Assembly: GCF_021919125.1 (NCBI RefSeq)
Contig: NZ_CP083439.1
Coordinates: forward strand, 434,001 to 498,000
Direction: 5' to 3'
DNA length: 64,000 nt
Origin: Clavibacter sp. A6099
GTDB lineage: Bacteria; Actinomycetota; Actinomycetes; Actinomycetales; Microbacteriaceae
A program made the position numbers and the translations under genes. A model generated the notes under the pieces. It saw only the letters and a list, made by a program, of their open reading frames with translations, was not told the origin of the DNA and did not search any database. Positions 1 to 64,000 of this stretch are shown piece after piece (the first letter of the stretch is position 1; the number at the start of each line of letters is the position of its first letter).

Positions 1-205
1 CGCGCGCCGCCGTGCCGGACGCGGCCAGCGCCCGGGCGACGGGCACCCACAGGCCGTGGCCGCCGGTGCCCGAGTCGCCGAAGCCGTGCACGAGCAGCGC
101 CCCGGGGGCGCCGGGTCGCACGGTGCCGTGCTCCCAGCCGCGCAGGGTGCGCCCGCCGTGGTCGAGCGCGAGCGGGGCGACCCGGGCCGCGGCGGCCCGG
201 TCCAT
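1..205 (-). CDS. alpha/beta-hydrolase, amino-terminal part only
   Basis: First 68 codons of a hydrolase whose remainder lies beyond the left edge. The segment LLVHGFGDSG is the HG oxyanion-hole motif after strand 3 of the alpha/beta-hydrolase fold; the nucleophile elbow and other catalytic residues are not in the window. Its ATG overlaps the padC stop as ATGA, so it is probably co-translated with padC. Because padC acts on hydroxycinnamic acids, hydrolysis of hydroxycinnamoyl esters is an attractive role, but that is inference from context. Confidence 0.75.
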   Translation of the reverse strand, partial: MDRAAAARVAPLALDHGGRTLRGWEHGTVRPGAPGALLVHGFGDSGTGGHGLWVPVARALAASGTAAR

Positions 206-735
206 CAGTTCCGCCGGTCGGCGAAGCCGGCCGGGAGGTCGCCGGGGGCGGTGTCGACGACGGTCTCGTCGTCGGCTCCCACGAACTCGTCGAGGGTGAT
301 GTGCGCGAACTCCGGCACGACGTAGATCGGGTACGTGGGGCCGGCGTCGCGGTGCGCGCGCATCTGGTCGAGGTGGTCGTTCTGGAAGAGCACGGTCTTG
401 GATCCGTCCTCCTCCACCCAGCGCGGGAAGAAGATCGTGCCGTGCAGCACGCGGGCGGCCGGGACGATGTTCACGACGACGCTGGTGCCGGTGGGCTCGT
501 TCCACGAGACCTTGAAGACGCCGTCGGCGAGGGCGACGAGGTCGACCGTCTGGTCCTTGACCCAGCGGCCGCCGACCATGCCCGTGTGGATCCGGTAGTC
601 GATGGTCGTGGCGTTCTTCACGTACATCTCGTACTGCCAGCCGTTGGCGTACGTGTAGATGAGACGGTGTCCGACGAGGGGGCTGAGGTCCTGAGCGGGC
701 ACGGGGTGCTCGACGCTCGTGGTGATCGTTGTCAT
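205..735 (-). CDS. padC: phenolic acid decarboxylase
   Basis: Cytoplasmic, cofactor-free enzyme family that decarboxylates p-coumaric, ferulic or caffeic acid to vinyl phenols, detoxifying plant phenolics. The 176-residue length fits the family. Visible hallmarks are [12 protein letters not shown], the [13 protein letters not shown] stretch and WNEPTGT, which contain the conserved Tyr pair, Arg and Glu of the active site. An in-frame ATG lies upstream, but the chosen start sits six bases after a -10-like hexamer and keeps the divergent operator intergenic. First gene of an operon with the hydrolase at the left edge; a MarR-type regulator is divergent. Confidence 0.9.
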
Positions 736-741
736 GCGGCG

Positions 742-747
742 ATCCTG
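742..747 (-). promoter_or_regulatory. padC promoter -10 (CAGGAT)
   Basis: CAGGAT ends six bases before the padC ATG; a -35-like TTGTGA lies 17 bases further upstream (765-770) inside the palindrome at 756-776. Transcription would begin at or next to the start codon. Confidence 0.5.
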
Positions 748-755
748 ACACCGGA

Positions 756-776
756 ATGCGTTTGTCACAAGCGCAT
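756..776. promoter_or_regulatory. divergent operator between padC and marR
   Basis: A 21-bp inverted repeat: left half ATGCGTTTGT, one central base, right half ACAAGCGCAT, matching at 9 of 10 positions. It overlaps the -35-like boxes of both divergent genes (765-770 for padC, 762-767 for marR), so a bound repressor could shut both. MarR-family proteins commonly bind such sites in their own divergent promoter. Confidence 0.7.
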
Positions 777-785
777 CTTCCTGGG

Positions 786-791
786 TATCCT
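786..791 (+). promoter_or_regulatory. marR promoter -10 (TATCCT)
   Basis: TATCCT followed by exactly six bases and the ATG at 798. A -35-like TTGTCA at 762-767 lies 18 bases upstream. No Shine-Dalgarno sequence, so a leaderless mRNA is predicted. Confidence 0.55.
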
Positions 792-797
792 CGGTGC

Positions 798-1298
798 ATG
801 CCCTCCGACCCGACCGCCGCCGAGCTGCGGGTCGTCGCCCGGCGGCTGGGCGCGGAGGTGGGCCCCTTCCGCCGCCGCCTCATGAACGCGTCGCGGAGCG
901 CGGCCGACCTGCCGGATCTCCCCGACGCGCAGGTCGAGGTGCTCCGCCGCCTCGAGGCGATCGGCTGGGCCACGCCCACCCTGCTCGGTCGCGCGCTCGG
1001 GCTCGCGCGCTCCACCGTCAGCAACCTCATCCTCGCCATGGAGCGCGACGGCCTCGTCGACCGCCGGCTCGCGAAGGGCGACGGCCGCAGCACCGAGGTG
1101 GGCCTCACGGATCACGCGCGGGATCTGCTGCGCACCTTCGACCGCTCGGCCGAGGCCGTGCTCGTGGGCGCCCTCCGCCGTCTCACGCCCGACGAGCGCC
1201 ACGCCATCGCCCGCGCGCTCCCGGCCCTCGAGGCCCTGCACGCGGCGATAGGGGGCGAGCCCCGGCGCACCGAGGCTGCCGACAAGCCCCACCCATGA
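798..1298 (+). CDS. MarR-family transcriptional regulator of padC
   Basis: A 166-residue winged-helix protein. The recognition helix region [26 protein letters not shown] (residues about 70-95) and the wing with [15 protein letters not shown] are typical of MarR. It is divergent from padC with a near-perfect palindrome between them, so it most likely represses padC and itself until a phenolic acid is bound. Phenolic-acid decarboxylases elsewhere are often controlled by PadR proteins; this one has the MarR arrangement instead. The ATG at 798 was chosen because it follows a -10 hexamer by six bases. Confidence 0.8.
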
Positions 1299-1363
1299 CC
1301 TCTGGGTCCGGGCCCCTGCTCGGGACGTCGAGTCCTGGTCGCTCATGGCCCCTGTGGATGGAT

Positions 1364-1397
1364 CGCCATCATGTGCGCGTGGAGGCAGATGATGGCG
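1364..1397 (+). repeat. inverted repeat before the secreted-protein gene
   Basis: CGCCATCAT (1364-1372) and its perfect complement ATGATGGCG (1389-1397) are separated by 16 bases, 33 bases before the start of the secreted-protein gene. It could be a hairpin in the mRNA leader or an operator; nothing in the sequence decides which. Confidence 0.4.
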
Positions 1398-1429
1398 GCC
1401 TTCCCGCAACTTGATCAAAGGAGATCAAC

Positions 1430-2008
1430 ATGCACATGCAATTCCGTCCGCGCACCGCCGCCGTAGTGATGGCGCTGGGCGCAATCGTCGCATCGACGTC
1501 CATCGCACTCCCCGCCCACGCCGCCACCGAAGACGCTGGCCCAGCTGCGGCCGTCACCAGCTCATCTGCTCCGATGTCCTTCCGAGGCTACGACACGTCT
1601 GTGGCCGAGGCGCACGGCTATCGCATCGTGACCGACGCGCATGGACGTCAGACGAGCGTGCCGGTGTCCGCGGAAGCCAAGAGCGAGGTCGTGCTTGACA
1701 ACGCCCTTCCCGGCGACTGCGGCTCGTCCTTCGTCAATGCCACCAAGCTGGCCAACGACACGCTCGCTATCAACACCGGCTACCAGGTCCCGTTTCCGGT
1801 CGCCGAGAAGACATGGCGCGTCACTGCGGTCTCGGTGTTCGACTCTCACACGTTCCCGTGGGACGGACCTAGCGGAGGTGCCTGGTCCGCCCAGGCCGCC
1901 GCGACGTTGGTCGGTCCTGGAGTCGCGGGCGTCACGCTGAGCTCGCATGTGATCGGTGACGATGGGACGGTCTGCTACTCGGCCGGACCGACGGACACCT
2001 TCGATTGA
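1430..2008 (+). CDS. secreted protein of unknown function
   Basis: 192 residues with a clear Sec signal peptide: basic start (MHMQFRPRT), hydrophobic stretch AAVVMALGAIVASTSIAL and cleavage-like AHA-A near residue 31. The mature part contains two cysteines (about residues 103 and 182) that could form a disulfide. I recognise no family. Strong Shine-Dalgarno AAAGGAGA lies just upstream. Codon use is less GC-biased than in neighbouring genes and the gene lacks the GGATCC hexamers that are frequent elsewhere, suggesting acquisition. Confidence 0.7.
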   Translation: MHMQFRPRTAAVVMALGAIVASTSIALPAHAATEDAGPAAAVTSSSAPMSFRGYDTSVAEAHGYRIVTDAHGRQTSVPVSAEAKSEVVLDNALPGDCGSSFVNATKLANDTLAINTGYQVPFPVAEKTWRVTAVSVFDSHTFPWDGPSGGAWSAQAAATLVGPGVAGVTLSSHVIGDDGTVCYSAGPTDTFD

Positions 2009-2071
2009 GAGGTGTTGTGATGCGCACAGTCAGGTCGGTCGCGCCAGGGCGCCGGAACGGGAGGGCATGAG

Positions 2072-2689
2072 GTGCGGAGATCCGCTGATGGGATGCCGCC
2101 AGGACGAGCGGACACCGAGGTGCCGGTGTGCGTAGACGACGACGCGCTCCTCAAGATGCTGTACATCCGAGACGTCCACGGGCTGCAGGTCGCAGGCATT
2201 CCGTCGACAGCTTCGGGACGGAGAACCCGTACGTCACGCTCGCGCGATGTGTTGGGTGCGGTGGGTCGTTCTACGCACGAGGAGGCGTTGTCGCGTCAAT
2301 GGCGGGACTCCCTCCACTGGCTTGTCGATGCGTCGCACCGCCAGGAGCTGACTCATCGCATCCTGGAGTCCGGCGACAGGTCTCAGCTTCGCCAGGTCCT
2401 GCCGCCGGCCTGGGATGAGAGGACGCAATCGCTCCTGGACCTCGAGGGGTACTCCGAGTGGCACGCCTCTCTTTCACCATCCGTCTTCATGAACACGGAA
2501 GACGGAGACGAGCCGCGGGCTGCCCTCGCGTCAGCGACGAAGAGGGGGCTCCGCGTCATCGTCGTCCTGCCGTTGTCCGAACCTCATGCCGAGGAGTTCA
2601 GCGCAGGTGGGATGCTCATGTCATGGGAGGTCTACCGTGGCGCCGGTTCACGTGCGGCCGCCCTCGAAGGGTTCCGCGGCGCAAGCTGA
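2072..2689 (+). CDS. protein of unknown function
   Basis: 205 residues, no signal peptide or membrane segment, no family recognised. The centre is rich in charged helices (EEALSRQWRDSLHWLVDASHRQELTHRIL), and a hydrophobic strand GLRVIVVLPLSEP lies near residue 165. The GTG start is supported by GGGAGGG six bases upstream. Its end overlaps the convergent MarR gene by 42 bases. Codon use resembles the preceding secreted-protein gene, and both lie in the same GGATCC-free patch. Real but unassigned. Confidence 0.5.
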   Translation: MRRSADGMPPGRADTEVPVCVDDDALLKMLYIRDVHGLQVAGIPSTASGRRTRTSRSRDVLGAVGRSTHEEALSRQWRDSLHWLVDASHRQELTHRILESGDRSQLRQVLPPAWDERTQSLLDLEGYSEWHASLSPSVFMNTEDGDEPRAALASATKRGLRVIVVLPLSEPHAEEFSAGGMLMSWEVYRGAGSRAAALEGFRGAS

Positions 2690-3241
2690 TCGCGAAGGAT
2701 CCGAATCGCGTTCGCCGTCCTCATCAATGGCGTCTTGCGTCGTTCCGGCGTTGAGTCGCGCGAGGTACCCGGCGAACGCGTCGAGGTCGTCGAGTGTCCA
2801 TCCGCCGAGCCCGCGGATGAGGCGGCTGCCACCCTGGGCGTCGTCCGCCTCGATCCCCGCGCGGCCCGCCGGGGTGAGCGCGAGCACGCGCACCCGGCCG
2901 TCCTGTGCGTCGGCGCCGACCTCGACGAGCCCCAGCTCCTGGAGCTGGCGCAGCTGCCGGCTGACCACGCTGCGGTCGACCCCGAGCTGGTCGGCGACCG
3001 CGCTCGCGTGGGCCGCGCCGCAGCGGCGGATGACGCGGAGCATCTTGTAGCCGATGGGCGGCAGCTCCGGGTGGATCCGCGCGGCGGCCTCCCGGGTGGT
3101 GGCCCGGATGCGCGCGGCGAGGGCGGTCATCTGCTCCTCCACCTCGGCGATGCCCGCGGCCACCCCATCGGGGACACCGTCGGCGACGCCCGGGATGTCC
3201 CCCGCGGTGTCGCCCACGGGGGAGCGGTCGGCGTCGCTCAT
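2648..3241 (-). CDS. MarR-family regulator of the adjacent exporter
   Basis: 197 residues. The winged helix spans roughly residues 65-140: PPIGYKMLRVIRRCGAAHAS, then VADQLGVDRSVVSRQLRQLQ as helix-turn-helix and the wing DAQDGRVRVLALTPAGR. It follows the exporter gene with a 4-base ATGA overlap, so it is co-transcribed with its probable target. Palindromes in the exporter promoter are candidate binding sites. The ligand cannot be read from sequence. Confidence 0.8.
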   Translation of the reverse strand: MSDADRSPVGDTAGDIPGVADGVPDGVAAGIAEVEEQMTALAARIRATTREAAARIHPELPPIGYKMLRVIRRCGAAHASAVADQLGVDRSVVSRQLRQLQELGLVEVGADAQDGRVRVLALTPAGRAGIEADDAQGGSRLIRGLGGWTLDDLDAFAGYLARLNAGTTQDAIDEDGERDSDPSRSACAAEPFEGGRT

Positions 3242-4995
3242 CGGCGGGCGTCGACCCCGGCGTCCTCGGCCTCGGGCAGTCGGATGGATCCCGTCGGGTT
3301 CGCCTCGCCCGCGGGGGTGAGCGCCACGGCGCCGGCGGATGCGCCGATCAGCGCGTCCTCGGCGTCGGTGCGGTGCACCTCGCGCGCGTCGGGCGCGGCG
3401 GCCTTGTCGCTCTTCAGCTGCACGGCGTTCTTGCTGCCGAGCTGCGCGTTGGGCAGGAAGATCACCGCGATGAGCGACACGATTGCGAGCGGCACGCTGT
3501 AGAGGAACACGTCGCCGATGCCCACGCCGTACGCGCTCTCGACCACGACGCGGACCGCCGGGCTGAGCTGCGAGACCTGCGGGATGACGCCGGAGCCGAG
3601 CGCCTGCGCGGCCGCGGCCTGGTCGGCCGGAGCGAGCTTGATGATCCCCGCGGTGATCTCCGACGCGATGATCGTGCCGAGGATCGAGCCGAGGACGGAG
3701 ACGCCGACCGTGCCGCCGAGGCTGCGGAAGAACGTGACGGCGCTGGTGGCGACGCCGAGGTTCTTGACCTCGATGGCGTTCTGCACGACGAGGACGAGGT
3801 TCTGCATGAGCATGCCGAGGCCCGCGCCGAGCACGAACATGTAGATGCCCACGAGCACGAAGTCGGTGTCGTAGCGCAGCGTGGACAGCAGCGACGTGCC
3901 GGCGACGATGAGCACGGCGCCCGAGATCATGATCGCCTTCCACTTGCCGCGGCGGCTGATCAGGCTGCCGAACACGGTCGAGGAGATGAGCAGGCCCGCC
4001 ATGAGCGGGATCGTCAGCAGGCCCGACTGGGTGGGCGTGGCGCCGCGCGACAGCTGCATGTACTGCGCGAGGAACACCGAGGTGCCGAACAGCGAGATGC
4101 CGACCGCGAGGCTGGCGAGCACGGAGAGCGTGAAGGTGCGGTTGCGGAACATCGTGAGCGGGATGATCGGCTCGGCGACCTTGAGCTCGGTGATCACCGC
4201 GGCGATCAGCAGCACGACCGCGCCGCCCGCCATGAGGTACGACGTGCCCGATGCCCACTCGAACTGCTTGCCGGCCTGGGAGACCCAGATGAGCAGGAGC
4301 GAGACGCCGCTCGCGATGAAGACCGCGCCGAGGTAGTCGACGTGCACCTTGCGCTTCGGGTGCGCGGGGAGATGGAGGGTGACCTGCAGCAGGATGATCG
4401 CGATGATCGCGATGGGCAGCGCGATGAAGAAGTTCCAGCGCCAGCCGAACGCGTCGGTCACGACGCCGCCGAGGAGCGGGCCGCCGACGGTGCCGACGGC
4501 CATGACGGCGCCGAAGAGGCCGGCGTAGCGGCCGCGGTCACGCGGGCTGATGATGTCGGCCATGATGATCTGGCTCAGCGCCGCGAGGCCGCCGGCGCCG
4601 AGGCCCTGGAGCACGCGGAAGACGATGAGCGTCTCGGTGTTCTGCGAGAAGCCGGCGAGCGCGGATCCCAGCACGAAGATGCCGAGGGCGAGCTGGATGA
4701 GCAGCTTGCGGTTGAAGAGGTCGGCGAACTTGCCCCAGAGCGGCGTGCTGACGGTGGTGGCGAGCAGGGTCGCGGTGACGACCCAGGTGTAGCCGGACTG
4801 GTCGCCCTTGAGGTCGCTGATGATGATCGGCAGCGAGGTCGAGACGACGGTGCCGGCGAGGATCGAGACGAACATGCCGAGCAGGAGGCCCGACAGGGAC
4901 TCGAGGACCTGGCGCTTCGACATGGATCCGTCGGCCGAGACGGTGCGGCGGGGGGCCTTCGCGGATGGCGCGGTGGCCGGGTGGTGCTGGGACAT
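3238..4995 (-). CDS. DHA2-type MFS multidrug exporter
   Basis: 585 residues with about 14 hydrophobic segments, the size and topology of EmrB/QacA drug:proton antiporters. After a short charged start, LSGLLLGMFVSILAGTVVSTSLPIII is segment 1; GKFADLFNRKLL is the loop 2-3 signature and RVLQGLGAGGLAALSQ the segment-4 signature; [19 protein letters not shown] is the antiporter motif C. The Ala/Glu/Asp-rich tail after residue 520 is cytoplasmic. Further ATG codons upstream would add non-homologous residues; this ATG follows a short leader with a purine-rich site. Confidence 0.85.
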   Translation of the reverse strand: MSQHHPATAPSAKAPRRTVSADGSMSKRQVLESLSGLLLGMFVSILAGTVVSTSLPIIISDLKGDQSGYTWVVTATLLATTVSTPLWGKFADLFNRKLLIQLALGIFVLGSALAGFSQNTETLIVFRVLQGLGAGGLAALSQIIMADIISPRDRGRYAGLFGAVMAVGTVGGPLLGGVVTDAFGWRWNFFIALPIAIIAIILLQVTLHLPAHPKRKVHVDYLGAVFIASGVSLLLIWVSQAGKQFEWASGTSYLMAGGAVVLLIAAVITELKVAEPIIPLTMFRNRTFTLSVLASLAVGISLFGTSVFLAQYMQLSRGATPTQSGLLTIPLMAGLLISSTVFGSLISRRGKWKAIMISGAVLIVAGTSLLSTLRYDTDFVLVGIYMFVLGAGLGMLMQNLVLVVQNAIEVKNLGVATSAVTFFRSLGGTVGVSVLGSILGTIIASEITAGIIKLAPADQAAAAQALGSGVIPQVSQLSPAVRVVVESAYGVGIGDVFLYSVPLAIVSLIAVIFLPNAQLGSKNAVQLKSDKAAAPDAREVHRTDAEDALIGASAGAVALTPAGEANPTGSIRLPEAEDAGVDARR

Positions 4996-5006
4996 GATCC
5001 TCCGGG

Positions 5007-5026
5007 TAGTTGACTGCAGGCAACCA
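5007..5026. promoter_or_regulatory. palindromic operator in the exporter promoter
   Basis: Twenty-base imperfect palindrome centred on CTGCAG, with half-sites read on the minus strand as TGGTTGCC and AGTCAACTA. A second copy of TGGTTGAC lies at 5048-5055, overlapping the -35 box. Both are good candidate sites for the MarR protein encoded in this operon. Confidence 0.6.
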
Positions 5027-5051
5027 TATGCCGATGGTGGATCGTTGTCAA
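5023..5051 (-). promoter_or_regulatory. exporter promoter: TTGACA, 17 bases, TATGGT
   Basis: On the minus strand TTGACA (5046-5051) and TATGGT (5023-5028) are separated by 17 bases, a near-consensus housekeeping promoter. Both boxes touch candidate operator half-sites. Confidence 0.7.
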
Positions 5052-5124
5052 CCATCTCGGCCGGCCGAGGATCCGCTGCCCGGGCCGGAGGCAGCGCGCG
5101 GTCCGGAGTAGACCGGGAGGGAGA

Positions 5125-5142
5125 GCCGGTCGACCGACCGGC
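5125..5142. promoter_or_regulatory. palindrome upstream of the VOC gene
   Basis: GCCGGTCG, two bases, CGACCGGC: a perfect 18-base palindrome 21 bases before the start codon. It could be an operator or a leader hairpin; no regulator is obvious nearby. Confidence 0.45.
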
Positions 5143-5163
5143 CTCGGAACGAGGAGGAACCCC

Positions 5164-5520
5164 ATGGTCGATTCGGTGGCGACGGTCTGGCTGCCCGTCA
5201 AGGACATGACACGGGCGGTGGCGTTCTACCGCGACACGCTCGGTCTCACGATCACGAGCGAGGACGCGGACTGGAGCGAGATCGACGCGGACGGCCTGAT
5301 GATCGGGCTCAACGCGCGCGAGGAGGCGAGCGGCTCGTCGAGCGGCGGCGCGGTCATCTCGTTCACGCCCGACGGCTCCATCGAGGACGAGCTGGAGCGG
5401 ATCCGTGCGCGCGGCGCCGAGATCACGGGCGAGATCAGCGACCACGAGTGGGGCCGCATCCTCCCGTTCCAGGACAGCGAGGGCAACGACCTGCAGCTGT
5501 ACACGCCGCCCGCGGGTTAG
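5164..5520 (+). CDS. VOC-fold (glyoxalase/bleomycin-resistance-like) protein
   Basis: 118 residues, one vicinal-oxygen-chelate domain: VWLPVKDMTRAVAFYRDTLGL is the first beta-alpha unit, and GRILPFQDSEGNDLQLYTPP the last strand, where family members carry a metal-binding residue. Substrate is unknown; relatives are lyases, dioxygenases or antibiotic-binding proteins. GAGGAGG lies six bases before the ATG. Monocistronic, since the next gene is convergent. Confidence 0.8.
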   Translation: MVDSVATVWLPVKDMTRAVAFYRDTLGLTITSEDADWSEIDADGLMIGLNAREEASGSSSGGAVISFTPDGSIEDELERIRARGAEITGEISDHEWGRILPFQDSEGNDLQLYTPPAG

Positions 5521-5539
5521 GCGCGGCGGCGGTCGCCGC

Positions 5540-5845
5540 TCACGGCAGCGGCTCGAGGTCGACGTGCACGTCGTCGCCGACCTCGAGGCCGTGGGCGTCG
5601 CGGATCGCGCGCTTGATGGGCAGCACCCACGTGCCGTCGCCCTGCGGGAAGACGGACGTGCGCCAGGTCGTGGTGCCGACGCGGACGCGCACCGGCACGG
5701 ATCCCCAGCCGCGGCGGCCCGCCTCGCCGAGCTCGCGGAGCATCGGGCCGAGCTCGGTGGGCAGGCTCACGAAGGTCCAGAGCGCTCGCCGTGCCTCCCA
5801 GGCCCAGAGGGGCGCGGTGAAGTCGAGGGGGAGGTCGTCGGTCAC
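5540..5845 (-). CDS. DUF1905 domain protein
   Basis: 101 residues matching the small DUF1905 beta-barrel family: FTAPLWAWE, WTFVSLPTEL and WRTSVFPQGDGTWVLPIKRAIRDAHGLEVGDDVHV. Function of the family is not established to my knowledge. The GTG overlaps the upstream P-loop gene by four bases, yet a TAGGGT hexamer six bases before the GTG suggests an additional internal promoter. Confidence 0.75.
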   Translation of the reverse strand: MTDDLPLDFTAPLWAWEARRALWTFVSLPTELGPMLRELGEAGRRGWGSVPVRVRVGTTTWRTSVFPQGDGTWVLPIKRAIRDAHGLEVGDDVHVDLEPLP

Positions 5846-6387
5846 CCGTCGACCCTACGGTCGCGCGCTCGCCGGCCGACGCGGTCCGCGATGAGCGCGG
5901 CGACCTCGGCGGCGGTGCGGGACGTGGTGTCGATCGCGAGGCCGCCCAGGCCAGCGCGGTCGATGATCGCGGCCAGCTCGGGGGCGCGTGCCGAGTGCCA
6001 TGCCCGCGCGTGCGCATCGTGGAGATGGCGTTGGTCGATGCGGGCCTGGACCTCACCGGCGTCGACGGTGAGCCGGACGAGCAGCGGATCACGCGAGCCG
6101 AGCGCGGCCGCGTAGCTCGCCAGGTCCTCCGCCCGCTCCACCACGGCCGCCACGATCACGACCGATGCCCCGGCCTCGCGGTAGTTGCGGGACAGGTCGC
6201 CGAGGTTGCGGAGCGCGAGCTCCTGCTGGAACGGATCCGCGTGCGGCGCCGGGCGGAGCAGGCTCACGGCGTCCATGTCGACCAGCGCGTGCGGCACACC
6301 GCGCGCGGCGAGCAGCGCGCCGAGCGCGTGCATCGTCGTGGTCTTGCCCGCGCCGACGGTGCCGGTGAGGATCACGGCGTCCGTCAT
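5842..6387 (-). CDS. P-loop NTPase, small-molecule-kinase-like
   Basis: 181 residues beginning almost directly with the Walker A motif GTVGAGKTT (residues 8-16), followed by LVDMDAVSLLRP and a hydrophobic strand ASVVIVAAVVERAEDL, like the kinase-type P-loop proteins related to APS and shikimate kinases. The end LRLTVDAGEVQARIDQR resembles their lid region. Substrate cannot be assigned. Preceded by GAGG at good spacing, six bases after the stop of the PH-like gene and overlapping DUF1905 downstream, so a three-gene operon. Confidence 0.75.
   Translation of the reverse strand: MTDAVILTGTVGAGKTTTMHALGALLAARGVPHALVDMDAVSLLRPAPHADPFQQELALRNLGDLSRNYREAGASVVIVAAVVERAEDLASYAAALGSRDPLLVRLTVDAGEVQARIDQRHLHDAHARAWHSARAPELAAIIDRAGLGGLAIDTTSRTAAEVAALIADRVGRRARDRRVDG
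5852..5857 (-). promoter_or_regulatory. -10 hexamer TAGGGT before the DUF1905 gene
   Basis: TAGGGT, six bases, GTG on the minus strand, located inside the end of the upstream gene. Same geometry as the other predicted leaderless starts. Confidence 0.4.
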
Positions 6388-6393
6388 CGCACC

Positions 6394-7299
6394 TCAGCAG
6401 CCGCCCGTGACGAGGTCGCACTCGAGCTCGTCCGCGGACGCGGCGACGATCTCGAAGGAGGCCGCGCCCGCGCGGATCGTCACCGTCGACATGCCGGCCC
6501 AGCGCGGGTGCGGCTCGGCGGTCGTGCTGGAGATGGCGTGGCGGAGGATCCGGAGGCGGTCGATCGAGAGCGTCGCGGTGCGGCGGCGGAGGACCTGGTC
6601 GCGGCGGGTGAGGATCAGCAGCTCGCGCGGCGAGCACGCCGCCACCGCGCCCGCCAGGCTCATCGGCCGGAGGCGCTGCAGCGCGCCCATGAGGCCGTCG
6701 GCAGTGGGCACGAGCGGCGTGCGCGGCCGCGACGAGAGGTAGCGGAGCTGCGGATCGCGCGCGGCCAGGTCCCAGTACGCCGCCGCGACGCCGGCCTCGT
6801 CCTGCCCGACGTCGATGCGCGGCGTCGCTCGCGCGGTCTGCGTCGGGCCCGTCGCGGACACCCCGGCGGACTCGGCCGCGAGCGTCATCAGCAGCTCGGT
6901 CAGGTCCACGACCACGTCGGCGGATGCTCCGTTGAACGGGATCCGCAAGGCCTGGCCGTCGGCGGTGTGCACCGTGAGCAGGCCGTCGAGCAGGTCGACG
7001 CGGTCGCGCACGGCGACGAGGTCGGCGAAGGGGATGCGCCGGGCGGAGTACGTGGATCCGTCGCGCGAGAGCACCTCCAGCTCGCGGTCGCCGACGACGA
7101 GGAGGTGGTCGTACAGGTCCATCGTCGGGTCGGTGTCGCGGCGCGGGATGTCGCGCGGCACCTTGAGCACCAGGCGCGCGGCGAACGGATCGACGCCGTG
7201 CGGTCGATACAGGCGGGGGACCTCGTCGAGCGTGCGGACAGTGTCGATCCACGGGCCGAAGGCGTCGTGCTCGGCGGTTCTGGCGGCTGGTGTCACCAC
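6394..7299 (-). CDS. protein with PH-like beta-rich segment, unknown function
   Basis: About 301 residues if started at the GTG at 7299, which follows TATACG by five bases; an ATG at 7341 would add a basic stretch across the promoter and is less likely. Residues about 75-150 (DHLLVVGDRELEVLSRDG, RIPFADLVAVRDRVDLLDG, LTVHTADG) alternate strands as in bacterial PH-like domains. A second beta-rich unit occupies the carboxyl end. No catalytic motif seen. First gene of the operon with the P-loop and DUF1905 genes. Confidence 0.6.
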   Translation of the reverse strand: MVTPAARTAEHDAFGPWIDTVRTLDEVPRLYRPHGVDPFAARLVLKVPRDIPRRDTDPTMDLYDHLLVVGDRELEVLSRDGSTYSARRIPFADLVAVRDRVDLLDGLLTVHTADGQALRIPFNGASADVVVDLTELLMTLAAESAGVSATGPTQTARATPRIDVGQDEAGVAAAYWDLAARDPQLRYLSSRPRTPLVPTADGLMGALQRLRPMSLAGAVAACSPRELLILTRRDQVLRRRTATLSIDRLRILRHAISSTTAEPHPRWAGMSTVTIRAGAASFEIVAASADELECDLVTGGC

Positions 7300-7304
7300 G
7301 TGAA

Positions 7305-7310
7305 CGTATA
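7305..7310 (-). promoter_or_regulatory. -10 hexamer TATACG before the PH-like gene
   Basis: TATACG, five bases, GTG. It supports the shorter start at 7299 and a leaderless transcript. Confidence 0.45.
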
Positions 7311-7386
7311 CCGCGCGTCGGCGCCCACGGGAGCGGGGCACGTGCCCAATCCGGGGCGATCTCCGTGTGCTAGAGCAGCGGCCGCG

Positions 7387-8016
7387 TCAGCCCTCGATCA
7401 GGTCGCGCTCGGGCGGCACGGAGGTCCACAGCTTGACGACACGACGGCCGAGCGCGCGCTCGAGGCCGCCGAGCGCCTTGACCACGAAGATCGTGGTCCG
7501 GGCGGGGGATCCGGCCTTCGAGAAGCCGCGGTCGACCGCGCGCACCCAGGTCTCCGCGGCGATCTTCGCGGTCGAGTAGTTGGCGCCGCCGGGGTAGGGC
7601 CGCTGCACGGCGGTGGAGGAGACGATGGCGAGGCGGCCGGCGTCGGACGCCTGCAGGTCGGCGTCGAACGCGCGCGTGGTGTTGCGCAGCGTGGTCACGA
7701 GCCGCTCGTGGAGGAAGTCCCAGTCGTCGTCGGTCTGGCCCTCGAGCCCGTTGCCGCCGCGCCAGCCGCCGACCAGGTGGATGAGCCCGTCGACGCCGCC
7801 GAGGTCGGCCCGGATCCGCTCCGCCAGCTCCACGACGGCCGCGTGGTCGGCGAGGTCGCAGACCTCGCGGCGGGACGCGTCGACGTCCGCTAGCCGGCCC
7901 GCGTCGGTGCCGACGGCGACGACCCGCGCGCCCGCCGCCGCCAGCTCGGCGCAGACCGCGCGCCCGGCCGCGCTCGACGCGCCCGCGACCACGACCACGC
8001 GGCCGTCGACGCTCAC
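7387..8016 (-). CDS. short-chain dehydrogenase/reductase partner of DUF6421
   Basis: 209 residues. The amino end VVVVAGASSAAGRAVCAEL is a Rossmann nucleotide-binding turn in which the usual second glycine of GxxxGxG is alanine; GLIHLVGGWRGG is strand 4, SSTAVQ the catalytic serine region and YSTAK the Tyr-x3-Lys pair. The protein is shorter than classical SDRs at its end. Its GTG overlaps the DUF6421 stop as GTGA, so the two are translationally coupled and probably act together; substrate unknown. Confidence 0.8.
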   Translation of the reverse strand: MSVDGRVVVVAGASSAAGRAVCAELAAAGARVVAVGTDAGRLADVDASRREVCDLADHAAVVELAERIRADLGGVDGLIHLVGGWRGGNGLEGQTDDDWDFLHERLVTTLRNTTRAFDADLQASDAGRLAIVSSTAVQRPYPGGANYSTAKIAAETWVRAVDRGFSKAGSPARTTIFVVKALGGLERALGRRVVKLWTSVPPERDLIEG

Positions 8017-9434
8017 GCGGCCTGCCCCGTGATCCCGGCGGTGGATCCGATGACGTCGCGCATCTTCTTCTCCAGCGCCTCGAAGAACATGCTGAGCGGG
8101 AACTCGTCGTCGAGCACGAGGTCGGTGAGGCCCTTCGGCGGCCCGTCGAGCGGCAGCGCATCCGGCCCCTTCGCCCAGGTGGACGCGGGGTGCGGCGTGA
8201 CCGTCTCGGTGACCATCGCGTAGGCGGCCAGCCAGTGCGCGGTCTTCGGCCGGTCGATGGAGCGCCAGTAGAGGTCGTTCACGCGGTCGGCGAGGGCGAT
8301 CACCACGTCGGCGACGTCGTCCCAGTCGATCGTGAGGCGCGTGTCGGTCCAGTGCAGCACGTGGTGCTGGTGCAGCCACGCGAACAGGAGCTGGCCGCCG
8401 AGGCCGTCGTAGTTGCGCACGCGGGATCCGGTGATGGCGAAGCGGAAGATGCGGTCGAAGATCACCGCGTGCTGCACGAGGCCGGCGCGCTCGAGCAGCG
8501 CGTCGTCGGCGGCGGTCCGCTCGGCGGGATCCATCGCGGCGAGCCGGCGCTGGATCGCGACGGCCTCGCGGAACGCGGTGAGGTCGCAGCGCAGCTCCTC
8601 GATCGAGTAGAGGAAGAACGGCATCCGCTGCTTGATCATGAACGGGTCGAACGGCAGGTCGCCGCGCATGTGCGTGCGGTCGTGGATGAGGTCCCACATC
8701 ACGAAGGTCTCCTCCGCGAGCCGCTGGTCCTCCAGCAGGCGCCGCGCGTCGTCCGGCAGCTCGAGCTTCGTGACCTCGGCCGCGTGGCGCACCACGCGGC
8801 GGAAGCGGGCGGCCTCGCGGTCGGCGAAGATCGCGCCCCAGGTGAAGGTCGGGATCTCGCGCATCGCGACGGTCTCGGGGAACAGCACGGCCGAGTTGGT
8901 GTCGTAGCCGGGCGTGAAGTCGACGAAGCGGATGGGGACGAACAGCGCGTTGCCGTAGTCGCCCGCCTCCAGCTCGGCGACGAACTCGGGCCACACGACC
9001 TCGATGAGCACGGCCTCGACGAGGCGGCTCGCGCTGCCGTTCTGCGTGGTCATCGGGAAGACGACGAGGTGCCGGATCCCGTCCACGCGATCGCGCTGCG
9101 GCTGGAACGCGTCCAGGGAGTCGAGGAAGTCGGGCACGCCGAGCCCGGCGTCGACCCAGCGCGCGAAGTCCACGTCGAGCGCGGCGAGGTAGGCGGCGTC
9201 GTGGGGGAAGAGCGGGGCGAGCGCGCGGACGGAGTCGCGGATGGTCTGGATCAGCCGCGCGGCGTCCGCGTGGTGCGCGGCGTCGGGGACCGAGCCGTCC
9301 TTGACCTGCATGGGCTGGAGCGCGACGGCGGCGTCCTTGAGGGCGAGCCAGGCGGGGGAGGAGGCGACGGTCGCGACGTCCTCGACGACCTCGGGCTCGC
9401 CGATGACGGCTGCGGTGGGTGCGGCGCTGGACAT
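8013..9434 (-). CDS. DUF6421 family protein
   Basis: 473 residues, soluble, no signal peptide. I recognise it as the actinobacterial DUF6421 family from the overall sequence, including HLVVFPMTTQNGS, FVDFTPGYDTNSAVLFPET and MWDLIHDRTHMRGDLPFDP. The HDRTH and several His/Asp clusters could bind metal, but that is a guess. GGAGG precedes the ATG at good spacing, with a -10-like TACGGT about 40 bases upstream. Coupled to the downstream SDR gene, which suggests a two-enzyme pathway step. Confidence 0.75.
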   Translation of the reverse strand: MSSAAPTAAVIGEPEVVEDVATVASSPAWLALKDAAVALQPMQVKDGSVPDAAHHADAARLIQTIRDSVRALAPLFPHDAAYLAALDVDFARWVDAGLGVPDFLDSLDAFQPQRDRVDGIRHLVVFPMTTQNGSASRLVEAVLIEVVWPEFVAELEAGDYGNALFVPIRFVDFTPGYDTNSAVLFPETVAMREIPTFTWGAIFADREAARFRRVVRHAAEVTKLELPDDARRLLEDQRLAEETFVMWDLIHDRTHMRGDLPFDPFMIKQRMPFFLYSIEELRCDLTAFREAVAIQRRLAAMDPAERTAADDALLERAGLVQHAVIFDRIFRFAITGSRVRNYDGLGGQLLFAWLHQHHVLHWTDTRLTIDWDDVADVVIALADRVNDLYWRSIDRPKTAHWLAAYAMVTETVTPHPASTWAKGPDALPLDGPPKGLTDLVLDDEFPLSMFFEALEKKMRDVIGSTAGITGQAA

Positions 9435-9571
9435 GGATCGACCTCCGATCGTGCGGGTGGCGTGCGGTGCCTCCACCGTATCCGCGGGATCGGCGCCGGA
9501 TCGTGTCCCGCGTGCCGGATCCGCGCGTGGATTAGAGCGGCGACGCAGCATCCGTGCGCGAGCGGCGAGTG

Positions 9572-10138
9572 CTACGCCTCGTCGTCGGCCGGCACGGGCG
9601 TCGTCGTCCCCGTCTCGTGGTCGCGCCGGAGGATCGCGTAGCCGACGGATGCACGCGGCTCGCCGCCCACGACGGGCCAGCCGTCGCGGTAGTGCGCCTC
9701 CTTCACGAAGCCCGCGCGCACGAGCACGCGGCGCATCGCGCGGTTGTCGTCGCGCGTCTGCGCCTCGAAGCGCGTCACGTGCGGGTACGAGCTGAACACG
9801 TGAGCGGTCAGCGCGCGCACCACCGGCGCGCCGAGCCCGCGACCGCGCGCGGCCTCCGCGAGGCGCAGGTCGAACAGCACGCCCGGATCCGCGAGGTCGT
9901 CGAGCACGACGAGGCCCACGCGGCCGGATCCCGCGACCTCGACCCACAGGGCCGCGTGCTCGGGCCCGGAGAAGTCGCCGTCGGCGATGCGCGCGTCGAC
10001 GTCCGCGGCCGTCGGCCGGGGCCGGACGTGGAACGGGAACGCGTTCGAGGTCAGGAACTCCCGGAGCGCGTCGCGGTCGCGCTCGACGTCGACGGGGACC
10101 AGCGCGGCGGCCGGGGATGCGGGCGGGGTCTCGGGCAT
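9572..10138 (-). CDS. GNAT-family N-acetyltransferase
   Basis: 188 residues. The acetyl-CoA site is LRLAEAARGRGLGAPVVRALTAHVF (motif A, R-G-x-G-L/A), followed by RFEAQTRDDNRAMRRVLVRAGFVKEAHYR, typical of RimJ/RimL-like members that acetylate amino groups. Substrate cannot be inferred. GGAGGACC precedes the ATG. Monocistronic and divergent from the Pit operon. Confidence 0.8.
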   Translation of the reverse strand: MPETPPASPAAALVPVDVERDRDALREFLTSNAFPFHVRPRPTAADVDARIADGDFSGPEHAALWVEVAGSGRVGLVVLDDLADPGVLFDLRLAEAARGRGLGAPVVRALTAHVFSSYPHVTRFEAQTRDDNRAMRRVLVRAGFVKEAHYRDGWPVVGGEPRASVGYAILRRDHETGTTTPVPADDEA

Positions 10139-10266
10139 GGGGGTCCTCCGGGTCGGTTCGAGCGACGGCAGCGGGGGCCGGCTTCTCCACAGGCGCGGGT
10201 GAACAGCGGGTGAACCCGACGGTCCCCCGTAGTGGGGACATGCGAGCAGGGCGCAGGATCATCGCC

Positions 10267-11484
10267 GTGGATCCATTCATTCTCCTCGTGCTCGTCGTCA
10301 TCACGGCGCTCGCCTTCGACTTCACCAACGGCTTCCATGACACGGCGAACGCCATGGCGACCTCCATCGCCACCGGCGCGCTGAAGCCCAAGGTGGCCGT
10401 CACGCTCTCCGCGGTGCTCAACCTGGTCGGCGCGTTCCTCAGCATCGAGGTCGCGCTCACGGTCACGAACGCGGTCGTGAAGATCCAGGACAAGTCGGGC
10501 GCCCCCGACCCGGCTCTGCTGCAGGGCGGCGGATCCGCGCTGCTGCTCATCGTGCTCGCGGGCCTCATCGGCGGCATCGTCTGGAACCTGCTCACCTGGC
10601 TGCTCGGCCTCCCGTCGAGCTCCTCGCACGCGCTGTTCGGCGGCCTCATCGGCTCGACGCTCGCGGGCCTCGGGCTGAACGGCGTGAACTGGGCGGGCGA
10701 CGGATCCAAGCTCGACGGCGTCGTGGGCAAGGTGATCCTGCCGGCGCTCATGTCGCCGATCCTCGCCGGGGCGGTGGCCGCCGTCGGCACCTGGCTGGTG
10801 TTCCGGATCATCGGGAACCTCGCCGGGCGCGGGCTCGACCGCACCTTCCGCATCGGCCAGATCGGCAGCGCCTCCCTCGTCTCGCTCGCGCACGGCACGA
10901 ACGACGCGCAGAAGACCATGGGAGTCATCACGCTCGCGCTCATCGCGGCGGGCGGCTGGACCGACACCGAGTCCGTGCCGTTCTGGGTCAAGATCAGCTG
11001 CGCGCTCGCCATCTCGCTCGGCACCTACATCGGCGGCTGGCGCATCATCCGCACGGTCGGCAAGGGCCTCGTCGAGATCGACACGCACCAGGGCATGGCG
11101 GCCGAGAGCTCGTCGGCCGCGGTCATCCTCGCCTCCAGCCACCTCGGATTCGCGCTCTCCACCACGCACGTCGCGACCGGATCCATCCTCGGCTCCGGCG
11201 TCGGCCGCCCCGGCGCGCAGGTGCGCTGGAGGGTTGCGCTGCGCATGGTCGTGGCGTGGATCATCACCCTCCCGGCCGCCGCCCTCGTCGGCGCGGTCAT
11301 GTGGTGGCTCGGTCACCTCATCGGCGGAGCGGCCGGCGGCATCGCGATGACGCTCGTGCTCGTCGCCGTCGCGATCACCGTCTACGTCCGCTCCCGCAAG
11401 GACGACGTGGGCGCGCACAACGTCAACGACGAGTGGTCCGACGAGAAGGCCGCCCGCCCCGCCACCCAGCCCGCCGACGCCTGA
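10267..11484 (+). CDS. pit: inorganic phosphate transporter, Pit family
   Basis: 405 residues. The two inverted halves each carry the family signature: FDFTNGFHDTANAMAT near the start and VSLAHGTNDAQKTMG in the middle. Further conserved stretches are LPSSSSHALFGG and STTHVATGSILGSG. About ten membrane segments; cation-coupled low-affinity phosphate (metal-phosphate) uptake. The GTG at 10267 has AGGA eight bases upstream; an in-frame ATG at 10240 would add nine residues but has a poor ribosome site. Heads an operon with a small membrane protein and a DUF3349 protein. Confidence 0.88.
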   Translation: MDPFILLVLVVITALAFDFTNGFHDTANAMATSIATGALKPKVAVTLSAVLNLVGAFLSIEVALTVTNAVVKIQDKSGAPDPALLQGGGSALLLIVLAGLIGGIVWNLLTWLLGLPSSSSHALFGGLIGSTLAGLGLNGVNWAGDGSKLDGVVGKVILPALMSPILAGAVAAVGTWLVFRIIGNLAGRGLDRTFRIGQIGSASLVSLAHGTNDAQKTMGVITLALIAAGGWTDTESVPFWVKISCALAISLGTYIGGWRIIRTVGKGLVEIDTHQGMAAESSSAAVILASSHLGFALSTTHVATGSILGSGVGRPGAQVRWRVALRMVVAWIITLPAAALVGAVMWWLGHLIGGAAGGIAMTLVLVAVAITVYVRSRKDDVGAHNVNDEWSDEKAARPATQPADA

Positions 11485-11495
11485 AGGACCCCGCC

Positions 11496-11807
11496 ATGCT
11501 CCCCCTCTTCTTCTCCGCGGTCGGCCAGGTCGCCCTCGTCGCCCTCCTCCTCGGCGCCGGCCTGCCCGCCCTCTTCGCGCTCGGCGTGCGGTCCTTCGCG
11601 CTCGCCAGCCCCGAGACCAGCGGCCGCGTCGCCGGATCCGACTCCGCGCGTCGCACGCCGCCCGTCGTCCTCCAGGTGGCCGGCGCCCTCTGCTACGCGG
11701 TCGTCGTCCTCGCCGTGATCGCGGGCCTCACGCTCATCATCGCGACGGGCCTCGGCCAGACGGTGAGCTTCGAGCACGTCATCCCGACCTTCACCTCGAA
11801 GGGCTGA
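11496..11807 (+). CDS. small membrane protein of the Pit operon
   Basis: 103 residues with two hydrophobic helices (FFSAVGQVALVALLLGAGLPALFAL and the stretch around LCYAVVVLAVIAGLTLII) joined by a polar loop. It begins 11 bases after pit with GAAGGA upstream and ends two bases before the DUF3349 gene. The small membrane gene between a Pit transporter and DUF3349 suggests a transporter-associated subunit; no direct evidence. Confidence 0.75.
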   Translation: MLPLFFSAVGQVALVALLLGAGLPALFALGVRSFALASPETSGRVAGSDSARRTPPVVLQVAGALCYAVVVLAVIAGLTLIIATGLGQTVSFEHVIPTFTSKG

Positions 11808-11809
11808 CC

Positions 11810-12520
11810 ATGACCGACAGCGCATCCGAGGCCGGCGGGCCCGGCGACGGCGCGACCGGCGTCGTCGTCCCCGGCCGTTCCGACCGTGGCATCGTCCAGC
11901 GCGTCGTCGGCTGGCTGCGTGCGGGCTACCCGTCCGGCGTGCCGGACCAGGACTACGTGCCGTTGCTCGGGATCCTCCGTCGCAGCCTCACCGCCGAGGA
12001 GCTCGAGCAGGTGGTCGACCAGCTCGTCGACGACGCGGTCGCGGCCGAGGCCGCCGGCGAGGAGATGGGCAGGAGCCAGCTCCGCGAGCGCGTCGAGGCG
12101 ATGCTGCTCGGCCCGGCCATGCCCGAGGACCTGGTGCGCGTCTCGGCGCGGCTGGCGGCCGCGGGCTGGCCGCTCGGATCCCCGGAGGACCTGCACGAGC
12201 CGGACGCCGCCGACGCGCGCGCGACCGAGCGCACGGGCCTCGTCTCCCGCATCGTGTCGTGGCTGCGCGCCGGATACCCGGCCGGGCTCCCCGAGCAGGA
12301 CTTCGTCCCGCTGCTCGCGCTGCTGCGTCGCCGTCTCAGCGACGAGGAGGTGCAGGAGGTGAGCGCCCGGCTCGCATCCGAGGGCGGGCTGCCCGCCAGC
12401 CGCCTCGACGTCGCCTCCGCCATCGCGGGCGTCACCTCCGAGATGCCGTCGGACGCCGACATCGAGCGCGTGCGCGCCTACCTCGAGTCCCACGGCTGGC
12501 CGGAGGGCTTCCGCATCTGA
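11810..12520 (+). CDS. protein with two tandem DUF3349 domains
   Basis: 236 residues made of two related units: VGWLRAGYPSGVPDQDYVPL (about residue 32) and VSWLRAGYPAGLPEQDFVPL (about residue 147), each continuing into LLRRxLxxEE and a long acidic helix. DUF3349 is a small actinobacterial domain of unknown function, familiar as a single-copy protein of about 100 residues, so this looks like an internal duplication. Soluble and acidic. Last gene of the pit operon, so a regulatory or adaptor role for phosphate uptake is possible. Confidence 0.75.
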   Translation: MTDSASEAGGPGDGATGVVVPGRSDRGIVQRVVGWLRAGYPSGVPDQDYVPLLGILRRSLTAEELEQVVDQLVDDAVAAEAAGEEMGRSQLRERVEAMLLGPAMPEDLVRVSARLAAAGWPLGSPEDLHEPDAADARATERTGLVSRIVSWLRAGYPAGLPEQDFVPLLALLRRRLSDEEVQEVSARLASEGGLPASRLDVASAIAGVTSEMPSDADIERVRAYLESHGWPEGFRI

Positions 12521-12637
12521 TCGGGGCCCGCCCTCAGGAGCTCGCCCCCTTCGGCTCGCGGCGATCGAGGGCTGGCACCGCAGCTGATCCACGGTCGGCT
12601 ACCGGTCGGTGCGCTGATGCGGGTGCGATGACGTGCC

Positions 12638-12894
12638 GTGGCCGACTCCCCCGAGGGCGACTCCGCGACGGGTCGCCCCCTGCGCATCTTCGTCACCCTC
12701 ACGCGGACGCGCACCGTGCAGACGGCCGTGGAGATCGGCCGCCGGTCGGGCCTGCCGAGCACCACGGCGCACCGCATCGTGAGCGAGCGGGTGGACGCGG
12801 GACTGCTCGAGCGCGACGACGAGCGCCGTCTCCACCGGCCGTCGCCGTCCCCGTCCGCGACGGGTCGGGCCTCCCGGTGCCCGCCCGCTGCTAG
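12638..12894 (+). pseudogene. remnant of an IclR-type regulator
   Basis: From a GTG at 12638 the frame encodes a winged helix of the IclR type (RTVQTAVEIGRRSGLPSTTA, then HRIVSERVDAGLLERDD). It then runs into non-family sequence, while the +1 frame at 12835-12894 reads PPAVAVPVRDGSGLPV and stops, resembling the carboxyl end of an IclR effector domain. The whole effector domain in between is missing. I read this as a deletion plus frame change; a functional short HTH protein is less likely. Confidence 0.55.
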
Positions 12895-14378
12895 GGGTAC
12901 CCGACGAAGCCCTCCCACGCGGCGCGACGCGGCCCGTGGGGATCGTCGACGATCGTCCGCTCGCGCGTGTAGACCTGCGTCGCGCGCCTGTCCGCGTCGT
13001 AGAGCGGCCACTCCGGGCCGGGGCCGCTCCCGTGCGCGAAGGACACGAGGTCCGCGCGGAGGGCGCCGGCGACGTCGGCATCGGATCGCGAGGCGCCGAT
13101 GGCCTTCTCGATGCGGTCGAGCTGTCCGAACAGCAGGGCGATGTCGGATCCGTGCGTCACGCCGAAGCCGAGCAGTGACATGAGCCGCGGGCCCCTGTCG
13201 AGGCGGAACATCCGGGTCGGGGCGTAGCGGCTGTGCGCCTCGGCGACGGCGACGGCCGGGTGCCAGAAGGCCGCGTCGCCGCCGATCCGCGCCTCGTCGA
13301 CCCGCCCCCGGGAGGAGTACGCCCCGCGGACGCGGTCGAGCGTCCCCGCGGGCGACGCGGCGAAGAGCCTCTCGAGCTCATCCCGGGACGATGCGAGCTC
13401 GCCCTTCATGGCCTTCTGGAAGACCGTGTGCTCGTCGTGGCAGGTGCCGATCATGAGGGGCAGTCGGAGCGCGCGCCCGCCGCGATACGCGTCGATCGGC
13501 GCTTCGGGGAGCAGATCGCCGTCGACGACGTAGCTCATGCTGATGGTGCCCGTGGTCTCCTCACGCGTCTGCCGGTCGAACGTCCTGGCGGCCGTGATGA
13601 GCGACCTCGCCGGCACGCGTCGGATCTCCGACACGTCGTCGCCGTCGAGCCCGAGCAGGCGGAGGTAGCGGGCCGTCCAGTCCTGCACCCGTTCCCGCGA
13701 GTAGACGTGGAAGGCCGGCGCGCTCGCGGACACCGCGCGGGCGAACAGCCCGGAGGCGGCGGGGGAGGCCAGGAGCGTCGTGACGGCCAGGGCCCCGGCG
13801 GACTGCCCGTAGATGGTGACGTTCTCCGGATCGCCCCCGAACGCGGCGATGTTGGACCGGATCCAGCGGAGAGCGGCCATCTGGTCTCGGAGGGCGAGGT
13901 TCGAGTCGTGGTCGCCGCCTCCGCTGCGCCCGGCGAGGTCGAGGAAGCCGAGCACCCCGACCCGGAAGTTGAAGGTCACCGCGATGACGTCGGAGTCGCC
14001 GATGAGCCGTTCCCCCGGATAGAGCGAGGACCTGCCGCTCCGGTTCCCGCCGCCGTAGATGAAGACGATGACCGGACGCGGGCCAGGCCGCCCCGTCCGC
14101 GCGGCGACGTTGACGGTCAGGCAGTCCTCGCTGACCGTCGGCTCACCGGGCACCTGGCGGCTCGAGCGGCCGAGGGGCGTCTCCCAGGGCCCTGGCCCGA
14201 ACTCGGCGGCCGGGCGGGTCCCCTCCCACGGCTCGGCGGGGGCCGGTGCACGGAACCGGCGCGGACCCACCGGGGCGGCGGCGTAGGGGATGCCGCGCCA
14301 GTGCTCGACGTCGCCCTCGACGACGCCCTGGACCCAGCCGTCCGCGGTCCGCACGGGCTGTCCGGGATCTCGATCCAT
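12891..14378 (-). CDS. type B carboxylesterase
   Basis: 495 residues, alpha/beta-hydrolase of the carboxylesterase/lipase type. Residues IPYAAAPVGPRRF and SEDCLTVNV are the family's amino-terminal signature, VFIYGGGN the oxyanion region, and VTIYGQSAGALA the nucleophile elbow. The acid is expected in GTCHDEHT and the histidine in FGVTHGSDIALLF, where family members have H-x-x-E/D. No signal peptide, so cytoplasmic. Substrate unknown; relatives hydrolyse p-nitrobenzyl and other esters. Divergent from the TetR-exporter pair. Confidence 0.85.
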   Translation of the reverse strand: MDRDPGQPVRTADGWVQGVVEGDVEHWRGIPYAAAPVGPRRFRAPAPAEPWEGTRPAAEFGPGPWETPLGRSSRQVPGEPTVSEDCLTVNVAARTGRPGPRPVIVFIYGGGNRSGRSSLYPGERLIGDSDVIAVTFNFRVGVLGFLDLAGRSGGGDHDSNLALRDQMAALRWIRSNIAAFGGDPENVTIYGQSAGALAVTTLLASPAASGLFARAVSASAPAFHVYSRERVQDWTARYLRLLGLDGDDVSEIRRVPARSLITAARTFDRQTREETTGTISMSYVVDGDLLPEAPIDAYRGGRALRLPLMIGTCHDEHTVFQKAMKGELASSRDELERLFAASPAGTLDRVRGAYSSRGRVDEARIGGDAAFWHPAVAVAEAHSRYAPTRMFRLDRGPRLMSLLGFGVTHGSDIALLFGQLDRIEKAIGASRSDADVAGALRADLVSFAHGSGPGPEWPLYDADRRATQVYTRERTIVDDPHGPRRAAWEGFVGYP

Positions 14379-14525
14379 GCGTCACTCGCTCTCTGTCGAT
14401 CTCGCATCGACGTGTTCACCGGTCGGATGGCCGGATGCCGCCGTTCGGGTCGTATCCCGTGCGCGGAGGCGGGTGACCGTGAGCCACGCGTCTCGCGTCG
14501 AACGGGAACCCGCGAGGAGTCCATA

Positions 14526-16915
<2,390 letters not shown>

Positions 16916-16973
16916 CCCGGGCATCCGGTCGGCGCACGACCCGTTGACGACGCGCTCCCCGGCTGGTCGAATC

Positions 16974-17017
16974 GCGGAAGGGCCGCCGTCTCCACGCGGA
17001 GGCGGCGGCCCTTCCGC
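16974..17017 (+). terminator. intrinsic terminator after the exporter
   Basis: A 15-base perfect stem, GCGGAAGGGCCGCCG against its complement at 17003-17017, extends by five more pairs (one G-U) to a four-base ACGC loop. No U-tract, as is common in high-GC actinobacteria. Confidence 0.8.
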
Positions 17018-17065
17018 GTCGGTCCCCGCCGCGGATCCCGTGCATCAGCCCCACCGGAGGTCGCC

Positions 17066-17509
17066 GTGAGCGAGCCCATCGTCATCACCCGCACGTTCGC
17101 GGCCTCCCCGGACCGCGTCTTCGACGCGTGGACCACCCCGGCCGACTTCGCCGCGTGGTTCGGCACCGCCGCGGTCGACGTGCCGCTCGACACCCTGCGG
17201 ATGGACGTGCGCGTCGGCGGCGCGTGGAGCGCGGTGATGCGCCTGCCCGACGGGAACGCCATCGACTGGGCGGGCGAGTACGTGGAGCTCGACCGGCCGT
17301 CGCGCATCGCGATGACGATGACCGACCGGCCCGACGAGCCCGCGGGCGAGCCGCTCACGGTCGACCTCGAGGAGGTCGCCGGCGGCGCGACGCGCATGAC
17401 CATGACGCAGCGCGCGGGCGAGTTCTCCGACGAGCAGCGCGAGATGACGATCCAGGGCTGGAGCGCCTTCTTCGACGTGATGGAGGGGCTGGTCGCGCCG
17501 AGCGGGTGA
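17066..17509 (+). CDS. SRPBCC/AHSA1-like domain protein
   Basis: 147 residues of the START-like AHSA1 family: TRTFAASPDRVFDAWTTPAD, AAWFG, VRVGGAWSAVM and the end MTIQGWSAFFDVMEGLVAP. These small hydrophobic-pocket proteins have mostly unknown ligands. GTG start with GGAGG six bases upstream. The last 70 bases of this gene are repeated beyond hipA (19483-19549), marking it as the site where the hipBA segment entered. Confidence 0.82.
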   Translation: MSEPIVITRTFAASPDRVFDAWTTPADFAAWFGTAAVDVPLDTLRMDVRVGGAWSAVMRLPDGNAIDWAGEYVELDRPSRIAMTMTDRPDEPAGEPLTVDLEEVAGGATRMTMTQRAGEFSDEQREMTIQGWSAFFDVMEGLVAPSG

Positions 17510-17523
17510 CCACTGCTGGTCGT

Positions 17524-17543
17524 GTCCGCATCCATCTGCGGAC
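17524..17543 (+). terminator. hairpin after the SRPBCC gene
   Basis: GTCCGCA, six bases, TGCGGAC: a perfect seven-pair stem 15 bases after the stop codon. Short for a terminator but well placed. Confidence 0.45.
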
Positions 17544-17582
17544 TCGACCTCGTGATCAGCGGGGTCGCCATGGAACGCGAAT

Positions 17583-17594
17583 GCGCCATGGCGC
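17583..17594. promoter_or_regulatory. palindrome upstream of hipBA (site 1)
   Basis: GCGCCATGGCGC, a perfect 12-base palindrome 71 bases before hipB. One of three palindromes packed into about 60 bases here. Confidence 0.35.
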
Positions 17595-17595
17595 C

Positions 17596-17612
17596 AATGT
17601 CACATGGACATT
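17596..17612. promoter_or_regulatory. palindrome upstream of hipBA (site 2)
   Basis: AATGTC, five bases, GACATT. AT-rich compared with the surroundings, as expected for a promoter region of an acquired gene pair. Confidence 0.4.
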
Positions 17613-17624
17613 CCATTTGTCGCG

Positions 17625-17642
17625 TGTAACATCGGCGTTACA
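17625..17642. promoter_or_regulatory. candidate HipB operator
   Basis: TGTAAC, six bases, GTTACA: a perfect dyad 22 bases before hipB, lying between a -35-like TTGTCG (17617-17622) and a -10-like TACATC (17639-17644). HipB proteins bind palindromes in their own promoter, so this is the best candidate site. Confidence 0.55.
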
Positions 17643-17664
17643 TCACGAGGTGAGGGGAGCGAGC

Positions 17665-18156
17665 ATGCGCGCATCGTGGTCGACGGATCTCGGTCGCATC
17701 GCGCGCCAGCGGCGGCTGGACCTGGGGTGGTCGCAGGAGGAACTGGCCGCGAAGGCGGAGGTGACGCGTCAGTGGCTGACGCGCTTCGAGACGGGCAAAG
17801 GCGATCCCACGCTGTCGAAGGTGCTGCGCGTCCTACGGGAACTCAAGCTGCATGTGGATGTGGCCGCCGAGGAGCGTGTCGCGGTCACACGGCCCCGCAC
17901 GACGATCCCGGTCTACAAGCCCGCAAGCGTGGACACGTCTCATCTCGCTGCCGCCCTGGAGCAGTTCGCCCTCGTCGCTTCGCGGGTGAAGAAGCCCGAT
18001 GAGAAGGCACTGGCGTCTGCTCTGGTCGCGATGCAAGACACCATGGCGGGGGCGATGGAACGGTTGTCGCGCTCCCAGCAGCAGATGCGGGGACAGGGGC
18101 AGCTCCCCTCCGGCTCCCGGTCTGCTCGCGGGGAAGACCAGCAGGAGGCGAAGTGA
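17665..18156 (+). CDS. hipB: HipB-like antitoxin, XRE-type regulator
   Basis: 163 residues. The helix-turn-helix is LGRIARQRRLDLGWSQEELA through EVTRQWLTRFETGKGDPTLS, followed by LRVLRELKLHVDV, the usual HipB ending. The tail of about 90 residues (Lys/Gln-rich, coiled-coil-like) is longer than in the E. coli protein and may contact HipA. GAGGGGAG precedes the ATG. Codon use is less GC-biased than in the flanking genes, and the pair sits inside a duplicated gene end, both signs of acquisition. Confidence 0.85.
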   Translation: MRASWSTDLGRIARQRRLDLGWSQEELAAKAEVTRQWLTRFETGKGDPTLSKVLRVLRELKLHVDVAAEERVAVTRPRTTIPVYKPASVDTSHLAAALEQFALVASRVKKPDEKALASALVAMQDTMAGAMERLSRSQQQMRGQGQLPSGSRSARGEDQQEAK

Positions 18157-19466
18157 TCCGGGTCCTAGATGTGCGCCTATACGGCGTGCTCGTCGCCACC
18201 CTCGAGCAGATCCGGCCGCGTGAATACGTCCTGGAATACACCAGGGAGTGGAGCGAAGAGGAAGATCTGCCTGTCTCACTGTCCCTTCCCGTCACGCAGC
18301 GGCGGCATGAAGGGGCAGTGGTGTTCCACTTCATCGACAACCTGTTGCCGGACAGCGGCCCTGTGCGCGATGCATGGGCGAGGGAGGCGGGACTCGCCGA
18401 CACTGAGCCGTTCCAGCTGCTCGCCGTACACGGTGCAGACGTCGCTGGTGCCCTGGAGTTCTACCCGGCAGGGGAGGGATCCCGCTCGGACGGCCATCTG
18501 GAACCGCTCAGCCACGAATCCATAGCCGAGCGCATCCGGGCCATTCGACACGATCTGCCCGACCCCGCGCTCGTGGAAGGCGAGGCAGGCCGTTTCTCCC
18601 TGGGAGGCGCCCAGGGCAAGTTCGCCCTGGCTCTCCGCGAAGGCGAGTGGTTCGCGCCGACCGGTGTGCACCCGTCCAGCCACATCTTCAAGCCCAAGGT
18701 CGGTGCCCTCGTCGATGGGGAGATCATCGAGCACGTGACGATGACGGCGCTACCGTTGCTCGGCATTCCCGCCGCCCGGACCGAGATGCTGGACTTCGAC
18801 ACTGAGCGGTCCCTCGTGGTCACCCGCTTCGATCGACAACCCGCGGCGGACGGCGGCCTGACGCGCTTCCATCAAGAGGACCTCGTGCAAGCGACCGGCA
18901 CCCCGCGGTTGAAGAAGTACCAGAAGGACGGCGGCCCGGGATATCGCGACATCCTCGGCCGGCTCGGCCGCATCCCGGACAGCGAGATCTCCGCGCTCGC
19001 GAGATCCCGATTCGTCGAGGCGCTCTTCGCTTCGTGGTTCCTGCTGAACACCGACGCCCACGGCAAGAACTTCTCGCTGAGGCACGCTGCTCCCGCGTCC
19101 GATCTGACCGAGATGTACGACTTCTCTTCCCTGTTGCCCTACATCCGGCCACGGGGAGATGCGCCGCGAGACCTGCTCCATGCCTTCGGTGCGACGCGGA
19201 TGTCCATGGCCATCGCAGGGCGGTATGAGGCGGAATCGATGGGTGCCTTCGAATGGGCCGCCGTCGCGCGAGAAGCGGGCATGCCGGGCGATGCGTTCAT
19301 CCACTGGGCCAAGGACTTCGTGTCCATCGCGCCCGCCGTCTTCCGTCTCGTCGCGGGGGGCCTGCGCGAGACGCATCGGACATCGACCGTCGAGACGATG
19401 CTCGATCGGTTGGAGACGCGCTCCGAGCAAGCGCTGCGCATCTTGGATCGGGAGATCCACATCTGA
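18153..19466 (+). CDS. hipA: HipA-like serine/threonine kinase toxin
   Basis: 437 residues, normal HipA length. Motifs in order: RFSLGGAQGKFAL (P-loop-like, about 147-159), HIFKPK, VTRFDR, FHQEDLVQATG, NTDAHGKNFSL (catalytic Asp and Asn, about 298-308) and MYDFSSLLPY (metal-binding DFG-like Asp, about 320). HipA toxins phosphorylate proteins such as glutamyl-tRNA synthetase and induce dormancy. GTG start overlapping hipB by GTGA. All catalytic residues appear present, so probably active. Confidence 0.88.
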   Translation: MIRVLDVRLYGVLVATLEQIRPREYVLEYTREWSEEEDLPVSLSLPVTQRRHEGAVVFHFIDNLLPDSGPVRDAWAREAGLADTEPFQLLAVHGADVAGALEFYPAGEGSRSDGHLEPLSHESIAERIRAIRHDLPDPALVEGEAGRFSLGGAQGKFALALREGEWFAPTGVHPSSHIFKPKVGALVDGEIIEHVTMTALPLLGIPAARTEMLDFDTERSLVVTRFDRQPAADGGLTRFHQEDLVQATGTPRLKKYQKDGGPGYRDILGRLGRIPDSEISALARSRFVEALFASWFLLNTDAHGKNFSLRHAAPASDLTEMYDFSSLLPYIRPRGDAPRDLLHAFGATRMSMAIAGRYEAESMGAFEWAAVAREAGMPGDAFIHWAKDFVSIAPAVFRLVAGGLRETHRTSTVETMLDRLETRSEQALRILDREIHI

Positions 19467-19482
19467 TCCCACCTGCCGCGCG

Positions 19483-19549
19483 AGAGGGCGATCCAGGGCT
19501 GGGCGCGTCGCTCGACGTGATGGAGGGGCTGGTCGCGCCGGACGCCTAG
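19483..19549 (+). pseudogene. duplicated 3' end of the SRPBCC gene
   Basis: About 67 bases nearly identical to 17442-17509, including 29 identical bases (17472-17500 and 19512-19540) encoding DVMEGLVAP. One base is missing relative to the intact copy, so the frame is broken upstream of that block. It is the scar left on the far side of hipBA and ends in its own TAG. Confidence 0.75.
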
Positions 19550-21210
19550 CGCGTGCGGCCGGCGGGCCGGTCCTGTCGCGGCCTCCTCACCACGCCGACC
19601 GCGGTGATGCCCGCCGCGCCCAGCGCGAACGCGAGGACGGCCAGGAACGGCAGCTCGTCGGCGGACATGCCCGTGGCGGCGAGGGTGTCGCCCCGGGCCG
19701 CGGAGGCGTCGGCGGCGGCGAGCTCGGCGGGCGAGCCGGGGAGCGCGCCGGGGTCGGACGCGCCGGGCGAGGTCGTCCCGGGATCCACCACGGCAGCGCC
19801 CGTGAGGCAGCGGCGCACCTCGCTCGCGTCGTAGAACAGCGAGCCCGACGCGATGGGCGTGCAGCCCGCGCGGAACGGGATCGCCTTCTCGTCGTAGAGC
19901 ATGCGCACGATGGCGCGGCCGCTCGCGTCCCGGTAGACGTCCCACTGGACGTTGGCGGCCATGGGCGTGACGGTCTCGCCGCGCCACGCGTTCGTCGCGT
20001 ACGCGTACGGGGCCTCGGGGGTCACCGGCTGCGTCGAGCCGGGAAGCCCGATGAGCGCCGCGAACGGGATGATCGTCTCGGCGTGCGCGAAGCGGAAGGT
20101 CGCGGCCGTGGAGGATCCGGCGAGGCGCGCGTCCATCGAGTCGAGGAAGTCGTCGAGGAGCGGCGTCGCCATCCGGTAGGTGATGTCGCTGCCCTGGAAC
20201 GCCGGGCCCTTCGAGTAGAAGTCCTCGGAGTCGAGCAGGTAGGCGAACCACTCGGTGTCCGCGTCGTCGCCCGCGAAGTAGCGGTCGAAGTCGACGCTGA
20301 CCTCCTCCGTCATGTCCGGCGCGATGATGTAGAGGTTGTAGAGCATCATCGCGGCGTCGAGCTCGTCGTCGACGTGGGTGCCGCCGTCGCCGCCGTCGAC
20401 GAAGTGGTACTGCCCGGCCGCGAGGCGGCCGACGAAGGCGGGCGTGTAGACGCGCTCGAGCAGTCGGCGCGCGGCCTCGTGGCTGCGGGGCTGGGCGTAG
20501 ATCGCATCCACCGCGGCGGTCACGACGGGTCCGTCCTCGTAGGCCCGGTAGTCGGCGTTCGCGGCGGACTTGTGGAAGTAGAGCGTGTCGGGATCCTTCT
20601 GGATGTCCTTCGGCAGGTGCGACGCGAGGAGCGGATCCGCCCGCTTCAGCCCCTCCGCGAACGCCTTGCCCGACGCGGTGGCGCGCGCCTCACCCGAGCT
20701 CTCGAGCGCGACGGTGTCGGATCCCGCGTCGACGCCTGCGAACAGCGACGGCAGCCGCTCGACGACGCGCGAGCCGATGCCGCGGTGCTGATCGGCGCCC
20801 TGGCCGGTGAGGTTGCCGTAGCCGAGCTTCTCGTTCGCGGCGGTGAGCTTGGCGACCTCCGGGCCGAGGGTCTGGCCGAGCGTCGTGAGCGCGCCCTCGG
20901 AGCGGGCCTGCTCCCACACCTGCGTGGTGAGCGAGTCGTACTTGAAGCTCGACAGGGCGCGCGATCCGTGGCGCGCGACGGACTCCGTGTAGACGGGCGC
21001 GAACCCGGCGGGTGCGGGCGCGAGGTCGGCCGCGGTGCCCTGCGGGGCGTACGGGGTCTTGCTGCTGTAGTACGTGCGGTCGGCGGATCCGGTGCCGGTG
21101 CCGGTGCCGGTCGCCGCGAGGGCCGGGAGGGCGGATCCCCCGGCGGCGATCCCGAGGGCGAGCGCGAGCGCGACGGAGGCGGACAGGCGGCGGCGGGTGC
21201 GGAGGCGCAT
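19546..21210 (-). CDS. secreted, sortase-anchored histidine acid phosphatase (MINPP/phytase-like)
   Basis: 554 residues. Signal peptide with ALALALGIAAGGSALPALA; catalytic SVARHGSRAL (RHGxR, near residue 80) and proton-donor FAHAETIIPF (HAE, near 375). Family members remove phosphates from inositol polyphosphates, so phosphate scavenging from phytate outside the cell is likely. The end has LAATG, a hydrophobic helix (FLAVLAFALGAAGITAVGVV) and basic RRPRQDRP: a wall-sorting signal of the LAxTG type used by class E sortases of actinobacteria. Confidence 0.82.
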   Translation of the reverse strand: MRLRTRRRLSASVALALALGIAAGGSALPALAATGTGTGTGSADRTYYSSKTPYAPQGTAADLAPAPAGFAPVYTESVARHGSRALSSFKYDSLTTQVWEQARSEGALTTLGQTLGPEVAKLTAANEKLGYGNLTGQGADQHRGIGSRVVERLPSLFAGVDAGSDTVALESSGEARATASGKAFAEGLKRADPLLASHLPKDIQKDPDTLYFHKSAANADYRAYEDGPVVTAAVDAIYAQPRSHEAARRLLERVYTPAFVGRLAAGQYHFVDGGDGGTHVDDELDAAMMLYNLYIIAPDMTEEVSVDFDRYFAGDDADTEWFAYLLDSEDFYSKGPAFQGSDITYRMATPLLDDFLDSMDARLAGSSTAATFRFAHAETIIPFAALIGLPGSTQPVTPEAPYAYATNAWRGETVTPMAANVQWDVYRDASGRAIVRMLYDEKAIPFRAGCTPIASGSLFYDASEVRRCLTGAAVVDPGTTSPGASDPGALPGSPAELAAADASAARGDTLAATGMSADELPFLAVLAFALGAAGITAVGVVRRPRQDRPAGRTR

Positions 21211-21372
21211 GGGTTCCTGGTGGAGCGGGCGCGGCGCGGGGTGAGCGCGGCGGCGGGTGCGGGTCGGTCGCGGGCGCGACGCGGCCGACGCTAGGCGGAT
21301 CGCATGACGCGGCGGTGTCCCGGCGCTGAACGGGCGGGGCGCCGGGCGTCGGCCGAGCCCGCACCTCGCCCG

Positions 21373-21378
21373 TAGGGT
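21373..21378 (+). promoter_or_regulatory. -10 hexamer TAGGGT of the AEC transporter
   Basis: TAGGGT about 27 bases before the ATG, leaving a short leader that contains the Shine-Dalgarno GAGGGGAG. Contrasts with the leaderless genes nearby. Confidence 0.4.
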
Positions 21379-21404
21379 GGGAGGACGCGGGCGAGGGGAG
21401 TCGG

Positions 21405-22334
21405 ATGATCGGGGTGCTGACCGGCTTCGCCATCATCGGCTTCATCATCGCCGTGGGCTACGGCGTCGGCCGCTCCGGGATCGCGGGTCCCGGCGCCCAG
21501 CACTCCCTCAACCGGGTCGCGTTCTTCGTCGCGACGCCCGCGCTGCTGTTCACGGTGCTCGCGAAGGCCGACCTGCACGTCGTCTTCTCGGCGTTCCTGC
21601 TCACGTCGGCGAGCGCGGTGGCCGTCGCGGCGATCCTCTACCTGATCGTCGCGCGGATCCTCTTCCGCCGGCCGGTCGCGGAGACCACCATCGGCGCGGC
21701 ATCCGCCAGCTACGTCAACGCCAACAACATCGGCCTGCCGGTCGCGATCTACGTGCTCGGCGACGCGCAGCTCGTCGCGCCCGTGCTGCTGCTCCAGCTG
21801 CTGGTGCTCGCGCCGACCACGCTGACGGTCCTCGACATCTCGAGCCGGGGATCCGCGTCGGTGGTCGGGATCCTCACCCAGCCGCTGCGCAACCCGATGA
21901 TCATCGCGTCGATGCTCGGCATCCTCATCGCGATCACCGGGCTCCAGGTCCCCGACGCGATCTACGAGCCCTTCCGGCTCATCGGCGGCGCGGCGATCCC
22001 CATCGTGCTGATGGCGTTCGGCATGTCGCTCGTGGGGCGGAAGCCGCTCGCGCCCGGATCCGGTCGCGGGGAGATCATCGTGGCCTCGGTGATCAAGACG
22101 GTGGTCATGCCGCTCGCCGCGTTCCTGCTGGCCCGCTTCGCGTTCCACCTGGACGCGCCGCAGACGTTCGCCGCGACCGTGATCGCGGGCCTGCCGACGG
22201 CGCAGAACATCTTCAACTTCGCGTCGCGCTACGAGCGCGGCGTGGTGCTCGCCCGCGACACCGTGCTCATCACGACGGTCGCCTCGATCCCGGTGCTGCT
22301 GGTGATCGCGGCGCTGCTCGCCCCCGGGACCTAG
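21405..22334 (+). CDS. AEC-family transporter (auxin efflux carrier fold)
   Basis: 309 residues, about ten membrane helices in two inverted halves. Signatures are NRVAFFVATPALLFTVLAK in helix 2, SYVNANNIGLPVAIYVLG (polar crossover of the first half) and ATVIAGLPTAQNIFNFA (crossover of the second half). Bacterial members export or import organic anions such as malate; substrate not predictable. GAGGGGAG precedes the ATG. Monocistronic. Confidence 0.82.
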   Translation: MIGVLTGFAIIGFIIAVGYGVGRSGIAGPGAQHSLNRVAFFVATPALLFTVLAKADLHVVFSAFLLTSASAVAVAAILYLIVARILFRRPVAETTIGAASASYVNANNIGLPVAIYVLGDAQLVAPVLLLQLLVLAPTTLTVLDISSRGSASVVGILTQPLRNPMIIASMLGILIAITGLQVPDAIYEPFRLIGGAAIPIVLMAFGMSLVGRKPLAPGSGRGEIIVASVIKTVVMPLAAFLLARFAFHLDAPQTFAATVIAGLPTAQNIFNFASRYERGVVLARDTVLITTVASIPVLLVIAALLAPGT

Positions 22335-22361
22335 CGGGCGCCGGATCCAGCGGGCGTCGAC

Positions 22362-22520
22362 CTAGCGGCGGCGGGTCGGCGTCGCGCGCTGGGCGGCGCG
22401 CTTCTGCGAGCGCTTCGCCATCTGGGCCTTGCCCTTGGCCATCGCGGCCTTGCCCTGGCGGCTGCGCAGGAACTTGCGGATCACGGGGACGGCGACGAAC
22501 AGGAAACGGATCAGCGGCAT
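22362..22520 (-). CDS. small basic protein
   Basis: 52 residues: a short hydrophobic start (MPLIRFLFVAVPVIRKF) and then an extremely Lys/Arg-rich tail with KGKAQMAKRSQKRAAQ. GAGGAG lies just before the ATG, supporting a genuine gene. The basic tail could bind nucleic acid or ribosomes while the hydrophobic start contacts the membrane; no function is known to me. Confidence 0.6.
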   Translation of the reverse strand: MPLIRFLFVAVPVIRKFLRSRQGKAAMAKGKAQMAKRSQKRAAQRATPTRRR

Positions 22521-22659
22521 GGTGCTCCTCGGGGGATCGGCGCGGATCGGTGGATCCCCGCTCATCGACCCTGCCAGGTCCGGGCGCGCGCGACCGGGTC
22601 GGGAGCGGATGCGGCGGGGAACGGCCAGGCGGGCGCAGCGGGGGAGGGACCGGCCCGGC

Positions 22660-23136
22660 TCAGAGGGCCTTGCGCATCTGCTGCGCCGTCACGTCGTATC
22701 CGGCCGACGCGTAGAGCGCGATCGCGATCCGGTTCGCGCCGAAGACGTTGAGCGCCAGCGCGGGGGCCCCGGCCGCACGCGTCGCCTCCTCCACCGCGGC
22801 GAGCATGGCGCGGCCGTACCCGGATCCGCGGCGCGACGGATCCACCATGAGCTCGAACAGGAACGCCGTGTCGGGCCTGCCGTTCGGGTCGTCGAGCGCG
22901 ACCCAGGCGCTGCCGACCCCGACGCCGTGCTCGTCGACGCCGCGCAGGAGCAGGGTGCGCGGAGTCCGGATCCCGTCGGGCAGCCACTTCGCGGTCTCCG
23001 CCGCCGACCGCTCGCGCGCGCCTCCCGCCGGCCAGAGGCCCGCCTCGACCTGCCGGGCCGCGTAGTCCTCGTCGGCGGCGGCCATCATCTCGGCGAACTC
23101 GGACGGGGTCATCGGGCGCACGGTCACGGAGGGCAT
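22660..23136 (-). CDS. GNAT-family N-acetyltransferase
   Basis: 158 residues if started at the ATG at 23136; ATGs at 23145 and 23184 are alternatives and none has a clear ribosome site. Motif A is FLFELMVDPSRRGSGYGRAMLAAVEEATR, motif B ALNVFGANRIAIALYASAGYDV. The early EMMAAADEDYA resembles YnaD/ribosomal-type acetyltransferases of actinobacteria. Substrate unknown. Confidence 0.75.
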   Translation of the reverse strand: MPSVTVRPMTPSEFAEMMAAADEDYAARQVEAGLWPAGGARERSAAETAKWLPDGIRTPRTLLLRGVDEHGVGVGSAWVALDDPNGRPDTAFLFELMVDPSRRGSGYGRAMLAAVEEATRAAGAPALALNVFGANRIAIALYASAGYDVTAQQMRKAL

Positions 23137-23226
23137 GCAGCGCATGGTCGCAGGGGCGGGCGCGCCCGCGGTCGGGCTGTCCACGTCAGCCGCAGCGGCG
23201 GCGGGCTCCGGGAGCCCAGGCGGGCG

Positions 23227-24192
23227 TCAGCCGCGCGGGCGCTCGCCGTCGCGGATCCACGCGACCTCGGCGCGCAGCAGCTCGGCGCCCGGGCCGACGG
23301 GGGCGTAGCCCAGCGCGAGCGACGCGCGCGTGTCGAGCACGATCGGGTGCGCCGCGGCCCACGGGTGCGCGCCGCCGTCGACGCCCGACTCCAACGGCAC
23401 GATGCGTCCGCGCCAGCCGAGCTCGTCGGCGATGACGGCGACGATCTCGGCGGCCGTCAGCGGATCCGGGTCGGCGGAGTTGAGGATCCGCGCGCCCGGC
23501 ACGTCCGCGACCCGCGCGATGAGCGCCGCCGCGTTCGCCGCCGCGATGAGGTGGTCGACGGACGCGCCGCGGTCGGCGAGCTCGATCGTCTCCGCGCCCG
23601 CGAGCATCCGTTCGGCGATGGCGCGCGTGCGGGCGTTCCTCGCCCACCGGCCGTGCACCTTGGACGGGCGGATCACGGTGACCGGCAGTCCGCTCTCGAG
23701 CGCCGCCCGCTCCACGGCGGCCTTGGAGGGCGCGTAGCCCTCGCGCGTGAAGGGATCGGTGCCGTCGGCGGCGGGCGCGAGGGCCGGGTTGTCCTCGGGG
23801 ATCGGGATGGGGAAGCGCGGCGGCTCGTCGCCGTTGATGTGGCGTCCGTCGTCGTCGACGTACACGGCGCGCGAGGACGCGACGACGACGGACCCGCTCG
23901 CCCGCATCGCCGGGACGAGCGCGCGGACGTCGGCCGCCGTGAACGCGACGAGGTCGACGAGCAGGTCGACGCCGTAACCGAGCAGCCGCTCGATGCCGCG
24001 GGCGTCGGCGCGGTCGAGCGCGTGGAAGCGCACGCCGAGGTCCCGGAGCTCGGCGGGCATGAGGTCGGGATCGCGACCCGTCACGTCCACCGACCACCCG
24101 TCGCGGACCAGCCGTTCGGCCGTCGCACCGCCGATCGCTCCGGTGCCGCCGAGGACGAGGGCGCGACGCGAGGGGGCGGTGGAGGAGGGCAC
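23227..24192 (-). CDS. NAD-dependent epimerase/dehydratase family protein
   Basis: 321 residues. The Rossmann motif GGTGAIGGATAERL (TGxxGxxG-like) is at residues about 13-26, strand VDLLVDLVAF and SSRAVY follow, and the catalytic Tyr-x3-Lys pair is in GYAPSKAAVE. Substrate region NARTRAIAERMLAG and DHLIAAANAA fit extended SDRs acting on nucleotide sugars or related compounds. The GTG is eight bases after TAGGCT with no Shine-Dalgarno, so leaderless. Confidence 0.78.
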   Translation of the reverse strand: MPSSTAPSRRALVLGGTGAIGGATAERLVRDGWSVDVTGRDPDLMPAELRDLGVRFHALDRADARGIERLLGYGVDLLVDLVAFTAADVRALVPAMRASGSVVVASSRAVYVDDDGRHINGDEPPRFPIPIPEDNPALAPAADGTDPFTREGYAPSKAAVERAALESGLPVTVIRPSKVHGRWARNARTRAIAERMLAGAETIELADRGASVDHLIAAANAAALIARVADVPGARILNSADPDPLTAAEIVAVIADELGWRGRIVPLESGVDGGAHPWAAAHPIVLDTRASLALGYAPVGPGAELLRAEVAWIRDGERPRG

Positions 24193-24200
24193 GGTCGTCG

Positions 24201-24206
24201 AGCCTA
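24201..24206 (-). promoter_or_regulatory. -10 hexamer TAGGCT of the epimerase gene
   Basis: TAGGCT, eight bases, GTG on the minus strand. Supports the chosen start. Confidence 0.45.
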
Positions 24207-24252
24207 GGGGCACGCGAGACGCGGCGGCGAACACGTCCGGCAGGATGAGCGC

Positions 24253-24645
24253 ATGCCCCTCCACGACTCCGAGGTCCGGCTGATCGCCGCGGCCGAGGCC
24301 CTCGCGCGGACGCTCGGCGCGGACCCGGACCACACCATGGCGGCCGCGGCCCTCGATGCGGCCGGTCGGATCCACACCGGCGTCAACGTCCTCCACTTCA
24401 CGGGCGGCCCGTGCCCCGCGCTCGTCGCGCTGGGTGCCGCGGCTGCCGCGCACGCGGGACCGCTCGTGGCGATGGCGGCGGTGGGCGACGGCGGTCGCGG
24501 GATCGCCCCGCCGTGCGGCCGGTGCCGCCAGGTGATGCTGGATCTCCAGCCCGGCATCCGCGTGGCCGTCCCCGGTGCGGATGGACCGGAGATGGTCGCG
24601 ATCGGCGACCTGCTGCCGGTCTCGTACGCGCGACCCGACGAGTAG
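24253..24645 (+). CDS. cytidine-deaminase-like protein lacking the catalytic glutamate
   Basis: 130 residues with the CDA fold: GRIHTGVNVLHFTGGPC provides the first zinc ligand (Cys54) and PPCGRCRQV the other two (Cys88, Cys91). In active cytidine and blasticidin deaminases the first ligand is followed by Ala-Glu, the Glu being the general base; here the sequence is C-P-A (TGC CCC GCG). The zinc site is kept but the proton shuttle is absent, so either inactive or with changed activity. Divergent from the epimerase gene. Confidence 0.75.
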   Translation: MPLHDSEVRLIAAAEALARTLGADPDHTMAAAALDAAGRIHTGVNVLHFTGGPCPALVALGAAAAAHAGPLVAMAAVGDGGRGIAPPCGRCRQVMLDLQPGIRVAVPGADGPEMVAIGDLLPVSYARPDE

Positions 24646-24843
24646 TCGACCGGGAGCGCGTGCGGTGAGCACGCGTGCCGCGATGGCGGCGGATGGTGGA
24701 GAGCTCCGGAAATCGAACCAGACGAGGCACCCCGATAGGTGCGCTCCCCGAACGGATGACAACCTAGCGGATCCGCCTGGGCTGCCGCACCTCGGCCGTC
24801 GCGCTCGGGATGCCGACGTCGCGAAGCGGAGGGGGAGGAGGCG

Positions 24844-25575
24844 TCAGCCGCCGACGGTCCGCACCCGGACCGTCTCGCCGTCGTCGTCCAGCTCGAACGT
24901 CAGCGTCGTTCCCAGGGGGAACGCGTCGCGGAGCTCCTGCGGTTGGTCGGCCGTGACGACGAGCGCGGTGCGCGCGGGGACGGCGCCGGTCGCGCAGCCG
25001 GGCACGCCGCTGACCGCACCGTCCTGCTCTGCCGCGCCAGCGACGAGGCACGTCTCCTCGACGCCCGTGGCGGGGTCGGGCACGGGTATCCGCGCCACCG
25101 AGATCCCGTGGAACGCGGCGAACAGGGAACCCGGCGCGATGGATCCCGTGTCGACCGAGAGGTAGGTCGCGTTGTCCGGCACCGGCGGCGGCTCGAGCGC
25201 GAGCATCGCGACGGTGCCCCGCTCGTCGCCGAGCCACCAGGCGGTGGCACCCGCGGCGGCGACCGCGACGATCACGAGGGATGCGGCCCAGGCTCCGACG
25301 AGATGCGGGCGGATGCGCGTTCGTGTCCGCCGTGCCGGGGGCCGATCGTCGCGCGGGTCACCGGCGGCCGGGTCTCCGCGCTCCGGCACAGTCGCCGCCG
25401 ACGGGCCGGGCGAGCCGTCGGCCCGGGTGTCCGACGCAGCGCGGACGGGACGGGCGGCACCCCGCCCCTCCAGCTCGCGCAGCCGCGCGAGCGAGGCGGC
25501 GTCATGCGGGTCGCGATCCGGCCCGAACACGCGCCGGCGCAGCTCCGCGATCTCCGCGCGCCGGTCGTCGTCCAT
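24844..25575 (-). CDS. single-span membrane protein, unknown
   Basis: 243 residues: an acidic/basic amino-terminal region with RRAEIAELRRRVFGPDRD, a disordered Pro/Arg segment, one membrane helix (LVGAWAASLVIVAVAAAGATAWWL, about 92-115) and an extracytoplasmic domain of about 130 residues with two cysteines. Topology resembles anti-sigma-like or SHOCT-type proteins but no family is certain. A -10-like CACGAT lies six bases before the ATG. Confidence 0.6.
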   Translation of the reverse strand: MDDDRRAEIAELRRRVFGPDRDPHDAASLARLRELEGRGAARPVRAASDTRADGSPGPSAATVPERGDPAAGDPRDDRPPARRTRTRIRPHLVGAWAASLVIVAVAAAGATAWWLGDERGTVAMLALEPPPVPDNATYLSVDTGSIAPGSLFAAFHGISVARIPVPDPATGVEETCLVAGAAEQDGAVSGVPGCATGAVPARTALVVTADQPQELRDAFPLGTTLTFELDDDGETVRVRTVGG

Positions 25576-25581
25576 CCCCGC

Positions 25582-25587
25582 ATCGTG
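25582..25587 (-). promoter_or_regulatory. -10-like hexamer CACGAT
   Basis: CACGAT, six bases, ATG of the membrane-protein gene. Weaker match than the other predicted leaderless starts. Confidence 0.3.
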
Positions 25588-25608
25588 TCACGGGGCGGGC
25601 GATCCCGC

Positions 25609-26484
25609 TCAGCAGGCCGCGTACGCGTATCCGTCCTCGCTCGCGGGCACGAGGTCGCGGTCGCGCACGATGGCGCGGGGCGGGGGATCCAGCGCCAGGA
25701 TCCGCGCGCACACCTCGTCGGCCGTGCCGCGCAGGTCGTCGGTGTACTCGACGTCGAGCACGTGCGGCCCGTAGACCGCCGTGTAGTCCGCGCACTCCTT
25801 CCACCGGTCGCACTCCTCGGCGACGGCGAAGTCGAAGCCGGCCTCGTCGCGGCCGCGGGAGCCGATGCCGGTGGTGTTCTTCTGCGCGACCGCGAGGCCG
25901 CGGTCGTGCGCGTGATCCACGAGGAGGGTCGCGAGCGCCAGCGCGTCATCCGCGTCCAGGGCACCCTCGGACCGGTTCCACGAGTCGAGGTTGTCGAACT
26001 CGACGGCCTGGAAGCCGGCGTCGGCGCAGCGGTCGACCGCGGTCGCCTGCCGGGCCGCGATGGAAGTGCGCTTCGCCGCGGTCGAGGTGTCGAGGATGAA
26101 CTCGTCGTCCCAGTTCGGATCCACGAGCGGCCCGTCGTCGCCCTGCACCAGCAGGTCGTCGGGCCATGTCTCGCCCGGCTGGGTCTGGAACCCGTTGACG
26201 TAGCAGACGCCGTACGCGCCCTCCGCGGGCTCGTCGGTGCTGTCGCGGACGACGATCCCGACGCCGGCCGGCACGGGGGAGGCGCCGCCGAGCTGGTAGT
26301 CGAAGCCGGTGGCGGTCGGCGGCAGGGTGACGGCCGCTGTCGTGTCCGCCGCCAGCAGGCCCGTCGTCGCCGCGTCGGCGGAGGCGACGGTCGGCGCGGA
26401 CGCCGGACGCGGATCCGCTGCCGCGCAGCCGGAGAGGGCGACCAGGGCGGCGGTCGCGAGGGCGGCGGAGAGGAGGGGGCGCAT
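25609..26484 (-). CDS. GH114-like lipoprotein (endo-alpha-1,4-polygalactosaminidase family)
   Basis: 291 residues. Lipobox LSGC at the end of the signal peptide (Cys19) predicts a membrane-anchored lipoprotein. The TIM-barrel markers of GH114 are visible: FDYQLGG, VCYVNGFQTQPG, VDRCADAGFQAVEFDNLDSW with the acidic pair, and AVAQKNT. Family enzymes cleave galactosaminogalactan-type polysaccharides; activity here is inferred. TAGGTT lies six bases before the ATG. Confidence 0.78.
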   Translation of the reverse strand: MRPLLSAALATAALVALSGCAAADPRPASAPTVASADAATTGLLAADTTAAVTLPPTATGFDYQLGGASPVPAGVGIVVRDSTDEPAEGAYGVCYVNGFQTQPGETWPDDLLVQGDDGPLVDPNWDDEFILDTSTAAKRTSIAARQATAVDRCADAGFQAVEFDNLDSWNRSEGALDADDALALATLLVDHAHDRGLAVAQKNTTGIGSRGRDEAGFDFAVAEECDRWKECADYTAVYGPHVLDVEYTDDLRGTADEVCARILALDPPPRAIVRDRDLVPASEDGYAYAAC

Positions 26485-26490
26485 GATCCG

Positions 26491-26496
26491 AACCTA
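26491..26496 (-). promoter_or_regulatory. -10 hexamer TAGGTT of the GH114 gene
   Basis: TAGGTT, six bases, ATG. It falls just after the stop codon of the ASCH gene. Confidence 0.45.
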
Positions 26497-26931
26497 GGCG
26501 GGTCGATCCGCGGTGCCCACCACCCGGAAGCGCTCCATCACGATCTCGGTGTCGTCATCGAGCACGAATCCCTCGGGCAGCTCCGCGAGCACCTCGGCCG
26601 ACGTACAGAACCCCTCGTGCCCGGACCGCCACTCGGCGACCGTCGTGAAGCCCTCGCCCTCGTCCACCGCGTGCGCGAGCGGCACGTCGGCCAGCCGCGC
26701 GATCTCCACGGCCGTCGTCTCGATCACGAGCACCGGCCGCCCGGCGGAGTCGATGACGGCGCCGCGGGACCCGACGACCGGCAGCTCCTCCTCGTCGGCG
26801 TCGTACTGGATCAGCAGCGAGCTCGTCGAGGTCTTCTCACCGGAGACGATCGCGCCCACGAGCTGGTCCCGCAGCGGCCCCGGGAACGCGAACTCGACGG
26901 GCGGGAGGTCGGGCTCGGGCGTCGTCGTCAT
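26494..26931 (-). CDS. ASCH domain protein
   Basis: 145 residues of the ASCH (PUA-like) fold: FPGPLRDQLVGAIVSGEKTSTSSLL with the GxKT/S signature, VVGSRGAVIDSAGRPVLVIETT and ARLADVPLAHAVDEGEGF. ASCH proteins bind RNA or modified nucleosides; one E. coli relative hydrolyses N4-acetylcytidine. Start at 26931 because TACGAT stands six bases upstream; the longer frame crosses the promoter of the divergent SDR gene. Confidence 0.8.
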   Translation of the reverse strand: MTTTPEPDLPPVEFAFPGPLRDQLVGAIVSGEKTSTSSLLIQYDADEEELPVVGSRGAVIDSAGRPVLVIETTAVEIARLADVPLAHAVDEGEGFTTVAEWRSGHEGFCTSAEVLAELPEGFVLDDDTEIVMERFRVVGTADRPA

Positions 26932-26937
26932 GCGTCG

Positions 26938-26943
26938 ATCGTA
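26938..26943 (-). promoter_or_regulatory. -10 hexamer TACGAT of the ASCH gene
   Basis: TACGAT, six bases, ATG. Predicts a leaderless transcript. Confidence 0.5.
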
Positions 26944-27046
26944 GGAGCGCCGCCGCGTCAACCCCCTCCGCCTCCCCGGACGCCGCGCGCCCTCCGGGCC
27001 AGGCTGGAAGGGACCCAGGACGCAGGACCACAGGAAGGCGCATCGC

Positions 27047-27955
27047 ATGAGCGAGATCCGCAACGGCGGCAACCAGTACGAGATCCAGGACCCGATCGCG
27101 CAGTACCCGTCGCCGCCGTTCCCTCAGCAGGAGCAGACGGGCCCCGGCGACGAGCTGCGGTTCGAGCCGACGCCCGACCACGGCCAGGACAGCTACGTCG
27201 GCTTCGGCCGCCTGGAGGGCCGCAAGGTGCTCATCACGGGCGCCGACTCCGGCATCGGCAAGGCCGTCGCGATCGCGTTCGCGCGCGAGGGCGCCGACAT
27301 CGCGCTCAACTTCCTCGACGAGGAGCTCGAGGACGCGCGCGACACCGCATCCACCATCGAGGCCGACGGGCGCACCGCCGCGCTCGTGCCCGGCGACATC
27401 TCCGACGAGACCGCGTGCCAGGACATCGTGCAGGCGTCCGTCGCGGCGCTCGGCGGCCTCGACTGCCTCGTGATGGTCGCCGGATACCAGCGCAACGAGG
27501 ACGACATCCTCGACCTCGACTCCGAGCAGCTCGACCGCACGATGAAGACCAACGTCTACTCGCTGTTCTGGCTGAGCAAGGCCGTGATCCCGCACCTGCC
27601 GAAGGGCGGCAGCATCATCACGACGAGCTCGTCGCAGGCGTACCAGCCGAGCCCGGACAAGATCGACTACGCGGTCTCGAAGGGCGCGATCCGCAACTTC
27701 ACGCAGGGGCTCGCGCAGCAGCTCGCGCCGAAGGGGATCCGCGTCAACTCGGTCGCGCCCGGCCCGTTCTGGACCGTGCTGCAGCCCGTCGGCCAGTCGG
27801 CGTCGGACGTGGAGGAGTTCGGATCCCAGTCGGTCTACGGCCGTCCGGGCCAGCCGGCGGAGATCGCGGCGACGTACGTGTTCCTCGCGAGCCAGGAGTC
27901 GAGCTTCACGAGCGGTGAGACGATCGCGGTGACCGGCGGCACGCCCGTCCACTGA
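27047..27955 (+). CDS. short-chain dehydrogenase (YghA/YdaD-like)
   Basis: 302 residues. A 50-residue extension with QYPSPPFPQQEQTGPG is typical of the YghA/YdaD subgroup that is often induced by general stress. Then VLITGADSGIGKAVAIAFAR (GxxxGxG cofactor site), LVMVAGYQ strand 4, TTSSSQAYQPS catalytic serine and DYAVSKGAI (Tyr-x3-Lys). The substrate is uncertain; aldehydes or sugars in relatives. CAGGAAGG lies upstream of the ATG. Monocistronic. Confidence 0.85.
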   Translation: MSEIRNGGNQYEIQDPIAQYPSPPFPQQEQTGPGDELRFEPTPDHGQDSYVGFGRLEGRKVLITGADSGIGKAVAIAFAREGADIALNFLDEELEDARDTASTIEADGRTAALVPGDISDETACQDIVQASVAALGGLDCLVMVAGYQRNEDDILDLDSEQLDRTMKTNVYSLFWLSKAVIPHLPKGGSIITTSSSQAYQPSPDKIDYAVSKGAIRNFTQGLAQQLAPKGIRVNSVAPGPFWTVLQPVGQSASDVEEFGSQSVYGRPGQPAEIAATYVFLASQESSFTSGETIAVTGGTPVH

Positions 27956-27994
27956 CCGGAGCCGCGAGGGCCGCGGCCGAGGCGGCGGGGCGCG

Positions 27995-28570
27995 TCAGAA
28001 CAGCCGCGCCCCGCAGGCGTCGGCCTCGTCCTCCTCGCCGAGAGGCCGCTCGGTGCGGAGCACGGCCGGGCCGACCGTGAGGATCCCGTCGCCGAGCGGC
28101 TCGCAGCGCACCCCGCCGCGGCCGCGGAGCGCGCGGAAGGCGCCGGGCGCGAGCATCACGTCCATCCACGCGCACGGGTTCGCCGGCCGGTGGCCCTGGA
28201 ACTCGACCGGCCCGTGACCAGAGTCGATGCTGAAGCGCATGCCGCGCAGCCGGTCGACGTCCGCGCCGCGCAGCAGCACGTTGCGGCGCGTGTCGACGGG
28301 GTCCAGTCCCGCCTCGACGCCGAGCTCCCGCGCCACGCGCTCCACCGACTCGACGGCCATCACCGTGACCGCCGCCATGCGGTGGGCGCGCTGGCCGAAG
28401 TAGCGGTCGCCGACGATCCCGAGCCCGGCGCGCACGCGCACCGAGGACCGCGACGGCGGCTCGCCCGGCTCGTCCCGCGGGCCGTCGGACGGGCGTCCCT
28501 CCAGCCGGTGCACCGGCGAGGCGACGAGGAACGCGATCTCCACGCGGTGCTCGTGCGGGAGATCGGCCAT
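27995..28570 (-). CDS. MOSC domain protein
   Basis: 191 residues. VRAGLGIVGDRYFGQ and VDTRRNVLLRGADVDRL are MOSC signatures, and NPCAWMD contains the conserved cysteine that can carry sulfur for molybdenum-cofactor chemistry. Stand-alone MOSC proteins such as YiiM act on N-hydroxylated compounds. The ATG at 28570 follows TACGAT by six bases; an ATG at 28591 overlaps that hexamer and is less likely. Confidence 0.78.
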   Translation of the reverse strand: MADLPHEHRVEIAFLVASPVHRLEGRPSDGPRDEPGEPPSRSSVRVRAGLGIVGDRYFGQRAHRMAAVTVMAVESVERVARELGVEAGLDPVDTRRNVLLRGADVDRLRGMRFSIDSGHGPVEFQGHRPANPCAWMDVMLAPGAFRALRGRGGVRCEPLGDGILTVGPAVLRTERPLGEEDEADACGARLF

Positions 28571-28576
28571 CCGGGA

Positions 28577-28582
28577 ATCGTA
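28577..28582 (-). promoter_or_regulatory. -10 hexamer TACGAT of the MOSC gene
   Basis: TACGAT, six bases, ATG, the same layout as at the ASCH gene. Confidence 0.5.
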
Positions 28583-28678
28583 CGGGCTCATACCACGGGG
28601 TACGTCGGCCAGGGGCGGTCGCTCCACTCGTGGCTATCATCGATAAGCGGGACGGTGTGACCGCATCCGGGGGGTCAC

Positions 28679-30379
28679 GTGGGCGAGCTTGCTCCCTCCG
28701 ACGTGCGGCGCGATCCGGTGTCCCGTGCCCAGGCCGTGCTCCGGAGCATGACGCTCTCGAAGCCGCTGCACGCGCAGCTGCCCTTCATCCTGAGCCTCGC
28801 CGTCGTCGGCGTCGTCGCGGGCGCGGGCGACCTCGACTCCGTGGCCCGTCCCGGATTCGTCGCGGGCACGGTCGTCGCCGCGATCGTCACCATCGTGGCG
28901 GCCGTCGTCCCCTGGGAGCGCATCGACTCCGACTGGGTGGCCGTGCTGCCGATGGTCGACTTCGTGGCGCTCGCCCTCTGCCACGACGCGATCGGCGACC
29001 AGGTGCCGTCGACCGCCTTCCTCATCGTGTTCCCGGTGATCTGGCTGGCGTACGCCTTCGCCCTGCACGTCCTGTGGCTCGGCGCCCTCGGCACGGCGTC
29101 GGTGCTGGCGCTGCCCTACTTCCGGACGGGCACCGTGCCCGAGGGCACGACCGGCTGGTCGCACCTCGTCGTGCTGCCCGTGGTGATGCTCCTCGTGGCC
29201 GTCGCCGTGAACCTGCTCGCCCAGCAGCTGATCCGCCAGCACGCGCGCCTGGAGGACATGCAGCGCGAGCTGACGGGCACGCTCGTCGACCTGCAGGAGC
29301 GCAACTCGATCATCGACGGCGTGCTCGACGCGATCGACGACACCGTCATCGTGCTCGACGCGACGGGCCGCATCATGCTGCGCAACCGCGCGGCCCGCGA
29401 GCTCATGGCTCTCGCCGGCCCCGTGGATCCGGACGACCCGATGCTCGGCCGCCTCGTCTACGAGGAGGACCGCGTGACGGTCGTGCCGCCCGAGCGCCAG
29501 CTCGTGGCCCGGGCCCGCGCCGGCGAGGTCGTCGGCCGGGAGGTGTACTGGATCGGCGAGGGCGGCGCGCAGAAGGCCGTGCTCTCGTCGCTGTCCCCGC
29601 TCGTGGACGCCTCAGGGCGCATGTTCGGGACGGTCGTGGTCAGCACGGACGTGACGGCGCTCGCCCTCGCGGTCACCGAGCGCGAGGACTTCGTCGCGAG
29701 CGTCTCGCACGAGCTGAAGACGCCGCTCACCTCCATCCTCGGGTACGTCGAGCTCATCGCCGACGACCTCGAGGAGGACGACCTCGACGACCGGATCACC
29801 GCCGCCCGCCTCGCGATCGTGGAGCGCAACGCCCAGCGCCTCCTCGGCCTCATCGGCGACCTCCTCACGGCGGCGCAGCACACGCTCGCCGTCAACCGGA
29901 ACCTCGTCGACGTGGGCGAGATCGTCGAGAACGCGCTCGACGTGATCCGCCCCCACGCGCATGCGAGCGGCGTCACCCTGGTCGAGCCGGACTACGAGGA
30001 GCTGGTCGCGGAGGTCGACGCCGTGCGCATCGGCCAGGTGCTCGACAACCTGCTCAGCAACGCGGTGAAGTACACGCCGGAGGGCGGCACGGTCATCACC
30101 GAGGTGGGGGTCGACGGCGACCACTTCCGCCTGTGCGTGACCGACGACGGCGTGGGCATGTCGGCGGAGGACACGTCGCAGCTGTTCACGCGCTTCTTCC
30201 GCACCAACTCCGCCCGCGCGAGCACGGTCGCGGGCGTGGGGCTCGGCCTCAGCATCACGCGCTCGATCGTGGAGGCGCACGACGGGTCCATCGAGGTGGA
30301 GAGCGCCGTCGGCACGGGCACCTCGATGCGCGTGCGGCTGCCGCTCCGCGTCGGGCGTGCCACGTCGCGGCCGACTTGA
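28679..30379 (+). CDS. membrane sensor histidine kinase with PAS-like domain
   Basis: 566 residues. Five or six membrane helices (about 34-190) form the input region, then a coiled linker ELTGTLVDLQERN, a PAS-like domain (about 212-330), HisKA with FVASVSHELKTPLTSILGY (phospho-accepting His near 344) and HATPase with DNLLSNAVKYTPEGG (N box), DDGVGM and GVGLGLSITRS. All catalytic boxes intact. GTG start with GGGGGG upstream. The probable partners are the Hpt-like protein and the convergent response regulator downstream. Confidence 0.85.
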   Translation: MGELAPSDVRRDPVSRAQAVLRSMTLSKPLHAQLPFILSLAVVGVVAGAGDLDSVARPGFVAGTVVAAIVTIVAAVVPWERIDSDWVAVLPMVDFVALALCHDAIGDQVPSTAFLIVFPVIWLAYAFALHVLWLGALGTASVLALPYFRTGTVPEGTTGWSHLVVLPVVMLLVAVAVNLLAQQLIRQHARLEDMQRELTGTLVDLQERNSIIDGVLDAIDDTVIVLDATGRIMLRNRAARELMALAGPVDPDDPMLGRLVYEEDRVTVVPPERQLVARARAGEVVGREVYWIGEGGAQKAVLSSLSPLVDASGRMFGTVVVSTDVTALALAVTEREDFVASVSHELKTPLTSILGYVELIADDLEEDDLDDRITAARLAIVERNAQRLLGLIGDLLTAAQHTLAVNRNLVDVGEIVENALDVIRPHAHASGVTLVEPDYEELVAEVDAVRIGQVLDNLLSNAVKYTPEGGTVITEVGVDGDHFRLCVTDDGVGMSAEDTSQLFTRFFRTNSARASTVAGVGLGLSITRSIVEAHDGSIEVESAVGTGTSMRVRLPLRVGRATSRPT

Positions 30380-30612
30380 GCTGATCTTGTCCCCACCTTG
30401 ATCCGATCCGGCATCCGGCGGTGTCAGGCTCGAGCAACGACGGGGCCACCCGTCCGACACGAGCGATCGAAGGACCGGATGATCCCCCACGACCACCCCG
30501 CGAGCGGCACCCGAGCCGCGCGCACCGGGTGCCGTGCCGGGTCCACGGATGCGCGGCCGGTCCCCGACGGCGGCCTCCCCGGTCCTTCCGATCGTCTCGT
30601 CGGCGGTCGGGC

Positions 30613-31296
30613 GTGAGCGCCCGAGCCGCCCGTGTCCCGCAGCTCCCCCCGCTCCTCGACGTCCGCGTCCTGGAGCAGCTGCTGGGCGAGCTGTCGGACG
30701 AGCCCGGCCCCGCCCGTCTGTCCGTCGTCCCCGCGACGGGCACCCCCGCTCCGCCCCTCGGCGTTCCCGCGCCGGGCGGCGTGACCCCGCCGCGCGGCCA
30801 CCCCGAGCCGCGCCGTGGGACCCCGTCGTCCGGATCCCCCCATCCGGACGACCGCCTCGCGACCCGTGGTGCCCCCGCACCCGGTCGCGGGCAGGCGCCG
30901 GCCGGATCCCCCCGTCCGGTCGGCGCCCTCACCTCCGCCCCCGCCGCCTCGGAGCCGACGTGCCCCGGAGCGCTCACCGACGGGCAGCACGCCTGCGTCG
31001 ACTTCCTGCGCTTCTTCGTCGACCTGTGGCCGAGCCGCTGGGAGCGCCTCGACGCCGCCGTGCGCGCCGCCGACCGCGCGGCCGCGCTCGACGCGTGCCT
31101 GAGCGTGAAGAGCTCGGCGGCGATGGTGGGAGCGCTCCTGCTTAGCGACGTCGCGGCGCACCTCGAGCTGGCGATCCGCTCCGCCGACCACGCCCGTGCC
31201 GCGGCCATGCTGCCGGAGCTCGGCGAGGTGGGCGAGCGGAGCATGGACGCGATGCGCTCGTGGATCCGCGCGGAGGCGGGACACCCGCCCGACTAG
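30613..31296 (+). CDS. Hpt-like protein without the phospho-accepting histidine
   Basis: 227 residues from a GTG with no clear ribosome site, so the start is uncertain. Residues 12-28 (PPLLDVRVLEQLLGELS) resemble the first helix of an Hpt domain; a Pro/Gly/Arg-rich insert of about 95 residues follows; then FLRFFVDLWPSRWERLDAAV and DACLSVKSSAAMVGALLL resume the four-helix bundle. In Hpt domains the motif is A-H-x-L-K-G-S; here it is C-L-S-V-K-S-S, so the histidine is Leu163. It may bind kinase or regulator without passing phosphate. Confidence 0.6.
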   Translation: MSARAARVPQLPPLLDVRVLEQLLGELSDEPGPARLSVVPATGTPAPPLGVPAPGGVTPPRGHPEPRRGTPSSGSPHPDDRLATRGAPAPGRGQAPAGSPRPVGALTSAPAASEPTCPGALTDGQHACVDFLRFFVDLWPSRWERLDAAVRAADRAAALDACLSVKSSAAMVGALLLSDVAAHLELAIRSADHARAAAMLPELGEVGERSMDAMRSWIRAEAGHPPD

Positions 31297-31411
31297 ACCC
31301 GTGCGCGAGGCCGCCCCGGCGGCCGACGCGCACGCCCGACCGGCTCCCGCGACAGGCCGGTCGGAGGAACGGAGCGGGATCCCACCCGAGGGGACCCCGA
31401 TCCACGGCGCA

Positions 31412-31443
31412 GCTGCCGCGGGACCCACCGGTCCCGCGGCAGC
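31412..31443. terminator. bidirectional terminator between Hpt-like and regulator genes
   Basis: GCTGCCGCGGGACC pairs perfectly over 14 bases with 31430-31443 around a CACC loop. It lies between convergent genes and can serve both. Confidence 0.8.
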
Positions 31444-31494
31444 CCCCTGAGTCCCGTCGGCGAGCGGTGCGAGCAGCGAGCGGCGCCCGGCGCC

Positions 31495-32364
31495 TCAGCC
31501 GCGCGGCGGCGCGAGCCGGTAGCCGACGCCGCGCACCGTCTGGATCCACCGCGCCTCGCGCGGGTCGTCGTGCAGCTTCCGGCGCAGGTTGCCGAGGTGC
31601 ACCTCCACGGCGCGCTCCTCCGGCTCGGTGGACGAGGCGACGGCATAGGAGCCGCTGCGGATGTCGCGCACGAGGTCGCCCTTGGTGCGCACGCGACCGC
31701 CGCTCGCGAGGATCGAGGCCAGCAGGTCGAACTCGGTGCGCGTGAGGTCGACCGGCTCGCCGTCGACCGTGACGTGGCGGGTGCCCTCGTCGAGCTCGAG
31801 GCCGTTGTGACGGAGGACGTCGGCGTCGTCCGTCGCGGCATCGGCCGGTGGGGCGGGCGAGAGGGCGGGCGAGACGACGGCCGTGGTGGCGGAGGACGCG
31901 GGCTGCCTCGGCTCCTCCGCGTCGGCGGCCGTGCCCGGGGCGTCGGATGCGGCCGGCATCCCGGCAGCGGGCGTCGCCGTCGCGTCCCCGCCGCCGCGCG
32001 GTCGGCGCATCATGGCCGAGATGCGGGCGCGGAGCTCGCGCGGACGGAACGGCTTCACGATGTAGTCGTCGGCGCCGGCCTCGAGCCCGAGCAGGGTGTC
32101 GACCTCCTCGCCCTGCGCCGTGAGCATCACGATGTAGGCGTCGCTCACGAGGCGGATGCGGCGCGCGGCCTCGAAGCCGTCGAAGTCGGGCAGGCCCACG
32201 TCGAGCGTGATGACGTCGGGGGAGACCTCCTCGGCCAGCCGCACGCCGTCGGTCGCGGTGCCGGCGGAGTGCACCTCGAAGCCGCCCTGGCGCAGGACCA
32301 CCTCGAGCAGCTGGCGGATGTCGCCGTCGTCCTCGATGACCAGAGCCACACGTCCGCTGTCCAC
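31495..32364 (-). CDS. OmpR/PhoB-type response regulator
   Basis: 289 residues. Receiver domain: acidic pair EDD at 11-13, phospho-acceptor in TLDVGLPD (Asp55), MLTAQ (Thr82) and VKPF (Lys104). Winged helix about 195-288 with VDLTRTEFDLLASILAS, EVHLGNLRRKL and IQTVRGVGYRL. The linker between them is about 70 residues of Ala/Pro/Thr, much longer than usual. GTG start after AGGGGG. Convergent to the kinase/Hpt pair and its likely output. Confidence 0.87.
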   Translation of the reverse strand: MDSGRVALVIEDDGDIRQLLEVVLRQGGFEVHSAGTATDGVRLAEEVSPDVITLDVGLPDFDGFEAARRIRLVSDAYIVMLTAQGEEVDTLLGLEAGADDYIVKPFRPRELRARISAMMRRPRGGGDATATPAAGMPAASDAPGTAADAEEPRQPASSATTAVVSPALSPAPPADAATDDADVLRHNGLELDEGTRHVTVDGEPVDLTRTEFDLLASILASGGRVRTKGDLVRDIRSGSYAVASSTEPEERAVEVHLGNLRRKLHDDPREARWIQTVRGVGYRLAPPRG

Positions 32365-32494
32365 TACCGCCCCCTCGCATGCCGCGTGCGCGGCCGTACC
32401 CCCGGATCCGCGTCAGGCGCGCCGGACCTCCCACGCTAGCGGACCGCCGCACCCCCGCCTCCGCGGCGGCGGGCCGCCGGGCCGGCGCACGGGA

Positions 32495-33130
32495 TCAGGT
32501 GACGGGGGAGGAGCCGGGCACCGCGACGAGCACGAGCGCGGCGCCGAGGATGTACGCCGCGAGCGACGCGCCCACGCCGATGAGGAGCACCAGCCATGGC
32601 CGGGTGCGCCCGCGGATCATGCCGACGAGCGCGACGATGACGGCGATCCCCGTGAGCATCAGCGGGCCCGCGACGGCGATCCCGTAGCCGATCGTGAAGA
32701 GCGAGTCGCGGCAGACGTAGGCGTCGACGTCGCACGCGTCGGTGACGAAGATCAGGCCGAGCCCCATGGCGCCGATCGTGCCGCCCACGATCGCGGCGAC
32801 GAGCATCGAGACGAGCGTGGTGACGAGGACCCGGCGGTCGATCCGGCGGATCCAGCGCGGCACCCAGTCGGGGCCGGGCAGGTCCTCGTCCCGGCGTCCG
32901 CGGTCGTCGTCCCGGCGAGCGGCGGAAGCATCGCGCGCGACGCTCCGCTCCGACGGACGGCGGATGACCTCGGTCGCGTCGGGGTCCCGGGACGACCGGC
33001 GCGGGATGGTCGGCAGCGTGATCGTCGGCAGCTGCGGCAGGCGTCGGCTGCGGGCGGGCGGGCCGGCGGAGCGGCGTCCGCGGTCGGCGCGGCGGCCACG
33101 CTCGGGGGTCGCGTCGTCGTCGGGGGTCAC
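32495..33130 (-). CDS. membrane protein with disordered basic amino end
   Basis: 211 residues: 100 residues rich in Arg/Asp, then RRVLVTTLVSMLVAAIVGGTIG (helix 1), a short external loop with two cysteines (ACDVDAYVC) that may form a disulfide, FTIGYGIAVAGPLMLTGIAVIVAL (helix 2) and WLVLLIGVGASLAAYILGAALVL (helix 3). No family recognised. TAGTCT lies six bases before the GTG. Confidence 0.6.
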   Translation of the reverse strand: MTPDDDATPERGRRADRGRRSAGPPARSRRLPQLPTITLPTIPRRSSRDPDATEVIRRPSERSVARDASAARRDDDRGRRDEDLPGPDWVPRWIRRIDRRVLVTTLVSMLVAAIVGGTIGAMGLGLIFVTDACDVDAYVCRDSLFTIGYGIAVAGPLMLTGIAVIVALVGMIRGRTRPWLVLLIGVGASLAAYILGAALVLVAVPGSSPVT

Positions 33131-33136
33131 GGAACG

Positions 33137-33142
33137 AGACTA
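33137..33142 (-). promoter_or_regulatory. -10 hexamer TAGTCT
   Basis: TAGTCT, six bases, GTG of the membrane-protein gene. Confidence 0.45.
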
Positions 33143-33218
33143 CGGGGCGCGTCCCGCCGGGCCGGAATCGGCGGGATCGGCGGGAGGCCGAGCGGCCATG
33201 CCGGCGCGGGGCGGATGG

Positions 33219-34055
33219 TCAGAAGATCATCGGCCGGTCGTCGTCGAGCTCGGTCTCGACGTCGAGGTCCACGGCCACCGGCACGTGGTCGCTCGGGCCG
33301 TCGCCCTTGCGCTCGTCGCGGTGGATCCGGGGCGCATCCACGAGCTCGGCGAACCGGCCGTTGCCGAGGATGAAGTCGATCCGCATGCCCTCGTTCCGCG
33401 GGAACCGCAGCTGCTGGTAGTCCCAGTACGTGTAGCCGTCGGGGATCGACGGCCGCACGACGTCCGCGAGCCCGGCGTCGAGGAACGCGGCGAACGCGGC
33501 GCGCTCCGGCTCGGACGTGTGCGTCTTGCCCTCGAACAGCGCCGGATCCCAGACGTCGGTGTCGAGCGGCGCCACGTTCCAGTCGCCCATGAGCGCGAGC
33601 GGGGTGGCGGGATCCGCGGCGAGCCAGGCGCGGGTGTCGGCGGCCAGCGCCTGGAGCCACTCGAGCTTGTAGGAGTAGTGCGGGTCGTCGAGGGCGCGGC
33701 CGTTCGGCACGTAGAGGCTCCAGAGGCGGACGCCCGCGACGGTCGCGCCCATGGCGCGCGCCTCGAGCGGCGGCTGCCCGGAGGCGTCGGGCTTGCCGAA
33801 GCGCGGCATCCCCTCGAAGGTCGTCACGACGTCCTCGAGGGGCAGGCGGCTCGCGATCGCGACGCCGTTCCACTGGCTGAGCCCGTGCACGGCGACCTCG
33901 TAGCCGGCCTCCTCGAACGCCGCCATCGGGAACTGCTCGGGCTTGCACTTGATCTCCTGCATCGCCAGCACGTCGACGTCCTCGCGCACGAGCCAGTCGA
34001 CGACGCGGCCCACGCGGGTGCGGATGGAGTTGACGTTCCAGGTGGCGACGCGCAT
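33219..34055 (-). CDS. xthA: exodeoxyribonuclease III / AP endonuclease
   Basis: 278 residues, full length. Endonuclease/exonuclease/phosphatase fold with ATWNVNSIR, MQEIKC (metal-binding Glu), YVPNG, GDWNVAP (catalytic Asp and Asn), RIDFILG and GPSDHVPV (catalytic Asp-His). Cuts DNA at abasic sites and trims 3' blocking groups in base-excision repair. TACCGT six bases before the ATG predicts a leaderless mRNA. Confidence 0.9.
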   Translation of the reverse strand: MRVATWNVNSIRTRVGRVVDWLVREDVDVLAMQEIKCKPEQFPMAAFEEAGYEVAVHGLSQWNGVAIASRLPLEDVVTTFEGMPRFGKPDASGQPPLEARAMGATVAGVRLWSLYVPNGRALDDPHYSYKLEWLQALAADTRAWLAADPATPLALMGDWNVAPLDTDVWDPALFEGKTHTSEPERAAFAAFLDAGLADVVRPSIPDGYTYWDYQQLRFPRNEGMRIDFILGNGRFAELVDAPRIHRDERKGDGPSDHVPVAVDLDVETELDDDRPMIF

Positions 34056-34061
34056 GCGTCC

Positions 34062-34067
34062 ACGGTA
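34062..34067 (-). promoter_or_regulatory. -10 hexamer TACCGT of xthA
   Basis: TACCGT, six bases, ATG. Confidence 0.5.
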
Positions 34068-34102
34068 CCGGGAGCGGGCGGGGCGGCCGTCCGCGCGGAG
34101 GG

Positions 34103-34495
34103 TCAGCCGATGCTGCCGATGCGCACCGTGACAGCGGCCCGCGCGGCGGCCTCGGCACCCACCGACTCGGCGAGGCGCGCGCGGATGGCGTCGACCGCGG
34201 CGCGCGCGGTGTCGCTCGCGCGGCCGGACGCGTCCACCGCGATGGACGCCTCGACGAGCACGGTGCCCTCGCCGGTCTCGACGGTGACGAGCTGCTCGAC
34301 GGCCGTGGAGGATCCGGCCACGACGCCCTCGACCACCTGCTGGGCGGCCAGCAGGATCGGCGAACGCGGCGCGTAGACGTCGGCCACGCCCGCGACGCCG
34401 CGGAGGACGGCGGTCAGGTCGCGCGACAGGTCGGCGGGCGCGGGGAGCGGCACGGGGACGGGCGCGGCGGCCGATGCGTCATCGTCGAGGGTCAT
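34103..34495 (-). CDS. small Asp23-like protein of the ECF operon
   Basis: 130 residues. Pro/Ala-rich start, then DLTAVLRGVAGVADVYAPRSP and, after a short link, VLVEASIAVDASGRASDTARAAVDAIRARL and AAVTVRIGSI. This strand-helix-strand pattern matches the carboxyl half of Asp23/Gls24 proteins encoded at 35814. It overlaps the upstream gene by 17 bases and ends the sigma-factor operon. Assignment rests on pattern rather than clear identity. Confidence 0.6.
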   Translation of the reverse strand: MTLDDDASAAAPVPVPLPAPADLSRDLTAVLRGVAGVADVYAPRSPILLAAQQVVEGVVAGSSTAVEQLVTVETGEGTVLVEASIAVDASGRASDTARAAVDAIRARLAESVGAEAAARAAVTVRIGSIG

Positions 34496-35129
34496 CTCCG
34501 GCCTCCTCCTGCACGGGACGCGCCTGCACGTCCACCACGGTCACGTCGATCGCCTCGACGCGCAGCTCGGTGTGCCGGAGCAGGGCCGCGTGCACCCGCT
34601 CGCGCACGCGCTGCGCGAGCTCGGGCAGCGGCTCCCCCCACACGACGCTCAGGGTGAGCGCCACCCGCACGGGCTCGCCGGCGCGCGTGACGTCGCCGTC
34701 GAGCGTGCACCGGCCGACGAGGACGCCCGGCACCTCGTCCCCGGCCTGCCGCACCAGGGTGCGCACGGCGCCCTCGGTGAGCGCGAGGCGGACGGCCGGA
34801 TCCGGGTGGGAGAGCGGGATGTCGCGGCCGGCGCGCGACTCGCGGCTGATGTGGGCGAGCACGCCGCGGAAGAAGTCGTCGCCGGGCGCCTCCTGCTCCT
34901 CGGCCTCGACCTGCACGAGCTCGCGGCCGAGGTCGCGCATGCGCTCGAGGGCGCGGAGCGCGTTGCGGGTCTCGGGGTCGTCCTCGTAGGCGGCGATGCG
35001 CGGGGTGCGCCCGCGGTCGAGGTAGTCGGCGAGGGCGGCCATGTCGAGGGGCGCGCCGTCGGCGTCGAGCGCGGGTGCGGGATCCACGGGCAGGCGCTCC
35101 CCGGGATCGCCCGGTCCGGTGCCGCTCAT
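34479..35129 (-). CDS. Asp23-like protein with anti-sigma-like amino end
   Basis: 216 residues. The amino half MAALADYLDRGRTPRIAAYE with a charged helix around DPETRNALRALERM is like short anti-sigma or sigma-binding segments. The second half, VRVALTLSVVWGEPLPELAQ then RVRERVHAALLRHTELRVEA and IDVTVVDV, matches the Asp23 core VTLVAEYGVPLQDIA at 35814. The start at 35129 gives an ATGA overlap with the sigma gene and places GGAGG seven bases upstream; an ATG at 35135 is worse. Probably controls the sigma factor; inference. Confidence 0.6.
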   Translation of the reverse strand: MSGTGPGDPGERLPVDPAPALDADGAPLDMAALADYLDRGRTPRIAAYEDDPETRNALRALERMRDLGRELVQVEAEEQEAPGDDFFRGVLAHISRESRAGRDIPLSHPDPAVRLALTEGAVRTLVRQAGDEVPGVLVGRCTLDGDVTRAGEPVRVALTLSVVWGEPLPELAQRVRERVHAALLRHTELRVEAIDVTVVDVQARPVQEEAGDDPRR

Positions 35130-35680
35130 CGCCATTCCTCCATGCTCGTCATCACGGTGGTGCGCGCCCGGGACAGCCGGCCGCGCACGGTCGAGGGCGT
35201 CGAGCCCAGCCTCTCGGCGATCTCCTCGTACGAGAAGCCTCCCACCTCGCGCAGCATCCACACCTCGCGCTGCTCGCGCGGCAGCGCGTCGAGCACCGCC
35301 GCCAGCGCGCGCATCTGCGACGACGTCTCCGCGTCGCGCTCGGGGGACGTGAGCCGGTCGGCGATCTCGTGGTCGTCGATGTCGTCGGCGGGACGGCGGG
35401 CGCGGATCCGGTCGATGGACTTCCGGCTGACGATCTGCAGCAGCCAGCTCTTCACGCGGTCGGGCTTCTCGAGCGTCGGCAGGCGGTCCCACGCGGTGAT
35501 GAGCGCCTCCTGCACGGCGTCGTCCGCGTCGGCGCGGGATCCGGTGAGCCGGATCGCGAACGCGCGCATGTAGGGGGCGTGCCGGCGGACCAGCACCTCG
35601 AACGCCCGGGCGTCCCCGTCGGCCGCGCGCTCGGCCAGGATGCCGTCGCCCGCGTCCTGCAACGAGGAGGAGAGGGCCAT
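35126..35680 (-). CDS. ECF-type RNA polymerase sigma factor
   Basis: 184 residues with only regions 2 and 4. Region 2: HAPYMRAFAIRLTGSRADADDAVQEALITAWDRL; region 4: LPREQREVWMLREVGGFSYEEIAERLG and TPSTVRGRLSRAR. No membrane anti-sigma is adjacent; instead the next two genes encode Asp23-like proteins, one overlapping by ATGA. Divergent from an Asp23/Gls24 gene, which is its likely target. Confidence 0.85.
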   Translation of the reverse strand: MALSSSLQDAGDGILAERAADGDARAFEVLVRRHAPYMRAFAIRLTGSRADADDAVQEALITAWDRLPTLEKPDRVKSWLLQIVSRKSIDRIRARRPADDIDDHEIADRLTSPERDAETSSQMRALAAVLDALPREQREVWMLREVGGFSYEEIAERLGSTPSTVRGRLSRARTTVMTSMEEWR

Positions 35681-35732
35681 GCCGTACCTCCGTGTGCGCT
35701 GGGAGACGAGGCGGATCCGGGAGCGATCCGTG

Positions 35733-35750
35733 ACGGACCACGCCGTCCGT
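35733..35750. promoter_or_regulatory. palindrome between the sigma and asp23 genes
   Basis: ACGGAC, six bases, GTCCGT, near the middle of the 133-base divergent intergenic region. Candidate regulatory site for one or both directions. Confidence 0.4.
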
Positions 35751-35813
35751 GCGTCTCACCCATGATTACCACAGCCGCGCCCGGGCGACCGGGCATCCAC
35801 GAGGAGGAACCGC

Positions 35814-36287
35814 ATGAGCGACCAGAACACCAGCACCCCCGCCGACGTCGCACGCGTCTCGCCCGCGAGCACCGGCGCCAGCGCCGGGATCACGGGGAGC
35901 GTCCTCGCCGAGGGCGACACCACCGTCACCGACGCCGTCATCGCCAAGGTCGCGGGCCTCGCCGTCCGCGACATCCCGGGCGTGCACGCTCTCGGCGGCG
36001 GCGCGGCCCGCGTCATCGGCCAGCTCCGCGACCGCATCGGCCAGACCGACCTCACGCAGGGCATCGCCGTCGACGCCCAGGAGGCGGGCGTCGCGTTCGA
36101 GGTGACCCTCGTCGCCGAGTACGGCGTGCCGCTCCAGGACATCGCGGCCGGCGTGCGCGCCGCCATCTCCGACGCGGTGACGGAGCTCGTCGGCCGCCGC
36201 GTGACGCGCGTCGACGTCACGGTCGCGGACATCGTCATGCCCGGCGAGGGATCCGACGACGACGCGTCCGCGGCGCCCGCCGTCTGA
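35814..36287 (+). CDS. Asp23/Gls24 family envelope stress protein
   Basis: 157 residues. VTDAVIAKVAGLAVRDIPGVHALGG and VEVTLVAEYGVPLQDIA-like core (here VAFEVTLVAEYGVPL), then VTRVDVTVADI: the full Asp23 fold with a disordered acidic tail. Asp23 proteins of Gram-positives are abundant, membrane-associated and tied to envelope stress. GAGGAGG precedes the ATG. A strong terminator follows, so monocistronic. Confidence 0.82.
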   Translation: MSDQNTSTPADVARVSPASTGASAGITGSVLAEGDTTVTDAVIAKVAGLAVRDIPGVHALGGGAARVIGQLRDRIGQTDLTQGIAVDAQEAGVAFEVTLVAEYGVPLQDIAAGVRAAISDAVTELVGRRVTRVDVTVADIVMPGEGSDDDASAAPAV

Positions 36288-36303
36288 TCCGTCCCGCACC
36301 ACC

Positions 36304-36340
36304 CGACGGGCCGCCCGTCCTCGCGACGGGCGGCCCGTCG
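36304..36340 (+). terminator. intrinsic terminator after asp23
   Basis: CGACGGGCCGCCCGTC forms a perfect 16-base stem with 36325-36340 around a five-base loop, 17 bases after the stop. Confidence 0.85.
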
Positions 36341-36387
36341 TCCTGTCCCGGGCCGGCCGTGCCCGCTGACCTCGCAGATCGCGGGCG

Positions 36388-36393
36388 TACCGT
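36388..36393 (+). promoter_or_regulatory. -10 hexamer TACCGT
   Basis: TACCGT, six bases, ATG at 36400. Confidence 0.5.
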
Positions 36394-36399
36394 CGGGGG

Positions 36400-37335
36400 A
36401 TGACCGACGACACCGCTGCCGCGCCCGCATCCACCCCCGCGTCCGACGGGCAGCCCCGCGTGGCGCTCCTCGGCACCGGCGTGATGGGCTCCGGCATGAG
36501 CCGCTCGATCCTCCGTGCGGGCCTGCCGCTCACGGTCTGGAACCGCAGCGCCGACAAGGCCGCGCCCCTCGCCGACGCCGGGGCGACCGTCGCCGAGACC
36601 GCCGCCGACGCGGTGCGCGACGCCGACGTCGTTGTCGTGATGCTGTTCGACGCGGACGCCGTGCTCGCGGTCCTCGCCGAGGTCGCGCCCGCGCTCCGCC
36701 CCGACGCCGTCGTCCTCCAGTCCTCCACCGTCGGCGTCGAGGGCACACGGCGGATCGCCGCGCTCGCTGCCGAGCACGGCGTCCGCCTCGTGGACGCGCC
36801 CGTCCTCGGCACGCGCGGCCCCGCCGAGCAGGGCCTCCTCGTGCACCTCGTCTCCGGATCCGCGGACGACATCGCCGTCGCCCGCCCCGTCCTCGAGGCG
36901 ACCGGCTCGCGCACCGTGGTCGCCGGGCCAGACGCGGGACCGGGATCCGCCCTCAAGCTCGCGTGCAACGCGTGGATCGCCTCCATCACCGCGGCCACCG
37001 GCCAGTCGCTCGGCCTCGCGCGCCTGCTCGGCGTCGAGCCCCGCCTCTTCCTCGACGCGATCGCGGGCGGAGCCGCCGACACCCCGTACGCGCACCTCAA
37101 GGGCGGCTCGATGCTGTCCGGCGAGCTCGCGCCCTCGTTCGCGCTCGACGGCCTGCTCAAGGACGTGACGCTGATGCTCGCCGCGCTCGACGGCGCCGAC
37201 GCGCACGACTTCGACACCGCGATGCTCGAGGCGCTCCGCGAGACGTACGCGGAGGCGTCGGCGGCCGGCCACGGCGGCGACGACGTGGCCGCGGTCGGCA
37301 CGGTGTTCGGGCTGCCGACCGGGCCCGACGCCTGA
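36400..37335 (+). CDS. 3-hydroxyisobutyrate dehydrogenase-like NAD(P) oxidoreductase
   Basis: 311 residues. VALLGTGVMGSGMSRSILRAG is the Rossmann motif GxGxxGxxx, VVVVMLFDADAVLAVL and SSTVGVEGTR the substrate-contacting loop, and GSALKLACNAW carries the catalytic lysine of beta-hydroxyacid dehydrogenases. Relatives act on 3-hydroxyisobutyrate, tartronate semialdehyde or related beta-hydroxyacids; which is unknown. Confidence 0.82.
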   Translation: MTDDTAAAPASTPASDGQPRVALLGTGVMGSGMSRSILRAGLPLTVWNRSADKAAPLADAGATVAETAADAVRDADVVVVMLFDADAVLAVLAEVAPALRPDAVVLQSSTVGVEGTRRIAALAAEHGVRLVDAPVLGTRGPAEQGLLVHLVSGSADDIAVARPVLEATGSRTVVAGPDAGPGSALKLACNAWIASITAATGQSLGLARLLGVEPRLFLDAIAGGAADTPYAHLKGGSMLSGELAPSFALDGLLKDVTLMLAALDGADAHDFDTAMLEALRETYAEASAAGHGGDDVAAVGTVFGLPTGPDA

Positions 37336-37388
37336 TCCGGTCGGCGTCCCGCCCGCCCGTCGCACCGGCCCACGCCGTTCCCCGCCCG

Positions 37389-37394
37389 TAGGAT
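37389..37394 (+). promoter_or_regulatory. -10 hexamer TAGGAT of pyrE
   Basis: TAGGAT, seven bases, GTG at 37402. Confidence 0.5.
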
Positions 37395-37401
37395 CGGCTG
37401 C

Positions 37402-37956
37402 GTGACGACCTCCGACGCCCGCCAGCAGCTCATCGCCCACATCAAGGAGGACGCCGTCTTCCACGGCGACTTCACCCTGACGAGCGGCAAGAAGGCCACC
37501 TACTACGTCGACCTCCGCCGCGTGAGCCTCGACCACCGCGTCGCCCCGCTCATCGGCCGGGTCATGCTCGACCTCATCGCGGACGTGCCCGACGTGGCCG
37601 CGGTCGGCGGGCTGACGATGGGCGCGGATCCCATCGCCGCCGCGATCCTGCACCAGGGCGCCGCGGTCGGCCGCGGCTACGACGCGTTCGTCGTCCGCAA
37701 GGAGCCCAAGGACCACGGCCGCGGCCGCCAGGTCGAGGGCCCGGACCTGAAGGGCAAGCGCGTCATCGTCGTCGAGGACACATCCACCACCGGCGGATCC
37801 CCGCTGAAGGCCATCGAGGCGCTCGAGAAGGTGGGCGCGGAGATCGCCGCGGTCGCCGTGGTCGTCGACCGCTCGACCGACGCCCGCGAGGTGATCGAGG
37901 CCGCGGGGCACCGCTACCTGTACGCGATCGGCCTCGAGGACCTGGGGCTCGCCTAG
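37402..37956 (+). CDS. pyrE: orotate phosphoribosyltransferase
   Basis: 184 residues. Makes orotidine monophosphate from orotate and PRPP in pyrimidine synthesis. FTLTSGKKATYYVDLRR, GLTMGADPIAAA, VRKEPKDHG and the PRPP loop VVVEDTSTTGGS are all present. GTG start with no ribosome site, seven bases after TAGGAT. Its stop shares one base with the start of the next gene, so the septum-formation protein is coupled to it. Confidence 0.9.
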   Translation: MTTSDARQQLIAHIKEDAVFHGDFTLTSGKKATYYVDLRRVSLDHRVAPLIGRVMLDLIADVPDVAAVGGLTMGADPIAAAILHQGAAVGRGYDAFVVRKEPKDHGRGRQVEGPDLKGKRVIVVEDTSTTGGSPLKAIEALEKVGAEIAAVAVVVDRSTDAREVIEAAGHRYLYAIGLEDLGLA

Positions 37957-40076
37957 TGAGCGGCGCGCCCGGCGGCGGATCCGGCCACGACGACGACCCG
38001 TTCGCGGTCCGTCCCGCCACCGACGCCGACCGCGAGCGGCCCGCGCAGCCGCTCGCGCCCATCGGCTGGGGTCGCCCGGACGGCCGGGAGCCGGTGCCCG
38101 CGGATCGGGACGCCGCCCAGCAGGACGCCGGCGTGGATCCCGCTCCCGCCGACGCGACGCAGCGGCCGGACGCCGACATCCTCGCGGGGATCGTGCCGCT
38201 CGACCCGACCGAGGACGACGAGCGCGTCGCCCCGCTCGACCAGGTGGATGCCGACCAGGACGCCCATGATCCGGACGCCGACCTCGACGCGCCGGCGCCC
38301 GAGCCCGGCATCGCGGACGCCCCGGTCGACGCGGGCGACGTGGAGTTCCCCGGCGAGCCCGACCCCGGCTACGTGCCCGCCCCCGCAGCCGACGGCCCGG
38401 GCGAGGTGCTGTCCGGCGAGGTCGAGGCGGATCCCACGCCGGGCGATGACGCGCCCGCCGAGATGGTCCTCGAGCCGGTCGACGACGCGCAGGACGGCGC
38501 GGCCCTGCCGGTCGTCCCCGCGGACGCGCCGGTGGTCGACGCCGAGCTCGTCGAGGATCCCTCCGCGCCGGCAGTCCCCGACGACGAGGACCCGGTCCAG
38601 CTGACGCCGCTCCGGGACGACCGGATGGACGAGGACGCGGAGGTCGTCGACGATCCCGCGGGACGCGTCGCGGACGAGGTCGAGCCGCAGCCGCTCGGCG
38701 GGGACGTCGACGCGGAGGCGTCCGCCGGCGCCTCCGCAGGTCCCGAGCGCGACGACGAGGACGCGGCTCCCGCGCCGCTCGCCCCCGCGGCCGCCGCTGC
38801 GCGTGCCGCCGCGATGGCGTGGGCATCCGGATCCGCGCCCGCTGCTGCGCCTGCCGCTGCCGCTGCTGCGCCTGCCGCCGTGCCCGCTGAGGCCGCGCCC
38901 GCCGAGCGAGCCGACGCCGCGCCGACCGTGGATCGCCCGGAGGACGCGCCCGAGCCGGAGGCCGCGACCGACCCGGAGACGGCCGCACCGTCCTCGCCGG
39001 TCGTCGAGCCGTCGGACGCCGACCGCGCACCCGAGCACGGTGCCGAGCCGCGGGACGACGCCGCCCCGACCGCTCGCGTCCCCGATCCCGCCCCCAGCTC
39101 CTTCGCGCCGCCGGACGCCTCCGCCGCCGAACCCGTCGACGCGATCTCCCTGCTCTTCGGCGACGTCGCGTCGGATCCCGCGAGCGATCGCGCCCACGCC
39201 GACGCCGAGGACCGGCCCGCCGACCCCGAGGACGCCGACGACCGCACGCGGATCCTCCCGGCAGCCGCCCCTGCCGCTGCGCCTCCCGCCGCTGCCGCCC
39301 CGCGCCCCGACCGCGACGCCCCCACCGTCGCGGTCCCGGCCGCATCCCCGCGTCCGGATCCGGCCCCGCGCCCCGCGCCGGTCCCGCCGCCGTACGCGGC
39401 CCCGCCCGCACCCCGCGCGCCCGCGCCGCGCGCCCCCGTCCTCGACGCGGCCCGGATCCCCGCGCCTCCTGCCGCCGCGCCCCCACGCGGACCCCGCGGC
39501 CCGCGTCGCACGGGCCTCTGGGTCGGCGGCGCGATCCTCCTGGTCCTGCTCCTCGTCGGCCTCTTCTACCTGGGCCAGCGGCTCGGATCCGCCGCCGCGC
39601 CCGACGCGGCCCCCGTCGCGACGGCCACGCCCGAGGCCACGCCGACCCCGTCGCCCACCCCGACCGATCCCGTGCAGGGGCCGGCCGCGGCCGGCGTCCA
39701 GGCATGGGACGCGCTCCTCGGCGGCGAGTGCATCGACCCGTACACGACGCCGTGGGAGGAGGAGTTCACGGTCGTCGACTGCGGCTCCGAGCACCACGCG
39801 CAGATGGTCGCCCGCGTCGCGCTGCCGCAGACCGGAGACGCGTTCCCCGGCGAGGAGGCCGTGCGCGACTCCGCCGACGAGCTCTGCATCGCGGACACCG
39901 TGATCGACTACGCGGCGGCCCGCGGCTACTCCGACGTGCAGTACCAGTCGGCGTACCCCATCAGCCAGGAGGAGTGGGCCGCGGGCGACCGAGATGCCTA
40001 CTGCTTCGTCTCGCGCGCCGGCGGCGGCACATTCACGAGCAGCATCGGCAAGCCGCAGCCTCCCGTCGTCCCCTAG
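37956..40076 (+). CDS. septum-formation-like membrane protein with very long disordered region
   Basis: 706 residues. Residues 1-510 are Ala/Pro/Asp/Glu-rich and without predicted structure; one membrane helix follows (LWVGGAILLVLLLVGLFYLG, about 519-538), then a Pro/Thr linker and an external domain of about 120 residues with paired cysteines: GECIDPY, VVDCGSEHHAQ, DELCIAD, DAYCFVS. The external domain matches the actinobacterial septum-formation family. GTG starts on the pyrE stop (TAGTG). A scaffold role at the division site is inferred. Confidence 0.7.
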   Translation: MSGAPGGGSGHDDDPFAVRPATDADRERPAQPLAPIGWGRPDGREPVPADRDAAQQDAGVDPAPADATQRPDADILAGIVPLDPTEDDERVAPLDQVDADQDAHDPDADLDAPAPEPGIADAPVDAGDVEFPGEPDPGYVPAPAADGPGEVLSGEVEADPTPGDDAPAEMVLEPVDDAQDGAALPVVPADAPVVDAELVEDPSAPAVPDDEDPVQLTPLRDDRMDEDAEVVDDPAGRVADEVEPQPLGGDVDAEASAGASAGPERDDEDAAPAPLAPAAAAARAAAMAWASGSAPAAAPAAAAAAPAAVPAEAAPAERADAAPTVDRPEDAPEPEAATDPETAAPSSPVVEPSDADRAPEHGAEPRDDAAPTARVPDPAPSSFAPPDASAAEPVDAISLLFGDVASDPASDRAHADAEDRPADPEDADDRTRILPAAAPAAAPPAAAAPRPDRDAPTVAVPAASPRPDPAPRPAPVPPPYAAPPAPRAPAPRAPVLDAARIPAPPAAAPPRGPRGPRRTGLWVGGAILLVLLLVGLFYLGQRLGSAAAPDAAPVATATPEATPTPSPTPTDPVQGPAAAGVQAWDALLGGECIDPYTTPWEEEFTVVDCGSEHHAQMVARVALPQTGDAFPGEEAVRDSADELCIADTVIDYAAARGYSDVQYQSAYPISQEEWAAGDRDAYCFVSRAGGGTFTSSIGKPQPPVVP

Positions 40077-40183
40077 CAGCGCCGCCCGCCTGGGGATCCC
40101 GACCCCGCGGATCCCCGCCCCCGCCCTACCCTCGACACCCCGTGCGCGTGACCGGCGCGCGGATCCAGGGGGACGGCGGATCG

Positions 40184-41452
40184 GTGACCTCACGCGTCCG
40201 ACCCGACGACCGCGCGTTCCTCCTCCTGTGGGGCGCGCAGGCCGTGTCCTCCCTCGGCGCGAGCGCGGCCTCGTTCGCGCTCACGCTGCAGGTCTTCGGC
40301 GAGACGGGCAGCGCGCTCGCCCTGTCGGCGCTCACGGTGGTGTCCACCGTGGCGTCCATCTACCTCGCGCCGTTCACCGGCTGGGCCGCCGATCGCCTGG
40401 GCCACCGCCGGGCCGCGCTCGCGAGCAACGCGGTCCTCGCCCTCGTGTCCGGCGGGATGGCCGTCGTGTCCGCCCTCGGCCCGGGGCGCCTGCTCGCCGT
40501 GGTCTACCCGCTGACCCTGGTCTCTGCCCTGGCGGCGTCGACGCTGGCGCTGACCCTCACGGCGAGCGTCCGCCGGATGCGCCGGGAGGCCGACCTCACG
40601 CGTATCAACGGCGTCACCTCGCTCCTGCAGGACGGGCCGACCCTGCTCGCGCCCGTGCTCGGTGCCGCCCTGTCGGCCGTCGTCGCGCCCGCCGCCGTGT
40701 TCGTCGTCGACGGGGTCACCTCGCTCGGCTGCGTCGCCGCGCTCCTCGTCGTGCGCTGGGACGCGCCGCCGGACCGCCGCACCCCTAACCCGTTCCGCGG
40801 GGCGCGCGACGGCGTCGCGTGGATCCTCCGCCACCCCGGGCTCCGTCGGCTGCAGGCGGGCTTCGCCGCGCTGAACCTCGCGAACGGGATCGCCGCGTCC
40901 GCCACGACCGCGTACGTGCTGCTGCTCGGATCGCGCGGCATCGGCTCGGGCGCGAGCCTCGCGGCGTTCAGCGTCGCCGGATCCGTCGGGCTCCTCGTCG
41001 GCGCCGCGTTCGTCGCGGCGCGCGGGGACCGGATCCCGCGGCTCGTCGCCATCGCCGGCGCCGCCGTCGTCCTCGGCCTGGTGGGCCGCGTCGCGCTGGG
41101 GGCGAGCGCGCTCCTGGCGGTCTGGGTCCTCGCGGCCGTGGTCCGCAACGTCGCGCTCCAGGTGCAGGGCGCGCCCCTCACCGCGGTGTGGCAGGAGCGG
41201 ACGCCGTCGGAGCGGCAGGGCGCGATCCTCGGCGCGAAGAAGCTGCTCGGCCAGGGGTTCTACCCGCCGGCCGTGCTCCTCGGCGGTGCGCTGACGGTGG
41301 CGCTGCACCCGCTCGGGCAGGAGGCCGCGCTCCGGGTCGTGATCATCGCGGGCGGCGTGGGCGAGGCGCTCGTCGGCGTCGCGATGCTGCGCTCACGGGG
41401 CATCCGCGCCCTGCTCGCCCCCGCCGCGCCCGCTGAACGGGCGGCCGGCTGA
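40184..41452 (+). CDS. MFS transporter 1
   Basis: 422 residues, 12 membrane segments. FLLLWGAQAVSSLGASAASFAL is segment 1, GWAADRLGHRRAA the loop 2-3 motif. It resembles MFS proteins of the enterobactin-exporter/macrolide-efflux type. Start is uncertain: GTG at 40184 is preceded by AGGGGG, while a GTG at 40142 stands nine bases after TACCCT and could be leaderless. Its TGA lies inside a copied 3' end of the HAD gene located beyond the next gene. Confidence 0.78.
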   Translation: MTSRVRPDDRAFLLLWGAQAVSSLGASAASFALTLQVFGETGSALALSALTVVSTVASIYLAPFTGWAADRLGHRRAALASNAVLALVSGGMAVVSALGPGRLLAVVYPLTLVSALAASTLALTLTASVRRMRREADLTRINGVTSLLQDGPTLLAPVLGAALSAVVAPAAVFVVDGVTSLGCVAALLVVRWDAPPDRRTPNPFRGARDGVAWILRHPGLRRLQAGFAALNLANGIAASATTAYVLLLGSRGIGSGASLAAFSVAGSVGLLVGAAFVAARGDRIPRLVAIAGAAVVLGLVGRVALGASALLAVWVLAAVVRNVALQVQGAPLTAVWQERTPSERQGAILGAKKLLGQGFYPPAVLLGGALTVALHPLGQEAALRVVIIAGGVGEALVGVAMLRSRGIRALLAPAAPAERAAG

Positions 41453-41511
41453 TCAGAGCTCCGACTCGACCGGCTCCGGATCCAGCAGCTCGGTGACGCC
41501 CGACAGCAGCT
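41450..41511 (-). pseudogene. duplicated 3' end of the HAD-hydrolase gene
   Basis: About 62 bases match 42846-42907 with three differences. On the minus strand they encode LSGVTELLDPEPVESEL and stop, the same end as the intact HAD gene, but nothing of that gene lies upstream. It is a scar bordering MFS gene 2. Confidence 0.8.
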
Positions 41512-41624
41512 AGTCCGCCACCGCGGGCTGTGCATCCGAGCGGCCCGGCACCTCGTCCCTCCCCTACCGTCGTCCACCCGTGCGCGCACCGTTCGTCGGG
41601 TCGGCCAGGAGCGGGGGTTAGGTG

Positions 41625-42848
41625 ATGTCCCTCGCAGCGCCCGCCCCGCTCGGCTGGCGGTTCCGCGCGCTCGCGGCCGCGCGCACCGTGTCGGTCGCGG
41701 GCAACGGGTTCGGCCGGGTCGCCCTCGCGTTCGCCGTGCTGAGCGTCCCGGGGGCCGGGCCAGCGGAGGTCTCGGTCGTCCTCGCGTGCCAGGCGCTGCC
41801 GCAGCTGCTGCTCATCCTCGTGGGCGGCGTCGTCGCCGACCGCGTCTCGCGCTCGCGGCTCATGGTGTCCGCGGAGGTCACGGCGACAGCCGCCTGGGTG
41901 GGGCTCGCGCTCGTCTCGGGCTCCGGGACCCCGTCGATCACCGGGCTCGCTGTGCTCGCGGCCGTCTCGGGGATCGCCACGGCTGTGTTCACGCCGGCGA
42001 TGAGCGGCGTGGTGCCGCAGCTCGTCCGCCCGGAGCAGCTGCAGCGCGCGAACGCGACGATCCGGGTGGGGCAGAACGCCGCGCTGCTCATCGGGCTGGG
42101 CCTGTCGGGCGTGGTCGTGGCGGCGTTCGGCGCGACCACCGCGCTCGTCGTGAACGCGGCGTCGTTCGGGGTCAGCGGCATCCTCATCGCCCGCATCCGC
42201 GTGCCGGACCCCGCGCGCGCGTCCGTGCGGCTCCTCGTGGACCTGCGGCGCGGCGCCCGCGAGTTCGCCGCCCGCCAGTGGCTGTGGGTCACGACCGCGC
42301 AGTTCTCCGTGGTGGTCGCTGCGCTCAACGCGACGGCCGGCGTGCTCGGCCCGCTCGTCGCGACGCAGCACTACGGCGGCGCGACCGCGTGGTCGATTAT
42401 CATCGGGTCGCAGGCCGTCGGCACCATCGGCGGTGCGACGCTCGCCGCCCGCATCCGCGTCGCCCACCCCATCCGCACCGCCGTGCTGGCGACCCTCGGG
42501 CTCGCCGTGCCCATGCTGCTGCTCGCGTGCACCGCGCCCGTCTGGCTCTGCTGCGCGGGGATGCTCGTCTCGGGCATCGCCATCGACGTGTTCGGCGTGC
42601 TCTGGTCCACCACGCTGCAGCAGCGGGTCCCGGAGGACGTGCTCTCGCGCGTGAGCGCGTTCGACTCGTTCGGATCCCTGTCGCTCGCGCCGCTGGGGCT
42701 CCTCGTGGCCGGACCGGTCGCGGCGGCCACGGGCACGGGGCCGGCGCTCCTCGCCTGCGCGGGGCTCGTGGTCGCGGCCACGCTCGCCGCGCTGATCAGC
42801 CCGGAGGTGCGACGGCTCCGGAGCGTGCCGCCCGCGGCGACGGCGTGA
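41625..42848 (+). CDS. MFS transporter 2
   Basis: 407 residues, 12 membrane segments. WRFRALAAARTVSVAGNGFGRVALAFA is segment 1 and GGVVADRVSRSRLM loop 2-3, as in Bacillus-type macrolide/enterobactin-like exporters. ATG at 41625 with GGGGG seven bases upstream; a GTG three bases earlier is possible. Not a close copy of MFS gene 1. It fills the interval between two copies of the HAD 3' end, so it is the likely inserted gene. Confidence 0.78.
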   Translation: MSLAAPAPLGWRFRALAAARTVSVAGNGFGRVALAFAVLSVPGAGPAEVSVVLACQALPQLLLILVGGVVADRVSRSRLMVSAEVTATAAWVGLALVSGSGTPSITGLAVLAAVSGIATAVFTPAMSGVVPQLVRPEQLQRANATIRVGQNAALLIGLGLSGVVVAAFGATTALVVNAASFGVSGILIARIRVPDPARASVRLLVDLRRGAREFAARQWLWVTTAQFSVVVAALNATAGVLGPLVATQHYGGATAWSIIIGSQAVGTIGGATLAARIRVAHPIRTAVLATLGLAVPMLLLACTAPVWLCCAGMLVSGIAIDVFGVLWSTTLQQRVPEDVLSRVSAFDSFGSLSLAPLGLLVAGPVAAATGTGPALLACAGLVVAATLAALISPEVRRLRSVPPAATA

Positions 42849-43646
42849 TCAGAGCTCGGACTCGACCGGCTCCGGGTCCAGCAGCTCGGTGACGCCCGAC
42901 AGCACCTCGTCGGGCCGGAACGGGTAGCGCTCGATCTCGGCGCGGTCGCTGATCCCGGTGAGCACGAGCACCGTGTGCAGGCCCGCCTCGATGCCCGCGA
43001 TGATGTCGGTGTCCATGCGGTCGCCGATCATGCCGGTGCTCTCCGAGTGCGCGCCGATCTTGTTGAGCGCCGAGCGGAACATCATCGGGTTGGGCTTGCC
43101 GACGATGTACGGCTCCTTGCCCGTGGCCTTCGAGATGAGCGCGAGCACCGCGCCAGTGGCGGGCAGCACGCCCTCCGCGCTCGGGCCGGTCGCGTCCGGG
43201 TTCGTCGCGATGTAGCGCGCGCCGCCGTTGATGAGGCGGATCGCCCGCGTGATCGCCTCGAACGAGTAGTTGCGCGTCTCGCCGATGACCACGAAGTCGG
43301 GCTTCGTGTCGGTCATGATGAAGCCCGCCTCGTGCAGCGCGGTCGTGAGGCCGGCCTCGCCGATGACGAACGCGGATCCGCCGGGCATCTGCTGCTCGAG
43401 GAACGCGGCGGTCGCGAGCGCGGAGGTCCAGATCGACTCCTCGGGCACGTGCAGGCCGGACGCGCGGAGCCGTGCGGACAGGTCGCGCGGGGTGAAGATG
43501 CTGTTGTTGGTGAGCACGAGGAAGGGCTTGCCCTGGTCCTGCCACTGCTGGATGAGGGCCGCCGCGCCGGGCAGGGCCTGGTTCTCGTGCACCAGCACGC
43601 CGTCCATGTCGGTGAGCCAGCAGTCCATCTCGTCGCGCGTCGCCAT
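42849..43646 (-). CDS. HAD-IIA hydrolase (NagD-like phosphatase)
   Basis: 265 residues. WLTDMDGVLVHE holds the nucleophile Asp and acid Asp, LTNNS motif II, VGKPNPMMF the motif III lysine and MIGDRMDTDIIAG motif IV. The cap between motifs II and III is type IIA. Family members dephosphorylate sugar phosphates and nucleotides. Its carboxyl coding end is also found at 41450-41511. Confidence 0.85.
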   Translation of the reverse strand: MATRDEMDCWLTDMDGVLVHENQALPGAAALIQQWQDQGKPFLVLTNNSIFTPRDLSARLRASGLHVPEESIWTSALATAAFLEQQMPGGSAFVIGEAGLTTALHEAGFIMTDTKPDFVVIGETRNYSFEAITRAIRLINGGARYIATNPDATGPSAEGVLPATGAVLALISKATGKEPYIVGKPNPMMFRSALNKIGAHSESTGMIGDRMDTDIIAGIEAGLHTVLVLTGISDRAEIERYPFRPDEVLSGVTELLDPEPVESEL

Positions 43647-43763
43647 GGGGTTCCCTCTCGTCGTGGCACGAGGCTACCGCCGGGGGATGCGCGGCCGCCG
43701 GGCACCGGCGACGGCGTCACCCGATGTCCGCCCGCCGTCCTCCGCGGTGTCGGCCGGCCCCCG

Positions 43764-43769
43764 TAGGGT
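43764..43769 (+). promoter_or_regulatory. -10 hexamer TAGGGT of the phosphoesterase gene
   Basis: TAGGGT, six bases, ATG at 43776. Confidence 0.5.
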
Positions 43770-43775
43770 CGGCGC

Positions 43776-44681
43776 ATGCACGCACTGCCTCCCGGATCCC
43801 TGCGCCTCGTCCACCTCAGCGATACCCACCTCCTCCGCGACGGCGGCCTGCACCAGGGCGTCGTCGACACGGGCGCCGCCCTCGAGCGCGTCCTCGTCGA
43901 GGCCGACCGCGTCCCGCACGTCCGGCTCCTCGTCGGCTCGGGCGACCTGTCGGAGGACGGCACCCCCGAGTCGTACGCGCTCCTGCGCGAGCGCCTCGTG
44001 CCGTGGACCTCGTCGCGCGGCGCCGCGCTCGTGCTCACGCCCGGCAACCACGACGTGCGCTCCGGCTTCCGGCTCGTGCTCGGCGACGGCCACGGCGCTC
44101 CCGGCACCGACGACGGACGCGATCCCGCGGCCGTGCCGCCCATCGACGGCGTCACCATCGTGGACGGCTGGCGCATCGCGACCCTCGACACCTCCGTGCT
44201 CGGCAAGGGCTACGGCGCGCTCCGCGAGCAGCAGCTCGACGGGCTCCGCGAGCTGCTCGCGACCCCGGCCGAGCACGGCACCGTGCTCGTGCTGCACCAC
44301 CCGCCCGTTCCCGCGCCCACGACGCTGCACGAGTCGCTCGCGCTGCAGGGGCCGGAGCGGCTGGCCGAGATCGTGCGCGGCAGCGACGTGCGGGTGATCC
44401 TCTCGGGGCACTACCACCACCACATCGTCGGGTCGCTGGCGGGCGTGCCCGTGCTGGTCGCACCCGGCGTCGCGAACGAGACGGACGTGGCCGCCGAGCC
44501 CGGCACGGAGCGCATCGTGCGCGGATCCGGCTTCCTCGTGGTCGACGTCGACCCGGCGGGCGGCGTCGCGTCGGTCGTGGTGCGGGCGTACGCGGAGGAC
44601 GACGGGGACGAGGTCGCGCTGCTCGACGCGGAGCTGGTGCAGCGGATCATGGCGGACTCCGGCGCTCCCGCCGCGCCGTGA
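43776..44681 (+). CDS. calcineurin-like metallophosphoesterase (class III cyclic-nucleotide PDE-like)
   Basis: 301 residues. Dinuclear-metal motifs in order: LVHLSDTHLL, GSGDLSEDG, LTPGNHDVR, LVLHHPP and SGHYHHH. This arrangement matches the CpdA/Rv0805 group that hydrolyses cAMP and other phosphodiesters. A terminator follows immediately. Confidence 0.85.
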   Translation: MHALPPGSLRLVHLSDTHLLRDGGLHQGVVDTGAALERVLVEADRVPHVRLLVGSGDLSEDGTPESYALLRERLVPWTSSRGAALVLTPGNHDVRSGFRLVLGDGHGAPGTDDGRDPAAVPPIDGVTIVDGWRIATLDTSVLGKGYGALREQQLDGLRELLATPAEHGTVLVLHHPPVPAPTTLHESLALQGPERLAEIVRGSDVRVILSGHYHHHIVGSLAGVPVLVAPGVANETDVAAEPGTERIVRGSGFLVVDVDPAGGVASVVVRAYAEDDGDEVALLDAELVQRIMADSGAPAAP

Positions 44682-44694
44682 CCGTCCGGGCATG

Positions 44695-44730
44695 AGGAGA
44701 GGCGGCGCCCCGGGGGCCGCCGCCTCTCCT
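44695..44730. terminator. terminator between phosphoesterase and CsbD genes
   Basis: AGGAGAGGCGGCG pairs perfectly with 44718-44730 over 13 bases, with a C4/G5-containing loop that may extend the stem. It lies between convergent genes. Confidence 0.8.
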
Positions 44731-44748
44731 GGCGCTGCTGGTCTGGCT

Positions 44749-44919
44749 CTACTTGAAGACGTCCTTGACGTCCTCGCCCGCCTTCTTGGCGGACGCCGCG
44801 GCCTGGTCCTTCTGGCCCTCGGCCTTGAGGCTCTCGTCGCCCTTGTGGTCGCCGAGCGCCTCCTTGGCCTTGCCCGCGATGTCCTGAGCAGCGTTCTTGA
44901 TCTTGTCGTCGAGACCCAT
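44749..44919 (-). CDS. CsbD-like stress protein
   Basis: 56 residues, starting MGLDDKIKNAAQDIAGKAKE and ending AGEDVKDVFK. Hydrophilic helices rich in Lys, Ala and Asp with the DKIKNAAQDIAGKAKEALGD signature of the CsbD family, general-stress proteins of unknown mechanism. GAGGAG lies just before the ATG. Convergent to the phosphoesterase with a terminator between. Confidence 0.85.
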   Translation of the reverse strand: MGLDDKIKNAAQDIAGKAKEALGDHKGDESLKAEGQKDQAAASAKKAGEDVKDVFK

Positions 44920-45090
44920 GATCTCCTCCTCACTGAGGCCACCTGGTGCAGCCCACGATCTGGACTGTAGGACCGACGGCTCCTGAGCGCCTGACAGACG
45001 GGGGATCCGTGTCCACTGAGCGAAACGCCGCGGCGCAGCTCCCTCCGCGACGTCCGCGCAAGGGCCTTCCGCCGGGCCCCGCGCCGCCCC

Positions 45091-45096
45091 TAGGCT
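45091..45096 (+). promoter_or_regulatory. -10 hexamer TAGGCT before the PLDc_N gene
   Basis: TAGGCT, eight bases, GTG at 45105. Decides the shorter start of this gene. Confidence 0.45.
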
Positions 45097-45104
45097 CCCT
45101 GACC

Positions 45105-45524
45105 GTGATCCTCTTCGGGCTGCTCCCCCTCCTCGTGGCCGTGTGCGCGCTCGTCGACGTCATCACGCGCCCGGACGACCAGGTCAAGCACCTGCCGAAG
45201 CTCGTCTGGATCCTGCTCATCGTCTTCCTGCCGCTCATCGGCAGCATCGTGTGGTTCTGCGTCGGGCACGACTGGGACGCGCGGCGCGAGCCCGTCGGCC
45301 CGCCGGACCGGAGCGCGGCCTACGAGCGCGCGGCAGCCGCGGTCGACCTGCGCGTGCGGAGCACCGAGCAGCAGCTCGCCGACCTCGAGGAGGAGGAGCG
45401 GCACTACGCGCGGATCGCGCGGATGCGGCAGCTCCAGGCCGAGCAGGCGGTGCAGGCCGCCCGGGCCGCGGGACCCGCGCGGGCGCCGAAGGCCATCGAG
45501 CCGGGATCCAGCCCCGAGCGGTAG
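45105..45524 (+). CDS. PLDc_N-domain membrane protein
   Basis: 139 residues if begun at GTG 45105, so that the first helix (FGLLPLLVAVCALVDVITR) starts the protein as in the family; a GTG at 45009 would add 32 Pro/Arg-rich residues and cover the -10 hexamer. KLVWILLIVFLPLIGSIVWF is the second helix and the PLDc_N signature. A long coiled-coil tail (RSTEQQLADLEEEERHYARI) follows. PLDc_N proteins are small membrane proteins of unknown role. Confidence 0.7.
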   Translation: MILFGLLPLLVAVCALVDVITRPDDQVKHLPKLVWILLIVFLPLIGSIVWFCVGHDWDARREPVGPPDRSAAYERAAAAVDLRVRSTEQQLADLEEEERHYARIARMRQLQAEQAVQAARAAGPARAPKAIEPGSSPER

Positions 45525-45612
45525 CCCCTCCCCAGGTCGCGCGCCGCCGCTCCCTCCCTCCGCGGGGTCGCCGCGGCCCGGCGGGGTCGGGGGCGGATGG
45601 GAGCATGGCCGC

Positions 45613-47802
45613 ATGCCCGACTCCGCGACGCCACCCTCCTCCGCTGCGCCCTCCGCCGCCACGACCTCCGGCCTCCGGTCCGCCGCCCGCGAGCACCTCT
45701 CCCGGCTCGTCGGCGTCGCGGGCGCCGACTTCCACGACGGGCAGTTCGAGGCCATCGAGGCCCTCGTGCAGGACCGCTCCCGCGCCCTCGTCGTGCAGCG
45801 CACCGGATGGGGCAAGTCGGCCGTCTACTTCGTCGCCACCCTGCTCCTCCGCCAGCAGGGGCTCGGCCCCACGCTGCTCGTCTCGCCGCTCCTCGCGCTC
45901 ATGCGCGACCAGGTCGCCGCGGCCCGTCGCGCCGGCGTGCGCGCGGTCGCCATGAACTCGAGCAACGCCCACGAGTGGGACGACCTGCTGCGCGCGCTCG
46001 ACGCCGACGAGGTCGACCTGCTCCTCGTGTCGCCCGAGCGCCTCAACAACCCGCGCTTCCGCGACGAGCAGCTGCCCGCGCTCCGGGCCCGGCTCGGCCT
46101 GCTCGTGGTCGACGAGGCGCACTGCATCTCCGACTGGGGTCACGACTTCCGGCCCGACTACCGGCGCCTGCGCGACCTCATCTCCTCCGTCGACGAGCGC
46201 GTGCCCGTGCTCGCCACCACCGCCACCGCGAACTCGCGCGTGGTGGCCGACGTCGAGGAGCAGCTGAGCGTCGGATCCGCGGGCGCGGGCGTCGTCGAGA
46301 CCGACCGCGTGCCCGTGGTCACCATCCGCGGGCCGCTCGCCCGACGGTCGCTCCGGCTCGGCGTGCTGCGGCTGGAGAACAGCCGCGATCGGCTGGGCTG
46401 GCTCCTCAGCCACCTCGACGAGCTGCCCGGCAGCGGCATCATCTACGCGCTCACGGTCTCCGCCGCGCAGGACACCGCGCGGCTGCTGCGCGACGCCGGC
46501 CACGCCGTCAAGGCGTACACGGGGCGCGACGACCCCGCCGACCGCGAGCAGGCGGAGGGCGAGCTGCAGCGCAACGAGGTCAAGGCGCTCGTCGCCACCA
46601 GCGCCCTCGGCATGGGCTTCGACAAGCCCGACCTCGGCTTCGTCGTGCACCTCGGGGCGCCGTCGTCGCCCGTCTCCTACTACCAGCAGGTCGGGCGCGC
46701 GGGCCGCGGATCCGCCGACGCGGACGTGCTGCTCCTGCCCGGCCGCGAGGATCCCGACATCTGGCAGTACTTCGCCACCGCGTCCATGCCGGACGAGCAG
46801 CAGGCGGCCGCCGTCATCCGGGCGCTCGGCGAGAGCGATCGGCCGTTGTCCGTGCCCGCGCTCGAGTCGCGGGTCAGCCTCTCGCGCAGCCGGCTCGACC
46901 TCCTGCTCAAGGTCCTCGACGTCGACGGCGCCGTGCGCCGGGACACCTCGGGCTGGTCGGCCACGGGCGTCCCCTGGGTCTACGACCGCGCCCGCTACGA
47001 GCAGGTCGCCGCGGCCCGCGTGCGCGAGCAGCAGGCGATGCTCGACTACGAGACCACGCTCGGCTGCCGCATGGAGTTCCTCCAGCGCCAGCTCGATGAC
47101 GACACCGCGGCACCGTGCGGGCGCTGCGACCGGTGCGCGGGCGCGTGGTACCCGTCGTCGCTCGACCAGCAGGCGTCGGCCACGGCGTCGCAGGCGCTCG
47201 ACAGGGTCGGGCTGCCGATCGAGCCGCGGCTGCGCTGGCCCACGGGTGCGTCCACCGTCGGCGTGCCGCTCAGCGGGGCGATCGCGGCGGGCGAGCAGGT
47301 CGACGAGGGCCGCGCCCTCGCCCGCCTCACCGACCTCGGCTGGGGTGGTCGTCTCCGCACGGTCTTCGCGGCCGGCGCCGAGGACGCGCCGGTCGACGAC
47401 GCGCTCGTCGCCGCGTGCGTCCGCGTGCTCGCCGAATGGGGCTGGGCCGAGCGCCCGCGCGCGGTCGTGCACGTGCCGTCGGCGAGCCGTCCGCAGCTCG
47501 TCGGGAGCCTCGCCCAGCGCATCGCGGAGGTGGGGCGGCTGCCGTTCCTCGGGTCGCTCGACCTCGTGGATCCCGGGGCGCCCGGCGCCGCGCGCGGCAA
47601 CAGCGTCTACCGGCTGGGGCGGGTGCACCCGCGGTTCCAGGTGCCCGCGCATCTCGCGGACGACCTCGCGGCGGATCCGCGTCCGGTGCTCCTCGTGGAC
47701 GACCTGGTCGACACGCGGTGGACGCTCACGGTCGCCGGCCGTCTGCTGCGGAAGGCGGGGGCCACGCGCGTGCTGCCGTTCGCGCTCGCGCAGCAGGGGT
47801 AG
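45613..47802 (+). CDS. recQ: RecQ-type DNA helicase with phosphoribosyltransferase-like tail
   Basis: 729 residues. Helicase motifs: Walker A QRTGWGKS (about 63-70), VSPLLALMRDQV, LLVVDEAHCISDWGHDFRP (about 164-182), TATAN, SALGMGFDKPD and QQVGRAGRGS. Zinc site in GCRMEF and PCGRCDRCAG (about 480-515), as in RecQ. The last 200 residues end with VLLVDDLVDTRWTLTVAGRL, the PRPP-loop pattern of type I phosphoribosyltransferases. A 3'-5' helicase in repair is expected; the tail's task is unknown. Confidence 0.82.
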   Translation: MPDSATPPSSAAPSAATTSGLRSAAREHLSRLVGVAGADFHDGQFEAIEALVQDRSRALVVQRTGWGKSAVYFVATLLLRQQGLGPTLLVSPLLALMRDQVAAARRAGVRAVAMNSSNAHEWDDLLRALDADEVDLLLVSPERLNNPRFRDEQLPALRARLGLLVVDEAHCISDWGHDFRPDYRRLRDLISSVDERVPVLATTATANSRVVADVEEQLSVGSAGAGVVETDRVPVVTIRGPLARRSLRLGVLRLENSRDRLGWLLSHLDELPGSGIIYALTVSAAQDTARLLRDAGHAVKAYTGRDDPADREQAEGELQRNEVKALVATSALGMGFDKPDLGFVVHLGAPSSPVSYYQQVGRAGRGSADADVLLLPGREDPDIWQYFATASMPDEQQAAAVIRALGESDRPLSVPALESRVSLSRSRLDLLLKVLDVDGAVRRDTSGWSATGVPWVYDRARYEQVAAARVREQQAMLDYETTLGCRMEFLQRQLDDDTAAPCGRCDRCAGAWYPSSLDQQASATASQALDRVGLPIEPRLRWPTGASTVGVPLSGAIAAGEQVDEGRALARLTDLGWGGRLRTVFAAGAEDAPVDDALVAACVRVLAEWGWAERPRAVVHVPSASRPQLVGSLAQRIAEVGRLPFLGSLDLVDPGAPGAARGNSVYRLGRVHPRFQVPAHLADDLAADPRPVLLVDDLVDTRWTLTVAGRLLRKAGATRVLPFALAQQG

Positions 47803-47821
47803 CCGGGCGGGCGATCGCGGA

Positions 47822-48970
47822 TCAGTCGGCGACCGGATCCGTCCCCTGCTCGACGAAGACGGTGCCGCCGCCCGCGAGACGCGCGCGCATCACCTCGAGG
47901 GCCTGGGGGTTCTCGTCCACGAGCACGAAGCGGCGTCCGAGCTCGCGGGCCGCGGCGCCCGTGGTGCCGGATCCGGCGAAGAAGTCGAGCACCCAGTCGC
48001 CGGGCCGGCTCGACGCCTGCACGATCCGGCGCAGCACGCCGAGCGGCTTCTGGGTCGCGTAGCCCGTCTTCTCGCGGCCGGTGGGGGAGACGATCGTGTG
48101 CCACCAGACGTCCGTCGGCAGCTTGCCGCGCTCGCGCTTCTCCGGGGTCACGAGTCCCGGCGCCATGTACGGCTCGCGGTCGACGCCCTCGGAGTCGAAC
48201 AGGTAGCGGATCGGGTCCTTCACGTAGACGAGGATCGTGTCGTGCTTCGCCGGCCAGCGGCGCCGGGACTTCGCGCCGTAGTCGTACGCCCACACGATCT
48301 CGTTGAGGAACGAGCGGCGGCCGAAGAGCGCGTCGAGCACGACCTTCGCGTAGTGCACCTCGCGGTAGTCGAGGTGGAGGTAGAGGGTGCCCGTGGGATC
48401 CAGGAGGCGCCACGCCTCGATGAGGCGCGGCTCGAGGAAGTCCCAGTAGTCGGCGAACGAGTCGTCGAATCCGTAGAGCATGCCCTTCACGGAGTCGTAG
48501 CTGCGGCCGTGGAAGCCGAGGCGAGCGCCGGGCGGGCGCACCGGTTCGGGCGTCGCGGTGCTCGCAGCGGCGAGGGCGACGGGGGTGGCGGGCTCCGCAG
48601 CGGTGTCGAGTGCGGTGCCGGGTGCGTGTGCCGCGGCGCCATCGAGAGCGGGTGCCACCGCGCCGTCGAGCGTGGTGGCCGGATGGGTGCCGGACTCGGC
48701 GTCCGTGGCCGGATCGGCGTCGGCCGCGGACTCGGCCTCCGTGGCCGGACTGGCGGCGGCCACGGACTCTGCGCTCGCGTCGCGATCGGCGGCAGGATCC
48801 GGCGAGCGCGTCACGGTGAGGTTCTGCCGCTCCTGCGTGCGGCCGGTGTTGAACGGCGGATCCAGGTAGATGAGCTGGAAGGCGCCGTCGGGGAGCGCGC
48901 GGACGGCCTCGAGGTTCTCCGCGTGGATCACGAGGTCCGGGCCGTCGGGGGTCCACGCGGGCTGGGGCAC
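47822..48970 (-). CDS. site-specific DNA methyltransferase with repeat insert
   Basis: 382 residues. Motif order DPPFNTG (catalytic, about 37-43) before DFFAGSGTTG (SAM-binding, near 330) marks a beta-class N6-adenine or N4-cytosine methyltransferase. Supporting blocks are SFADYWDFLEPRLIEAWRLL, YLHLDYREVHYAK and QKPLGVLRRIV. An Ala/Asp/Pro insert of about 90 residues with 12-residue repeats separates the catalytic motif from the rest. No restriction gene nearby, so an orphan. GTG start six bases after TAACCT. Confidence 0.85.
   Translation of the reverse strand: MPQPAWTPDGPDLVIHAENLEAVRALPDGAFQLIYLDPPFNTGRTQERQNLTVTRSPDPAADRDASAESVAAASPATEAESAADADPATDAESGTHPATTLDGAVAPALDGAAAHAPGTALDTAAEPATPVALAAASTATPEPVRPPGARLGFHGRSYDSVKGMLYGFDDSFADYWDFLEPRLIEAWRLLDPTGTLYLHLDYREVHYAKVVLDALFGRRSFLNEIVWAYDYGAKSRRRWPAKHDTILVYVKDPIRYLFDSEGVDREPYMAPGLVTPEKRERGKLPTDVWWHTIVSPTGREKTGYATQKPLGVLRRIVQASSRPGDWVLDFFAGSGTTGAAARELGRRFVLVDENPQALEVMRARLAGGGTVFVEQGTDPVAD
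48693..48782 (+). repeat. 36-bp tandem repeats inside the methyltransferase gene
   Basis: Two full units begin at 48693 and 48729 (GACTCGGC..., imperfect, 36 bases) and a third partial unit at 48765. Each equals 12 codons, so copy-number change would keep the frame. Confidence 0.7.
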
Positions 48971-48976
48971 GCCCCG

Positions 48977-48982
48977 AGGTTA
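48977..48982 (-). promoter_or_regulatory. -10 hexamer TAACCT of the methyltransferase gene
   Basis: TAACCT, six bases, GTG. Confidence 0.5.
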
Positions 48983-49115
48983 ACGGACCTCCGCGGGCGC
49001 GCGGCGCGCACCGGGACGGGAGGGACGCCGCGCGGACGGCTGCGCCCGCGGTGCCTGACGCCCCCAATCCGGGGCGGTTCGCGCACGGCTCTGCCGCGCG
49101 AGTGGCACCCTCCGC

Positions 49116-49121
49116 TATGAA
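49116..49121 (+). promoter_or_regulatory. -10 hexamer TATGAA
   Basis: TATGAA, six bases, ATG at 49128. Confidence 0.4.
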
Positions 49122-49127
49122 CGTCAC

Positions 49128-50435
49128 ATGAGCGATGACCGCGACCCCGGCCGGACCGACGGACCCCACCCCGACGAGCCGCGCGGCGAGGATCCGGTAG
49201 CCAGCGGCCCGGTAGCCGACGGCCCGGCCTCCGAGGGCCTGGCCCAGGAGGAACCGTCCCCGGCGGGCACCCCGGCCGACCCCGTGAGCCCCTACGGTCC
49301 GCCCGCCGTCCCGCGCACGGCCGAGCCCGCAGCCGGGCCCGCCACCGAGGCCGAGCCCGCCGCCGAGCCCGGGCCCGCGCCTGAGCCCACCGCTGTACCC
49401 GTGCCCGTGCCCGAGCCCGCGGCCGCGCCCGCCCATCCGGCGCCGCCCCTGCCGCCGGCCGGATACGACGCCGCAGCGGGATCCGCCGACGCCGGCGCCA
49501 GCACCGGCGCCGGCCCCGCCTTCGCCCCGCCCGGCCCCGCCTTCGCCCCGCCCGGCCCCGCCTACGCGCCGCCGGTCGGCGCCCCGCCGGCCGCCCCCGC
49601 GCCGCCCTACGTCTCCGGCCCGCCGCCCCGCCCCCGCGGCGGCAAGGGCCTCGCCATCGCGGCGCTGGTCGTGGGCATCGCCGGGGTCCTGGGCGCCTTC
49701 ATCCCGTTCCTCAACTACGTCACGGCCATCCCGGCGCTGGTCGCGGTGGTGCTCGGCATCGTCTCGCTCGCCCGGCGGATGGACGGCAAGCCGCTGGCGC
49801 TGACGGGCCTCATCCTCGGCGCCGTCGGATTCGTCCTCAGCATCGTGCTGGCGCTCGTATACACGTTCGCGTTCGTGGGCTCGGTGACCGAGGCGCTGGA
49901 GACGGCGGGCCCCGGATCCGACTCCGGCTTCGCCAGCCCCGAGCCGACCTCCGGCGACGGCGACGGCGACGCGACGGCCCAGCCCGGCACGAGCCCCGAC
50001 GACCCGCTGCCGATCGGCACCCCGGTCACGGGCGAGGGCATCGACGGCCCGGAGTGGCAGGTCACGCTGGGCACGCCGATCCTCGACGCGACCGCGGCCG
50101 TGCTCGCGGCGGATCCGACGAACGAACCGCCCGCGGCCGGCATGCAGTACGCGGTCGTCCCGGTCACCGCGACGTACCTCGGGTCGAGCACGGGGGATCC
50201 GCTCTCCGAGCTGGCCCTGGGGTTCCTCGCCGCCGACGGCACGCAGTACTCGGCCGCCGACAGCTTCGTGCAGGCGCCGGCACCCGCGTTCACGGATGCC
50301 TACGAGATGCTCGAGCCGCAGGGCACGGCGAGCGGGAACGTCGTCGTCGAGATCCCCATCGACGGCGCCGCCGACGGCCTCTGGGCCACGGCGCCGGGGA
50401 TGATCGCGGACGCGTACTACTTCCGGGCCGGCTAG
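49128..50435 (+). CDS. DUF4190-type membrane protein with external domain
   Basis: 435 residues. Pro/Ala-rich start of about 170 residues containing three tandem GPAFAPP/GPAYAPP units, then GLAIAALVVGIAGVLGAFIP, AIPALVAVVLGIVSLA and LTGLILGAVGFVLSIVLALV (the DUF4190 helices), then an external beta-rich domain of about 150 residues (WQVTLGTPILDAT, MQYAVVPVTATYLG) like DUF4352/telokin-like domains. Similar build to the septum-formation protein at 37956, suggesting a surface sensor or adhesion role. Confidence 0.7.
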   Translation: MSDDRDPGRTDGPHPDEPRGEDPVASGPVADGPASEGLAQEEPSPAGTPADPVSPYGPPAVPRTAEPAAGPATEAEPAAEPGPAPEPTAVPVPVPEPAAAPAHPAPPLPPAGYDAAAGSADAGASTGAGPAFAPPGPAFAPPGPAYAPPVGAPPAAPAPPYVSGPPPRPRGGKGLAIAALVVGIAGVLGAFIPFLNYVTAIPALVAVVLGIVSLARRMDGKPLALTGLILGAVGFVLSIVLALVYTFAFVGSVTEALETAGPGSDSGFASPEPTSGDGDGDATAQPGTSPDDPLPIGTPVTGEGIDGPEWQVTLGTPILDATAAVLAADPTNEPPAAGMQYAVVPVTATYLGSSTGDPLSELALGFLAADGTQYSAADSFVQAPAPAFTDAYEMLEPQGTASGNVVVEIPIDGAADGLWATAPGMIADAYYFRAG

Positions 50436-50516
50436 TCGGCCAGCCCGGATGCCGCCCGCGCGCGCGACCGGGGCCTCCTCGGCGCGCGCGATCGCGGCGG
50501 CCTCCCGCGCGGAACG

Positions 50517-50522
50517 TAGGCT
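50517..50522 (+). promoter_or_regulatory. -10 hexamer TAGGCT of kynU
   Basis: TAGGCT, six bases, GTG at 50529. Confidence 0.5.
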
Positions 50523-50528
50523 GCGGAC

Positions 50529-51773
50529 GTGACACCCGACGCGCGCGGCACCGACGCCCCCTCCCGCCCCATCCCGTCAGCCGGCCAGCTCGACGCCCGC
50601 GATCCGCTCGCGCGCTTCCGCGACCTGTTCGTGCAGTCCGACGACGTGGTCGCCTACCTCGACGGCAACTCGCTGGGCCGCCCGACCCGGGCGAGCGTCG
50701 ACCGCGTCGCCGACTTCGTGCGCGACCAGTGGGGCGGGCGCCTCATCCGCGGCTGGGACGAGGACTGGCTCGCGATGCCCACGCGCATCGGCGACGACCT
50801 CGGCCGCGTGGCCTACGGCGCGGCGGCGGGCCAGACGTTCGTCGGCGACTCGACCACGGTGATCCTCTACAAGCTCGTGCGCGCCGCCGTCCGCGCGCGT
50901 CCCGGCCGCGACGAGCTCGTGATCGACACCGACAACTTCCCGACCGACCGCTTCGTGCTCGAGGGCGTCGCCGAGGAGTGCGGCATGACGATCCGATGGA
51001 TCGACGTCGCGCCCGACGCCGGGGTCACGCCCGAGCTCGTCGCCGAGGCGGTGGGGGAGCGGACCGCGCTCGTCGTGCTCAGCCAGGTCGCCTACCGCTC
51101 GGGATTCCTCGCGGACGTGCCGGGGATCACGTGCATCGTGCACGACGCCGGCGCGCTCGTGCTCTGGGACACCTGCCACTCGGTCGGCGTCGTGCCCACC
51201 GAGCTCGACGCGTGGGGCGTCGACCTCGCGGTCGGCTGCAGCTACAAGTACCTCGACGGCGGTCCGGGCGCGCCCGCGCACGGCTACGTGCGGAGCGGGC
51301 TGCAGGCCGAGCTGCGGCAGCCGATCCAGGGCTGGATGGGCGCGCAGGACGTGTTCGCGATGGGGCCGGAGTACGTGCCGGCGGACGGGATCCGCCGCTT
51401 CCTCAGCGGCACGCCGCCCATCGTCGGGATGCTCGCGATGCAGGACATGCTCGCGCTCATCGAGGAGGCGGGCCTGCCCGCGATCCGCGCCAAGTCCCTC
51501 GCGCTCACCGGCTTCGCGCTGGATCTCGTCGACCGCGACCTCGTGCCGCTCGGCGCCCGCGTCGCGAGCCCGCGCGACGAGGACCGCCGCGGCAGCCACG
51601 TGAGCGTCGACCACCCGCGCTTCCGCGAGATCGTCGGCGCGCTGTGGGCGGAGGGCGTGATCCCCGACTTCCGCGCGCCCTCCGGCCTCCGCCTCGGGCT
51701 CAGCCCGCTGACGACGTCGTTCCGCGAGGTCGAGGTCGGCGTCGAGTCGATCCGGCGGCACCTGGCGGGCTGA
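50529..51773 (+). CDS. kynU: kynureninase
   Basis: 414 residues, PLP fold type I. Splits kynurenine or 3-hydroxykynurenine into anthranilate (or hydroxyanthranilate) and alanine. YLDGNSLGRPTRAS, VGDSTTVILYKLVRA, TDNFPTDRFVLEG, HDAGALVLWDTCHSVG and the PLP-lysine site CSYKYLDGGPG are all conserved. No other kyn gene is near, so this is probably a stand-alone step in tryptophan breakdown. Confidence 0.88.
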   Translation: MTPDARGTDAPSRPIPSAGQLDARDPLARFRDLFVQSDDVVAYLDGNSLGRPTRASVDRVADFVRDQWGGRLIRGWDEDWLAMPTRIGDDLGRVAYGAAAGQTFVGDSTTVILYKLVRAAVRARPGRDELVIDTDNFPTDRFVLEGVAEECGMTIRWIDVAPDAGVTPELVAEAVGERTALVVLSQVAYRSGFLADVPGITCIVHDAGALVLWDTCHSVGVVPTELDAWGVDLAVGCSYKYLDGGPGAPAHGYVRSGLQAELRQPIQGWMGAQDVFAMGPEYVPADGIRRFLSGTPPIVGMLAMQDMLALIEEAGLPAIRAKSLALTGFALDLVDRDLVPLGARVASPRDEDRRGSHVSVDHPRFREIVGALWAEGVIPDFRAPSGLRLGLSPLTTSFREVEVGVESIRRHLAG

Positions 51774-51810
51774 CCCGCGGAGGCACCACCGCCCGAGCCG
51801 GGAACGCGCG

Positions 51811-52905
51811 TCAGTCCGCCCACGCCCGCCGTGTGCTGCGGACGGGCTTCCCCGTGGCCGCGGCCTCGTGCAGGAGGAGCGCGAGGTGGTGGTCCTGCGA
51901 CGCCTCGGCGAGCGGGTTCGTGGACGGGCCGCCGGCCGCGTGCGCGTGCATCTCGACGAGGCACTGCGCGATCGCGATCTCGTCGTCCGCGAGCCGGCCG
52001 GGCGCGAACGGGTTCTCGTAGACCCACTCGGATCCGAGCAGCAGGCCGCGCAGGTGGTGCCCCTCGAGGTTGCCGCCCTGCCCGGTCTCGACGCGCGCGA
52101 TGTCGGCCCACGTGGGCGTCGTCGCGTCGAGCAGCCAGCTCACGTGCTCGTCGACGATCTCGCCGCGCTCGCCGCGGACGAGGAGGCGGTTGCGGCGGAT
52201 CCAGGAGAAGTACTGCCGGTCGGAGAAGTCGTAGACCCCGAGGCGGTCGCCGAAGTCGAAGCGCGCGGTGGTCTGCTCTGCGGTCACGATCTCCTCGCGC
52301 ACGGGGTCGCCGTCGCGGTCGGGCCCGGCCACGATCGGCGACGAGAAGCGCTGCGCGGTGATGGTCGCGTCCTCGAAGCCGATGCCGAGGGCCCGCCGCA
52401 TCACGCGGACGCCGTGGTAGTCGTGGCACTGCGCGACGGTCGCCTGGCTGATCCGCCCGAGCCGCCCGCCGGCCGCGATCGCGAGCTGCGCGGCGAGCAG
52501 CGGCGAGAGCGGGTACTGCTCGGCCACCTCGATCCGCGCGCCCTGCCTCACGAGCGCGTCGAGGCGCTCGAGGTCCTCCACGGTCTCGCCGGGCGGCGTC
52601 TCGGTGAGCACGGCCACGCCGCGGTTCACGAGGTCGGCGATGACGTCTGGCGCGGCGGATCTGGGTACGGAGACGACCGCGAACGACGGTGCCTCCTCGG
52701 CGAGCAGCTCGGCCGCGGTGCGGAAGGTGCGGATCCCCCACTCCTCCTCGAGCGCCCGGCCGGTGTCGGCGCTGCGGGTCACGAGCCCGGTGACGGCGAA
52801 GCGCTCCGGGAGGGCGCGCGCGATCCGCAGGAAGAAGGCGCTGCGCCAGCCGCTCCCCACGATGCCGAAGCGGATCTGCGGGGTGGGCGGAGCGGGGTGG
52901 GGCAT
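51811..52905 (-). CDS. Gfo/Idh/MocA-family oxidoreductase
   Basis: 364 residues. RFGIVGSGWRSAFFLRIA is the NAD(P) site, AVVSVPRSAAPDVI and VAVLTETPPGETVED the strand-turn region where relatives have EKP (here ETP), and ATVAQCHDYHGVRVMR leads into the substrate domain. The ETP replacement of the usual EKP lysine is notable, since that lysine is catalytic in many members. TACGCT lies seven bases before the ATG. Confidence 0.8.
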   Translation of the reverse strand: MPHPAPPTPQIRFGIVGSGWRSAFFLRIARALPERFAVTGLVTRSADTGRALEEEWGIRTFRTAAELLAEEAPSFAVVSVPRSAAPDVIADLVNRGVAVLTETPPGETVEDLERLDALVRQGARIEVAEQYPLSPLLAAQLAIAAGGRLGRISQATVAQCHDYHGVRVMRRALGIGFEDATITAQRFSSPIVAGPDRDGDPVREEIVTAEQTTARFDFGDRLGVYDFSDRQYFSWIRRNRLLVRGERGEIVDEHVSWLLDATTPTWADIARVETGQGGNLEGHHLRGLLLGSEWVYENPFAPGRLADDEIAIAQCLVEMHAHAAGGPSTNPLAEASQDHHLALLLHEAAATGKPVRSTRRAWAD

Positions 52906-52912
52906 GGTCGCC

Positions 52913-52918
52913 AGCGTA
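52913..52918 (-). promoter_or_regulatory. -10 hexamer TACGCT of the oxidoreductase gene
   Basis: TACGCT, seven bases, ATG on the minus strand. Confidence 0.45.
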
Positions 52919-53031
52919 CGCGCGGGGTCGCGCGGGCCTCCGGGTGGGCGGCGTCCGGGCCGGCGTCTCGGGCGCCCGGCTGGGTTCTCGCAGCAGACTG
53001 GGGAATACTCGCGAGGGCCGGGTGGCTGTCC

Positions 53032-53049
53032 CGGGAGCGAACGCTCCCG
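53032..53049. promoter_or_regulatory. palindrome upstream of the HEAT-glycosyltransferase gene
   Basis: CGGGAGCG, AA, CGCTCCCG: perfect 18-base palindrome, downstream of a -10-like AATACT (53004-53009) and 57 bases before the start. It resembles LacI/CebR-type operators (GGGAGCG...CGCTCCC), which respond to sugars. Confidence 0.6.
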
Positions 53050-53105
53050 CGTGAGGCGCGTCTCGGCTCCGCACGAGGAGTAATGACCCGAGGAGGGGCA
53101 CGAGC

Positions 53106-55340
53106 ATGGGGATCCAGACGAGCCTCGACCAGGTCGCGGAGGCCGCGCGCATCCTCGACGTGATGCAGGAGGCCGACGAGCTCACGGTCGCCGCCAGTCG
53201 CGACGGCGGCGGACGCGCGGTGCGGCTCCTCGCCCGCGCCGCCGCGGATCCCGCCGACCAGCTCACGGCCGTCGCCGCCATCCACGCGCTCGCCCAGGTC
53301 TTCGACGAGGCCGCCGACCACGCGCTCGTCGCGCTCCTCGACCACGACACCCGGTGGATCCGCGAGCACGCCGCCTGGGCGTTCGGCACCCGCCTGCCGC
53401 GCTTCGATGCGGTGTCCGGCCTCGTCGCGATGGTCGTCGAGGGCGGCTTCCCCGGCATGCTCGCCCAGCGCACCCTGCAGCAGTGGGCCGGGTCGACGCC
53501 CGACCACGTCGCGCTGGCGCTCGAGAACGCGCTGCTCGGCGTGCAGGGGGACGGCCCCCGGTCGCGCCTCGTGGAGACCGTGGGGCTCGTGCCCGGGCGG
53601 ATCCCCGAGCGCGTGCTCCTCCGCATCGCCCCGGCCGCGTCCGAGGGCCCGCTCACCCGGTCCGCCGCGGTCGCAGCGCTCGGCGACCGGCCCGCGGGCG
53701 AGGGGATCGCGGCCCTCGTGGCCGACATCGCGCGCGGGGACGACGAGGTGGCCGCGGTCGCGCGCCTGGCCGTGCTCGACATCGCGCGGCAGCACGGCGA
53801 CCACCCGGCGCCGCAGGAGCGGCCCGGCCTCACCGTCGTCCAGCTCTTCCTGCACGCCGACATCGACGCCGGCCTCACGCACGTGGGAGCCGGCGACAAC
53901 GGCGGCATCGCGACGCTGCTCGTGCGCCTCGGCGACGCGCTCGTGGATCCCGCGGGCACGGCCGGGCGCGCCGCCGCGGCGCACCACGTGACCGCGACGA
54001 CGGTCCCCGACCGCCCGGTCGACCGCGTCATCACGCTCTCCCGCGGCACGCCCGACCAGGCGCTCGCCTCGCTCGCCCGCGTCACCGCGGGCCACGACGG
54101 CCACGTCTTCGCGCACATCCCGATGCTCGGCGGCCCGCGCTCGCTCCCGGAGGCGTGGCCGCACCGCGTCGAGGCCGAGCGGGGGATCCGCCGTGTGCTG
54201 CGCGCCGCCGGCCGCGTCGACGCCGTGCACCTCCGCATGGCCGACGTCGGCACGCTCGCCGCGTCCACGGTCGCGCGCGAGCTCGGCATCCCCGTCGTCT
54301 TCACGGTCGCGCCGGACCCGCACGGCGTCGTCGACGCGCTCGACCGCTCCGGCGCGCTCACCCGCGACGGCTTCGGCGCGGTCGACGCGCGCGAGCACTA
54401 CTGGTTCCGCGTGCGGCTCGTGCAGCGCCTGGCCGCCGACGCCGCGCACACCGTCCTCTTCCCGCGGCCGGAGCTGAAGCGCGACATGCGCCGGCTCGTC
54501 GGCATCGACGTGGACGCGCATCCCGAGCGCCACAGCGTCGTCGCCGAGGGCATCGACGTCGCCGCCATCGAGCGCTCGCGCGACGACGCCATGCTCGGCG
54601 CCGATGCGGACGGCGCGCCCGCCCGCGCGTTCGTCGAGCTCGACGACCTGCTGCGCGGCCTCCCCGAGGACCGCCGCGGCCTGCCGCTCGTCATCAGCGT
54701 CGGCCGCATCGCCCGGGTCAAGGGCATGGCGCAGCTCGCGCACGTCTGGGCGGCGGATCCCGCTCTCAGCGGCCGCGCGAACCTCCTCATCGTGGGCGGC
54801 GACCTCGACGCGCCGACCTCCGAGGAGCGCGAGCAGCTCGCGCGGATCCTCGACGCCGTCCCCGGTGCCGACGGCCCCGCTGGCGCGGCCCGCCACGGCC
54901 TCCTCCTCGCCGGCCACCGCGGCAACGACACGGTCACGCGCTGGCTCGCCGCCGTCCGCTACGGCCGCCCCGGGCTCACGGCGCCGGGCGGCGCGTACGC
55001 GTGCGCGAGCATCAAGGAGGAGTTCGGCGTCGCGCTCCTCGAGGCGATGTCGATGGGCCTGCCCGTCGTCGCGCCCGCGTCCGGCGGACCCGCGACCTAC
55101 GTGGAGGACGGCGTGACCGGCCTCCTCGTCGACACGACGGATCCGGGAGAGCTCGCCACCGGGATCGCCCGCGCCCTCGACATCGCGGCCGGCCCCGACG
55201 CGGAGGCCGCCGCCGACCGCGCCCGTGACATGGTCGCCCGCACCTTCACCATCCAGGCCATGGCGGGCACCCTGTCCCGCGTCTACCGCGACGTCGCCGC
55301 AGCCGACGACCGAACCCTCTGGGAGCTCAGCGCCTCATGA
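53106..55340 (+). CDS. HEAT-repeat plus GT4 glycosyltransferase
   Basis: 744 residues. Residues about 30-240 are HEAT-like helical repeats (WIREHAAWAFGTRLPRFD, LAQRTLQQWAG, ARLAVLDIARQHGD). A GT4 glycosyltransferase follows: HADIDAGLTHVGAGDNGGIA (acceptor side), SVGRIARVKGMAQLAHVW and KEEFGVALLEAMSMGLPVVAP with donor-binding Glu pair and DGVTGLLVDTTDP. GAGGAGGGG precedes the ATG. It overlaps the next glycosyltransferase by ATGA, so the two probably act on one product. Confidence 0.8.
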   Translation: MGIQTSLDQVAEAARILDVMQEADELTVAASRDGGGRAVRLLARAAADPADQLTAVAAIHALAQVFDEAADHALVALLDHDTRWIREHAAWAFGTRLPRFDAVSGLVAMVVEGGFPGMLAQRTLQQWAGSTPDHVALALENALLGVQGDGPRSRLVETVGLVPGRIPERVLLRIAPAASEGPLTRSAAVAALGDRPAGEGIAALVADIARGDDEVAAVARLAVLDIARQHGDHPAPQERPGLTVVQLFLHADIDAGLTHVGAGDNGGIATLLVRLGDALVDPAGTAGRAAAAHHVTATTVPDRPVDRVITLSRGTPDQALASLARVTAGHDGHVFAHIPMLGGPRSLPEAWPHRVEAERGIRRVLRAAGRVDAVHLRMADVGTLAASTVARELGIPVVFTVAPDPHGVVDALDRSGALTRDGFGAVDAREHYWFRVRLVQRLAADAAHTVLFPRPELKRDMRRLVGIDVDAHPERHSVVAEGIDVAAIERSRDDAMLGADADGAPARAFVELDDLLRGLPEDRRGLPLVISVGRIARVKGMAQLAHVWAADPALSGRANLLIVGGDLDAPTSEEREQLARILDAVPGADGPAGAARHGLLLAGHRGNDTVTRWLAAVRYGRPGLTAPGGAYACASIKEEFGVALLEAMSMGLPVVAPASGGPATYVEDGVTGLLVDTTDPGELATGIARALDIAAGPDAEAAADRARDMVARTFTIQAMAGTLSRVYRDVAAADDRTLWELSAS

Positions 55341-56662
55341 CCCTGCTCGTCATCAGCCCGGACTACGCGTCCCACCTCTTCCCCCTCATCACGCTCGCGT
55401 CGGCCTGGCAGCAGGCCGGCGAGCGCGTGGTCGTGGCGACCGGATCCGCGACCGCCGGCATCGTCGAGGCCTCCGGCTTCGAGCGGGTCGACCTCCGCCT
55501 CGGCCGCGGATCCAACCCCGGCACCATCAAGGCCGAGGACCAGCCGACCGGCGAGGACGACGCCCTCCGCGGCTTCTTCGCCGCCACGCGCCGCGGCATG
55601 GTCGAGACCCTGCGCTTCCAGGCAGAGGCCCGGAGCGACGACCTGCTGTGGGAGCCCGTGGAGACCGCGCGCGCCGTGCAGCGCATCCTCGACGAGGTGC
55701 GCCCCGACCAGGTGATCGTCGACCACCTCGCCTTCAGCGCCCGCCTCGCGCTCCTCGCCTCGGGCACCCGCCACGCCGACGTCGTGCTCGGTCATCCGAG
55801 CGCCCTGCCCGTCGGCGACGAGGTCTACGGCTTCCCGCCCGCGTGGCCCGCTGCGTTCGAGCCCGAGGAGGAGGACCTCGACGAGCTCCACGCGCTGTGC
55901 GAGCGCGTGCGCGACCGCTTCACCGCGCAGTGGAACGACGCCCTCGCGATCCTCGCGCCGTCGATGCGCCCGAGCCGCGACGCGTTCGCCGAGGCCGGCG
56001 ACGTGCTCCTGCTCAACTACCCCGAGGAGCTGCACGACCCCGACCGCTCCGAGCTCCTGCCGCCGCACGCCTTCATCGGCTCGGCCGTGCGCCGCGAGGC
56101 CCCCGAGGCCGAGGTGCGCGACTGGATCGACGCGGGCGGCGACCCCATCGTCTACGTGTCGCTCGGCAGCTTCCTCTCCGTGCGCGGCGACGTGCTCGCC
56201 CGCATCGCGGCGGCCCTGCGCGACCTGGACGTGCGCGTGGCCCTCGCGACCGGATCCACCGACCGGGCCGAGCTCGGCGACATCCCGTCCGACTGGCTCG
56301 TCCGCCCGTTCCTGCCGCAGGTGACGCTGCTCGCCCACGCCGACCTCGCGGTCACGCACGGGGGCAACAACTCCGTCACCGAGGCGGCGACCGCGGGCGT
56401 CCCGATGCTCGTGCTGCCGCTCTCGACCGACCAGTTCGCGGGGGCCGCGGCCCTCGAGGATGCGGGGCTCGGCATCGCGCTCGCCCCGAACGTCGCGACC
56501 GTCACCGAGCTGCGGCAGGCGGCGAAGCTCCTGCTCAACCCGTCGGGCGCGCAGCGCGCCGGGCTCGACGCCATCGCGACGTCGCTCACGCGCTCGCCCG
56601 GTCCGCAGCGCGCGTACCAGGCGCTGGCCGGCGGGATCCGGCCGGAGCAGGCCGCGCGCTGA
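55337..56662 (+). CDS. GT1 (UDP-glucuronosyltransferase-like) glycosyltransferase
   Basis: 441 residues. Amino domain begins LLVISPDYASHLFPLITLAS (the H near the front is the likely catalytic base), donor domain with PIVYVSLGSFLSV, WLVRPFLPQVTLLAHADLAVTHGGNNSVTEA and VLPLSTDQFAGAAALEDAG: the signature of GT1 enzymes that glycosylate small lipophilic acceptors, sterols or macrolides. Coupled to the GT4 gene. Acceptor unknown. Confidence 0.83.
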   Translation: MTLLVISPDYASHLFPLITLASAWQQAGERVVVATGSATAGIVEASGFERVDLRLGRGSNPGTIKAEDQPTGEDDALRGFFAATRRGMVETLRFQAEARSDDLLWEPVETARAVQRILDEVRPDQVIVDHLAFSARLALLASGTRHADVVLGHPSALPVGDEVYGFPPAWPAAFEPEEEDLDELHALCERVRDRFTAQWNDALAILAPSMRPSRDAFAEAGDVLLLNYPEELHDPDRSELLPPHAFIGSAVRREAPEAEVRDWIDAGGDPIVYVSLGSFLSVRGDVLARIAAALRDLDVRVALATGSTDRAELGDIPSDWLVRPFLPQVTLLAHADLAVTHGGNNSVTEAATAGVPMLVLPLSTDQFAGAAALEDAGLGIALAPNVATVTELRQAAKLLLNPSGAQRAGLDAIATSLTRSPGPQRAYQALAGGIRPEQAAR

Positions 56663-56666
56663 GCCG

Positions 56667-56696
56667 GTCGCCGGATCCGGTCCTCCGGCCGGGCGA
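56667..56696 (+). terminator. imperfect hairpin after the glycosyltransferase operon
   Basis: GTCGCC...GGATCCGG pairs with CCGG...GGCGAC around TCCT, with a bulge. It begins five bases after the stop codon and is a plausible terminator. Confidence 0.45.
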
Positions 56697-56790
56697 CGCC
56701 CGTCCCGCGATCTCGTAGACTCGTCGGTGACCGCGTGCGCGCCCCGGCGTGGCGGTCGCCCACAGTCTCGGAAATGGATCAGGTGCCCTC

Positions 56791-56964
56791 GTGAACATCG
56801 TCGCTTTCATCATCGCGTTCGCCCTCTTCCTGGGCGGCATGGCGCTGTTCGCGTTCGCGTTCTACATCGAGGGCTTCGAGCTGCTGAGCTTCTTCGCCGG
56901 CATCCTGCTCGTCTCGGCGTCCATCGCCATCCCCGCGCACATCCTCAAGCGCACCGACGCCTGA
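56791..56964 (+). CDS. small two-helix membrane protein
   Basis: 57 residues from a GTG: AFIIAFALFLGGMALFAFAFY and LLSFFAGILLVSASIAIPAHIL are two membrane helices joined by EGFE. AGGTG lies just upstream as a ribosome site. No family identified. It may belong with the ATP-grasp operon that starts 66 bases later, though that has its own -10 hexamer. Confidence 0.65.
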   Translation: MNIVAFIIAFALFLGGMALFAFAFYIEGFELLSFFAGILLVSASIAIPAHILKRTDA

Positions 56965-57018
56965 TCCGCGTCGCCTCCGCCCGCCGCGCCAGGTAACAAA
57001 CCGGACACACAGCCCGGC

Positions 57019-57024
57019 TACGCT
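57019..57024 (+). promoter_or_regulatory. -10 hexamer TACGCT of the ATP-grasp operon
   Basis: TACGCT, six bases, ATG at 57031. Confidence 0.5.
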
Positions 57025-57030
57025 CCCGGC

Positions 57031-58752
57031 ATGGGTGATCTGTTCGAGGGATACGGCACGCTCGCGGCCGCACGCCGCGCCTCCGGTGGCGCGATGCCGT
57101 TCGACGAGATGTTCCGGGATCCGCCGGTCGCCGGGGAGCCCGCCGTCGCGCGGGCGGCCTACCGCGAGATCCACGCGGCGCTCTCCCGCATGACCAAGGA
57201 GGAGCTGAAGGACCGCACCGACGCGCTCGCCACCAGCTACCTCGCGCAGGGCGTCACCTTCGACTTCGCGGGCGAGGAGCGGCCGTTCCCGCTCGACGCC
57301 GTGCCGCGCGTCATCGAGCAGGCCGAGTGGAGCCGGCTCGAGAAGGGCGTGGCGCAGCGGGTCCGGGCGCTCGAGGCGTTCCTCGCCGACGTGTACGGGC
57401 CGCAGCGCGCGATCCGCGACGGCGTGATCCCCGCCCGCCTCATCAGCTCGTCCAGCCACTTCCACCGCCAGGCCGCCGGCATCGACCCGGCCAACGGCGT
57501 GCGCATCCAGGTCTCCGGCATCGACCTCGTGCGCGACGAGGCCGGCGAGATGCGCGTCCTCGAGGACAACGTGCGCGTCCCCTCCGGCGTCAGCTACGTC
57601 ATCTCGAACCGCCGCGTCATGGCGCAAACCCTGCCGGAGCTGTTCGTCTCGATGCGCGTCCGTCCCGTCGGCGACTACCCGAACAAGCTCCTGCAGGCGC
57701 TCCGCGCGAGCGCGCCCGACGGCGTCGAGGATCCGAACGTCGTGGTCCTCACGCCCGGCGTCTACAACAGCGCCTACTTCGAGCACACGCTGCTCGCGCG
57801 GCTCATGGGCGTCGAGCTCGTCGAGGGCCGCGACCTGTTCTGCTCCGGCGGCCGCGTCTGGATGCGCACCACGGGCGGTCCCATGCGCGTCGACGTCATC
57901 TACCGCCGCGTCGACGACGAGTTCCTGGATCCGCTGCAGTTCCGCGCCGACTCCATGCTCGGATCGCCCGGCCTCATGCTGGCGGCCCGCCTCGGCAACG
58001 TCACCATCGCGAACGCGGTGGGCAACGGCGTCGCCGACGACAAGCTCGTCTACACGTACCTGCCCGACCTCATCCGCTACTACCTGGCCGAGGACGCGAT
58101 CATCCCGAACGTCGACACCTGGCGCCTCGAGGAGCCCGACTCGCTCGAGGAGGTGCTCGACCGGCTGCCGGAGCTCGTGGTGAAGCCCGTCGACGGATCC
58201 GGCGGCAAGGGCCTCGTGGTCGGCCCCGCCGCCAGCGCGGGCGAGCTCGCCGAGCTGCGCGCGCGCCTGCTCAAGGACCCGCGCGGCTGGATCGCGCAGC
58301 CCGTCGTGCAGCTCAGCACCATCCCCACGCTCGTCGAGGACGGGATGCGCCCGCGGCACGCCGACCTCCGGCCCTTCGCCGTGAACGACGGCCGCGACAT
58401 CTGGGTGCTGCCCGGCGGGCTCACGCGCGTCGCGCTCCCCGAGGGCCAGCTCGTGGTGAACAGCAGCCAGGGGGGCGGATCCAAGGACACCTGGGTCGTC
58501 GGCGACTCCGGCTTCCCTGCGGCCACGCGCGAGCGCAGCGTGCAGACGCTCGTGGCCGACCAGGCCGCGGTGACCACGTCGATACCCATCATCCAGAACG
58601 GGGAGAAGGCGCCCGACCAGTCGCCGCACGACCGGCCGCGCAACCGCGACCAGCACGAGCAGCAGCAGCAGGCCGCGGCGCCCGACGCCGATGCCGATGC
58701 CGCCGCACGCGCCGCCGACGCCCGCACCACCACCGCCGAGGGGGACCGCTGA
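57031..58752 (+). CDS. circularly permuted ATP-grasp type 2 protein
   Basis: 573 residues. DEMFRDPPVAGEPAVARAAY, GVTFDFAGEERPFPLDAVPR, RVLEDNVRVPSGVSYV and VVKPVDGSGGKGLVVGP are the family blocks; the ATP-binding Lys and glycine loop sit after the substrate region, which is the permutation. These proteins belong to a conserved trio with alpha-E and transglutaminase-like proteins, proposed in the literature to make or modify peptides. The carboxyl tail is Gln/Ala/Asp-rich. First gene of the trio. Confidence 0.85.
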   Translation: MGDLFEGYGTLAAARRASGGAMPFDEMFRDPPVAGEPAVARAAYREIHAALSRMTKEELKDRTDALATSYLAQGVTFDFAGEERPFPLDAVPRVIEQAEWSRLEKGVAQRVRALEAFLADVYGPQRAIRDGVIPARLISSSSHFHRQAAGIDPANGVRIQVSGIDLVRDEAGEMRVLEDNVRVPSGVSYVISNRRVMAQTLPELFVSMRVRPVGDYPNKLLQALRASAPDGVEDPNVVVLTPGVYNSAYFEHTLLARLMGVELVEGRDLFCSGGRVWMRTTGGPMRVDVIYRRVDDEFLDPLQFRADSMLGSPGLMLAARLGNVTIANAVGNGVADDKLVYTYLPDLIRYYLAEDAIIPNVDTWRLEEPDSLEEVLDRLPELVVKPVDGSGGKGLVVGPAASAGELAELRARLLKDPRGWIAQPVVQLSTIPTLVEDGMRPRHADLRPFAVNDGRDIWVLPGGLTRVALPEGQLVVNSSQGGGSKDTWVVGDSGFPAATRERSVQTLVADQAAVTTSIPIIQNGEKAPDQSPHDRPRNRDQHEQQQQAAAPDADADAAARAADARTTTAEGDR

Positions 58753-59687
58753 TGCCCATGCTGTCGCGCATCGCCGAGTCGCTGTTCTGGATCGGCCGCT
58801 ACATCGAGCGGTCGGACGGCACCGCCCGCATCCTCGACGTGCACCTGCAGCTCCTGCTGGAGGATCCGTGGATCGACGAGGACACCGCCTGCCGCTCGCT
58901 CCTCAGCGTGATGGGCAGCGACGTGCCCTCCGAGGACGTCCTCGGCCGGGACGACGTGCTCGCGCTCCTCGCGGTGGACCGCACGCAGCCCGCCTCCATC
59001 GCCTACTCCCTCGGCGCCGCGCGGGAGAACGCCCGCCGCGCCCGCGAGATCGTCTCGTCGGAGCTCTGGGAGTGCCTCAACACGACGCGCGCCCGGATGC
59101 CGCGGAAGATCGCCAACGACCGCGTGCACGAGTTCTTCGGCTGGGTGCGCGAGCGCTCGGCCCTCGCGGTCGGGCTGGTCGAGTCGGGCACGAGCCGCGA
59201 CGAGGCGTGGCAGTTCTTCACTCTCGGGAGATCCATCGAGCGCGCGGACATGACGGCCCGGCTCCTCGCCACGCGCGCCCTCACCGAGGCGAGCGGCCCG
59301 TCGTGGACCACGATCCTCCGCTCCTGCGGCGCGTACGAGGCGTACCTCCGCACGTACCGCGGCGTGCCGAGCGCCCGCAACGCGGCCGAGTTCCTGCTGC
59401 TCGACCGGCTGTTCCCCCGGTCGATCACCCACTCGATCCGCCGCGCCGAGCAGTGCCTGCACGACATCGAGCCGCGCACCGACCGCCTCGGGGTGTCCGA
59501 CCAGGCGCAGCGGCTGCTCGGGCAGATCCGGAGCGAGCTGGAGTACCGGCCCATCCAGGAGATCCTCGACGACCTCCCGCGCTTCATGGACGCCGTGCAG
59601 GAGGCGACATCCGCCACCAGCGAGGCGGTACGCCAGCGCTACTTCCCCACCAACGCGGCACCCAGCTGGGTCGGAGAGAACTCGTGA
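58752..59687 (+). CDS. alpha-E domain protein
   Basis: 311 residues, all-helical. MLSRIAESLFWIGRYIERSDGTARIL is the family's amino-terminal signature, TRARMPRKIANDRVHEFFGW and HSIRRAEQCLHDIEPR later blocks. Always found with CP-ATP-grasp proteins. The start shares one base with the previous stop (TGATG), and its own stop overlaps the transglutaminase start by GTGA, so the three are translationally coupled. Confidence 0.85.
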   Translation: MPMLSRIAESLFWIGRYIERSDGTARILDVHLQLLLEDPWIDEDTACRSLLSVMGSDVPSEDVLGRDDVLALLAVDRTQPASIAYSLGAARENARRAREIVSSELWECLNTTRARMPRKIANDRVHEFFGWVRERSALAVGLVESGTSRDEAWQFFTLGRSIERADMTARLLATRALTEASGPSWTTILRSCGAYEAYLRTYRGVPSARNAAEFLLLDRLFPRSITHSIRRAEQCLHDIEPRTDRLGVSDQAQRLLGQIRSELEYRPIQEILDDLPRFMDAVQEATSATSEAVRQRYFPTNAAPSWVGENS

Positions 59688-60529
59688 ACCGCCTGCGCAT
59701 CACCCACCGGACCGGCTTCCACTACGAGGGCGAGGTGACCGCCTCGTACAACGAGGCGCGGATGCTGCCCGTCTCGAGCGAGAACCAGTTCGTCCTGTAC
59801 TCGAACCTCGACATCCAGCCGAAGCCGGGGCACCACACGTACGTCGACTACTTCGGCACGCGGGTCTCCTCCTTCGAGATCCTCAGCCCCCACCGCTCGC
59901 TCGAGCTCACGGCGACGAGCCTCGTCGAGGTGCGGCCGCGCACGCACGAGCCGCACCAGCTCGGCTGGGACGACCTCGCGGTCGACGTGGAGCGGGCCAC
60001 CGAGCACGTGGAGCAGGTCGCGCAGACGATGCGCACCGAGCCGCACGAGGAGGTCCGCGCGCTCGCGGAGGAGATCGCGGGCGGCGCGGGCACGCCGTGC
60101 GAGGCGGCCGCGGAGATCGCCCGCGCGATCGGCGAGAAGGTCGAGTACATGGCCGGCGTCACGAGCGTGCAGTCGACCGCGCGCGAGGCGTGGGAACAGG
60201 GGCGCGGCGTCTGCCAGGACATCACGCACATCGTCATCGGCGCGCTCCGGCACGTCGGGATCCCCGCGCGCTACGTCAGCGGCTACCTGCACCCGAAGCC
60301 GAACGCGGCAGTCGGCGAGACCGTCACGGGCGAGTCCCACGCGTGGGTCGAGTGGTTCTGCGGCGAGTGGCGCGGCTGGGATCCCACCAACCTCATCGAC
60401 ATCGGCGACCGGCACGTGCTCGTCGGCCGCGGCCGCGACTACCGTGACGTGGCGCCCCTGCGCGGGATCTACGCGGGGCCGTTCCGGTCGAAGCTGTTCG
60501 TGCGGGTGGAGATCACGCGGGAGTCCTGA
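59684..60529 (+). CDS. transglutaminase-like cysteine peptidase
   Basis: 281 residues. A beta-rich amino domain begins RITHRTGFHYEGEVTASYNEARM; the catalytic triad is Cys in GRGVCQDITH, His in ESHAWVEW and Asp in GWDPTN. Members act as peptidases or amide-forming enzymes. Third gene of the ATP-grasp/alpha-E operon, with GTG start overlapping the previous stop. Confidence 0.87.
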   Translation: MNRLRITHRTGFHYEGEVTASYNEARMLPVSSENQFVLYSNLDIQPKPGHHTYVDYFGTRVSSFEILSPHRSLELTATSLVEVRPRTHEPHQLGWDDLAVDVERATEHVEQVAQTMRTEPHEEVRALAEEIAGGAGTPCEAAAEIARAIGEKVEYMAGVTSVQSTAREAWEQGRGVCQDITHIVIGALRHVGIPARYVSGYLHPKPNAAVGETVTGESHAWVEWFCGEWRGWDPTNLIDIGDRHVLVGRGRDYRDVAPLRGIYAGPFRSKLFVRVEITRES

Positions 60530-60572
60530 TCCCGCGCGCCTCCCGATCGGGGGTGCCGGGCGGGAGCGCCCC

Positions 60573-60578
60573 TAGTCT
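60573..60578 (+). promoter_or_regulatory. -10 hexamer TAGTCT
   Basis: TAGTCT, six bases, ATG at 60585. Confidence 0.5.
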
Positions 60579-60584
60579 GGATCC

Positions 60585-61484
60585 ATGCCCGACGACGAGC
60601 GCTCCACCGGCGGAGCCGACCACCGCACCATCGTGGACGCGGAGGGCGTGACCCTCCACTACTACGTGTGGGAGGCCGAGCGCCCGCGGGGCGTCGTGCA
60701 CATCGCGCACGGCGTCGGCGAGCACGCGCTGCGCTACATCCGGCTCGCGCGGGAGCTGAACGCCGCGGGCTTCACGGTCGCGGCCGACGACCACCGCGGG
60801 CACGGCGCCACCGGCCTCGGGCACCTCGGCATCGGGGTGCTGGGGCCGAGGCGGCACCTGGCCGCGCTCGACGGGATCCAGCTGGTGAGCGAGCAGCTCC
60901 GGCGCGAGCACCCCGAGCTCCCGCTCGTGCTCCTCGGCCACAGCTGGGGCGCGCTCCTCGCGCAGCGCATCGTGGCGCGCGCGTCCGGGCTCTACGCGGG
61001 GCTCGTGCTGAGCGGGGCGTCGCTCGCGATGCCCGGCGTCATCAACACGGGCGACCTCAACAAGCGCTGGCGGCACCCGGCCGCATCCGGATTCGAGTGG
61101 CTGTCGCGGGATCCGGAGGCGCAGCGCGCGTTCGGCGCCGACGACCGCGACTTCGACGTGAACGCGCTCAAGCCGTACCGGATGCGCGACTCGCTGCAGA
61201 TCATGGGCCGCCCGCCGCGGAGGCTCGCGACCGACCTGCCGGTGCTCATCCAGGGCGGCGAGGAGGACTCGCTCGGCGGCCGCCGCGGCATGCAGCTGCT
61301 CGCCCGCGACTACAGCAGGCGCTCGCGCCTCAGCGACGTGCTGCTCATCGTCTACCCGGGCGCTCGGCACGAGATCTACAACGAGACGAACCGCGACGAG
61401 GTGGTCGCCGATCTGCGCAGCTGGCTGGAGTCGCGCGTGGTGCCGGGCGCTCCGGCTGCTCCGGGGGACGGGGAGCCGGCGTGA
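60585..61484 (+). CDS. alpha/beta-hydrolase, monoglyceride-lipase/lysophospholipase-like
   Basis: 299 residues. HIAHGVGEHALRYIRLARELN is the oxyanion region, ADDHRGHGATG the typical lysophospholipase signature, LLGHSWGALLAQRI the nucleophile elbow and GARHEIYNE the catalytic His region, with Asp expected near GGEEDSLGG. Probably hydrolyses monoacylglycerol or lysophospholipid in the cytoplasm. Coupled to a GNAT gene by a GTGA overlap. Confidence 0.85.
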   Translation: MPDDERSTGGADHRTIVDAEGVTLHYYVWEAERPRGVVHIAHGVGEHALRYIRLARELNAAGFTVAADDHRGHGATGLGHLGIGVLGPRRHLAALDGIQLVSEQLRREHPELPLVLLGHSWGALLAQRIVARASGLYAGLVLSGASLAMPGVINTGDLNKRWRHPAASGFEWLSRDPEAQRAFGADDRDFDVNALKPYRMRDSLQIMGRPPRRLATDLPVLIQGGEEDSLGGRRGMQLLARDYSRRSRLSDVLLIVYPGARHEIYNETNRDEVVADLRSWLESRVVPGAPAAPGDGEPA

Positions 61485-61975
61485 CCGCGGCGGACGCGGA
61501 CCTCCGCCCCGCGCGCGCCGACGACCTCGCGTTCCTCGAGGACATGCTGCTGGCGTCGATGGACTGGCGCGGCGACGGATCCATGACCCGCGAGCGCATG
61601 CTCGCGACCCCGGAGCTCGCCCACTACGTGTCCGGCTGGCCGCGCGCGGGCGACGTGGGCGTGGTCGCGGAGGTCGCCGGGGACCCGGTGGGCGCCGCGT
61701 GGGCGCGCCTCTACGCCGACGACGACCGCGGCTACGGCTTCGTCGCGCCGGACATCCCCGAGCTGGGCATGGCGCTCGTGCCGTCGGCACGCGGGCGGGG
61801 GCTCGGGCGGGCGCTGCTCGTGGCGCTCGTCGAGGCGGTCCGCGCGTCGGGCGCCCCGGCCGTGAGCCTCAGCGTGGAGGACGGCAACGACCGCGCCCGC
61901 GCGCTCTACGATTCGCTCGGCTTCGTGGCCGTGGGGCGCGAGGGCGGATCCGACGTGCTGCTGCTCCGCTGGTGA
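61481..61975 (+). CDS. GNAT-family N-acetyltransferase
   Basis: 164 residues from GTG 61481. LRPARADDLAFLEDMLLAS is the first helix region, GMALVPSARGRGLGRALLVALVEAVR motif A and SLSVEDGNDRARALYDSLGFVAVGRE motif B. Substrate unknown. Overlaps the hydrolase stop by four bases. Confidence 0.82.
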   Translation: MTAADADLRPARADDLAFLEDMLLASMDWRGDGSMTRERMLATPELAHYVSGWPRAGDVGVVAEVAGDPVGAAWARLYADDDRGYGFVAPDIPELGMALVPSARGRGLGRALLVALVEAVRASGAPAVSLSVEDGNDRARALYDSLGFVAVGREGGSDVLLLRW

Positions 61976-61980
61976 CGCGC

Positions 61981-62019
61981 GCCGCCCTCCGGCCCGCGGG
62001 GTGCGGGACGGAGGGCGGC
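61981..62019. terminator. bidirectional terminator
   Basis: GCCGCCCTCCGGCCCGC pairs with 62003-62019 at 16 of 17 positions around a five-base loop, between convergent genes. Confidence 0.8.
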
Positions 62020-62046
62020 GGCTCGTGCGCGGCCGGACGCGTCCGG

Positions 62047-64000
62047 TCAGGCGCGCGCGGGGCGGCGTCCCTGGTGAGCGCGTCGCCGGCGTCGGGCCTC
62101 CAGCGCGGCCGCGGATCCGACGACCAGCAGCAGCGCCGCGAGGGCGAGCGCCGACGCGGGCGACGACCCCGTGCGCGGCAGCGATCCGCGGGCGCTCGCG
62201 CCGGACGTGCCGGCGGGGCTGGATCCGTCCGCCGACAGCGCTCCGGACGCGAGCGCGCCCGTGCCGGTGACGGATGCGCCGCCCGCCGAGGTGCCGGGAG
62301 CGGTGCCGGCGGCGCCGGATCCCGTGCCGGACCCCGTGCCGGACGCGGATCCGCCCGACGGGTCGACCGGCACCGCGGCCGTGGTGACCACCCCGGCCGC
62401 CACGTCCGCGGCGAGCCCGGAGGCGTCGACGAGGTGCAGGCCCGTGACGGTGCGCGCGGCGGACGCGGTGACGTCCTCCGCGAGCAGCACGGATCCGCCG
62501 TCGGGCAGCGCGAACCGCGTCCCCGGGGCGATGTCGCCGGCCGCGAGCGCCTGCCCGGCGATGAGGCCGCCGTCGCTCGAGACGCGCGCCGTGCCGCCGT
62601 CGACCGCGACGCGCAGGCCGCGGATCCGGACGGCCACGCGGCTGCCCGGGTAGAGGTCCACGTCGTCGAGGGCGGCGCTGCCGGACCCGCGGGCGGACGC
62701 GAGCCGGATCCCCGAGGCGCGGATCTGGCCGGCGGCGCCGTCCCCGGCGGTGTCGGCCGCAGCGGTGTCGGCCGCGGTGCCGCCGGCCGCTGAGGCGGTG
62801 GCGTCGCTCGCCGCGAGGGCGTCCGGGGCGAGCCCCGTGACCGTCGCGGTCGCGGTCGCGTCGGCCTCCGGCCGCGCCACGGGCGTCGCCGCGACGGCGC
62901 TGGGCCCGGTCGCGCGGATCCCGTACGCCGACCAGCCCGCAGGCGCGGTGTCCGGCACGATCGGGACGGGCGTCGGCGACGGATCCGGCGTGGGCGTCGT
63001 CGAGCCGCCCGCCGCCACGGTCACCACTCCCAGCCGCACCTCGGGGTGGCGGCCGGTGAGGTCGCGGTAGTGCAGCGCCGTCAGCGTCACCGTCCCGTCG
63101 GCGGCCACCGACCGCTCGCCGAACCGGACCTCGACGCGCGGGGCGCCCTGCTCGTCGACGCCCGTGTAGAGGTCGGTCGTGGTGTCGATCCACACGCCGT
63201 TGACGAAGACCGCGTTCCCCGCATCCGCGAAGGACACGGTCATGGCGCCCGCGGCGGAGACGGCCGCGTGCAGGCCGTTCACCCGCAGGGCCGGCCAGCG
63301 GTAGTCGGCGAGCGGATCCGTGGAGGTGCCGGGCACCTGCCGGAACGCGCCCACGTCGACGGTCGCGGTGCCCGCGGCGTCGCCCGTGCCGAGGTCGACG
63401 GCGACGGCCGACGAGGTGTCGGGATCCGTCCCCGTGCCGGTCACGGCGTCCGCCGAGGCATGCGGCGCCGCGACGGTCGCGACCGGCTGCGGCGCGACGA
63501 GCACCGTGCCGTCGGCCGCGGTGACGCCGACCCCATACGCGCCCACGACCTGCCCGGCAGCGGGCGGAACGACGACCGTGCCGAGGCGCACGTCCGGGTG
63601 CGCACCCGTGAGGTCGCGGTAGTGCACGGCGGTGACGGTGACCGTGCCGTCGGCCGCCGTCTCGCGCTCGCCGAACGCGACGGTCACGCGGGGCGCGCCC
63701 TGCTCGTCGACGCCCGTGTAGAGGTCGGTCGTGGTGTCGATCCAGCGGCCGTCCACGAAGACCGCGCTGCCGGGATCCGCGAACTCGGTCGAGACGACGC
63801 CCGCGGGCGTGATCGTGGCGGTGAGGCCGTAGACCCGGAACGCCGTCCAGCGGTACTCGGCGAGCGGGTCGGCGGGGGATCCCGGCACCTGCTCGAACGA
63901 GCCGACGCCGACCGTGGTCGTGCCGTCCGCGCCGGTCTCGACGCGGACGGATGCGGCGTGCTCCGGTGATCCGTCCGACGCGGCGAGCGCGTCGGCGGTG
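62047..64000 (-). CDS. LPRTG wall-anchored repeat protein, carboxyl part
   Basis: The gene continues beyond the right edge; 651 codons are visible. Two units of about 184 residues contain DYRWPALRVNG/EYRWTAFRVYG, WIDTTTDLYTGVDEQGAPRV and LTALHYRDLTGRHPEVRLG. A Gly/Ser/Thr/Ala-rich stalk follows, then SLPRTGSSPAS, a hydrophobic helix and RRRRR: a complete sortase signal. It is a secreted, covalently wall-linked protein, perhaps an adhesin; ligand unknown. Confidence 0.8.
   Translation of the reverse strand, partial: TADALAASDGSPEHAASVRVETGADGTTTVGVGSFEQVPGSPADPLAEYRWTAFRVYGLTATITPAGVVSTEFADPGSAVFVDGRWIDTTTDLYTGVDEQGAPRVTVAFGERETAADGTVTVTAVHYRDLTGAHPDVRLGTVVVPPAAGQVVGAYGVGVTAADGTVLVAPQPVATVAAPHASADAVTGTGTDPDTSSAVAVDLGTGDAAGTATVDVGAFRQVPGTSTDPLADYRWPALRVNGLHAAVSAAGAMTVSFADAGNAVFVNGVWIDTTTDLYTGVDEQGAPRVEVRFGERSVAADGTVTLTALHYRDLTGRHPEVRLGVVTVAAGGSTTPTPDPSPTPVPIVPDTAPAGWSAYGIRATGPSAVAATPVARPEADATATATVTGLAPDALAASDATASAAGGTAADTAAADTAGDGAAGQIRASGIRLASARGSGSAALDDVDLYPGSRVAVRIRGLRVAVDGGTARVSSDGGLIAGQALAAGDIAPGTRFALPDGGSVLLAEDVTASAARTVTGLHLVDASGLAADVAAGVVTTAAVPVDPSGGSASGTGSGTGSGAAGTAPGTSAGGASVTGTGALASGALSADGSSPAGTSGASARGSLPRTGSSPASALALAALLLVVGSAAALEARRRRRAHQGRRPARA
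63143..63744. repeat. near-identical repeat segments in the surface-protein gene
   Basis: Fifty identical bases occur at 63143-63192 and 63695-63744, 552 bases (184 codons) apart, inside the two repeat units. High identity at DNA level suggests recent duplication or gene conversion. Confidence 0.75.

What the first reader, a model, noticed from the sequence alone, without database searches (positions are those of the whole stretch)
30613..31296. Hpt-like protein that lost its histidine, between a kinase and a regulator
The four-helix Hpt pattern is recognisable, but the A-H-x-L-K-G-S motif reads C-L-S-V-K-S-S (Leu163 for His), and helices 1 and 2 are split by a 95-residue Pro/Gly/Arg-rich insert. 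Placed directly after an intact kinase and facing an OmpR-type regulator, it could be a docking inhibitor or scaffold instead of a phosphotransfer protein.
Basis: partly seen in the sequence, partly recalled or inferred. Interest (0 to 1): 0.7.

Follow-up and report, generated by a model that had tools for sequence, protein, structure and literature searches.

The report
Histidine-less Hpt gene with RNA hairpins
This Clavibacter gene makes a relative of a phosphate-relay protein whose key histidine is missing in all the close relatives examined, it sits beside the same kind of response regulator in most of them, and its message carries conserved RNA hairpins inside the coding sequence, so it looks like a regulator-binding protein under RNA-level control rather than a relay protein.

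Summary
ORF 30613-31296 has an Hpt domain (PF01627, 27.6 bits, cut-off 24.6), Leu163 stands at the histidine position, and AlphaFold2 gives a confident four-helix bundle (residues 123-221) with residues 26-115 disordered. Two things change the reading. First, the loss is not local: Leu stands there in 17 readable genus copies and 26 loci outside the genus; in 15 class loci of this type it is Leu, Val, Ile or Gly. These Hpts face an OmpR-type regulator in 24 of 26 and 15 of 15 loci, and the regulator keeps its phosphorylation residues. The kinase is directly upstream outside the genus in only 2 of 26. Second, the insert is not just a linker: in Clavibacter its mRNA folds into a chain of C-loop hairpins with compensatory changes, suppressed synonymous variation and more stability than codon-shuffled controls, while the frame stays open in 16 of 17. 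A different coding hairpin is kept in 11 genomes of two other genera. I favour a non-phosphorylatable regulator-binding protein whose synthesis is set by its own coding-region RNA. Binding and RNA function are inferred.

The parts
28679..30379 (+). sensor histidine kinase (PAS, HisKA, HATPase_c), intact H-box SHELKTPL
30375..30400 (+). CTTG three times at 11-bp spacing, overlapping the kinase stop; candidate OmpR-type binding site
   Evidence: conserved in the genus alignment; the pattern occurs at two places in the genome; function inferred
30460..30599 (+). structured leader RNA (helices 1-5), conserved in the genus
   Evidence: z -4.4 for 30447-30612, but only down to -1.8 in 150-nt windows that cut its closing stem; covariation; model R2 found only in Clavibacter
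30602..30630 (+). hairpin with the GTG start codon at its apex
   Evidence: helix 6 of the consensus structure, 96.8% of cells paired, no pair with changes on both sides
30613..31296 (+). histidine-less Hpt-domain protein, 227 aa
30651..30676 (+). hairpin inside the stretch that codes for the capping helix; invariant in all 17 genomes, so without covariation evidence
   Evidence: helix 7
30661..30693 (+). codons of the N-terminal capping helix (residues 17-27)
   Evidence: next to the bundle in relatives outside the genus
30719..30927 (+). array of hairpins with C-run loops (3 to 6 C) in the coding sequence: 30719-30742, 30750-30784, 30786-30819, 30825-30852, 30859-30888, 30894-30927
   Evidence: z -8.6 for 30740-30935; codon-shuffle z -5.2 to -6.7 for the insert in four genomes; covariation; 4-fold-site diversity 0.095 against 0.236 in the core
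30979..31275 (+). four-helix bundle (residues 123-221)
   Evidence: AlphaFold2; PDB Hpt matches
31099..31101 (+). CTG codon of Leu163 at the phospho-His position
31412..31443 (.). perfect 14-bp inverted repeat between the convergent genes, terminator-like without T tract
   Evidence: not scored as a terminator
31495..32364 (-). convergent OmpR/PhoB-type response regulator, D55, T82, K104 intact

Best explanation
The gene belongs to a widespread actinobacterial clade of Hpt-fold proteins that cannot carry a phosphoryl group because the His is replaced, mostly by Leu. The protein most likely binds the receiver domain of the OmpR-type regulator encoded tail to tail with it and thereby raises or lowers the regulator's activity (it works like a pseudo-Hpt). 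In Clavibacter its synthesis is probably set by its own mRNA: a folded leader, a hairpin over the start codon, and a chain of C-loop hairpins that the ribosome must cross to make the Hpt core. Shown: missing His, Hpt profile and predicted fold, regulator linkage, RNA-level conservation together with an open frame. Inferred: binding, direction of the effect, and the regulatory role of the RNA.
For: No His in 17 of 18 genus genomes in which the motif is readable (the 18th, G004, ends at its contig edge) nor in 26 of 26 loci read outside the genus (all Leu; 30 of the 37 places matched were read, 4 of them Clavibacter). Convergent OmpR-type regulator in 24 of 26 family loci and 15 of 15 class loci of this type, the type being chosen by motif. 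Regulator phospho-site residues intact in 36 of 39 neighbours read fully, and in the other 3 as far as read. Profile and fold. RNA: z -4.4 and -8.6; codon-shuffle z -5.2 to -6.7 for the insert against 0.05 to 0.87 for the core in four of the 17 genomes; 10 pairs with changes on both sides against a shuffled mean of 5.0 and 1-4 when slid; 4-fold diversity 0.045-0.095 against 0.16-0.24 in neighbouring coding parts, 0 of 20000 permutations as low. Start-to-core distances take six values, all multiples of 3, in 16 of 16 genomes; between array and core an in-frame start occurs in only 2 of 16. A different coding hairpin in two other genera: 11 of 398 genomes, all 11 inside the hpt coding sequence.
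Against: No binding, expression or RNA-seq data. The RNA models found nothing outside Clavibacter in 199 genomes (only 16 candidates per genome scored). In 150-nt windows of this locus z reaches only -4.7. The first 135 coding bases show a weak and uneven codon-shuffle signal (z -1.7, -2.2, -0.3, -3.5). Outside the genus strong coding-RNA structure is seen in 6 of 26 hpt genes, not all. The structure was derived from the same alignment, 140 of its 165 pairs were counted, and 10 covarying pairs among close relatives is modest. Simple promoter and terminator scans found nothing. Five of ten His-containing class loci also have a weak convergent receiver-domain match (30-35% identity). G007 has two 1-nt gaps in the insert that break the frame, read here as probable sequencing errors. 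An in-frame GTG inside the core occurs in 13 of 16 genomes; a start there would lose most of the first bundle helix.
Confidence: 0.45

Rival explanations
1. Dual-function RNA: the C-loop array is released or acts from the mRNA in trans, its UCCCCCC loops pairing with G-rich ribosome-binding sites as the mycobacterial 6C/B11 sRNA does; the encoded insert is a by-product.
For: Long stems with C-run loops, two of them C6; the C6 hairpin core occurs at two places in the genome, both here; either C-rich loop of B11 represses a target with a G6 tract (PMC10470900, passages read).
Against: No Rfam 6C match here even at E 10, none at E 0.001 in this genome; no promoter or terminator by simple scan; no transcript data; no targets were sought. 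In the other genera the coding hairpins shown do not have C6 loops.
Confidence: 0.22
2. The pseudo-Hpt docks on the upstream histidine kinase and inhibits it.
For: It follows an intact kinase directly in Clavibacter, and a kinase lies upstream in L032 and L033.
Against: Outside the genus a match to this kinase lies upstream in only 2 of 26 loci (flanks of 1.5 kb; in L029 a partial match lies beyond the regulator). In ten of the 26 loci scanned with Pfam the upstream ORF is a GT2 glycosyltransferase (3), an ABC-2 permease (3), a GGDEF protein (2) or unassigned (2). Only the regulator is nearly constant.
Confidence: 0.13
3. The protein still transfers phosphate through another residue (the Ser after the Leu, or another His).
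For: The Ser is invariant in the 23 rows of A6; H126 is present in all five Clavibacter rows of A7.
Against: Hpt chemistry needs His (established knowledge); H126 is not a conserved column in A6; the usual Gly at H+4 is Ser here, and large, hydrophobic or charged residues at H+4 nearly abolish phospho-acceptance in Ypd1 (PMC6341664, abstract read; Ser is small, so this is weak evidence).
Confidence: 0.05
4. The hairpins are a by-product of G+C-rich Pro/Gly/Arg codons, without function.
For: G+C near 77% makes stable folds common.
Against: Protein-preserving codon shuffles reach the observed energy in 0 of 100 for the insert in each of four genomes, and the neighbouring core shows no excess; synonymous diversity is suppressed; compensatory changes.
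Confidence: 0.04

Closest known systems
Hpt domain, PF01627 (e.g. 7c1i HptB, 3myf)
   Same: Capping helix plus four-helix bundle, alignable motif helix, small protein beside two-component genes
   Different: No phospho-accepting His, H+4 Gly is Ser, and in Clavibacter an insert between the cap helix and the bundle
Plant pseudo-Hpt AHP6
   Same: Hpt-fold protein with the His replaced (PMC3572949, passages read)
   Different: Asn in AHP6 (recalled), Leu here; AHP6 works beside canonical Hpts (recalled), whereas this genome has no other Pfam Hpt match; bacterial, linked to an OmpR-type regulator
6C RNA (RF01066) / mycobacterial B11
   Same: Stem-loops with runs of C in the loop, Actinobacteria
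   Different: Here inside an open reading frame with more hairpins; no covariance-model match; transcript unknown

Membership tests
Hpt domain (PF01627) | profile score over the curated cut-off | tested here: met
   27.6 bits against 24.6
Hpt domain (PF01627) | helical bundle fold of Hpt | tested here: met
Hpt domain (phosphotransfer protein) | phosphorylatable His in the motif helix | tested here: not met
   Leu163 here; no His in 17 readable genus copies or 26 loci read outside the genus
Hpt domain (phosphotransfer protein) | small residue, usually Gly, at H+4 | tested here: inconclusive
   Ser167: small but not Gly
pseudo-Hpt (AHP6-like, by function) | Hpt fold without the His | tested here: met
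pseudo-Hpt (AHP6-like, by function) | canonical Hpt in the same cell to compete with | tested here: not met
   only one Pfam Hpt match in the genome at E 0.001
pseudo-Hpt (AHP6-like, by function) | inhibits a phosphorelay by binding its partner | not testable with these tools
   needs binding and transfer assays
6C RNA (RF01066) | covariance-model match | tested here: not met
   none at E 10 in 28001-33000, none in the genome at E 0.001
6C RNA (RF01066) | stem-loops with six C in the loop | tested here: met
   30825-30852 and 30894-30927
6C RNA (RF01066) | separate small transcript | not testable with these tools
   no RNA-seq here; simple promoter and terminator scans empty

The most novel reading that the evidence does not exclude
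The pseudo-Hpt gene is one locus with two products on the same bases: a regulator-binding protein and a C-loop regulatory RNA embedded in its own reading frame, so that ribosomes crossing the array couple how much protein is made to how much of the RNA is free to act. Different genera would have evolved different coding hairpins in the same gene.
Probability: 0.18. Interest if true: 0.85.

Novelty: new variant of a known kind. Interest (0 to 1): 0.6.

Why it matters
Pseudo-Hpt proteins are known from plants; here is a bacterial clade in which the histidine-less form is common (in 120 genomes of one family, 14 of 20 Pfam Hpt matches are of this type, 3 clearly carry His, 1 carries Asn and 2 are unclear) and is tied to one kind of regulator that keeps its phosphorylation site. 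It offers a test of whether an Hpt fold can control a regulator by binding alone. The RNA part is a clear case of RNA-structure selection inside an open reading frame, seen in different forms in different genera.

Tried and rejected
6C RNA membership: rejected. A start after the insert, so that the insert would be an untranslated RNA gene: judged unlikely, since between array and core an in-frame start occurs in only 2 of 16 genomes (GTG +168 is inside the structured region and missing in L014). Sequence-specific His loss: rejected. Codon or G+C artefact: rejected. The RNA outside the genus by covariance model: nothing found, with limited sensitivity. C-loop hairpins in the 26 outside loci: scattered single ones, no array. 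Tree of 54 Hpt rows: the His label needs 2 changes (0 of 500 shuffles as low), deep branches weak, so one origin of the His-less state is possible, not shown. Literature: searches listed no title on a bacterial His-less Hpt clade or a Clavibacter RNA of this kind; only their listings, passages of two papers and one abstract with outline were read.

Rows dropped: G004 (L019, contig end) from the motif count and all alignments; G007 (L018, insert gaps); L037, L047 and L049 from A6 (the first two have an in-frame stop in the stretch taken, L049 is close to L048); 25 of the 165 predicted pairs (long-range or weak ones) from the structure counted; the codon-shuffle test was run on 4 of 17 genomes. 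Of 37 places matched, 30 were given as loci and read; of 76 places, 30 were given as loci, of which 27 were new and read.

Full report

Is the lost His local? No. All 18 genus genomes searched hold a match (G004 only in part); the motif is readable in 17 and none has His. A genus profile found the gene in 36 of 199 genomes of the bacterial family, 18 of 85 genera. In the 30 loci taken from that search (of 37 places; 4 Clavibacter, 26 others) the position is Leu in all. A broader profile found matches in 50 of 394 genomes of the class, 27 of 138 genera. Of the 27 new class loci read (L074-L100; 76 places matched), 15 are of the same type by motif (12 Leu, 1 Val, 1 Ile, 1 Gly at the position), 2 are another His-less group inside large open frames (L090, L093) and 10 carry His. 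In 120 genomes of the family Pfam's own Hpt model gave 20 matches: 14 of this type (13 Leu, 1 Gly), 3 with a clear His motif, 1 with Asn 70 bases from a contig end, and 2 unclear, one of which (L130) has a His-like motif in an open frame of 67 codons. The tree separates His and non-His rows with 2 changes but weak deep support.

What goes with it? Outside the genus the regulator lies downstream on the opposite strand in 24 of 26 loci (L028 and L041 partial matches) and in 15 of 15 class loci of this type (L075, L077, L080 and L092 partial). Its two acidic residues, phospho-Asp, Thr/Ser and Lys are intact in 36 of 39 neighbours read fully, and in the other 3 as far as read. A match to this kinase lies upstream in only 2 of the 26. 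In the ten loci scanned with Pfam the upstream ORF is a GT2 glycosyltransferase (3), an ABC-2 permease (3), a GGDEF protein (2) or unassigned (2). In several loci the likely hpt start overlaps the upstream stop. Against uniqueness: 5 of the 10 His-carrying class loci also face a weak receiver-domain match (30-35% identity).

The insert. Relatives outside the genus run directly from the cap helix to the bundle, so the insert of about 95 residues is a Clavibacter feature. In 16 genomes the distance from start to core takes six values, all multiples of three; the start is GTG in 16 of 16 and ATG in G007, whose insert has two 1-nt gaps. Between array and core an in-frame start occurs in 2 of 16 genomes; a GTG inside the core occurs in 13 of 16 but would lose most of the first bundle helix. 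If the whole core is made, the ribosome crosses the array.

The RNA. The insert and the leader before the gene are conserved at the DNA level. Four-fold sites vary at 0.045 (30613-30735) and 0.095 (30736-30930), against 0.223 in the kinase part read, 0.236 in the Hpt core and 0.162 in the regulator; 0 of 20000 permutations are as low. The RNA 30740-30935 folds with z -8.6 and the leader 30447-30612 with z -4.4; in sliding 150-nt windows the signal is weaker, -4.7 at best and -1.8 over the leader. With the protein held fixed by codon shuffling, in four of the 17 genomes, the insert has z -5.9, -5.3, -6.7 and -5.2 and the core 0.05 to 0.87, while the first 135 coding bases give -1.7, -2.2, -0.3 and -3.5. 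On 17 sequences a 14-helix structure of 140 pairs pairs 98.1% of cells; 10 pairs show changes on both sides (shuffled mean 5.0, 1 of 500 shuffles as high, slid versions 1-4) and 24 cells do (shuffled mean 8.2). That structure came from the same alignment. Helix 6 puts the start codon in a hairpin apex, but without covariation. The loops of the array are runs of 3 to 6 C. This resembles 6C/B11 RNA, whose C-rich loops act on a G6 tract (PMC10470900, passages), but no 6C model match exists here. Models of the array and leader hit only Clavibacter (4 of 199 genomes each, all four Clavibacter).

Other genera. Sliding folds show strong structure in the 5' part of the hpt gene in several relatives. 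Codon shuffles confirm it in 6 of 26 hpt genes (minimum z -3 or lower) against 0 of 21 regulator genes; the median of the mean z is -0.85 against 0.01. In two genera a 39-nt stretch of perfect hairpin codes for part of the second helix. I searched it in 398 genomes with three positions left free and up to 3 mismatches allowed at the other 36: it occurs in 11 (10 of one genus, 1 of another; 4 of the 11 had given the pattern), all with 0 mismatches, one base pair being A-U in 8 and G-C in 3. All 11 lie in the hpt coding sequence. The peptide there is conserved too, so part of this may be protein constraint, but the A-U to G-C exchange changes one amino acid on its 5' side and keeps the pair. So hairpins inside this coding sequence arose in more than one genus with different sequences, which is unexplained.

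Mechanism. The steps shown are the missing acceptor, the profile and predicted fold, the regulator linkage and the RNA-level selection. Inferred are that the protein binds the receiver domain and so tunes the regulator, and that the hairpins set how much of it is made. Three CTTG repeats at 11-bp spacing just before the leader (30375-30400; two places in the genome) suggest, but do not show, feedback by the regulator.

Novelty. The protein works like a pseudo-Hpt, as far as can be inferred, and is an Hpt relative by profile, but it fails the defining His test, so it is not filed as a phosphotransfer protein. The RNA array is not filed under 6C. The searches listed under Tried and rejected listed no report of either; that is no proof of absence.

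On re-reading the calls I corrected the number of start-to-core distances (six, not seven), added the free positions of the hairpin search, marked L130 as unclear, and confirmed that all 11 hairpins lie in hpt.

Noticed in passing
30375-30400: Three CTTG units at 11-bp spacing overlapping the kinase stop, conserved in the genus; one other place in the genome fits the pattern.
   Followed up: partly
31412-31443: Perfect 14-bp inverted repeat with a 4-nt loop between the convergent genes, perhaps a two-way terminator without T tract.
   Followed up: no
L129 (G136), 70 bases from a contig end: An Hpt match with Asn in place of the His (ANKLKGG), the exchange recalled from plant AHP6, similar to His-containing L112 and L113.
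   Followed up: no
L101-L111: A 39-nt coding hairpin in the hpt gene of 11 genomes of two genera, no mismatch at 36 fixed positions, with one A-U/G-C exchange.
   Followed up: partly
L034, L036, L042, L048: The likely hpt start overlaps the stop of an upstream gene (GTGTGA or TTTGA junctions), a GT2 glycosyltransferase in the two that were scanned (L034, L048), suggesting translational coupling.
   Followed up: partly
L022, L023: Sub-threshold 6C RNA matches elsewhere in two Clavibacter genomes (45.6 and 41.2 bits against 47).
   Followed up: no
44695-44730: A 13-bp hairpin elsewhere in the window, not studied.
   Followed up: no
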